Below are positions 1 to 26,455 of a stretch of 26,455 nt of DNA, piece by piece (positions within the stretch are counted from its first letter, which is position 1; every line of letters starts with the position of its first letter). Under the pieces are notes generated by a model that worked only from the letters and a program-made list of their open reading frames with translations, had not been told where the DNA came from and ran no database searches. The stretch covers positions 1 through 26,455 of IMG/VR virus record IMGVR_UViG_3300020579_000092; one strand, 5' to 3'. Position numbers and translations under genes: made by a program. This DNA comes from a virus.

Positions 1-100
1 CTGTGACCTTGTGCACCACACTCCCAGGGCATCCCGCCAGCGCTACCGCAGCAAAGCATAAAAGCCCGAAACTGCTAACCCGAATTGCTCGTTTCCTCAT
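1..100 (-). CDS. Probable phage lipoprotein, N-terminal part only (cut by window edge)
   Basis: The 33 visible codons start at the ATG at 98-100, behind a purine-rich stretch (GTGAGGGCAA) that can serve as ribosome binding site. The product begins with basic residues (MRKRAIRV), then a hydrophobic stretch (FGLLCFAAVA), then the lipobox LAGC with its cysteine at residue 24. That is the pattern of a type II signal peptide, so the mature protein should be lipid-anchored. Outer spanins and superinfection-exclusion lipoproteins are the usual phage proteins of this form, but the mature part is outside the window and no choice can be made. It is the most downstream gene seen in the leftward block. 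Confidence 0.6.
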   Translation of the reverse strand, partial: MRKRAIRVSSFGLLCFAAVALAGCPGSVVHKVT

Positions 101-124
101 TTGCCCTCACTTTCGATTTGAAGT

Positions 125-355
125 CTACGCTCCTCCGGTAGTTCTGGAAAGCCTTTCCTTCCGCGCTGCACCGCGCTCCCGCCCTATCCACTCGATTGTC
201 ACGCGCACTTTGTCGCCATCAACCCAATCCTTCTTTTTCAGGCGCGGCGAATTGACATCCAAATAGGCATACACGCCTTCAGCATCCGCGACACACCACA
301 CAGATGCTTTGAACTTCTCCCGCAACTTCGGCCTAGAGTTCTGTTTGACGGTCAT
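125..355 (-). CDS. Hypothetical small basic protein, 76 aa
   Basis: The reading frame is open from 388, but the start at 355 is preferred because GGCAAGGA precedes it. The product (MTVKQNSRPKL...) is basic at both ends. It has an alternating strand-like middle (KASVWCVADAEGVYAYLD and DKVRVTIEWIG), suggesting a small beta-rich fold. No signal peptide or membrane segment is seen and I do not recognise a family. It follows the 57-aa gene at 398-571 in the same direction and is probably co-transcribed. Confidence 0.6.
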   Translation of the reverse strand: MTVKQNSRPKLREKFKASVWCVADAEGVYAYLDVNSPRLKKKDWVDGDKVRVTIEWIGRERGAARKERLSRTTGGA

Positions 356-397
356 TCCTTGCCTCGCTCGCGCTCCAGCGCCGAACACAATACCTGC

Positions 398-571
398 TTA
401 TCGCTCACCTGGGGCCTCCGCGCGCTGTTGCAACAATTCTTCCAGACGCACTACAGTCCGTTCGCGGATGAAAATAAACATGCATGGGTACGTATGAATC
501 ACTTCGCCGTTAGGATAGACGAGCCTTCTCTGCCACCAGCGAATCTTTTTGCCGCATTGCAAGCAACTCAT
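398..571 (-). CDS. Small CxxC protein, 57 aa
   Basis: Found by direct translation. The start at 571 sits behind GGGAGAGGGATGA, a strong ribosome binding site. The product begins MSCLQCGKKIRWWQRR, so it has a Cys-x-x-Cys pair (C3, C6) at the very N-terminus, then a strand-rich centre (VIHTYPCMFIFIRE) and a charged helical C-terminus. A single CxxC knuckle could bind zinc with C30 or with a partner protein. It lies between the nuclease-like gene at 624-1139 and the 76-aa gene. Function unknown. Confidence 0.6.
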   Translation of the reverse strand: MSCLQCGKKIRWWQRRLVYPNGEVIHTYPCMFIFIRERTVVRLEELLQQRAEAPGER

Positions 572-623
572 TCATCCCTCTCCCCGGCGCTCCGTCCTGC
601 GCCCCTCATTCATTCGCACGCTT

Positions 624-1139
624 TCATTTTGTCTGCGATTCCAGAACCCAGATTTTCCCGAGCTTGATACTGCTGATTGTCGTTTGTGCTACATTAAATC
701 GCCTTGCAATATCTACCTGTCTCACGCCACTTTCGAGCATGTCTTTGATTTTCAAAACATCCTTTCCCTCTAATTTCCTCCCTTGCTTTCTGCGATTAAC
801 AGCTTGTTCTAATGCGGTCGCCCAACGGCAATTCCCTGGCTCATAGTTGCCATTCAGGTCCGGGAAGCGGTCAAGGCTTTTTCCTATCGGGCGATCCCCC
901 ATATCAGCAAGGAAGTTTTCAAAAGACTTCCATCTTTCACAAACTTTTATCCCACGCCCACCGTAGAGATGAAAATCAGTTGTTTTTGGCAAGTTACATC
1001 TCTTAATCATCGCTCGCCAACTTTCGTAGGTGCGGCTTGATTTACGTGTGCAATGCCCATGTTTCAAGCATTTCGCCCGGCCAGCGGCATTGAATTTGCG
1101 TATATGCTCAGCGGTGCGAATGTAGACGCCTTTCGGCAT
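624..1139 (-). CDS. Phage HNH-like nuclease family protein with C-terminal helix-turn-helix, 171 aa
   Basis: The start at 1139 is chosen over an upstream in-frame codon because GGGAGGACCGAC directly precedes it. Residues 36-118 carry motifs I associate with a widespread phage family: [24 protein letters not shown]-x-x-F-x-x-DMG, and [11 protein letters not shown] followed by EQAVNRR. Members are often annotated as HNH or homing-type endonucleases. Residues 122-165 form a resolvase-like helix-turn-helix ([20 protein letters not shown], then [10 protein letters not shown]), suited to target-site binding. C24, H27 and C30 could hold zinc. It may be a selfish free-standing nuclease gene. Family call is from memory of motifs; catalysis is inferred. 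Confidence 0.65.
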
Positions 1140-1257
1140 GTCGGTCCTCCCTAAAAAGACAAACGCCAAGCCACGTCCGGCAGACTAGATAGCCTTTGTA
1201 GCGCCCTGTACCGCGCCGCAACACTATGAATGTCTCTCCTGCGTAAGTGAAAGTCAT
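1108..1257 (-). CDS. Hypothetical very small protein, 49 aa
   Basis: The start at 1257 has AAGGGAGAGGCAA in front of it, and its ATG overlaps the stop of the 100-aa gene by four bases. Its end overlaps the start of the nuclease-like gene by 32 bases. The product has a strand-rich first half ([18 protein letters not shown]) and a very basic Arg/His tail. No family is recognised. The overlaps on both sides point to translational coupling. Confidence 0.55.
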
Positions 1258-1556
1258 TTGCCTCTCCCTTCGATTTGCTTGATGCGCTGGCGGCAACGCG
1301 CCAGTACCCACGAATAGGCCAATCGCGTATCTGTAGGCCCTGCTTCTGGTTGCCGATCAAATGCTGCTTGAACTTCCGCTTTAATGGCCTTCGCTTCCGC
1401 CAGCACGCGCTCCCGTGCGAAAGTTTCGAGTAATTCAGCTAATGTTCGACGGCATCGCTCGCAGCTGCACATATCAGCGCATCCGTAACGCACATCACCT
1501 AATCCGGCCTTGTCTAGCCACTCCCGCGCCGCCTTCACCGCACTATCGTCTGCCAT
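1254..1556 (-). CDS. Hypothetical helical protein with Cys cluster, 100 aa
   Basis: The start at 1556 is preceded by GAAAGGAAAAATCA. The first third contains four cysteines (C26, C30, C32, C35 in CADMCSCERC), arranged so that they could bind a metal ion. The remainder is strongly helical and charged (RRTLAELLETFARERVLAEA), ending in a basic tail. No known domain is recognised. It overlaps a 38-aa membrane peptide upstream and the 49-aa gene downstream, so it sits inside a compact operon. Confidence 0.65.
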   Translation of the reverse strand: MADDSAVKAAREWLDKAGLGDVRYGCADMCSCERCRRTLAELLETFARERVLAEAKAIKAEVQAAFDRQPEAGPTDTRLAYSWVLARCRQRIKQIEGRGK

Positions 1557-1659
1557 TGATTTTTCCTTTCAACCAGCACACCACACCAGCCGTTATCAAT
1601 CCCATGCCTGTGACAAACAAAAAGCCGACTATGAAAGGAAACCAAACTTTAACGCTCAT
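1543..1659 (-). CDS. Single-span membrane micropeptide, 38 aa
   Basis: Found by direct translation: MSVKVWFPFIVGFLFVTGMG followed by LITAGVVCWLKGKINGRR and a stop. One transmembrane helix of about 22 residues is followed by a basic tail, so the tail should stay in the cytoplasm. GAGGATAAGACTA precedes the start. It overlaps the next gene by 14 bases in another frame. Small phage membrane proteins of this form include lysis modulators and exclusion factors, but nothing here decides the role. Confidence 0.5.
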   Translation of the reverse strand: MSVKVWFPFIVGFLFVTGMGLITAGVVCWLKGKINGRR

Positions 1660-1701
1660 TAGTCTTATCCTCTGCCATTGCGTTGCTCTTCACGCCGCTG
1701 A

Positions 1702-1821
1702 CTATGTGTTGCAAACTGCGTCGAGTATTGCAGGGAACTCATCTTCTCGGCCCGTCAGCGCAACAAGCCAAGCTGCTAGCCTGAGAGCTTCATCATGTGT
1801 GTACTGACGCTTTGGAGCCAT
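1702..1821 (-). CDS. Hypothetical micropeptide, 39 aa
   Basis: Starts inside the 3' end of the 183-aa gene in another frame (46-base overlap). The product MAPKRQYTHDEALRLAAWLV, then ALTGREDEFPAILDAVCNT, reads like a compact helical protein and not like a random frame. The ribosome binding site is weak, so translation may depend on coupling with the upstream gene. No family is recognised. Confidence 0.4.
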   Translation of the reverse strand: MAPKRQYTHDEALRLAAWLVALTGREDEFPAILDAVCNT

Positions 1822-2327
1822 TCGAGTAATTCTTTTGCCTTAGATGAACATAGGTAGGATTGGTCAGACTTATAGGCAAGTGGTTCATGTAAGCCTCCGC
1901 TTCCATCCTCAAATGGAACGTAGCGAACTTTGTTCTTGCAGCCGCGACAGGTGATTGCCGCCAGTTCCGCTGTCAGCCCTTCCTGCTTGCCCTGAGCTAT
2001 GGGTGGGGCGGCGACAGGTAAGCCATGCTTCAAACGATAATCATGCTCAAGGATGTCCGCGGGTATTCCATCGGGCTTCGGCTCCGCTGGCGCTGCTCCT
2101 GCCTGAGCGTTAAGGTCCTTCAACTTCTCCCAAATCATCGCTAGTCGTGCATCGCCACTAGAGGAATAGAACTGTTGATCGAGCTCGTCCATCGCTGTGG
2201 CGAGGGCGGCCACTTCAGCGAGAACATTCCTCGCGTACTCTTCTGCGGCGCAATCTACAACCAATTCCCCTCGCGCAATCGTTTCTAATCCTTCTCGTAA
2301 AATCTTCTCTGTCTCGTTCTCTGTCAT
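1776..2327 (-). CDS. Hypothetical protein with putative C-terminal zinc site, 183 aa
   Basis: ATG at 2327, overlapping the end of the nuclease gene upstream by four bases. Residues 1-75 are acidic and helical (TEKILREGLETIARGELVVD). Residues 76-112 are a Pro/Ala-rich linker. Residues 125-165 hold a CRGCKNKV...GGLHEPL...YLC pattern (C127, C130, H147, C160) that fits a zinc knuckle seen in many small phage proteins. No enzymatic motif is visible. A role as a nucleic-acid or protein adaptor is plausible but unproven. Confidence 0.65.
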   Translation of the reverse strand: MTENETEKILREGLETIARGELVVDCAAEEYARNVLAEVAALATAMDELDQQFYSSSGDARLAMIWEKLKDLNAQAGAAPAEPKPDGIPADILEHDYRLKHGLPVAAPPIAQGKQEGLTAELAAITCRGCKNKVRYVPFEDGSGGLHEPLAYKSDQSYLCSSKAKELLEWLQSVSTHMMKLSG

Positions 2328-2623
2328 GGCTGGCCTTTCAGATGCTCTACTAGAAATGCTTTTGCTCGACCTCGCAGCACATCGTCCGTGCTGAATCGAA
2401 GCACTCGATAGCCCATCATTGTCGCCGCGTTGTACTTGTCGAGGTCGGCCTGATAACCTTTGCCGCGCGTATGCCTGCCTCGCGTCCAGATGGCCCCTTC
2501 AATCTCGATTGCTAACCGCGCATCTGGGAGCCAATAATCGAAGCGCCAGCGTCGCGTAGCGTGGAAACGATATTCCCGCTCAAAGGGCAGCCCAAGTTCT
2601 CGTAAATGCCGCTCAAGAAGCAC
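2324..2623 (-). CDS. Vsr-like/DUF559-type PD-(D/E)xK endonuclease, about 99 aa
   Basis: The core motifs in order are LERHLRELGLPFEREYRFH, RRWRFDYWLPDARLAIEIEG, GRHTRG, DLDKYNAA and GYRVLRFS. This is the layout of small Vsr/DUF559-like nucleases common in phages, with FDY plus EIEG as the likely metal-binding Asp/Glu residues. The chosen start is the GTG at 2623, just before the conserved core and overlapping the upstream HNH gene by 11 bases. A GTG at 2761 would add 46 residues but would overlap HNH-coding sequence by 149 bases. Neither start has a clear ribosome binding site. It probably nicks or cuts DNA; the substrate is unknown. Confidence 0.75.
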   Translation of the reverse strand: MLLERHLRELGLPFEREYRFHATRRWRFDYWLPDARLAIEIEGAIWTRGRHTRGKGYQADLDKYNAATMMGYRVLRFSTDDVLRGRAKAFLVEHLKGQP

Positions 2624-3068
2624 GTGTGCGGGGTTGATATGCTTCCCGCATCCTTTCTCGATTACAGGTGCGGCACATGCGGCCCTTCCAGTAGATATAT
2701 GTATTCTCTTTTGTGAATTCGTGACCACGCTTGCAATGGGTTTTTCTTGCGTTCTTTGCACAGATTCCCTCCCCGCGAAGCAGATTTTCTTTGCACGTTA
2801 CGATTTCAAGATGCGCTGGATTAACACAAGCGCGATTCCGGCATAGGTGGTCAAGTTGCTTACCTTCAGGGATTGGTCCATTTACAATTTCAAATACCAC
2901 GCGATGCGCAGAAAGCACCTTGAACTTATATCTCTCGATTTGTTGCGCAATCACGCCGTAACCATAACGATTCTTTGAACCAATCCAATTCCAACAAGTA
3001 GGCGTTTTTTCGACCCTACTCCATACGCGCTCTGATGCTGGTCGTGGCGGCCTACCTTCAGGATTCAT
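2613..3068 (-). CDS. HNH endonuclease with C-terminal zinc motif, 151 aa
   Basis: The start at 3068 is favoured over 3095 because GGTGGAGCAAGC precedes it. Residues 12-60 match the N-terminal part of phage HNH proteins (CWNWIG, YGYG, SAHRVVFE). The core is LDHLCRNRACVNPAHLE at 72-88, giving the His-Asn-His set and Cys ligands. A second metal site follows (THCKRGHEF at 110-118, then CRTCNRERMREAY), as in homing-type HNH proteins. It overlaps the neighbouring nuclease genes on both sides, forming a three-nuclease string. Non-specific or site-specific nicking is expected; the target is unknown. Confidence 0.88.
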   Translation of the reverse strand: MNPEGRPPRPASERVWSRVEKTPTCWNWIGSKNRYGYGVIAQQIERYKFKVLSAHRVVFEIVNGPIPEGKQLDHLCRNRACVNPAHLEIVTCKENLLRGEGICAKNARKTHCKRGHEFTKENTYIYWKGRMCRTCNRERMREAYQPRTRAS

Positions 3069-3387
3069 GCTTGCTCCACCTCGGCTTGCGTTCATCGAGC
3101 ATTGAATGGTGCTCGTGGCACAAAGCCTGTAGATTCAATAGCCTATCGTCTCTTTTTACGCTGCGCCTGACTACATGGTGCGGCTCTTGGGCCTCTCGCT
3201 GGCAGCGCCACGGTGTTACCCCTATAATCTCCAAGATCGCCTCACAGCGACCCCCACAACGCTCCCAGAGGGCCTTTTTACGCGCTAGCCAGTCAGCACC
3301 ATAGAGAATTTGCCTACCGTCTGGGGCAATGTAGCTCCTGAAATCTTCAAAGCCAGCCGCTAATGTCAGCTCTTTGTCCGCTTTCAT
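3058..3387 (-). CDS. HNH endonuclease, 109 aa
   Basis: ATG at 3387 with CACAGGAGTTGAG in front. The motif set is WERCGGRCEA at 41-50, C62, EPHHVVRR at 68-75 and NLQALCHEHH at 85-94, a typical compact HNH fold (beta-beta-alpha metal finger with Cys pairs). In many head-tail phages a small HNH protein next to the terminase aids packaging. Here the gene is about 11 kb from the terminase and on the other strand, so a homing or early nuclease role is more likely. Confidence 0.85.
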   Translation of the reverse strand: MKADKELTLAAGFEDFRSYIAPDGRQILYGADWLARKKALWERCGGRCEAILEIIGVTPWRCQREAQEPHHVVRRSVKRDDRLLNLQALCHEHHSMLDERKPRWSKHES

Positions 3388-3388
3388 C

Positions 3389-3517
3389 TCAACTCCTGTG
3401 CAGCGGCAGAAAATACCTCAAATCAAATCTCGCTGCGCCAAACTGCCGCTTTACATTCAGCTTGCGGTGCATCAGATACCAGCGCCTTCTCAACCACTTG
3501 TGCCGTGCTGGTGTCAC
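3389..3517 (-). CDS. Hypothetical very basic micropeptide, 42 aa
   Basis: Found by direct translation. The GTG start at 3517 overlaps the stop of the 48-aa gene (GTGA). The product TPARHKWLRRRWYLMHRKLN continues with VKRQFGAARFDLRYFLPLHRS and is dominated by Arg, Lys and aromatic residues, so a nucleic-acid or membrane-surface interaction is possible. No family is recognised. It ends one base before the HNH start, consistent with one operon. Confidence 0.45.
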   Translation of the reverse strand: MTPARHKWLRRRWYLMHRKLNVKRQFGAARFDLRYFLPLHRS

Positions 3518-3660
3518 TTTATGCCCCGAAACAGCGAACTCAGCGCCGTCGTCAGGCCGATCGGCAGCTTCACCAGCTTGAAGTTATCCGCTTTGACGGC
3601 CTTCCAGCGCACAAATTGCCCCTTCTTGCCTCGTACTGGAACTCTGTCTACGTTTCGCAT
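3514..3660 (-). CDS. Hypothetical small basic protein, 48 aa
   Basis: The start at 3660 has a strong ribosome binding site (AAAAAAGGAGAAGCG). The product begins MRNVDRVPVRGKKGQFVRWK and continues with AVKADNFKLVKLPIGLTTAL. It is basic, with short strand-forming runs, and no membrane segment or cysteine is seen. Not recognised. It heads a small string (48-aa, 42-aa, HNH) linked by overlaps. Confidence 0.6.
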   Translation of the reverse strand: MRNVDRVPVRGKKGQFVRWKAVKADNFKLVKLPIGLTTALSSLFRGIK

Positions 3661-3702
3661 CGCTTCTCCTTTTTTCGCAGCCCTGTATCCGCTAGAGCGC
3701 CG

Positions 3703-4035
3703 CTATCTTACACGCTTCAAACCGCCAAAAATACCTCTCTGGAAGATTTGCCGCTCTACTTCATGCACTACGTTCGGCCTGCGCTGAATCTCTTCGGCAA
3801 TCTTCTTGGAGGCTTCGGCAATGGCTAGATTTGCGATGGCATTCTGGTCCAGCTTGGCGGCTATCTGAGCGTAGTTCTCTCTTACGTAGCGTTCGGCAAT
3901 TTGCTCGCTGATGTTCCGATAAATAGCCATCGCCATGTGCTCAGTGATTAGTGAAACGTCGCTAATCTTAGCTTGGATGTAGGTGCTATTGTCCGATACG
4001 CTCTTAGCTGTTTTCACTTCCACGGGATCGCTCAT
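3703..4035 (-). CDS. Hypothetical helical protein, 110 aa
   Basis: ATG at 4035 behind AAAGGAGAACC, a strong ribosome binding site, inside the last 32 bases of the upstream gene. After a polar N-terminus the protein is almost entirely helical (ISEQIAERYVRENYAQIAAK, AIANLAIAEASKKIAEEIQ), with heptad-like spacing that suggests a coiled coil or oligomer. The tail is basic (FQRGIFGGLKRVR). No catalytic motif or family is recognised. Confidence 0.65.
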   Translation of the reverse strand: MSDPVEVKTAKSVSDNSTYIQAKISDVSLITEHMAMAIYRNISEQIAERYVRENYAQIAAKLDQNAIANLAIAEASKKIAEEIQRRPNVVHEVERQIFQRGIFGGLKRVR

Positions 4036-4201
4036 GGTTCTCCTTTACTCGCTCTGCTTCCTGCCTCTTAGCCTCGCTCTCGCTATTCGTGCACGCCTTC
4101 CATCCACAGCAGCAGAATATCCCGAAAGGCCTTGCTAGATACCGCTCGTCATGCTCGACCCTAGTAGAGTGGTCCGTTGCCGCCATATCGCCCATACCCA
4201 T
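4004..4201 (-). CDS. Hypothetical protein with Cys-Cys-Cys motif, about 65 aa
   Basis: The frame is open from 4312, but that part overlaps the 66-aa gene, so a start among the ATGs at 4201, 4195 or 4186 is likely; 4201 follows AGAGAAG. The distinctive part is RYLARPFGIFCCCGWKACTN, with four cysteines in eight residues, followed by a charged helix (ESEAKRQEAERVKENHERSR). The Cys cluster could bind zinc or be redox-active. The start and the function are both uncertain. Confidence 0.5.
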   Translation of the reverse strand: MGMGDMAATDHSTRVEHDERYLARPFGIFCCCGWKACTNSESEAKRQEAERVKENHERSRGSENS

Positions 4202-4361
4202 CTTCTCTTGCACTTTCCTCCGCTTCTTCCTGCCGTCCGCGATAAACCTCTCGCGCTTCATCTTCGCACTCACGGCTTCCGCAAGTTGGAAGGTCTCCCG
4301 GCCAAGTGTCAAACAAACCGAGTTCCTCTCCGCAGTTAAAGCAGTGCTGCATCTTTTTCAT
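4161..4361 (-). CDS. Small zinc-binding phage protein, 66 aa
   Basis: ATG at 4361 with GGAGAAACT in front. C7-x-x-C10 (HCFNCGEELG) and C27-x4-C32 (TCGSRECEDEAREVYR) form a probable four-Cys zinc site. A charged helix and the YGRYGG tail follow. This CxxCG...CG-x-x-x-C-EREAR pattern recurs in small early phage proteins, but no function is established to my knowledge. It is nested between two overlapping genes, so it is probably translated by coupling. Confidence 0.72.
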   Translation of the reverse strand: MKKMQHCFNCGEELGLFDTWPGDLPTCGSRECEDEAREVYRGRQEEAEESAREDGYGRYGGNGPLY

Positions 4362-4896
4362 AGTTTCTCCATAGTGCGTTTATCCCACCTCTTGCTTGGG
4401 CCTTTGACTTCGGGGTGCGAGGGGCAGAGCCCCTTAGCATCACAGAGTCGTGTTTAGAGAATAGCTCTGCTTGCTTGCTGCCGACTGGCTCCCAAATACA
4501 GTCAGCTTCGGGCTTAATGTCTCGCAGGGTAGAGACAATGCATTTTGCCTCAGCGATAGGTGGACCAGGTTGCTCGCCAGCAGAGCCTGGATTTGTATTC
4601 TCGCTTCGGCGCACAGCGCGGCGAATGACTCTCTCGTGATGGTCACAAAGTACGTGGTCAATTTTGAGGACATTTGCCGGTACTTGGAAGAGAAAGGGTG
4701 CTTTCGGTCTATCCACCGTGGGATTCGCTCGTAGCGCACTACTGGCGTCGAATCCAGCACCCACAGAAAATAGGATTGTAATTTCACCCGTTTGCTCTTC
4801 TAGGAACGAAGGGGGCTGACTCACAACGGGCAAACGGGTTAGGTGTGAACGCCGCAAGCCAGCCCGGAACTTGTTCCTGCGGAAAGTGTAAATCAT
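4336..4896 (-). CDS. Hypothetical protein, 186 aa
   Basis: The start at 4896 makes an ATGA overlap with the 55-aa gene upstream, which supports it. The N-terminus is basic (MIYTFRRNKFRAGLRRSHLT). The centre has IDHVLCDHHERVIRRAVRRS, where C and paired His could bind metal. The C-terminal half is polar and basic with PRTPKSKAQARGG. I recognise no domain. A 115-codon frame on the same strand overlaps it but lacks a matching junction. The call rests on length, junction and codon plausibility. Confidence 0.55.
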   Translation of the reverse strand: MIYTFRRNKFRAGLRRSHLTRLPVVSQPPSFLEEQTGEITILFSVGAGFDASSALRANPTVDRPKAPFLFQVPANVLKIDHVLCDHHERVIRRAVRRSENTNPGSAGEQPGPPIAEAKCIVSTLRDIKPEADCIWEPVGSKQAELFSKHDSVMLRGSAPRTPKSKAQARGGINALWRNYEKDAALL

Positions 4897-4914
4897 TGCG
4901 CCGCCTTGTCAAGC
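4893..4914. repeat. 22-bp exact direct repeat, copy 1
   Basis: This 22-bp stretch, encoding a final LDKAAQ plus stop on the minus strand, is identical to 6131-6152. Matching stops exactly at both flanks. The repeat therefore covers a gene 3' end and the next start overlap, and its two host genes are otherwise unlike each other. Confidence 0.9.
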
Positions 4915-5060
4915 GGAAAATGCTTCAAGATGAAGTAGGGCACGTCGTACATGGGAGTGACTTCCCACTTGCTCCAGTCAGACCCTTCCCAGCGCTCGCG
5001 CCGATACACGATTTTTCCTTTCTTAACCCATTGCGTCTCAACCCAGATTTCATCTCGCAT
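4893..5060 (-). CDS. Hypothetical Trp-rich small protein, 55 aa
   Basis: Found by direct translation: MRDEIWVETQWVKKGKIVYR, then RERWEGSDWSKWEVTPMYDV, ending PLDKAAQ and a stop. Four tryptophans and alternating charged and aromatic residues suggest a small beta sheet. It overlaps the 99-aa gene upstream by 11 bases and shares ATGA with the next gene. Its last 22 bases are identical to the last 22 bases of the 71-aa gene ending at 6131. Confidence 0.62.
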   Translation of the reverse strand: MRDEIWVETQWVKKGKIVYRRERWEGSDWSKWEVTPMYDVPYFILKHFPLDKAAQ

Positions 5061-5349
5061 GGTCAACTACTTTCTTCGGCCTGCCGCCCTTGCGCCCGTT
5101 CTTGCGGGAGGACTTTGCTTTTTTCTTGCTTTTGATGCTGCCCAACGCTACCGCAGCTGGATTCTTAGGCCACACATTTTCACGGGCATACTTGATTGCT
5201 TTTAACAGTGGTGTCTCACTTTCTTCGCAGAGCTTACCAATGGCTTGAGCATGCCCAACCATCAATGCGTCTCTCGCAATACGTAAGATTTTGCACGGAG
5301 CTCCCGGTTGATGATACCCTCCACAATAAACACAAACGTTTTGGCTCAT
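5050..5349 (-). CDS. Hypothetical protein with N-terminal CxxC and basic C-terminal tail, 99 aa
   Basis: The start at 5349 (MSQNVCVYCGGYHQPGAPC) is preferred to 5397 because the latter would run deep into the 161-aa gene. C6, C9, H13 and C19 form a possible zinc finger. A helical segment follows (TPLLKAIKYARENVW), then a strongly basic tail (SIKSKKKAKSSRKNGRKGGR) ending PKKVVDHAR, like a DNA-binding arm. Zinc finger plus AT-hook-like GRPKK suggests nucleic-acid binding. That role is inferred. Confidence 0.65.
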   Translation of the reverse strand: MSQNVCVYCGGYHQPGAPCKILRIARDALMVGHAQAIGKLCEESETPLLKAIKYARENVWPKNPAAVALGSIKSKKKAKSSRKNGRKGGRPKKVVDHAR

Positions 5350-5350
5350 A

Positions 5351-5836
5351 TCATTTATGCCGAGCAGCTTCAAAGGCTTCTTGTAGAATAATATCAACCG
5401 CCAAATAGATCGTAGGGGTGGTGCCCGTCTCGAATGTTCCTATGCGAAGGAATGGCTGTAGTTTATTGCGAGTCTCAGCCACCAAATCAAATATCCTCAC
5501 TTCAGAGATACCATCACGCCTTATTAGGTCGGCCAATTCGACTTCGATGCGCTCAATCTCTTTGACTACATCGAAATAAGCCAGCTCCCTGCACTCTGCT
5601 GCCAATTTCTTGGCTTCTAACCCACGCTTATTACTGCTCTCTGCAACCTCCCGAAATTCAAGTCTCCGGTTCTGCACATAGGCCATCAATTTGTCTCGAA
5701 ACTGTTTGACTGCCCACCATTCAGGCTTTGGAATCTTGGTATTGCCGCACGCCGGACAGCGATGCTCTTCTTGCTCGCTCTTGTCTACGAATCCAGATGG
5801 ACCGTAATGGTGCCGCATAAATCGCTCATCTGCCAT
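5351..5836 (-). CDS. Hypothetical helical protein with N-terminal zinc knuckle, 161 aa
   Basis: The start at 5836 is chosen because AAGGGGTTCGACA precedes it and it overlaps the upstream gene by 11 bases. H25, C27 and C30 (HRCPACGNTKIPKPEWW) look like half of a zinc ribbon. The rest is long charged helix (FREVAESSNKRGLEAKKLAA, VVKEIERIEVELADLIRR), probably coiled coil, ending in a small hydrophobic region. No family is recognised. It is second in the transcript from the promoter at 6047-6075. Confidence 0.68.
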   Translation of the reverse strand: MADERFMRHHYGPSGFVDKSEQEEHRCPACGNTKIPKPEWWAVKQFRDKLMAYVQNRRLEFREVAESSNKRGLEAKKLAAECRELAYFDVVKEIERIEVELADLIRRDGISEVRIFDLVAETRNKLQPFLRIGTFETGTTPTIYLAVDIILQEAFEAARHK

Positions 5837-6023
5837 TGTCGAACCCCTTGAACCACGCTTGAAACTCAGCCATATCAGGGTTGCGAGTAAAGAAAGATTC
5901 GCAAGTTTCACCAAACTCACGGCCTAGCACCCAAGAACAAACCATGCGGCGACCGCGCTCGATAGCTGATTCCTTGCCCCACTTAGCTGCGTGTTTCTCG
6001 ATGCGCTCTATGTATCCGTTCAT
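5826..6023 (-). CDS. Hypothetical protein, 65 aa, first gene of an inner leftward operon
   Basis: ATG at 6023 with GTGAGGCACGCC before it; a GTG at 6035 is an alternative in the same frame. The product reads MNGYIERIEKHAAKWGKESA, then a central RGRRMVCSWVLGREFGETCE, and ends MAEFQAWFKGFDNGR. It is helical, with no recognised family. It lies directly behind the best promoter of the left half, about 17 bases after the expected transcription start, so it may be expressed early and under operator control. Confidence 0.65.
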   Translation of the reverse strand: MNGYIERIEKHAAKWGKESAIERGRRMVCSWVLGREFGETCESFFTRNPDMAEFQAWFKGFDNGR

Positions 6024-6046
6024 GGCGTGCCTCACTTTCTAACCCC

Positions 6047-6075
6047 ATCTTACAACCTAGCGTTAGGTTTGTCAA
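6047..6075 (-). promoter_or_regulatory. Sigma70-like promoter with palindromic operator in the spacer
   Basis: On the minus strand, TTGACA (6070-6075) is followed by a 17-bp spacer and TAAGAT (6047-6052). The spacer contains the perfect inverted repeat AACCTA-N4-TAGGTT (6054-6069), which places a repressor-type site between the boxes. The 107-bp gap between genes (6024-6130) also has an AT-rich CTATTT/AAATAG inverted repeat (6089-6111) that could end transcription from the upstream genes. Box matches are seen directly; repressor control is inferred. Confidence 0.7.
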
Positions 6076-6130
6076 GCTAATTCTCAAACTATTTTACGGT
6101 AGAAGAAATAGCGAAACACTGGCTCCCCCC

Positions 6131-6152
6131 TCATTGCGCCGCCTTGTCAAGC
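6131..6152. repeat. 22-bp exact direct repeat, copy 2
   Basis: Identical to 4893-4914; it forms the 3' end (LDKAAQ plus stop) of the 71-aa gene. Unlike copy 1, no gene starts at its ATGA; a non-coding promoter region follows instead. Confidence 0.9.
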
Positions 6153-6346
6153 CTTTTCTGCTCAAGTATCGGCTTCCAGTCCGGCCTAGCTTGGTCTGCC
6201 ATGACTTCTTCGTAGAGCTTACTTCCTAACTGGGGTACTGCTAGGTGCCGCCCGCGAACAATGAGACAGCTACATGTGAATACCGAGCCAACACGCTCAT
6301 TCCACTCAACGAACTTTAATTCTTGCCCGCACCAAGCACATTTCAT
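6131..6346 (-). CDS. Small zinc-ribbon-like protein, 71 aa
   Basis: ATG at 6346 shares ATGA with the end of the methyltransferase gene. C3, C6, C25 and C27 (MKCAWCGQEL, TCSCLIVRG) form a plausible four-Cys zinc site. A helical tail follows, ending EQKRLDKAAQ. The gene is last in its string before the promoter gap. Its last 22 bases recur at the end of the 55-aa gene at 4893. Function unknown. Confidence 0.65.
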   Translation of the reverse strand: MKCAWCGQELKFVEWNERVGSVFTCSCLIVRGRHLAVPQLGSKLYEEVMADQARPDWKPILEQKRLDKAAQ

Positions 6347-7032
6347 TTGAGTGCCTCGCCTGAAAAGTCAAGCACTTCTTGAGAGAGTCTTTTGGCTGCG
6401 ATTTCGCAGTATGGCTCGTGAATCTCAATGCCTATTGCTTTGCGGCTTAAGTCCTTCGCCGCTCGCAGCGTTGTACCTGAACCCATGAATGGGTCGAGCA
6501 AAGTTCCCTTAGTTCGCAGGCGTTTGATGATTTTCTTGAACAACCCTAGCGGCTTTGGGCATGGATGGTTCCCAGTGTCGGACTGCTCGCTGATAGGCTG
6601 ACGAAAAACATCACTACAAGAAAACATGCAGCCCCAAACTAGGATTGGCTCCCACTCGTTCCATTGAAAGGGGTTAGCTCTGCCCGTAGCTCCGGGTTTA
6701 TACCAACATGCCGTTGCAACAGGTTCGTACTTTGCCCACAGTGATAGGTTGCCGACGCCGGGGAAAACAATGCGCTTTTCTGGAACGAGACACCACCATG
6801 AGCCAATCCAATCATGGTATTGGCCCGGAGTCATCGCATCGTCGTGAACTCCATAATCTTTCCCGACATTGTAGGGAGGGTCAGTAAGCAATATGTCGGC
6901 GTCAACTTGCAGCAAAATCTCTCTGCAATCGCCTAAAAAGATGGCGCAGGAATTATCTTCGTAGTAAGGCTTTAGACCGAGCGGCGGCAGTGGAAGCGAC
7001 TCGTCCAAGTTACTTGTTCTTATTCGGCTCAT
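6343..7032 (-). CDS. DNA (adenine-N6 or cytosine-N4) methyltransferase, beta class, 229 aa
   Basis: The catalytic motif IV TDPPYNVGK lies at 50-58, and the S-adenosylmethionine-binding motif I DPFMGSGTT lies near the C-terminus at 180-188, followed by GIEI at 201-204. This order (IV before I) and HPCPKP at 156-161 fit the N6/N4 methyltransferase (MTase_N6_N4) family. Length is normal for phage orphan enzymes. DPPY fits N6-adenine methylation best, but N4-cytosine is possible. No cognate restriction enzyme is adjacent, so it probably protects phage DNA or marks it for regulation. ATG at 7032 overlaps the 45-aa gene (ATGA). Confidence 0.93.
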   Translation of the reverse strand: MSRIRTSNLDESLPLPPLGLKPYYEDNSCAIFLGDCREILLQVDADILLTDPPYNVGKDYGVHDDAMTPGQYHDWIGSWWCLVPEKRIVFPGVGNLSLWAKYEPVATACWYKPGATGRANPFQWNEWEPILVWGCMFSCSDVFRQPISEQSDTGNHPCPKPLGLFKKIIKRLRTKGTLLDPFMGSGTTLRAAKDLSRKAIGIEIHEPYCEIAAKRLSQEVLDFSGEALK

Positions 7033-7166
7033 ATGATTCCCACAGCCTCATCGCGCTTACCATCAGGATTCCAAGATGTTCCATATCCACCGAAGCATCC
7101 TGCTACTCGACCGACATGCCTGTTTCTGTGCTGGCCGCAAATACCGCAAAAGTTTTTATTGCTCAT
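7029..7166 (-). CDS. Small CxxC protein, 45 aa
   Basis: Found by direct translation, with GGGGAAGCAGCC before the start. The sequence MSNKNFCGICGQHRNRHVGR then VAGCFGGYGTSWN has C7, C10, H13 and C24, a possible zinc finger, and a Gly-rich rest. It shares four-base overlaps with both neighbours, one of which is the methyltransferase gene. Function unknown. Confidence 0.6.
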   Translation of the reverse strand: MSNKNFCGICGQHRNRHVGRVAGCFGGYGTSWNPDGKRDEAVGII

Positions 7167-7342
7167 GGCTGCTTCCCCATGGCCTTTCGTTTTGCGTTTT
7201 CGTATTCAACTACAATCGCAGCATGAGCGGGATAGGCTCTCGGCGCTAGTTGGCTTACGGCCTTAGACGACGCTTCCAGTAACGGCAGAAGACGACATTT
7301 GAGCACCGCTATTACTTCAATTTGCACCGCTTTTCTCTTCAT
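7163..7342 (-). CDS. Hypothetical helical protein, 59 aa
   Basis: The frame is open from 7462, but the start at 7342 (MKRKAVQIEVIAVLKCRLLP) limits overlap with the 85-aa gene to 26 bases. No clear ribosome binding site is seen, so coupling to the upstream gene is likely. The product is helical and basic, ending VVEYENAKRKAMGKQP. No family is recognised. Confidence 0.5.
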   Translation of the reverse strand: MKRKAVQIEVIAVLKCRLLPLLEASSKAVSQLAPRAYPAHAAIVVEYENAKRKAMGKQP

Positions 7343-7574
7343 GGTACGCCAGCAACGCTTTACTCCATATTTCGTATCCGAGTGAGTTAAGTATCTGCTC
7401 TTTTTCAGCATCCATTTTCCTATCCCTCCAAAGCATTTCGTACTGTTCCCGATGACTATCAATCTCGCAGTCGGGATTCCAGTTGCTCGAATCTGTTTTG
7501 CGGTCGCAAGTGCATTCAGGAAGATGAGTATTCATATAATGGCGGTCAGCATCGGGTTCGTGTAGATGGCTCAT
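7317..7574 (-). CDS. Hypothetical Cys/His-containing protein, 85 aa
   Basis: ATG at 7574 behind GGAGCAGGC, sharing ATGA with the upstream gene. The central stretch HLPECTCDRKTDSSNWNPDC, then EIDSHREQYEMLW, resembles a motif I have seen in actinophage and other phage small proteins (CTC...WNPDC...H). C22, C24 and C36 with a following His could hold zinc. The C-terminal half is helical. Function unknown. Confidence 0.62.
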   Translation of the reverse strand: MSHLHEPDADRHYMNTHLPECTCDRKTDSSNWNPDCEIDSHREQYEMLWRDRKMDAEKEQILNSLGYEIWSKALLAYHEEKSGAN

Positions 7575-7762
7575 GCCTGCTCCGGCATACGCAAATGCCT
7601 ATCGGACACCCACATCTCCACATCTACATCAATTTGCAGAGGCAGGCTGACTTTCGTGAATCTGACTTTGTAGAGTTTTTTGTCGGCCCAATGCGCATCC
7701 ACTACTGTGGCACGCACCAGCACTTCATCTCCGTCGCGCACGAACACGTTAGGTTCGCTCAT
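7571..7762 (-). CDS. Hypothetical small beta-rich protein, 63 aa
   Basis: ATG at 7762 with AGGATTAGCCG upstream. The sequence alternates hydrophobic and charged residues (DGDEVLVRATVVDAHWADKK, then LYKVRFTKVSLPLQIDVDVE), typical of a small SH3- or OB-like barrel. DGDEV resembles DGDKV in the 76-aa protein at 125-355, but overall similarity is weak. Function unknown. Confidence 0.62.
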   Translation of the reverse strand: MSEPNVFVRDGDEVLVRATVVDAHWADKKLYKVRFTKVSLPLQIDVDVEMWVSDRHLRMPEQA

Positions 7763-7765
7763 CGG

Positions 7766-7912
7766 CTAATCCTGGTCATAGGTTGACTGGTTGGAAGTGT
7801 TACCATTGGCAAGCAGCACCTTCTCGGCTTCAAACAAAAGCTGCCACTGTGTATCAGTCAACGGCTTGCTGGACTTGGCTGCTACTACTTGCTTGGCTTG
7901 TTCGTAGGTCAT
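7766..7912 (-). CDS. Hypothetical helical small protein, 48 aa
   Basis: Found by direct translation. A strong ribosome binding site (GGAGGCAACACAC) precedes the ATG at 7912. The product MTYEQAKQVVAAKSSKPLTD, then TQWQLLFEAEKVLLANGN, is a helical pair with a polar tail. Its first half runs inside the 49-aa gene in another frame. No family is recognised. Confidence 0.62.
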   Translation of the reverse strand: MTYEQAKQVVAAKSSKPLTDTQWQLLFEAEKVLLANGNTSNQSTYDQD

Positions 7913-8003
7913 GTGTGTTGCCTCCATGTCCAGAGTATCTACCTAAGCGCTTGAATGGTTCTCTATTTGTTTCGTCATTCATTTCTTCAAACTTGTCTCG
8001 CAC
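7854..8003 (-). CDS. Hypothetical charged small protein, 49 aa
   Basis: Found by direct translation. GTG at 8003 is preceded by the very strong GGGAGGGGGG at good spacing. The product begins RDKFEEMNDETNREPFKRLG and ends in a Ser/Gln-rich tail (SQASSSSQVQQAVD) encoded where it overlaps the next gene by 59 bases. The N-terminal part looks genuine; the tail could be an overlap by-product. Function unknown. Confidence 0.5.
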   Translation of the reverse strand: MRDKFEEMNDETNREPFKRLGRYSGHGGNTHDLRTSQASSSSQVQQAVD

Positions 8004-8025
8004 AGCCAAATCCCCCCTCCCTTGT

Positions 8026-8229
8026 CTAAGCCCTCGCAGCCATTAAAAGTCTCTCACCCGCGCTCAGGTTTGCATTCATATGAAGTTTCCATCTAGGAAT
8101 ATGGCTTTGGCTCCAAGGTATCGGAATCAGCTTATTTGTAAGCAGCGTACATGGCTCGCCAATCTTCGCTCCGCAAGAGTCACAAGGAAATTTTCCTAAT
8201 TCATTTTTATATTTGGGCTTAAACTTCAT
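8026..8229 (-). CDS. Phage zinc-finger DNA-binding-type protein, 67 aa
   Basis: The start at 8229 follows GGAAGGGGCAAGAA. The motif PCDSCGAKIGEPCTLL (C16, C19, C27) followed by SHIPRWKLH (H43) matches the small CxxC-GxPC...HxxR zinc-binding domain found in many phage proteins, alone or fused to other domains. It probably binds nucleic acid, but partner and site are unknown. It shares a four-base overlap with the 142-aa zinc protein upstream, so the two may act together. Confidence 0.75.
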   Translation of the reverse strand: MKFKPKYKNELGKFPCDSCGAKIGEPCTLLTNKLIPIPWSQSHIPRWKLHMNANLSAGERLLMAARA

Positions 8230-8654
8230 TTCTTGCCCCTTCCGCTGCGCTTGGGACCAGCTACCATGCCAGCAGTGCAAGTGGCGCATGTTTTTTTAGC
8301 GTTCTTTTTCCAGAGTAATTCAACTCCGCATTTTGAGCAGTTGTAGAATTTAGGTGCGCTGCGCTTGGGAGTGGGGCGCGGCTTGGTCTCGAAAACCGAG
8401 CACTTACAATGGTCAAAATCTTTGTTGCACTTTCCGCAAAGCAAAGGCGCGCGCAGCAACTTCTCTGCCAGCAAGTCTTCTCTCACTTTGCGAATTTCAT
8501 CCATTATCGCGGCAGCTCTTATGACGCGTTCTTTCTGGATAGCCTCGGTGCGCTCTACGGCCCATTTGTTGCCTTGCTCCAGCGTGGCGAGAATGGAGTT
8601 CATCCCTGCTGTGAGGGCGTCAAGTTTCGCATTCATCGCGTCGAGTGTAATCAT
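8226..8654 (-). CDS. Coiled-coil protein with two C-terminal zinc sites, 142 aa
   Basis: The start at 8654 is picked for GAGGATTCT before it. Residues 1-68 are helical with coiled-coil spacing (MITLDAMNAKLDALTAGMNS...IRKVREDLLAEKLL). Two Cys clusters follow: C73, C76, C83, C85 (LLCGKCNKDFDHCKC) and C106, C109, C123, C126 (YNCSKCG...KTCATC). The end is basic (PKRSGRGKK). An oligomeric nucleic-acid-binding protein fits this layout. I recognise no named family. Confidence 0.65.
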   Translation of the reverse strand: MITLDAMNAKLDALTAGMNSILATLEQGNKWAVERTEAIQKERVIRAAAIMDEIRKVREDLLAEKLLRAPLLCGKCNKDFDHCKCSVFETKPRPTPKRSAPKFYNCSKCGVELLWKKNAKKTCATCTAGMVAGPKRSGRGKK

Positions 8655-8800
8655 AGAATCCTCAGCCACCATGCCAGCCCGTAGCCAAGCGCAGCGCCAG
8701 CGAGCAAGCTGCCCACAAACCAAGCTAGCCCAGGCCAATACCAGCCAGCAGTCTCCAGCTTCGCTTTGCGGTAGCCCAATTTCTCAAGTAGTGCGCTCAT
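8651..8800 (-). CDS. Small membrane protein, 49 aa
   Basis: ATG at 8800 behind CAGGAGCAATGCGAC. After a basic amphipathic start (MSALLEKLGYRKAKLETAGW) comes one long hydrophobic segment (YWPGLAWFVGSLLAGAALGY) ending WWLRIL. The GxxxG-like small residues would favour helix packing. Its place between early genes argues against a late holin, but membrane-active roles such as exclusion or lysis timing remain open. Confidence 0.6.
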   Translation of the reverse strand: MSALLEKLGYRKAKLETAGWYWPGLAWFVGSLLAGAALGYGLAWWLRIL

Positions 8801-8817
8801 GTCGCATTGCTCCTGTC

Positions 8818-9141
8818 TCAGTTCAGCATGAAATCTACGTCCCCCTCTTCCGCCTGCTCCTGCTTCCATGCCAGCACATCGAACTCTTTCATGGCCTGTA
8901 CTATCGCATGGCCTACTAGCGTAGGATTCTCGCCTAGCGTGTGCATGTAGGCTTCCCGCCAGACATGGAACTCGGTGTAAGTCGTTTCGTCTACGTTGAT
9001 TACCACTCTATGTCGCTTCTCTTTGTTCTCGATGCGCTTGCGAGCTTCACGCCGGGGGAGCTTAAAGAGCACAGGCTCATCGTCATTCAAGTTCTCCAAG
9101 AGCCAACTCCATCGTGCTTTGACTTCCGCCCACTTAGGCAT
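8818..9141 (-). CDS. Hypothetical protein, 107 aa
   Basis: ATG at 9141, GGAAGGCTTCCA upstream. The protein is mixed alpha/beta: a Trp-rich helix (MPKWAEVKARWSWLLENLND), a basic segment (KLPRREARKRIENKEKRHRV), a strand (VVINVDETTYTEFHVW) and a helical C-terminus. The strand-plus-helices pattern loosely recalls ribbon-helix-helix proteins, but no clear match is made. It overlaps the upstream gene by eight bases. Confidence 0.62.
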   Translation of the reverse strand: MPKWAEVKARWSWLLENLNDDEPVLFKLPRREARKRIENKEKRHRVVINVDETTYTEFHVWREAYMHTLGENPTLVGHAIVQAMKEFDVLAWKQEQAEEGDVDFMLN

Positions 9142-9400
9142 TGGAAGCCTTCCTGAAATGGCTATTCCTGAGCCTTTCGTCGCGTGTTTGGCAGGCTTTC
9201 AGGTGCTCGGCGCGTAAAGGGAGCCTGATTTCCTCTTTAAGTGCCCATACAATCTGGCAGCATTTAAGATAACTATCCGCTAAGTCCCATTCATGCTTAC
9301 GGATAGCGGATTTACGCCAGTTCCAAAGGTGGTGGCCTACGCGGATAAGCACCATTTCATGCTTGGCGGTCGCTCGGCTGTCCATCCGCTTGTCACGCAT
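9134..9400 (-). CDS. Hypothetical basic helical protein, 88 aa
   Basis: The start at 9400, behind GGAGCGCGGCA, is preferred to 9508, which would lie deep inside the annealing-protein gene. The sequence is basic and helical (HHLWNWRKSAIRKHEWDLAD, SYLKCCQIVWALKEEIRLPL). It overlaps the end of the annealing-protein gene by eight bases, so a recombination-linked accessory role is possible, but nothing in the sequence shows it. Confidence 0.6.
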   Translation of the reverse strand: MRDKRMDSRATAKHEMVLIRVGHHLWNWRKSAIRKHEWDLADSYLKCCQIVWALKEEIRLPLRAEHLKACQTRDERLRNSHFRKASNA

Positions 9401-10391
9401 TGCCGCGCTCCGTGGAATGCACTGGACCTTTCGGCCAAATATCTGGCGGGACAGAGGCTTCCGTTGCCTCAGGGAGCTTCTCCTCAGCCTTTGGATTTGT
9501 CCCGCCATTCACGGATGCTTGTAGAAGTACCTCTTCCGGCGATATACCAGCCTCCAGGAGCGATAATTGCTCCTCGGTGGGCAGTTTGCCTTGGGAAAGC
9601 GCTTTGAAGGCTAGAATCCGCTCATCTATGGCATTAACCTTGGCCTCAGAGAGCTTGGCCTGTTCACTCGGCTCATAGGGCTCGACCATGAACTCCTCTT
9701 GGACGTACAGGCCATCGGTAGCCGGGTAAGCCGCCCTAATTCCTTGTGCTTTGGCGCACTTGCCCAACATCAATCGGGGCATTTGCCTGACGAGCGGCGC
9801 ATTGTCGATGTTCGGGTAGATTTCCTCCCAGAATACTTGCCCCACGGTCGGCTCTGGGTCGCCGCGCTTTTTAACTTCTACTTCGGCCCACTCAGGCACC
9901 TTGATCTTGTGCTTGCCCTTTGTCACCCACTGAGCATCACCGCGTTCATCCTTACCCCAATATCCTTCGACCCATTCGGCTTCTATCATCGGGCCATAGC
10001 TGACCTTGCCAATGGAACCGAAAGTCTTTTTGTGGTCACGCGCCGCGATATGGAGCAAGCCATTGATGCCCACGATGGGAATCCACTTGTAGCCTTTGAC
10101 CCATTTCTTGGTTATCGGGTCTTTCTTGTCGAGTTGCCGATCGGCTCGCTTCACGAACCAAATCTGTCCACGGAACGGGTCCAGCTTGTAGCGCCGTGCG
10201 ACACCCAGGCAGAACGTCAATTCCTCATTGCTCGCACCCTTGGCGATGTGATTCCGCACCAGCTCGACTTCCGCCTCGCTCAACTCCCAAGGCTTCTTGG
10301 TCGGAGCAGGTACATGGATAATGGCAGGCGCTTTAGGCTTGCGCTCTTTTTTGGCCTTCGTCTCAGGCGGTGTAGCTGTTTGGTCGGGCAT
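9393..10391 (-). CDS. bet: Bet/RecT-family single-strand annealing protein, 332 aa
   Basis: The product matches the phage Bet/RecT family. After a Lys/Pro-rich N-terminus (1-34), residues 58-82 hold LTFCLGVARRYKLDPFRGQI. Residues 99-117 read KGYKWIPIVGINGLLHIAAR, and further on come LVRQMPRLMLGKCAKAQGIR and LYVQEEF. These are family hallmarks. The protein pairs complementary single strands in phage recombination. The C-terminal 80 residues are acidic and low in complexity, usual for a partner-binding tail. No 5'-3' exonuclease gene is recognised beside it, although exonuclease partners normally are adjacent. ATG at 10391 overlaps the upstream stop (TAATG). Confidence 0.92.
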   Translation of the reverse strand: MPDQTATPPETKAKKERKPKAPAIIHVPAPTKKPWELSEAEVELVRNHIAKGASNEELTFCLGVARRYKLDPFRGQIWFVKRADRQLDKKDPITKKWVKGYKWIPIVGINGLLHIAARDHKKTFGSIGKVSYGPMIEAEWVEGYWGKDERGDAQWVTKGKHKIKVPEWAEVEVKKRGDPEPTVGQVFWEEIYPNIDNAPLVRQMPRLMLGKCAKAQGIRAAYPATDGLYVQEEFMVEPYEPSEQAKLSEAKVNAIDERILAFKALSQGKLPTEEQLSLLEAGISPEEVLLQASVNGGTNPKAEEKLPEATEASVPPDIWPKGPVHSTERGNA

Positions 10392-10648
10392 TAGTTCGGC
10401 TCCTTCATGTGCGGTGCAAGAAGCGCGGTCGCCAAGTCAATAGCATCAGCCAAGCGTTGCTGTTCAGCAGCAAAGGAGCGGAGCGTACCAAGGCGGATGT
10501 CGCGCTCCATAAAACTTTCTTCCTCCAGCGGTTCAGGCTCCCGATAGTGACAATCGCAACCGCAGACTTCATTGCCTGAGCAGCGGCAGCAATCGGAATC
10601 GTTCTCGCCTGTGCTGTGAGACAATTCGTCCTGATAAGAAATGCTCAT
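10391..10648 (-). CDS. Cys-cluster small protein, 85 aa
   Basis: The start at 10648 follows AGGAAAGGAAAAGCCG. Residues 20-34 are DCCRCSGNEVCGCDCH, with six Cys and a His, enough for one or two metal ions. An acidic stretch (REPEPLEEESF) and a helix (LRSFAAEQQRLADAIDLATA) follow. The gene ends in a TAATG overlap with the annealing-protein start, so the two are probably translationally coupled. Function unknown. Confidence 0.65.
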   Translation of the reverse strand: MSISYQDELSHSTGENDSDCCRCSGNEVCGCDCHYREPEPLEEESFMERDIRLGTLRSFAAEQQRLADAIDLATALLAPHMKEPN

Positions 10649-10923
10649 CGGCTTTTCCTTTCCTCTAAATGCCGTTTGAACGCCTGTAACCCGCTCCACA
10701 GCATCGGTGCTGGCTGGTCTACTGGTGCTGGAAAAGCAGCATAGTCCAGCTTCGCTCCGCACAAGCAGTCCAGCGTCTCTACCCGTGTTTCGCCCGAGTT
10801 GTTGCCGCTGACATGCACGCAGCGGAACGGAGCATGGATAAAGCCTGAAACGCCGTGGGCAAGGTCAGGCCCGCGCCAAGGAGCAAAGGATTTGATTTCA
10901 GCGAGTAAATCTTCGTAAGTCAT
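10645..10923 (-). CDS. Hypothetical protein with CxC motif, 92 aa
   Basis: ATG at 10923 behind AGAAAGGCCGAACA. N-terminal helix MTYEDLLAEIKSFAPW, then a strand-rich centre with C35 and the pair C53-x-C55 (VETLDCLCGAKLDYA), and a basic helical tail (QAFKRHLEERKSR). The three Cys and nearby His could bind metal. It has four-base overlaps with both neighbours. No family is recognised. Confidence 0.65.
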   Translation of the reverse strand: MTYEDLLAEIKSFAPWRGPDLAHGVSGFIHAPFRCVHVSGNNSGETRVETLDCLCGAKLDYAAFPAPVDQPAPMLWSGLQAFKRHLEERKSR

Positions 10924-11096
10924 TGTTCGGCCTTTCTGATAGCCCGCAGTAGTTCCCCGTATTCGTCGGTCATTGGATTGACAAGATGTTTTACTGCTTT
11001 CGCTGCGGCGAGCAAGGCGCGATTGGATTCACGCAATTTGTCGCGTTCATCAAGAATCTTCAGCATCGTATCTTCTCGAATCGGCATAGTGTTCAT
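10920..11096 (-). CDS. Hypothetical helical small protein, 58 aa
   Basis: Found by direct translation. GGGAGCAACATCC precedes the ATG at 11096. The product MNTMPIREDTMLKILDERDK, LRESNRALLAAAKAVKHLVN, then PMTDEYGELLRAIRKAEQ is nearly all helix with coiled-coil spacing. ATGA is shared with the next gene. No family is recognised. Confidence 0.65.
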   Translation of the reverse strand: MNTMPIREDTMLKILDERDKLRESNRALLAAAKAVKHLVNPMTDEYGELLRAIRKAEQ

Positions 11097-11153
11097 GGAT
11101 GTTGCTCCCTTCTAGGCTTCATCGGCCAGCGCTTGTTCTAGCCGCGCATTCCT

Positions 11154-11360
11154 TCATGGCAACTCGTTTGCGGCTTCTCTAATGGCTTGCTCTCCGCCAT
11201 TAGCAATAAAGACCTCGAAGGCTTTGGCGATGATGTCGGCTTGCGCCTTGTAAGGCGTATACGGGCATGGGCAAAGCACAAAAACGCCCTTGTCCAGTAC
11301 TCGCACGGCGTATTCCTTAGCTTTTCGTGGGTATTCAGCAACCTTGATTTCGATTTCCAT
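11154..11360 (-). CDS. Hypothetical small protein, 68 aa
   Basis: The start at 11360 has the near-perfect GGAGGAGAAGAA ahead of it. The product begins with strands (MEIEIKVAEYPRKAKEYAVR, VLDKGVFVLCPCPYTPYKAQ) and ends with a helix (IANGGEQAIREAANELP). C-x-C sits mid-protein. It follows the ribbon-helix-helix gene by 14 bases and is the second gene from the outer leftward promoter. Function unknown. Confidence 0.65.
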   Translation of the reverse strand: MEIEIKVAEYPRKAKEYAVRVLDKGVFVLCPCPYTPYKAQADIIAKAFEVFIANGGEQAIREAANELP

Positions 11361-11374
11361 TTCTTCTCCTCCAT

Positions 11375-11548
11375 TCACCCTTGAGAGTCTGGCTTCGGAT
11401 GAGCCTGCGACTGGAAGTACAAGTCCAGCGCGTAATTCAGCAGCCAGCTAATCGTGTGCCCGTTAGCCTTGGCGATGCGCCGCAATTCCTTGTAGCGCTT
11501 CTTGGTGACTCTGACTGGTACTGTCTCGCTCATGCGGTGGTCGCTCAT
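11375..11548 (-). CDS. Ribbon-helix-helix (Arc/CopG-like) DNA-binding protein, about 52-57 aa
   Basis: The core ETVPVRVTKKRYKELRRIAK then NGHTISWLLNYALDLYF has the strand-helix-helix pattern of Arc/CopG repressors: a short strand (VPVRV) for the DNA groove, then two helices. Starts at 11548 or 11533 are possible (GTG at 11557 too); none has a good ribosome binding site, and 11548 lies only nine bases after the -10 box. It is the first gene of the leftward block, directly behind a promoter whose -35 box sits in an inverted repeat, so self-regulation is likely but inferred. Confidence 0.75.
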   Translation of the reverse strand: MSDHRMSETVPVRVTKKRYKELRRIAKANGHTISWLLNYALDLYFQSQAHPKPDSQG

Positions 11549-11557
11549 GGTGAACAC

Positions 11558-11595
11558 AATGTAGCATGTTGCCTACTTTTGTGTCAAGCACAAAA
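11558..11595 (-). promoter_or_regulatory. Leftward promoter with inverted repeat over the -35 box
   Basis: On the minus strand: TTGACA (11582-11587), an 18-bp spacer and TACATT (11558-11563). A perfect inverted repeat TTTTGTG-N5-CACAAAA (11577-11595) is centred on the -35 box, and the spacer holds an imperfect repeat (GTAGGCA...TGCTAC). A dimeric repressor bound there would block polymerase. The ribbon-helix-helix protein encoded just downstream is the obvious candidate. Confidence 0.68.
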
Positions 11596-11754
11596 TGAAA
11601 CTATTTTTAGGGCTGTTGAAAACAAGGGCAAGAGACACGGCTGCAATTCTTCCACCCAGAGGGGTTTCCCTGCTTTTGACTCTCTCTTAGCCGCGTGCAG
11701 CGCAAGTTACAAAGTCGGCCTGCGGCAGCAATGATTTAGAGTCTGGTCAGGCAA

Positions 11755-11883
11755 TCACGTTTCCCTATATTTGGCTCCGCACGCCAGAACTGCACACTTC
11801 GGGCACCTGCCGTTAAAGCGCCGTCCACCGGATTCGATTGTGGCTTTTCTTCTCGCGGAGTGGAGAATACGTCGCACTCGCAC
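11755..11883 (-). CDS. Possible small Cys-motif protein, 42 aa
   Basis: A GTG-started frame gives a basic peptide ending GGRRFNGRCPKCAVLACGAK then YRET. The CPKC...C pattern and basic body look like the many small zinc proteins of this genome, but there is no good ribosome binding site. A 63-codon frame on the same strand and an 80-codon frame on the other strand cover the same bases, so coding is doubtful. Confidence 0.3.
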   Translation of the reverse strand: MRVRRILHSARRKATIESGGRRFNGRCPKCAVLACGAKYRET

Positions 11884-12302
11884 CCCAGCGTGGAATCAGG
11901 GATGGAGCCGACTAACTGAAATTGCACCCTCGATTGGAGCAGGAGTCGAGGCCGTGAACCTGCCTGATAGGTTGTGGGGAAGTGAAGCAGAAACCCTCCC
12001 TATAAGGGTTTAAGGCGAGGTGTATAGGGCACCCCGCCCTAAAAGTTCGGCTCGAAGTGTGCGAATTACATGCCCACCGCAGCCGCGCGTACCAGCAATC
12101 TAGCCCGATCCGAGGAGAAACGCAAGCAGAAAGAATTTAGGCCCTAGCCCCTCCGTCTCTAAAAACAAAAGCAGAAAGGGCCAGCTCTAACGCGGCTGAC
12201 CCGTAGGCGTGACTAGCGCCGGCGCAACACGCGAGCGGAGGGCTGGACTAGGACTGATTCAGCAAAGCATATTCAGTCCTAAGCAGATATTTTGTTTTCT
12301 TC

Positions 12303-12332
12303 TTGACCAGCGCACAGCAAAAGGACTAAGCT
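12303..12332 (+). promoter_or_regulatory. Weak possible rightward promoter
   Basis: TTGACC (12303-12308), an 18-bp gap and TAAGCT (12327-12332), then seven bases to the GTG start of the first rightward gene. The -10 match is poor. It is listed because the position is right for the start of the rightward block and the spacing to the start codon resembles two other sites. Confidence 0.3.
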
Positions 12333-12339
12333 AGGAAGC

Positions 12340-12510
12340 GTGAGCGAGAATGCGCAAATCTGGCTAAAGATACTAGCTGAAGCTGACTGCGGAGCCTATG
12401 ACTTTGGACAGATTGACGATTCTCTGCTAGACAGCCTAAAACCCACTGAAAGCCTAGAGCTTACTAAACAAGACAAACAATGGCTCAAAGAGCTACGGAT
12501 AGCGCCATGA
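12340..12510 (+). CDS. Hypothetical acidic helical protein, 56 aa, first rightward gene
   Basis: Found by direct translation. The GTG at 12340 follows AGGAAGC. The product SENAQIWLKILAEADCGAYD, FGQIDDSLLDSLKPTESLEL, then KQDKQWLKELRIAP is acidic and helical. Its TGA overlaps the next ATG. Its final LRIAP-stop junction resembles the LRAAP-stop junction of the following gene at DNA level (17 of 20 bases). Function unknown; its position suggests a regulator or adaptor for the late block. Confidence 0.6.
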   Translation: MSENAQIWLKILAEADCGAYDFGQIDDSLLDSLKPTESLELTKQDKQWLKELRIAP

Positions 12511-12511
12511 G
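12492..12511. repeat. Duplicated stop/start junction (copy 1; copy 2 at 12701-12720)
   Basis: The two 20-bp stretches match at 17 positions, the last 11 being identical (AGCGCCATGAG). Each contains the end of one gene (LR-x-AP, stop) and the ATG of the next, so the junction between genes 12340/12507 has a near copy between genes 12507/12716. Confidence 0.7.
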
Positions 12512-12719
12512 CAGCGCGTCAAAACTCTATGACGTTACGGATGCTATCGAAGCTCTCGAATGGGGCAGTTGCGATGGCTGTGGACAGCATTATACCTGCC
12601 CTGTATGTGGCGCAACCAAAACAACTTGGGATGAATCTGGCATGAATGAACTGCCCGGCAAACACAAGGAAGATTGCCCCATCCCAGCGCTGATCGCAAA
12701 GCTAAGGGCAGCGCCATGA
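12507..12719 (+). CDS. Zinc-binding small protein, paralogue of the 85-aa protein at 14056, 70 aa
   Basis: The start at 12507 makes an ATGA overlap with the gene before. After a short helix (LYDVTDAIEALEWG), six metal ligands follow: C22, C25, C31, C34, H53 and C57 (GSCDGCGQHYTCPVCG... GKHKEDCP). The same LEWGSCDGCG...CPxC...HK-x-DCP core occurs in the product at 14056-14313, so the two are diverged copies. H plus five Cys could hold one or two zinc ions. Role unknown. Confidence 0.68.
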   Translation: MSSASKLYDVTDAIEALEWGSCDGCGQHYTCPVCGATKTTWDESGMNELPGKHKEDCPIPALIAKLRAAP

Positions 12720-13213
12720 GTCAGAACCCTTCTCAGGATGCCCCGCCAAGCGATTCCCAGCCCCGCAGAGCCTACAAACCTACCAGATCACTCAAGCCCC
12801 CAGCGATTCAGAGCGCCGTGCTAGCTAAAAGAGCGAATGGAAGCTCCAAGCGTCAAATATCGAAAGACTTAGGCGTAGCATTTAATACCGTCACTAACAT
12901 ATTGGAACTAAACAACTTTGACGCGAATCTCGACGCAGAACGTAAAGAGAGTTTGAGCTTGATTCCTTTGGCTCGCGCAGCCGTGAAAGCTCGCCTTGAA
13001 AAGAACGACGGCGCAATAGGAATCAAAGTCCTCGAAAACTCCATATGGCCTTTGAATGCAAAGACTTCCAGGCAGCCTGACGCGGGCCTCACGCTCGCAA
13101 TAGGCCAGCTTATGGGTAATGTAACCGTAGCAAGTACTACCGAGCTAAAGCCAATAGAATCAGCCGCTATTTGTGTCAGCACAGACACGCCAAAAGCAGA
13201 GCCAGCCAAGTAA
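12716..13213 (+). CDS. Helix-turn-helix protein, candidate small terminase subunit, 165 aa
   Basis: The start at 12716 overlaps the previous stop (ATGA). A Pro/Ser-rich N-terminus (1-30) leads to a helix-turn-helix at about 36-66 (AVLAKRANGSSKRQISKDLG, VAFNTVTNILE). Then a helical segment (SLIPLARAAVKARLEKNDGA, IGIKVLENSIWP) resembles the central helices of some phage small terminases. The C-terminus is low in complexity. Small terminases recognise the packaging site and stimulate the large subunit, which here is encoded 1.1 kb downstream with three genes between. A transcriptional regulator is the alternative. Confidence 0.55.
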   Translation: MSQNPSQDAPPSDSQPRRAYKPTRSLKPPAIQSAVLAKRANGSSKRQISKDLGVAFNTVTNILELNNFDANLDAERKESLSLIPLARAAVKARLEKNDGAIGIKVLENSIWPLNAKTSRQPDAGLTLAIGQLMGNVTVASTTELKPIESAAICVSTDTPKAEPAK

Positions 13214-13463
13214 CTCACCACAACAGCCGATATTGTAAGGTTTCGTACCCGTTAACTCCTCGCCACTACGAGACATAATGCTTTTTATATGACACGTAAG
13301 CTATTGATTTATAAGCACGATAGATTGGCGCTCAGGACGTACAGTACCAGGAGGCAGGGAAGCAGCCGAAAAGGGGCTACCCACGCTCGCATATGCATAG
13401 CTTCCCCCATAACTTTTGCGATTTCACTTGACACATATGTACGACATGCTGTAGGTTTGCGAA
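13214..13463. other. Intergenic region with nested inverted repeats
   Basis: No supported gene lies in this 250-bp gap. At 13357-13406 a GGGAAGC/GCTTCCC pair (13357-13363 with 13400-13406) encloses an AGCC/GGCT hairpin directly inside it (13364-13378) and the palindrome GCATATGC (13389-13396). This would give a branched RNA just upstream of a promoter-like sequence. It could be a terminator-like or attenuator element, but no T-run follows. A 104-codon frame from 13289 crosses the gap and is rejected. Confidence 0.45.
13428..13457 (+). promoter_or_regulatory. Possible promoter for the terminase-proximal genes
   Basis: TTGACA (13428-13433), 18 bp and TAGGTT (13452-13457), six bases before the GTG of the ribbon-helix-helix-like gene. 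The spacer contains ATGT-N3-ACAT (13437-13447), a possible operator. The -35 is perfect; the -10 is weak. Confidence 0.42.
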
Positions 13464-13904
13464 GTGCGAAAGATATTCAGCCAACGTGCCAGAATCGTGG
13501 TTTATTTGGAGAACGAGGCGGTAGACCGGATGCTGGAGAAGGCGCGTGGCGGGGGCCAGACGCTGGTGGAATGGGCGCGGGAGACGCTGCTTGGAGAACT
13601 TGAGGACGATACAGCGAAAGATGGAGCTTGCCGAAGGTGCGGAGAGAAGTGCGACTACTGTGATGCTGGTGACGACAAAGCGATGCGACGGGTTGAGCCA
13701 GTACGTGTGGCTGGACGGCGGACTGGTACGCCTAAGCGAGTTGCCGAGCCTGCCGCGTCACCTGAAGGTGCGGTTGATGGAGTTGTCCACGAATATGTTG
13801 AGCAGGTTGCCGTACAGCAAGTTAGGGGCACCAAGACCTGCGTTCACGGAGTCGCAAAAGGCTGGCGCTGCTGGCAGTGCGGCGGACCAGCGATAATCGA
13901 ATGA
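13464..13904 (+). CDS. Ribbon-helix-helix-like protein with two zinc motifs, 146 aa
   Basis: GTG at 13464. Residues 9-46 (ARIVVYLENEAVDRMLEKAR, GGGQTLVEWARETLLGELE) have the strand-helix-helix pattern of CopG-like DNA-binding proteins. A four-Cys cluster follows (C56, C59, C63, C66 in CRRCGEKCDYC). A basic linker of about 55 residues leads to a second site (C126, H128, C136, C139 in TCVHGVAKGWRCWQCGG). Strand-helix-helix plus two zinc knuckles is unusual. Two long overlapping frames exist here because the stretch is GC-rich. A regulator of the late block is a reasonable guess. Confidence 0.62.
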   Translation: MRKIFSQRARIVVYLENEAVDRMLEKARGGGQTLVEWARETLLGELEDDTAKDGACRRCGEKCDYCDAGDDKAMRRVEPVRVAGRRTGTPKRVAEPAASPEGAVDGVVHEYVEQVAVQQVRGTKTCVHGVAKGWRCWQCGGPAIIE

Positions 13905-14059
13905 ACAACCTCAACAATAGCTGGATGGTGGTTTTAGGGTATGCTGTCTTGACGCTGGCGTTCATCCGCGTTTGGGGCTGGATTGACGGAACGGATGCCT
14001 GGTACGAGAAACAGAGGGCGGAATGGAAGAAGGATTTGCCGAAAAATGGCCGGAAATGA
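13901..14059 (+). CDS. Small membrane protein, 52 aa
   Basis: The start at 13901 makes an ATGA overlap with the previous gene. The product has a short polar N-terminus (MNNLNNS), one hydrophobic segment (WMVVLGYAVLTLAFIRVWGW) and a charged tail (YEKQRAEWKKDLPKNGRK). One membrane span with the basic tail inside is expected. Its position just before the packaging genes gives no clear role. Confidence 0.6.
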   Translation: MNNLNNSWMVVLGYAVLTLAFIRVWGWIDGTDAWYEKQRAEWKKDLPKNGRK

Positions 14060-14313
14060 ACTGCCTGACGTTCGCCACGCCTGAAGATGCGAAGAAGGCC
14101 GAATCTCTGTTCAATAAGATGCAGGGGCGAATAGACATGCTCTCATCCTTGGTCCGTTTGCTCGAATGGGGAAGTTGCGACGGCTGCGGTAACCACGCTT
14201 ATTGCCCACTTTGTAGCCAAGCCAAAGAAAGTATGAGTTGGGACGAAGATGAGCCCGTTAACCATGCAGGATTCCACAAGCCAGACTGCCCAGTAAAAAT
14301 CGCTTTGGGGTAA
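14056..14313 (+). CDS. Zinc-binding small protein, paralogue of the protein at 12507, 85 aa
   Basis: The start at 14056 shares ATGA with the upstream stop. A helical N-terminus (TPEDAKKAESLFNKMQGRID) precedes the zinc core: C41, C44, C50, C53, H74, C78 (LEWGSCDGCGNHAYCPLCSQ ... GFHKPDCP). The core aligns with the 70-aa protein at 12507, including LEWGSCDGCG and HK-x-DCP. It ends three bases before the large terminase start. It may be an accessory DNA-binding or packaging protein; that is inference. Confidence 0.68.
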   Translation: MNCLTFATPEDAKKAESLFNKMQGRIDMLSSLVRLLEWGSCDGCGNHAYCPLCSQAKESMSWDEDEPVNHAGFHKPDCPVKIALG

Positions 14314-14315
14314 AA

Positions 14316-15812
14316 ATGGGCTATCGGCAAGGCATTCTCGAACTCAAGGACGCGATAGTTGGCCTTGAGAAACTTCCAAAGTCCAAGCAATTTGTGACAT
14401 CCAAGTTCTTTGGCTCCGCCTACGTCGGTGGCGAGGGTTCCTCTAAGACTGCCTCTCTTTGCTGTGCGGCGATCTGTAATGCTTGGCTAGACCATGGTGG
14501 GAAGTCCCTCATTGGCCGTCTTAATATGCCTGCCCTTGAGTCCACCACCATGAATGACTTCCTTTCGATGGTCCCCGCCGACATGGGAGAGTGGAAAGAA
14601 CAGCCTAAAACATGGGTTTTCTCTAACGGCCACACGGTCATTTTCCGTCACTTGGATATTTCCGATCCCAAAGTCACAGGTCACATCAAATCCGAGAACC
14701 TTAGCGCCGCCTACGTCGATGAAGCCTCGGAAGTCGATGAAAAGGTGTTTTTGCTGCTAGTCGGACGTATGCGCCGGGCTGGTTCGCAGCGGCGGATTCT
14801 CCGTCTTTCTTCCAACCCTGCTGGCCACGACTACATGTGGAAGCACTTTTTCGACCCCAACCGGAAACCAGAGTGGAAACAGCTTTTTGAGGGTATCAGC
14901 GCGTCCTCGATGGACAATATTTTCCTTCCCGCCGACACCGTAAACAGGAACCTGAGTATTTATCCGGCAGATTGGGCCGACCGCTTCATTTATGGGCATT
15001 TTTCTGACTTCACCGACCTGGTTTATAAGGAGTTTACAGAAGAATCCCACGTCTGGGATGACCGACCGGGCCTGGAATATGAGATTTTTAATGGCCGCTC
15101 GAATCCGCCGCTGGATTGGCCCGTGATCGTAGGCATGGACATCGGCGGCGGTGAGGAAGGCGACCCGTGGGCGCTCACTTTCGATTCCATAGCCCCCGAT
15201 GGGCGGCTGTATCAGTTTGCCGAGATTTACGGCTCTGAACTTCGCATCAAGCCGATTGCCGAACAGTTCCATGAAAAAATGGAAGGCCGAACTCTTGACG
15301 GCATGGCCTACGATTATGCCCAGCGCGCGGCAGCGATTGAACTCGAAGAATACGGGATAGGCGGTCAGTCGGCCATCAAGGATGTTAAACCGGGCCTCTT
15401 TAAGACTGCTCAGTACATGCACGTTGACCCCACGCTTTCGCACCCGTTTAATTCCAGAATTTCCGGTTCTCCGCGTTCTTTTATGGCCAAATCCTGCATG
15501 AACACGATTCGGGAACACGGCAGTTATAAGTGGGCGAAAGATAGGTCAGGCAACGCCAAAAACGAACCATCCCACGAAAACAGCCACGGTCCCGACGCCA
15601 AGCGCTACGCGATTCATACTTTCCGGCCGCTGCCGGCACAAATCACAGAGCCTAAAATCTGGGAAAACAGGAAACTCGACATCGCCAGTCGCCTCTACTG
15701 GCAGCGCGCCAAAGAGCACGAAGAGAAGGAACCTTTGCGCCGCAAAGGATTTAGTACTTTCACTTTAGCCAGAAAAAGAGTAGAACAAAGACGGGAGATA
15801 CCGCCGCAATGA
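14316..15812 (+). CDS. terL: Terminase large subunit, 498 aa
   Basis: This is the packaging motor. The ATPase has a variant Walker A GGEGSSKT at 38-45, Walker B AAYVDEA at 131-137 with catalytic Glu, and the coupling motif SSNPAG at 165-170. The RNase H-like nuclease begins at GMDIGGG (D275), continues with AYDYA (D333) and ends with HGPDAKRYA (D427), giving three acidic metal ligands. Length is normal. The ATPase pumps DNA into the portal and the nuclease cuts the concatemer. Start at ATG 14316 behind GGGGTAAAA. The next gene overlaps it by four bases. Confidence 0.95.
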   Translation: MGYRQGILELKDAIVGLEKLPKSKQFVTSKFFGSAYVGGEGSSKTASLCCAAICNAWLDHGGKSLIGRLNMPALESTTMNDFLSMVPADMGEWKEQPKTWVFSNGHTVIFRHLDISDPKVTGHIKSENLSAAYVDEASEVDEKVFLLLVGRMRRAGSQRRILRLSSNPAGHDYMWKHFFDPNRKPEWKQLFEGISASSMDNIFLPADTVNRNLSIYPADWADRFIYGHFSDFTDLVYKEFTEESHVWDDRPGLEYEIFNGRSNPPLDWPVIVGMDIGGGEEGDPWALTFDSIAPDGRLYQFAEIYGSELRIKPIAEQFHEKMEGRTLDGMAYDYAQRAAAIELEEYGIGGQSAIKDVKPGLFKTAQYMHVDPTLSHPFNSRISGSPRSFMAKSCMNTIREHGSYKWAKDRSGNAKNEPSHENSHGPDAKRYAIHTFRPLPAQITEPKIWENRKLDIASRLYWQRAKEHEEKEPLRRKGFSTFTLARKRVEQRREIPPQ

Positions 15813-16129
15813 TTCCCACTGGCCCAGCGCCGACACCCGATGAACTCGTAGAAACGCTTTTCGCTGAAGTGCTCCTCCCGCCAGAAGGCTATGAATATCA
15901 TGGCAACAACGGCCAGTTGCTTTTCCCTGTATTTGGCCAGGACCGCTGGCGCATTCTCCTGCACAAAAAAGATACTGACTTCATCGACAAAGCCAACTTC
16001 ACGCCCGTTTTCCTAGAAGGCGCTTTCATCCTGAAATTGACCAAAGCCCTAAATGCCATGCAACGCGAACTCAACCAGGCGGTGAGCGAAGAGATTCCCG
16101 AGCCAGTGGGCAGCAAGGTTGTGATGTGA
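15809..16129 (+). CDS. Hypothetical protein, 106 aa
   Basis: ATG at 15809 within the end of the terminase gene (ATGA). The N-terminus is Pro-rich (MIPTGPAPTPDELVETLFAE). The centre is strand-rich (GYEYHGNNGQLLFPVFGQDR, WRILLHKKDTDFIDKANFTP). A helix follows (LTKALNAMQRELNQAVSEE). No family is recognised. Its tight linkage to the terminase and portal suggests a packaging or head-completion accessory role, which the sequence itself does not show. Confidence 0.68.
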   Translation: MIPTGPAPTPDELVETLFAEVLLPPEGYEYHGNNGQLLFPVFGQDRWRILLHKKDTDFIDKANFTPVFLEGAFILKLTKALNAMQRELNQAVSEEIPEPVGSKVVM

Positions 16130-16776
16130 GCAGAGGAAACCTCGACATCGAATCTGGCGGCTTCCCTATTTACCCATCGGGCGGCAAGGACGCAGCTAAG
16201 GCTATCGCCAAATGGAACGCCCAGCGCCGCGTTGAGAGTATGCCAGATTTGAAAGACCCTCCGATTCTGACTCGTTCGCAAGTAATGTTCTCCACCGCTG
16301 AATCGGCGCACGATGAGCCTCGCTCCTGCTTCAACTGCCCGATGTATTTCGAGAAAGCCGGGCGATGCAAATACTTCGGGCCTCGCACCAAAATCTACAA
16401 GTTCACCGAAGGCGAGAAAGACGGAAACCCCATTGAATACTGGCCCGTTTGCGGCTATTGGTTTTACGGCAAGCCAAGTCAGGACTCCCCGAAATATTTC
16501 GAGACGCTTCTCGACCCAGAAGATGCGGGACTTGGATGGGTCAATGCTCCTAAACCCGGCCTTGAACAATCAGGGACTTGCTGCGGCGGCGGGAATGACG
16601 GAGACGATTGCGATTACTGGCGCACGCAAGGCAAAGAAGCTAAATGGGATGCTGTCGTCGGAACTTGCCGGGTGTTACAATCTGCCACAGCAAACATGGA
16701 TTGCTGTGCGGTATGGACCGACGATGATTGGATAACTTGGCAAATTGGGCAGCAATTCCTTAAGGGAAAACCGTGA
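16126..16776 (+). CDS. Cys-rich hypothetical protein, 216 aa
   Basis: GTG at 16126 (GTGA overlap). Several Cys groups are spread along the protein: SCFNCPMYF...GRCKYFG near 67-81, VCGYW near 108, TCCGGGNDGDDCDYW near 151-165, GTCRV and MDCCAVW near the end. This is more cysteine than is usual for a cytoplasmic protein. Possible roles are multi-zinc binding or an iron-sulphur cluster; the pattern of aromatic residues around each group does not match a family I know. It sits between packaging genes. Confidence 0.68.
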   Translation: MSRGNLDIESGGFPIYPSGGKDAAKAIAKWNAQRRVESMPDLKDPPILTRSQVMFSTAESAHDEPRSCFNCPMYFEKAGRCKYFGPRTKIYKFTEGEKDGNPIEYWPVCGYWFYGKPSQDSPKYFETLLDPEDAGLGWVNAPKPGLEQSGTCCGGGNDGDDCDYWRTQGKEAKWDAVVGTCRVLQSATANMDCCAVWTDDDWITWQIGQQFLKGKP

Positions 16777-17168
16777 GAATACAGACGCAAGAGCAGAAAG
16801 ATAAACTGAATGAGTACAAGCGCAACTGGTCGAAGGACAAACCGGAATTGCGTTTCATGCGATATTTTCGCCATCGCCTGAAGAGTCGCTATGGCATGAC
16901 GCCCGAGCAGTTCTATGAACTTGCGAACGCCTTTCACGGGAAATGTTTTATTTGCCAGCGCGAAATGATTTTACCCGACAAGGTGAAACGCCCTGTTAGG
17001 CATGGTCGCTGTGCTGTGGTTGACCACGACCATGCTATCAATCAAGTTCGCGGAGTCATTTGCAATAATTGTAATCGCGCCCTTGGATTTCTGAACACAT
17101 CATCTACCCTGCATCGAGCGATGGTCTATCTAGACACGTTCAACAAGGTGGCCTATGGCGCAAGCTGA
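16773..17168 (+). CDS. Recombination endonuclease VII-like protein, 131 aa
   Basis: GTG at 16773 overlaps the previous stop. A basic helical N-terminus precedes the endonuclease VII (pfam02945-type) core: C58-x-x-C61 (GKCFICQREM), VVDHDHAINQVRG at 82-94 with the catalytic Asp/His residues, and C97-x-x-C100 with NCNRALGFL. The four Cys bind zinc in the T4 gp49 family. These enzymes resolve branched DNA before packaging, so a place next to the terminase and portal makes sense. It could also be a mobile HNH-type gene. Confidence 0.9.
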   Translation: MRIQTQEQKDKLNEYKRNWSKDKPELRFMRYFRHRLKSRYGMTPEQFYELANAFHGKCFICQREMILPDKVKRPVRHGRCAVVDHDHAINQVRGVICNNCNRALGFLNTSSTLHRAMVYLDTFNKVAYGAS

Positions 17169-17307
17169 CCTTAGCGGCATGGGCAATATGATGAAGCCTT
17201 TGGTTATGGCAGCCATGAAACTGGCGCAAAAAGGAAAAACTCCCGACAAGCGCAAAGCGAAAATTAGCGCGAAGATGAAGATGTCCGTTAAGGCCAAGCA
17301 TGGGTGA
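17155..17307 (+). CDS. Hypothetical Met/Lys-rich small protein, 50 aa
   Basis: Found by direct translation, with AAGGTGGCCT before the ATG at 17155. The product MAQADLSGMGNMMKPLVMAA, MKLAQKGKTPDKRKAKISAK, then MKMSVKAKHG is basic and helical with nine methionines. It overlaps the endonuclease VII gene by 14 bases and the next gene by eight. No family is recognised; nucleic-acid binding is possible from charge. Confidence 0.62.
   Translation: MAQADLSGMGNMMKPLVMAAMKLAQKGKTPDKRKAKISAKMKMSVKAKHG
17287..17307. repeat. Duplicated stop/start junction (copy 1; copy 2 at 17453-17473)
   Basis: The two 21-bp stretches match at 17 positions and encode VKAKHG-stop and VEVKHG-stop. In both, the next gene's ATG lies in the codons for the final HG, giving the same eight-base overlap. 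Confidence 0.7.
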
Positions 17308-17473
17308 ATTAATCTGTCCGTTGTGTGGTAAGTCGGCTATCCGCGATAATTGGGACGGCCACATAATAGAATGGGCAGGTGATGGATGGAAATTAACTTG
17401 TCCTGAACCCATTGTCGTTGAAAAGCCATTGTCGCATTGCGAACTAATCGGTGTTGAGGTTAAGCATGGTTGA
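17300..17473 (+). CDS. Small CxxC protein, 57 aa
   Basis: Found by direct translation, with an eight-base overlap on each side. MGELICPLCGKSAIRDNWDG begins with C6-x-x-C9; C34 and C47 follow (LTCPEP, LSHCEL), enough for a zinc site. DNWDGHIIEWAGDGW gives a small strand pair. It ends VEVKHG, like the VKAKHG of the gene before. Function unknown. Confidence 0.62.
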   Translation: MGELICPLCGKSAIRDNWDGHIIEWAGDGWKLTCPEPIVVEKPLSHCELIGVEVKHG

Positions 17474-17693
17474 AAAAACCGCTCTCGAAGTCCAAATCGA
17501 GCAGGAAGCCAAGGAACTAAAAGAAGCTCCGGTAATTCAGCCGATTATTGGCCAAGTGAAGCGTTGCCATATTTGCGGAGCGGTGTTCAGCGCCAGCGAT
17601 TTGCGGCCCTTCGATACGCACGTTCCAGCCGAAAGAGGCAGGCAAGTACGTGAAGCGTGTCCAAACTGCCATCCAGACAGGAGCATCACATGA
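17466..17693 (+). CDS. Small zinc-ribbon protein, 75 aa
   Basis: The start at 17466 overlaps the previous gene by eight bases. An acidic helix (VEKTALEVQIEQEAKELKEA) is followed by C34-x-x-C37 (RCHICGAVF) and C65-x-x-C68 (ACPNCHPDR), a classical four-Cys zinc ribbon spanning a polar loop. It overlaps the next gene by ATGA. Zinc ribbons of this size often act as nucleic-acid or protein adaptors; no specific role is shown. Confidence 0.68.
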   Translation: MVEKTALEVQIEQEAKELKEAPVIQPIIGQVKRCHICGAVFSASDLRPFDTHVPAERGRQVREACPNCHPDRSIT

Positions 17694-17926
17694 GGTTTGA
17701 AACATCGTATAAAAACGGCGATGCCGTGGCGTATTTCCATGACTCGGAGAATAAGATTGTTGTGCCAATCATCATGCCGGATTCCTATAAAGACGACGCG
17801 GAAGTGAATGCCAAGCGCATCGAACAAGCGCAAAAAGCTGCATTACGGAACTGGATTGAGAAAGCCTTCAAAGAAGGTATCCTCACGCCAGAAGAGGCAG
17901 AATGGTGCAGGAAACAACATGCCTAG
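17690..17926 (+). CDS. Hypothetical alpha/beta protein, 78 aa
   Basis: The start at 17690 makes an ATGA overlap with the zinc-ribbon gene. Strands come first (MRFETSYKNGDAVAYFHDSE, NKIVVPIIMPDSY), then helices (VNAKRIEQAQKAALRNWIEK, FKEGILTPEEAEWCRKQHA). No cysteine site and no family recognised. Both it and the next gene lie in a chain of overlapping small genes between the terminase and the portal. Confidence 0.65.
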   Translation: MRFETSYKNGDAVAYFHDSENKIVVPIIMPDSYKDDAEVNAKRIEQAQKAALRNWIEKAFKEGILTPEEAEWCRKQHA

Positions 17927-18104
17927 CGAAAAAGATTGGGACGACATCCCGGTAGAGGAGATAAAAAGTGTTGCATCTTCCTTGCTATATCTCAAGCGCA
18001 CTTTTGGGACTGATGTTGGTCATCCAGCAAATCCAGCACAACCGGACCAACCGGGGGCTAATCGACAAGATACTCGAAAGCAAGGGACTGACCCCGCTGC
18101 CTGA
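17919..18104 (+). CDS. Possible overlapping gene, 61 aa
   Basis: ATG at 17919 overlaps the upstream stop by eight bases. MPSEKDWDDIPVEEIKSVAS then SLLYLKRTFG looks coding at first. After that it runs for 137 bases in another frame of the 89-aa gene, and becomes Pro/Gln/Asn-rich, as a shadow frame would. The first 16 codons do not overlap the next gene, so a short leader peptide or a true overlapping gene is possible. Confidence 0.35.
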   Translation: MPSEKDWDDIPVEEIKSVASSLLYLKRTFGTDVGHPANPAQPDQPGANRQDTRKQGTDPAA

Positions 18105-18237
18105 CGAGCATCCGCTGGTGGAAACAGTGAAGAAGCTGGCGACGAAAGAGCCGCTGACGGAGCAGCGCAAGAAAGAATTACTAGAGCGCGTGAGGTTCAA
18201 GATACCGGGGATGCCAGAATACATGGCGAAAAAATAA
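17968..18237 (+). CDS. Membrane-anchored small protein, 89 aa
   Basis: GTG at 17968 behind GAGGAGATAAAAA, a good ribosome binding site. An N-terminal hydrophobic segment (LHLPCYISSALLGLMLVIQQ) is followed by a polar, charged helical domain (DEHPLVETVKKLATKEPLTE, QRKKELLERVRFKIPG). One membrane span and a cytoplasmic or periplasmic helical part fit. Inner spanins look similar, but no lipoprotein partner is adjacent. It ends directly at the portal start codon. Confidence 0.65.
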   Translation: MLHLPCYISSALLGLMLVIQQIQHNRTNRGLIDKILESKGLTPLPDEHPLVETVKKLATKEPLTEQRKKELLERVRFKIPGMPEYMAKK

Positions 18238-20604
18238 ATGGCTGGAACTGTCAGCGGGATAATGCAGAAGGTCACGAGCCTCTTCAAAGGCGGTAGTGAT
18301 TCCCTCGTCCGCGACAAGCAGGAGAAACAGTCGAAGGAAAGCATTGTCCCCAGCTATCCGTGGGGCAGTCCCATTGAGGAACGCATCAAATGGATGCTCG
18401 ACCAGAGATACTGGCAGCTTCAATACGAAAAACTTCAGCTCCATCGCAAGTGGTTCCGCAATCACCTCTTCTACTGCGGCTACCATGATTCCGTTCTAAG
18501 TGACATCGGGTTTTCCTTCGATAGCATCGGAGTGAACAGCGCGGAGTACGGATTCGCTTCAAACTACTACAGGAGCTACATCCGCTATGGCGCAGCCATG
18601 TACGTGCAGACGGCCCCGGAGTTTATTGCTCAACCGACATCTCCTGATTCAGAGTCTCAGGGAGTCGCAAGCGCTGCTCGGGCCACTCTGGATATTCAGA
18701 AGGAGAATATTGGCTACGACGCTATTCGAGCCAGAGAAGCCATCAATCTTCGACTTTTTGGAAACTCTTTCCGCTACAACTATTATTCCATCGACCCTCG
18801 CTATGGTTTTGTAACCCAGCCGGTCTATGAAGATGTCGAAGTGCAGATTTCCGAAGGTTCCTGGCAGTGTCCGGTCTGCCAGTTGCAAGGCGAAGGGCAA
18901 ACCCAAGTCTGTCCCGCTTGCGGCCCTGACGCGCAAGCACCGCCGATTAACACGCCCCCGCAAACCGCACAAGTCCCACAACTGAAAGGGAAAGTCGCTT
19001 ATCCCAAGGGCCAGGAGATTTGCGAAGTGGTATGGCCGTTCGAGGCTTACGTGCGGAGTTCAGTCAAGACGCTGAGAGAAGCACCGGAGTTTCTGCGCGT
19101 GCGGATGGTAGATTCCGTAGCCCTCCATTCCAACTTCCCGAACGCCCAGTTTGGAGGCATGACGGCAGGCGAAGGGGTGAACGTCAGCGAGGACATTGGG
19201 CTTGTTTATCAGCAGGCTATTCCAGATTTGCCGAGCGACCCGACACAATATCCAGGGTGGTATGAAAGAGCCGTAGCACAGCAGAAAAAGACTTTCATCC
19301 AAGGTTGGATTCGGCCTAGCCAGTATTTCTTTGACGATGAATTACGGAAGAAATTCCCCGTAGGACTCTATGCCGGGAAAGCCGGTGACTGCTTGTTAGA
19401 AACTCGCAATGAGTCGATGGATGACCATTGGACGCATTTCAAGCATATCCACGTCGAAGGGCGCTTCTGGGGCGACGGCGACGACGATCTTATCCCGCTC
19501 CAGATGCAATTTGATGAATGCGACCGGATGCTCATGCGGCATGTGGATTACAACACTATGCCGCTGCTCTTGGCAGATACACAGAAAATCGACAAGAACA
19601 ACATCATCCGCGATGGCGGCTACATGATTGAAGTGAAAAATCTTGGTCAGCGGAACATCGACCAGGCGGTGAAATGGCACGCTGGAGGGCAGATTTCCAC
19701 TGACGTTTGGAACTGGAAGAACACTCGGTTACAGGATATGCAGTTCCATTCCGGGGTCAGTCCGGCAGCCATCGGCCAGCATGAAACCGGGATTAATACT
19801 TTTGGGGGGCAGCAGATTGCCGCCGCGCAGTCTCAAGGGATGCTCGCTCCCTTGCAGCTCATGTATAAGGAAGAAAACGAATTGTGGGCCATGCAGATGA
19901 CCAAGCTGGCTTGCGAGAACTGGCTTGATGACCGCGTGCAAGCCACGATGGGGAATAATGGCCAGTGGGAGTTCAAGATGTTGCGCGGCGAGATGCTGAA
20001 GATGGACGGCATCCGCTGGGTAGCGAGAATTATCCCTCTCGACCCGACTAAACAGCAAAACTTGAACCAAGCGATTGCTGTTGGAGCTTTCAACCCGCAG
20101 TTGCCTCCACAGGTTCGCCGCAAGGTTTTGGAACTCTACCAGATGCCGGTGGATTTGGACGAGGACAGCAAAGACGCCAAAGTACAGACCAAAGAGATTC
20201 AGCAAGCCACGACTACAGGGCAATGGCCCGAGCCGACGCTGGGCCGCGACAACGACCAAGCCCATGCGAAAACTTTGCGCGATTGGATGAACTCGGACGA
20301 TTGGGACAAGCAGCCGCCAGAGGTCAAAGTCGGCGCTCAGGGCCATCTCTTCAAGCACTTTATGAACATGCAGAAAATGGCGCAGATTATGGGCGCGATT
20401 CAGGCTGGAGGACAAGAAGCGGGAGGCCAGCCCCCGGAGCAAGGAGCACAATCCAGTCCTGAGCAGCGTCAACACGCAGGCCAACAAAAAGGCAATGCCA
20501 TGAAACCACATCAAAGCCAGCCAACAGCGGGTAATCAGCATCACGTAGGTAATGATGTCGGCATGTCGCGTTCAGCACAACAGCGTAGGAGAAACCGCCG
20601 ATGA
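18238..20604 (+). CDS. Portal protein, 788 aa, with zinc-ribbon insertion
   Basis: The call rests on size, position after the terminase and features of large portals: an acidic/basic N-terminus, RYWQLQYEKLQLHRKWFRNH near 57-76, LRLFGNSFRYNYYSIDPRYG at 171-190, a long helical middle (DVWNWKNTRLQDMQFHSGVS, then NTFGGQQIAAAQSQG) and a Gln/Gly/His-rich C-terminal tail. C211, C214, C225 and C228 (CPVC, CPAC) form a zinc ribbon inside the wing-like region. Twelve copies would form the DNA channel to which terminase docks. Family assignment is by overall pattern, not by search. It directly follows the preceding stop. Confidence 0.87.
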   Translation: MAGTVSGIMQKVTSLFKGGSDSLVRDKQEKQSKESIVPSYPWGSPIEERIKWMLDQRYWQLQYEKLQLHRKWFRNHLFYCGYHDSVLSDIGFSFDSIGVNSAEYGFASNYYRSYIRYGAAMYVQTAPEFIAQPTSPDSESQGVASAARATLDIQKENIGYDAIRAREAINLRLFGNSFRYNYYSIDPRYGFVTQPVYEDVEVQISEGSWQCPVCQLQGEGQTQVCPACGPDAQAPPINTPPQTAQVPQLKGKVAYPKGQEICEVVWPFEAYVRSSVKTLREAPEFLRVRMVDSVALHSNFPNAQFGGMTAGEGVNVSEDIGLVYQQAIPDLPSDPTQYPGWYERAVAQQKKTFIQGWIRPSQYFFDDELRKKFPVGLYAGKAGDCLLETRNESMDDHWTHFKHIHVEGRFWGDGDDDLIPLQMQFDECDRMLMRHVDYNTMPLLLADTQKIDKNNIIRDGGYMIEVKNLGQRNIDQAVKWHAGGQISTDVWNWKNTRLQDMQFHSGVSPAAIGQHETGINTFGGQQIAAAQSQGMLAPLQLMYKEENELWAMQMTKLACENWLDDRVQATMGNNGQWEFKMLRGEMLKMDGIRWVARIIPLDPTKQQNLNQAIAVGAFNPQLPPQVRRKVLELYQMPVDLDEDSKDAKVQTKEIQQATTTGQWPEPTLGRDNDQAHAKTLRDWMNSDDWDKQPPEVKVGAQGHLFKHFMNMQKMAQIMGAIQAGGQEAGGQPPEQGAQSSPEQRQHAGQQKGNAMKPHQSQPTAGNQHHVGNDVGMSRSAQQRRRNRR

Positions 20605-21053
20605 TGAATTGGGCTTATATTGCTGGATTTTTCGATGGTGAAGGCAACATCAATGAGCGCGGTCATGGGGTATTTATTTATCAGAATGACTTGGAATCTC
20701 TAAACCAAATAGCCAAATTCCTCGGTGAGCAAGGAATGAGACGTTCAAAATTCAGCGTCAAAGAAAGCGGTTTCAGGAAGGACGGCACGAAACGTTGCAA
20801 CGTGCTCCATTACGGAGCGAAAAGAGAAGTTCTTATTTTCCTTAATGGCGTGCTGCCATATCTTATCGTTAAGCGTCAGAGGGCGGAAGATTTGAGGCGC
20901 TATCTCATACTCTTTCCGCCAATGAGTGCAAAACAAGCCTCTGTTCTAGGAAATCAGTGTGGCTCCAAACGAATGCGCACTATTTATGGGTATACATCTG
21001 TCGATAAACGCGGATGGCCCTTGGGTCAGCGAAGGCATCATGGAACGCGATAG
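20601..21053 (+). CDS. Free-standing LAGLIDADG homing endonuclease, 150 aa
   Basis: ATG at 20601 overlaps the portal stop. The motif YIAGFFDGEGNI at 6-17 is a LAGLIDADG helix with the metal-binding Asp/Glu. The rest has the strand-helix order of a single-motif enzyme, which acts as a homodimer (VFIYQNDLESLNQIAKFLGE, YLIVKRQRAEDLRRYLILFP). The C-terminus is basic. It lies between head genes with no intron or intein features at the portal end, so it is a stand-alone homing gene that probably cuts an allele lacking it. Confidence 0.88.
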   Translation: MMNWAYIAGFFDGEGNINERGHGVFIYQNDLESLNQIAKFLGEQGMRRSKFSVKESGFRKDGTKRCNVLHYGAKREVLIFLNGVLPYLIVKRQRAEDLRRYLILFPPMSAKQASVLGNQCGSKRMRTIYGYTSVDKRGWPLGQRRHHGTR

Positions 21054-21261
21054 TTGTGAAATAGCTTTGCCTGAGAAGCACAACTTCCCTTGCTCGCACC
21101 CTGCTTCAAAGGTCTATTTGGATTTAGTGCAAAGTGAGATGCGCGGGAAGCCAAAGACGGTCCTAGTGTGCCTTCGCCATGCGGAAGTATTGGATTTTCT
21201 GAGAAGTGAAGAGTTGACGCTATTGGGCATTTTTCGGAGACGCAATGGGCGCACTCGTTGA
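21040..21261 (+). CDS. Hypothetical small protein, 73 aa
   Basis: The start at 21040 (MERDSCEIALPEKHNFPCSH) follows GCGAAGGCATC and lies in the last codons of the homing gene. The N-terminal half has C6, C18 and nearby His residues; KTVLVCLRHAEVLDFLRSEE then ELTLLGIFRRRNG gives a strand and helix. A zinc site is possible but not classical. Overlaps the next gene by 17 bases. Confidence 0.6.
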   Translation: MERDSCEIALPEKHNFPCSHPASKVYLDLVQSEMRGKPKTVLVCLRHAEVLDFLRSEELTLLGIFRRRNGRTR

Positions 21262-21532
21262 GTGGCTGAGAAGTCTATGGCGAAGATGGTTCCCCAAGCT
21301 AGTTGTTGCCGTTCCTTCAGTTGTGAATGAACGCGCACCCGCAGCCAATATCTCTTGCCCTTATTGCCAGTCGGACTACACAGAGGCTTTGCGGTTTATC
21401 CCCGTAACTACTTCACAGGCTACGCTAGTTTGCTCCAACGAGGATTGTCAGCAACAGATGGAACTCTATCCTGATGGGCATTGGGGCTGGCTAGTCCCTC
21501 ATGTAGTTGCGCGAGAGAGAATTTTGCGATGA
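21245..21532 (+). CDS. Zinc-ribbon protein with amphipathic N-terminus, 95 aa
   Basis: ATG at 21245 behind TCGGAGACGC. The first 25 residues (MGALVEWLRSLWRRWFPKLV) are amphipathic and could associate with a membrane. C38-x-x-C41 (SCPYCQSDYTEAL) and C63-x4-C68 (LVCSNEDCQQQMELYPDGHW) then form a zinc ribbon. The C-terminus is short. It precedes a run of probable structural proteins (ATGA overlap with the next). Role unknown. Confidence 0.65.
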   Translation: MGALVEWLRSLWRRWFPKLVVAVPSVVNERAPAANISCPYCQSDYTEALRFIPVTTSQATLVCSNEDCQQQMELYPDGHWGWLVPHVVARERILR

Positions 21533-22047
21533 GCAATAGCCCAACAATCCGACCGCCAAGCATTTATAAACAGGGCAATGCTCCCGACCAGCAAAGCGGA
21601 TTTATCAGCCCGATTCCCTGGACCGATGATTTGTGGGTAGACATTGCCAACCATCTGGTAAAACGCTGCACGGCCATGAACCCGTATATCTGGGTTTCGA
21701 TTGAAGGCTCCGGCTCGCTGACGCTAGTTTTCAATCGTGGCGCAGCTATGCTCAATCCCACCGTACCCATCAACATCATCACCTGGCAGGCTCCCGTGGC
21801 TTGTACTGTGACGAACGTGCGCGGCTATCAGGATGTAGGAACAGGCTCGACATTCAACGCGCGTAAAAACGGCGCTCTGACTCATCTCGCCAGTGATGGT
21901 ACGATTGGTTCAGCGGCTACTTGGATTGACGGCGGAGCAGTGCAAAATACCGCCTACTCCATCAACGACAAGCTCGAAGTGATGATTACCGGAGTCGTGG
22001 GCAGTCCAAATCAGATTGCGATTCTCGTTGACTATACGCAGCCATGA
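21529..22047 (+). CDS. Probable beta-rich virion or head-decoration-like protein, 172 aa
   Basis: The start at 21529 makes an ATGA overlap. The product is beta-sheet-rich, with Gly/Ser/Thr/Asn and aromatic residues spaced as in virion surface proteins: YIWVSIEGSGSLTLVFNRGA, CTVTNVRGYQDVGTGSTFNA, YSINDKLEVMITGVVGSPNQ, ending IAILVDYTQP. No catalytic motif and no signal peptide. Position between portal and scaffold suggests a head-associated structural protein, such as a decoration or minor capsid protein. That is inference from fold style and context. Confidence 0.6.
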   Translation: MSNSPTIRPPSIYKQGNAPDQQSGFISPIPWTDDLWVDIANHLVKRCTAMNPYIWVSIEGSGSLTLVFNRGAAMLNPTVPINIITWQAPVACTVTNVRGYQDVGTGSTFNARKNGALTHLASDGTIGSAATWIDGGAVQNTAYSINDKLEVMITGVVGSPNQIAILVDYTQP

Positions 22048-22065
22048 GAGTATGAAAGACTAGAA

Positions 22066-22353
22066 ATGCCCGAACTCCTGCCGAATTGTTTGACGCGCGA
22101 AGCTCCTACCGACTGGAACGCTTCTCGCGTTGGCATCGAACGTATCCGGCTCTACTGCGCTAATTGTGGGAAATTTGAAAGCTGGGTTAACCGTACCGAC
22201 CTTTCAAAAGAGTTCGCTTTCTATCTATGCAATCCCTGTGCGGAAAAGTACGGCGACATCCCAAATCATCTGATGGTTCCCGACGAAGTGTTTTGGAATA
22301 ATTTGAAACAAGAAACTGAGGAGAAACAAAAATGCCATTTGTCTATGATTTAG
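22066..22353 (+). CDS. Zinc-ribbon small protein, 95 aa
   Basis: ATG at 22066, 18 bases after the previous gene. C31-x-x-C34 (YCANCGKFESW) and C55-x-x-C58 (YLCNPCAEKYG) form a four-Cys zinc ribbon in the middle, with a helical C-terminus (DEVFWNNLKQETEEKQ). Its tail overlaps the start of the next gene by 22 bases. Probably an adaptor or nucleic-acid-binding protein. It is one of the zinc proteins scattered among the late genes. Confidence 0.65.
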   Translation: MPELLPNCLTREAPTDWNASRVGIERIRLYCANCGKFESWVNRTDLSKEFAFYLCNPCAEKYGDIPNHLMVPDEVFWNNLKQETEEKQKCHLSMI

Positions 22354-22829
22354 CTTTGGCTACGGCTGGCAACTCGACCACCAACGGCACGACCAACACG
22401 GAATCAAGCGTGTTCACTTGTGCGACGGCTGCGGCGCTGCCATCGAACACCGTCTCACTGTTCATGGTGCAAGTACAGGGCAAGGCAAACGCTTCGACAA
22501 CCATCTCCGGCATTGCGTTCCGCATCATCAAGTTGACGACCGCTTCAGCGACGGCTGGCGGAGTAGCAGTTACGCCACGACCTACAAACGTAGGCACTCC
22601 CGCCGCTACTAGCGTAGTGTTCTCCGCCGTCACGACGATTGGCGCAACTGGCCGCACGGCTGGCCCTATTTTTGGTTGTGGCATCGCTGGTCCTGGTGGA
22701 TGGGTAGCCGCTAACCCCGATGCGATGCAAACAATTCACCCTCTTGCCACGGCAGGTTCCATCGACCTTGTTTCCTCGACTGCTCCCGTTTCTCAGCCTT
22801 TTGAGTGGTCTGCTCAAATCATGGAATAA
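22332..22829 (+). CDS. Ser/Thr/Ala/Gly-rich probable structural protein, 165 aa
   Basis: ATG at 22332 with a strong GAGGAGAAACAAAA. Composition is strongly Ala/Thr/Gly/Ser with a beta pattern (NTVSLFMVQVQGKANASTTI, FRIIKLTTASATAGGVAVTP, SAVTTIGATGRTAGPIF). This is typical of phage head-fibre or decoration proteins exposed on the virion. No cysteine pair and no membrane helix stand out. Function is inferred from composition and position. Confidence 0.58.
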   Translation: MPFVYDLALATAGNSTTNGTTNTESSVFTCATAAALPSNTVSLFMVQVQGKANASTTISGIAFRIIKLTTASATAGGVAVTPRPTNVGTPAATSVVFSAVTTIGATGRTAGPIFGCGIAGPGGWVAANPDAMQTIHPLATAGSIDLVSSTAPVSQPFEWSAQIME

Positions 22830-22841
22830 TCGGCAGGTGAA

Positions 22842-23591
22842 ATGCCTGCTCCAACGATAACTCAGCATAAAAGCACGTTCGCTATCAATCCGGCCAGCGG
22901 CGGAGCTATTACCGCGACTTTCACCTCTTCGGTTACAGCCGGGAACATGATTCTGGCGCTTGTTGGGGCGGCTCATAACTCAAACAATGCTTCCGCAGTA
23001 ACTATAAATACGCCAACCATGACAGGTGAGACGTTTACGGCTTGGGCTAACTCTGCCAATGCTGGTTCTAGCAACAATGGCCAAACAGCGATTTTTGCGG
23101 TAAATAGTGCCGCTGGAGGCCAAACCTCCGTCAGTGTGACAGTGACTTATGCCGGAGGCACATCCGTAGACGTACACCTCCACATTATCGAGGTTCATGG
23201 GCAAGCAGGCAGCCCACGCGACATTCAAGGCAATACTGAATCCACAACCATGTCGGTGTCCACTTCCGGCACTACAACAACTGCTAACGATCTCATCATC
23301 GGATTTTTCTACGACGATATAAACAACATCACTTTTACCCACGGCGGAAGTTACGCGCAGGTCGAACAATCCAACAATTCAACTAGCGGTGACGCGGCAT
23401 TCAGTGAATCCCTATCCGTTTCTAGTACCGGGACGCAAATAGCGACGGCCACAGGAAATGGGACAGACATCGTAGAACAAAGCATCATTGCCATTGCTGG
23501 AACGGGCGCTGGAGGGTTGGTATTTGAGGATGACAGTTTCAAGGTTCAAACTTCGCAACAATTTGAACCAATAGTGAGTATCTGGGGATGA
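22842..23591 (+). CDS. Ser/Thr/Asn-rich probable structural protein, 249 aa
   Basis: ATG at 22842 behind CGGCAGGTGA. The sequence has beta-sandwich-like repeats of Ser/Thr/Ala/Gly (TFTSSVTAGNMILALVGAAH, TSVSVTVTYAGGTSVDVHLH, TNATTTMSV-like stretches) and long Ser/Thr tracts near 140-150. The low charge and high Ser/Thr/Asn fit an exposed virion protein. Ends next to a gene that overlaps by four bases. A carbohydrate-binding role is possible but unsupported. Confidence 0.58.
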   Translation: MPAPTITQHKSTFAINPASGGAITATFTSSVTAGNMILALVGAAHNSNNASAVTINTPTMTGETFTAWANSANAGSSNNGQTAIFAVNSAAGGQTSVSVTVTYAGGTSVDVHLHIIEVHGQAGSPRDIQGNTESTTMSVSTSGTTTTANDLIIGFFYDDINNITFTHGGSYAQVEQSNNSTSGDAAFSESLSVSSTGTQIATATGNGTDIVEQSIIAIAGTGAGGLVFEDDSFKVQTSQQFEPIVSIWG

Positions 23592-23998
23592 TTCTCTATC
23601 GGCATCCCAGCGATGAAGAGAACTACCCATTAGCTCCGTTTGGGCCAAATTCAGATAGTTTTACGCTTGTCGATGCCAATGGGAATAGATGGGATGTGGG
23701 AGTGCAGAATACCGGGCTCCTGCAAACCGCGCCTTCAACAAGAGCCTCGGTAACGGTTATTCTGAACTCTCAGGACAATCTGACTTCATGGCTTCTTGGC
23801 GTGACAACCAGCGGCCTGCTCACCACCACAGCCATTTCTTTCCTGGCAGGTTCTCCGACGCTTCGTTGGATGGGCAGCGTTACCGGAGCAAGTGTTTGGG
23901 GCTTGGGAGTACTGGACAAAGGCCAGCTTTTTACGGAGCAGTCGCCTGCGATATTCGAGGAAACGAGCGTAAGTTTCCTCAGTTTGAAGGCGTGGTAA
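23588..23998 (+). CDS. Hypothetical probable structural protein, 136 aa
   Basis: ATG at 23588 overlaps the previous gene (ATGA). MILYRHPSDEENYPLAPFGP is followed by strand-rich text (SFTLVDANGNRWDVGVQNTG, TRASVTVILNSQDNLTSWLL) and an Ala/Thr/Gly middle, ending QLFTEQSPAIFEETSVSFLS. The terminal FTEQSPAIFEE faintly echoes the DEQTPALF element of the repeat protein that starts on the next base, so the two genes may share ancestry at that end. Structural role inferred. Confidence 0.58.
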   Translation: MILYRHPSDEENYPLAPFGPNSDSFTLVDANGNRWDVGVQNTGLLQTAPSTRASVTVILNSQDNLTSWLLGVTTSGLLTTTAISFLAGSPTLRWMGSVTGASVWGLGVLDKGQLFTEQSPAIFEETSVSFLSLKAW

Positions 23999-25102
23999 AT
24001 GGCTCTGCTTGAAGATGATGCTTGGTTTGGCGGAGTACAGAAGTGTTTCGTCAGCATAGCTCTGGCCAACATCGTTTGGATTGTCCCGCAGTACCAGAGT
24101 CATTCAACAGCCATACAAGCTCCATTTGCCTATGAGGAGTACTGGCAGAATCCAGTACCTCCAGTCCCGCTAAGTCTGACCTATCCACAGCCTTGGATAT
24201 TTGACGAACAAACCCCAGCTCTCTTTCCGCAGCCCGACGAAGATTTCTGGAACAATCCCGTTCCGCCAGTTCCGCTTACTTTCCAGTGGCCGCAACAGTG
24301 GACGTTTGACGAACAAACTCCAGTACTTTATGCGCCCGCAAACGAGGAGTATTGGCAAAACCCTGTCTCACCTGTCCCTGGCTCGCTTACCTATCCGCAG
24401 CAATGGATTTATGACGAGCAAATACCGGCTCTCTTCAGCGGGATGGAGGAGTACTACTGGCAGAACCCTGTCGCGCCGGTTTCAAGCTATCCCGTTCCCT
24501 TCGTATTCACGGATGATTTCTCTCTCGTCCCGCAGCCAGGAGCCTTTGAGCCCGATGAGGACTTCTGGCTAAATCCAGTCGCTCCAGCCCCTCTCACCTT
24601 CACCCTTGTCAGCCCTTGGCAGGACGAACAGACCCCCTTGCTTTTCCCGCAACCCGATGAGGACTTTTGGGTTAGCGGAGTCGCGCCCGTTCCATTAACG
24701 CTTGCGCCGCTTTATCTGCCCGACCCCGAGCAGTATCCATTGCTCCTTGGCCAGCCGGACGAAGATTTTTGGGTGAGCGGCGTAGCTCCGCAACTCTGGC
24801 CTGCCTGGACGCTTCCATTTACCTACGATGAAGTCATTGTCCCGCAGCCTATAGCGTTTCAACCGGATGAGGATTTTTGGGTCAACCCGGTAACTCCAAC
24901 GGCATTTGCTTTTGCTCCATTCCAGCCGTGGCAGGATGAGCAAACACCAACCTTGTTCGGTCAGCCGGACGAGGACTTCTGGATTAATCCCGTACCTCCG
25001 ATCATGGCTTACCCTGTTCCATTAGTGTTTATGGATGACGGCAACTTCGTGCGGCAAGTGATAACCGGGCAGATTATCTGGCTGCAAGGTGGGCCAGTTT
25101 GA
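23999..25102 (+). CDS. Tandem-repeat protein with nine Pro/Trp-rich repeats, 367 aa
   Basis: After a 44-residue leader (MALLEDDAWFGGVQKCFVSI...), residues 45-350 consist of nine copies of a unit that starts [D/E]-[D/E]-[F/Y]-W and runs [N/S]-[P/G]-V-x-P. Most copies then have a Pro-rich loop and a DEQTP-x-LF-like end. Motif tryptophans fall at 49, 84, 119, 154, 190, 224, 258, 294 and 328, a period of 34-36. A nine-repeat solenoid or extended fibre fits. I recognise no family. It lies just upstream of the scaffold-like gene, so a virion fibre, spacer or assembly-length role is possible. No ribosome binding site is strong; the start follows the previous stop directly. Confidence 0.82.
   Translation: MALLEDDAWFGGVQKCFVSIALANIVWIVPQYQSHSTAIQAPFAYEEYWQNPVPPVPLSLTYPQPWIFDEQTPALFPQPDEDFWNNPVPPVPLTFQWPQQWTFDEQTPVLYAPANEEYWQNPVSPVPGSLTYPQQWIYDEQIPALFSGMEEYYWQNPVAPVSSYPVPFVFTDDFSLVPQPGAFEPDEDFWLNPVAPAPLTFTLVSPWQDEQTPLLFPQPDEDFWVSGVAPVPLTLAPLYLPDPEQYPLLLGQPDEDFWVSGVAPQLWPAWTLPFTYDEVIVPQPIAFQPDEDFWVNPVTPTAFAFAPFQPWQDEQTPTLFGQPDEDFWINPVPPIMAYPVPLVFMDDGNFVRQVITGQIIWLQGGPV
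24131..25048 (+). repeat. Nine tandem 102-108-bp coding repeats
   Basis: The nine repeats of the protein above are seen at protein level; the DNA copies have diverged strongly (synonymous and conservative changes), so they are old or under selection for sequence diversity. The copies differ by one or two codons in length, and no copy is an exact duplicate. Confidence 0.85.
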
Positions 25103-25110
25103 GAATTTGC

Positions 25111-25139
25111 TTGACAGGTATGGACTTGTAGTCTAAAAG
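25111..25139 (+). promoter_or_regulatory. Possible promoter for scaffold and capsid genes
   Basis: TTGACA (25111-25116), 17 bp and TAAAAG (25134-25139) in the 44-bp gap between the repeat-protein stop and the GTG at 25147. The -35 is perfect and the -10 is fair. It would start transcription within a base or two of the start codon, so a leaderless transcript would result. The gap also supplies AAGGTGGAAC as a ribosome binding site for transcripts from further upstream. Confidence 0.38.
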
Positions 25140-25146
25140 GTGGAAC

Positions 25147-26037
25147 GTGGACAAGATTACCTTCGAGGAGCTTGAGAGCACTGCAACTCAGCAGACCACC
25201 GTTAAAGCTGCTGAAACGACAGCGACCGAAACCAAGGCGGCTGAAACTGCCGCAGTGGTGGAAACCAAGCCCCAATTCACAGACACGGATGTAGAGGCGT
25301 ACAAGCAGTTGGTCGATATGGGGATTACTCCCCAGAATGCGTCGGAGTTCAAGGCCGCGAAGCAAGCCCTTGAAAACCTCCCGATGCTTCTCAAGAACAA
25401 TCCCGATTTGCTTTTGGATGAAATTGAGAAGAATGACCCCGAGCTGCATAAAATGCTGCTCGAAAAGGTCAGCGACCGCTGGTTCAATCGCCTCCCGTCC
25501 GATGTGCGTGAGGGAAAATCTAACGGCAATGGCAGTGAGAGCAGGACTGTCAGTTCGGCTACCAACCCCATGATTGAAAAGCTCCAGCGGCAAGTCGATT
25601 CTCTCGTTCAAGAACGCACGCAGGAAAGAACGGACGCACAGCAAAAGACCATCTTGAGTGGACTCAACACCACTTTTGAGAACTTGATTGCTAAGCTCCC
25701 GGCGAGCGTTACGGACAAGGACAAAGACTACATTCGCCTCAAGGCAGAACGCTTGCTTTGGTCGGATGGCAATGCCGCGAAGAGAATCAATTCGGGCGTG
25801 TACGTGGATGTGCCGACCTATTTCTCGAAGGCTGCGAGCCTCGTTACTGCTGAAACCAAAGCTGCTACAACCGCCGAGCACGCCGCACGCGCTGGAGTCG
25901 AAGCGCGAGGCGTAAAAGAGATTCCCGCCGCTGCCGAGAACGTCAACGGCAGCGCTTCCTCAAAGCAAGAAGGTCATGGACATGACCCGATTTGGGGAAA
26001 CATCTCTCCCGAGGAACTGAAGTCGGCCTACAAGTAG
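25147..26037 (+). CDS. Probable scaffolding protein, 296 aa
   Basis: GTG at 25147 with AAGGTGGAAC upstream. The protein is charged and helical, low in aromatic residues. It has a Thr/Ala/Glu-rich N-terminus, a helical block (AYKQLVDMGITPQNASEFKA, LENLPMLLKNNPDLLLDEIE), a coiled-coil stretch (PMIEKLQRQVDSLVQERTQE) and a polar C-terminus ending PEELKSAYK. Position directly before the capsid gene is the usual scaffold site. A protease motif is not visible. Scaffold identity is inferred from order and composition. Confidence 0.72.
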   Translation: MDKITFEELESTATQQTTVKAAETTATETKAAETAAVVETKPQFTDTDVEAYKQLVDMGITPQNASEFKAAKQALENLPMLLKNNPDLLLDEIEKNDPELHKMLLEKVSDRWFNRLPSDVREGKSNGNGSESRTVSSATNPMIEKLQRQVDSLVQERTQERTDAQQKTILSGLNTTFENLIAKLPASVTDKDKDYIRLKAERLLWSDGNAAKRINSGVYVDVPTYFSKAASLVTAETKAATTAEHAARAGVEARGVKEIPAAAENVNGSASSKQEGHGHDPIWGNISPEELKSAYK

Positions 26038-26039
26038 CA

Positions 26040-26055
26040 GCCTGCTAAAGCAGGC
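26040..26055 (+). promoter_or_regulatory. Hairpin covering the capsid ribosome binding region
   Basis: GCCTGC-TAAA-GCAGGC is a perfect six-pair stem with a four-base loop in the 23-bp gap between scaffold and capsid genes. Its 3' arm contains the only weak ribosome binding site (AGCAGG) before the TTG start at 26061, so folding could restrain capsid translation until ribosomes leaving the scaffold gene open it. Confidence 0.5.
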
Positions 26056-26060
26056 CCACA

Positions 26061-26455
26061 TTGGCGCAATTCGATTTATCCGCCGCAGACCCTATTTTCA
26101 AAGTAGTTTTCAATCCCAGAATTGAGAAACAGTTCAATACAGCCGCCGTGCTCTGGAACGATGTTTTCGAGGGCTCAGGAACCATGATTAGCAACCGCGG
26201 CCTTGAAATCCCTGTCCACATGGCAGGGAACGGTCAGCACGCATGGTACGGCGATGGTGGAGCGCTACCGGCTGGCGACTCGCAGCGCGTCAACCGCGCT
26301 ATCGTGGGTTTCTATAGCTACGTCAAGCCCATTCAGTTTACCGGCGCAGCTTTGGATGCAGGCGGGGGCGGAGACGCTACGAACTATGTGAAGTCTCTGG
26401 CCTTCAACGTCCGCAATGGTGTCGTGGATGCCATCAAGGAACTGAACTGGTATTC
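26061..26455 (+). CDS. Probable major capsid protein, N-terminal 131 codons (cut by window end)
   Basis: The frame starts at TTG 26061 and stays open to the window end. It reads AQFDLSAADPIFKVVFNPRI, continues with EKQFNTAAVLWNDVFEGSGT, and later has GLEIPVHMAGNGQHAWYGDG and GFYSYVKPIQFTGAALDAGG. This N-terminal pattern of an extended arm, then LEIPV and a gly-rich loop, then a helix (NYVKSLAFNVRNGVVDAIKE) fits HK97-fold capsid proteins. Position after the scaffold supports it. No ATG lies earlier in frame; the TTG start is unusual for such an abundant product. Confidence 0.77.
   Translation, partial: MAQFDLSAADPIFKVVFNPRIEKQFNTAAVLWNDVFEGSGTMISNRGLEIPVHMAGNGQHAWYGDGGALPAGDSQRVNRAIVGFYSYVKPIQFTGAALDAGGGGDATNYVKSLAFNVRNGVVDAIKELNWY

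Follow-up and report, generated by a model that had tools for sequence, protein, structure and literature searches.

A small DNA-binding protein, encoded by the third gene downstream, very probably docks on a palindrome that fills the spacer of a strong promoter in this viral DNA. The fuller explanation, that this protein represses its own promoter by means of a DNA-binding module that appears undescribed, is one that we consider likely on the sequence comparisons presented here. The whole stretch analysed (the window) is 26,455 nt long and comes from IMG/VR as a virus record. It encodes a large terminase at 14316-15812, and its left part is a block of small minus-strand genes. The same pairing of protein and site is met again in unrelated phages, on plasmids and in bacterial genomes, which suggests a family of self-switching repressors that has been overlooked. 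The features are collected in Table 1.

Table 1. Features of the window and of the plasmid regions compared with it.
Feature	Position	Strand	Remarks
Sigma-70-type promoter TTGACA-N17-TAAGAT, operon head	6047..6075	-	10/12 consensus letters; same layout in 13 viral stretches
Palindromic operator (putative) AACCTA-ACGC-TAGGTT, class CCTA-NCGN-TAGG	6054..6069	.	AACCTAGCGTTAGGTT on the + strand
First gene, 65 aa, ATG 6023	5826..6023	-	no known family (Pfam, PHROGs)
Second gene, 161 aa, one CxxC	5351..5836	-	no known family
Third gene, 99 aa, proposed autorepressor with GGRP module	5050..5349	-	module regular expression, alignments, model
Module-bearing stretch KNPAAVALGSIKSKKKAKSSRKNGRKGGRPKK, predicted helix-turn-helix hairpin and GRP arm	5065..5175	-	alignments, AlphaFold2 model
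DUF4160-DUF2442 pairs	plasmid regions L178-L180
Hypothetical gene and DUF2442 gene	plasmid region L177
DUF2442 gene alone	plasmid region L181

A putative operator in the promoter spacer

On the minus strand the promoter reads TTGACA-AACCTAACGCTAGGTT-G-TAAGAT, with the -35 hexamer at 6075-6070, the -10 hexamer at 6052-6047 and a spacer of 17 nt. The palindrome has perfect 6+6 arms and fills 16 of the 17 spacer bases. The promoter is placed in a 107-nt gap between the gene at 6131-6346 and the ATG at 6023-6021, and it heads what looks like a separate transcription unit, in line with the proposal of the first-pass annotation that it divides the left block. Perfect palindromes with arms of at least 6 and gaps of 0-12 are common in the window (62 in all), and the motif, allowing up to three mismatches, is not enriched there (7 found, 5.6 expected); the palindrome alone therefore carries no weight. 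When promoters with at least 10 of 12 consensus letters and such a palindrome inside the spacer were counted, the real window held one, the mean was 0.0075 per dinucleotide shuffle, and one or more occurred in 3 of 400 shuffles. Together with the coordinates, this confirms the arrangement first noticed, two hexamers 17 bp apart with a palindrome filling the spacer. A search for DNA relatives of 5400-6700 among annotated phages found none.

The operon behind the promoter

The list of open reading frames gives the first gene a GTG start at 6035; the ATG at 6023-6021 has GTGAGG before it and looks the likelier start. The three operon genes overlap by 11 nt or stand one base apart, which makes a single transcript likely. 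A related contig, L004, shares 114 nt with the window at 98 percent across promoter and leader and has an unrelated first gene behind the same promoter, the divergence starting just past the start codon. The promoter therefore behaves like a cassette. Another contig, L016, carries a relative of the window's first gene (87 percent identity) and a module protein, without such a palindrome.

The promoter-operator recurs with a GGRP-module protein

Viral contigs were searched with the pattern TTGACANACCTANNNNTAGGTNNTANNNT. Promoter and palindrome were found together in 13 stretches, compared to none for a control pattern of equal length and letter count with its half-site permuted. The earlier annotation had proposed looking for the palindrome in relatives, and this outcome favours its idea of a repressor-type operator in the spacer, as does the recurrence of the site with a promoter in the module-search clusters described below. 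The 13 stretches represent at most 11 distinct phages, because the genes of L003, L008 and L010 show these three to be a single phage. The centre, which the pattern left unconstrained, is CG in 12 of the 13 and TG in L011.

All 13 stretches encode, within ~1.3 kb of the promoter-operator, a protein with a module of ~35 residues and the consensus LGSIKSxKKAxSSxxNGxxGGRP (in a longer form, AAxxLGSIKSxKKAxSSxxNGxxGGRPKK). The window protein fits its degenerate form, LG...[ST]..K...S..NG..GG(R)P. The regular expression for the module caught 11 of them, and the other two were recognised separately by reading: in L013, A replaces the first S and the module stands, as read, at the protein start, and in L010 the module is cut by the contig end. 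The module gene lies downstream on the same strand in 11 stretches. It is divergent in L009 and just upstream in L015, and there its own promoter, directly before the gene, has a further operator (L009) or a half-operator (L015).

The linkage was also counted from the side of the module. A scan of viral contigs with module alignments gave 119 places, of which 80 loci were kept, and a second module scan gave 78 loci, 7 of them already known and others on contigs of the first scan. Dereplication by protein chained unlike loci and was abandoned for clustering by upstream DNA, by which the 171 module genes in total form 110 clusters. Dropping 13 of these (pattern-selected loci and the same contigs) left 97, among which stays L016, found through its relative of the first gene and lacking a site. 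A site was defined as a promoter spacer of 16-18 nt holding CCTA..TAGG with at least 7 of 8 letters. With this 7/8 threshold, picked after a first look at the data, as the module types were, a site was found upstream of the module in 49/97 clusters compared to 3/97 downstream (Fisher 6e-15; stretches averaging 1151 and 1094 nt). When the 80 loci were first dereplicated, the counts had been 38/65 upstream and 1/65 downstream. The 48 clusters with no site by this definition include some in which the contig begins just upstream; others are unexplained. CCTA ranked top of all 256 four-letter half-sites (49; median 3), and the next-ranked ones, AACC, ACCT, TAAC and CTAA, are its shifted neighbours. 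The unscored centre was CG in 26 of 29 centre-4 sites, the spacer was 17 in 37 of 49 sites (over an allowed range of 16-18 only), and the positions adjoining the half-sites were A or T in 36-38 of 38 sites.

Module inserts and the width of the operator

Some modules carry a four-residue insert, LGRKGGSVKS in place of LGSIKS, and these tend to go with CCTAA-NCGN-TTAGG, which is one base wider per half. Among the 97 clusters, inserted modules with a site had centre 6 in 8/9 cases and centre 4 in none, compared to centre 4 in 29/39 and centre 6 in 4/39 for uninserted modules; the P values of this covariation (5e-6 for 4 against 6; 5.5e-5 for 4 against all others) are optimistic because thresholds and types were set post hoc and inserted modules may share ancestry. 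The CG centre was kept in 6 of 8 wide sites. One locus, L086, has both module types, and its centre-4 operator stands directly before the uninserted one. In the uninserted modules with centre 6 (L076, L090, L091 and L116) the first half differs by eye. A search for the wide operator, set as a forward test, gave four stretches, two on known contigs and two new, and both new loci encode an inserted module, 1243 and 572 nt downstream. The centre-5 operator in the same forward test gave one stretch without a module, so that this prediction failed. Other inserts, LGRLSKGKTS and LGSLSKGKTS, were seen in L186/L213 and L214 with a centre-7 palindrome, CCTACTCATAGTAGG or CCTACTTAGAGTAGG, possibly a further step of the spacing rule.

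Nature of the module

No significant match on the module was found with Pfam and NCBIfam for 42 members or with PHROGs for 10 proteins. Within these searches there was no ribbon-helix-helix family on the module protein and no significant helix-turn-helix match on the module; the best regulator-named matches, SlyA (E 0.091) and MreA (E 0.11), came from one member each and lie far below the cut-off. The AT-hook was absent among the 20 Pfam families matched by the 42 members at E <=5, a search in which the HMMER filters may drop weak matches. The most frequent weak match was DUF6291 (PF19808), seen in 10 of the 42 members with a best E of 0.019, far below the Pfam cut-off. The likeness is between its last ~20 positions and the NG..GGRP end of the module, and for the window protein it covers positions 60-79 of 79 only.

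The module is what the loci share, because the N-termini are mostly unrelated and many proteins are barely longer than the module. At least 40 residues precede it in 57 of the 110 cluster representatives, falling in 42 groups at E 1e-3, and the other 53 are little more than the module; these counts use first-ATG guesses for the starts and include a few genes truncated where the contig stops. An AlphaFold2 model of the window protein, built with 41 relatives, reached a mean pLDDT of 76 and a pTM of 0.33. In this model the module is predicted to form helices 63-70 and 74-87 with a short turn between them (pLDDT of the block 81-87) and then GRPKK, with no strand. Fold and profile searches gave no solved structure that matches the module. 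The fold search with the window protein model returned a single, meaningless match at E 8.9, and the profile searches of solved structures returned only designed repeat proteins through AA-LG stretches, which we rejected. The match to the DUF2442 structures 3k8r and 2x8n stops before the GGRP end. A model of the DUF2442 protein with a module from L023 was discarded at pLDDT 52.

Plasmids and bacterial genomes

Variants of the pair are also present on plasmids and chromosomes, where the GGRP module is the C-terminal end of some DUF2442 proteins. On plasmids, the module query matched eight records, all annotated DUF2442, and five regions were examined (L177-L181, Table 1). PF10387 (DUF2442) was positive in the plasmid regions L177-L181 and in the genome stretches L019 and L023, and in 7/7 of these the Pfam model ends before the module. 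In L177 and L179 a script located the palindrome ahead of the operon, within a promoter-like spacer. In L178, L180 and L181 a similar palindrome, without recognised hexamers, was seen by eye within 160 nt before the operon; the modules there are inserted and the palindromes are of the 14-nt, centre-6 form.

The scan of genomes with the operator pattern gave nine stretches. L018 carries the module, as do at least 27 of 396 genomes from its phylum (labelled Acidobacteria). L019 has a gene for DUF2442 with the module downstream of a GGCC-centred site, and L023 has a GGCC-centred site at the contig end with such a gene on the other strand. The sites of L020-L022, L024 and L025 differ in their centres, and the regular expression detects no module in these stretches, L020 being uninformative with only 83 nt downstream; we take these five as chance. 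At the bacterial module places, scored by CC[TC]A..T[AG]GG with looser promoters allowed, a full-score site stood upstream in 15/31 and downstream in 2/31, and at 7 of 8 letters in 17/31 and 5/31. A recount by hand without L183-L185 (pattern-selected) and L213 (same stretch as L186) gave 12/26 and 1/26.

In the remaining stretch, L017, from a contig labelled as an Anaerolinea thermophila MAG, positions 2873-3061 hold three direct repeats spaced 73-74 nt apart, which resemble the last part of a CRISPR array. One of its spacers contains the promoter TTGACA-AACCTAGCGTTAGGTT-G-TATAAT, which suggests that promoters of this kind are CRISPR targets. The 32-nt core of this spacer had no exact match in any viral contig.

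Genes behind the operator

Of the 189 operon proteins listed as neighbours in the module search, 100 were scanned. Pfam matched 11 families, the integrase family by two proteins and the others by one each, and PHROGs matched 48 families, none by more than two proteins among the 25 listed. PADLOC matched two families, and among these 100 neighbours it was not borne out that the operator guards known defence genes. In L018 (2019-3276) and L111 (3001-4325) the module gene comes first and is followed by a long gene. Judging by their sequences, we take the two phage-integrase matches to be these long genes. On that reading, the switch may control integration in some elements. In a public podovirus (L182, MW202801.1), two genes separate a gene with an inserted module from the annotated antirestriction protein that precedes it, and no such palindrome was found before the gene taken as the operon start.

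Proposed mechanism and alternative readings

We propose that the strong promoter, free of repressor at entry, would transcribe the operon and with it the repressor gene. The repressor would then bind the two half-sites (A)ACCTA-N in two copies through the ~35-residue module (helix, turn, helix and GGRP arm), cover the spacer and keep RNA polymerase off. As repressor accumulates the operon would shut down, a negative autoregulation giving a burst of early expression. Binding as a dimer, repression rather than activation and the early timing are what we infer from the layout, and the GRP arm may contact the minor groove of the A/T flanks.

A regulator of a known class (XRE, TetR or ribbon-helix-helix, of host or phage) might bind the palindrome, with the GGRP protein as a conserved passenger. 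Palindromic operators are usual for helix-turn-helix dimers and no structure puts the module on DNA, yet no Pfam or PHROGs family among the matches listed was hit by more than two of the 100 neighbours scanned, the module type tracks the operator width and, for the wide class, predicting the module from the operator succeeded; such a regulator is unlikely. It also seems improbable that the module protein binds and activates or fine-tunes transcription as MerR does. The palindrome does lie within the spacer as it does in MerR promoters, but those have spacers of 19-20, longer than the 16-18 found here by a scan confined to that range, and the hexamers are near consensus, so that no activator seems needed.

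The first-pass annotation had two ribbon-helix-helix candidates in mind and a related arm pair at 11957-11973, so that one such protein of the phage would act there and at 6047-6075. An Arc-like protein is indeed encoded at 11375-11533 (PHROGs, E 2e-4; Pfam matches only subthreshold), but its gene has a different palindrome of its own, TTTTGTG-TCAAG-CACAAAA at 11577-11595, which overlaps the -35 of a promoter TTGACA-N18-TACATT with TG before the -10. Protein and palindrome are possibly a second, separate autorepressor. The other candidate, 13464-13904, matches no ribbon-helix-helix family in PHROGs or Pfam. The arm pair (AACCTGCCTGATAGGTT) is present, but it has a gap of 7 and no CG centre, the promoter scan lists nothing there, and it is probably chance; neither candidate is thus supported, and we regard this reading as very improbable. 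In the 13 viral stretches the companion of the operator is the GGRP-module protein, in the window ORF 5050-5349. A palindrome that arose by chance in a single promoter would fit the lack of enrichment of the motif class in the window. This is contradicted by the shuffles, by the recurrence in viral contigs against an empty control and by the excess of module-linked sites upstream, and is almost certainly wrong.

Beyond the autorepressor of the window, we lean towards a wider interpretation, with more reserve. The GGRP module may be a stand-alone DNA-binding domain that serves as the reading head of phage autorepressors, DUF2442 antitoxins and other proteins, with inserts between its helices shifting the half-site spacing. 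The guarded operons, in which an exchangeable promoter cassette precedes small first genes that vary, would then be a route to unknown early phage functions.

Comparison with known systems

Arc and Mnt, of the ribbon-helix-helix class, are small phage repressors with palindromic operators overlapping promoters; in contrast, the GGRP module has two predicted helices and no strand. The GRP arms of AT-hooks and Hin reach into the minor groove. There GRP stands next to basic residues, as in the module, and the operator flanks are A/T; unlike an AT-hook, the module has two conserved helices and an operator that contains G/C. Some DUF2442 proteins of DhiTA-type DUF4160-DUF2442 pairs share the C-terminal GGRP module and a related upstream palindrome. 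The window protein differs from this type: ORF 5050-5349 has no PF10387 match at E <=5, and no DUF4160 partner was found in the two genes that precede it.

In PMC8198452, the antitoxin of DhiTA, a DUF4160/DUF2442 pair of Dickeya dadantii, lowers the activity of its own promoter by ~50 percent; each of the three antitoxins tested there, DhiA included, does so by ~50 percent and the complexes by 70-99 percent. A pair of this type is linked to plasmid persistence in Thermus in PMC12724237, and one is listed in PMC12654330. Anti-CRISPR-associated (Aca) autorepressors are the subject of PMC9410906 and PMC8434428. They are small phage regulators, encoded after small genes that vary, and each represses the operon it belongs to by way of an inverted repeat in the promoter. 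The operon in the window shares the inverted repeat in its promoter. Aca proteins are helix-turn-helix proteins, whereas the GGRP module has no significant match of that kind in Pfam, NCBIfam or PHROGs, and no anti-CRISPR was identified among the mostly unknown neighbours.

Negative autoregulation through an operator in the spacer thus follows a known logic, that of Aca and of antitoxin autorepressors, and the module itself appears undescribed in the open literature. In that literature (subscription journals and preprints being outside the scope), the module strings and six operator cores occurred only in unrelated papers, DUF4160 together with the operator gave none, and AT-hook together with phage repressor gave only unrelated papers. 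If the proposal is true, a widespread class of very small regulators in phages would gain both a name and a mechanism, and it would suggest how a subset of DUF2442 antitoxins reads DNA. It would also provide a compact module for DNA binding whose spacing rule is simple, and the promoter and operator together would be a sequence tag for early operons of uncultured phages.

Short shared segments in the left block

The sequence TTGACAAGGCGGCGCAATGA recurs without a mismatch where genes end (DKAAQ stop), twice in the window (6131-6150 and 4893-4912) and once in each of two relatives, L004 (5343-5362) and L016 (2367-2386). It has the look of a joint at which small genes recombine. At 4612-4683 of the window, L004 and L016 match 68 nt at 98-100 percent identity although the surrounding genes differ, an exchange of very short segments. 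The left block also encodes HNH-type endonucleases at 624-1142, by a PHROGs match, and at 2613-3095, recognised by eye from the translation.
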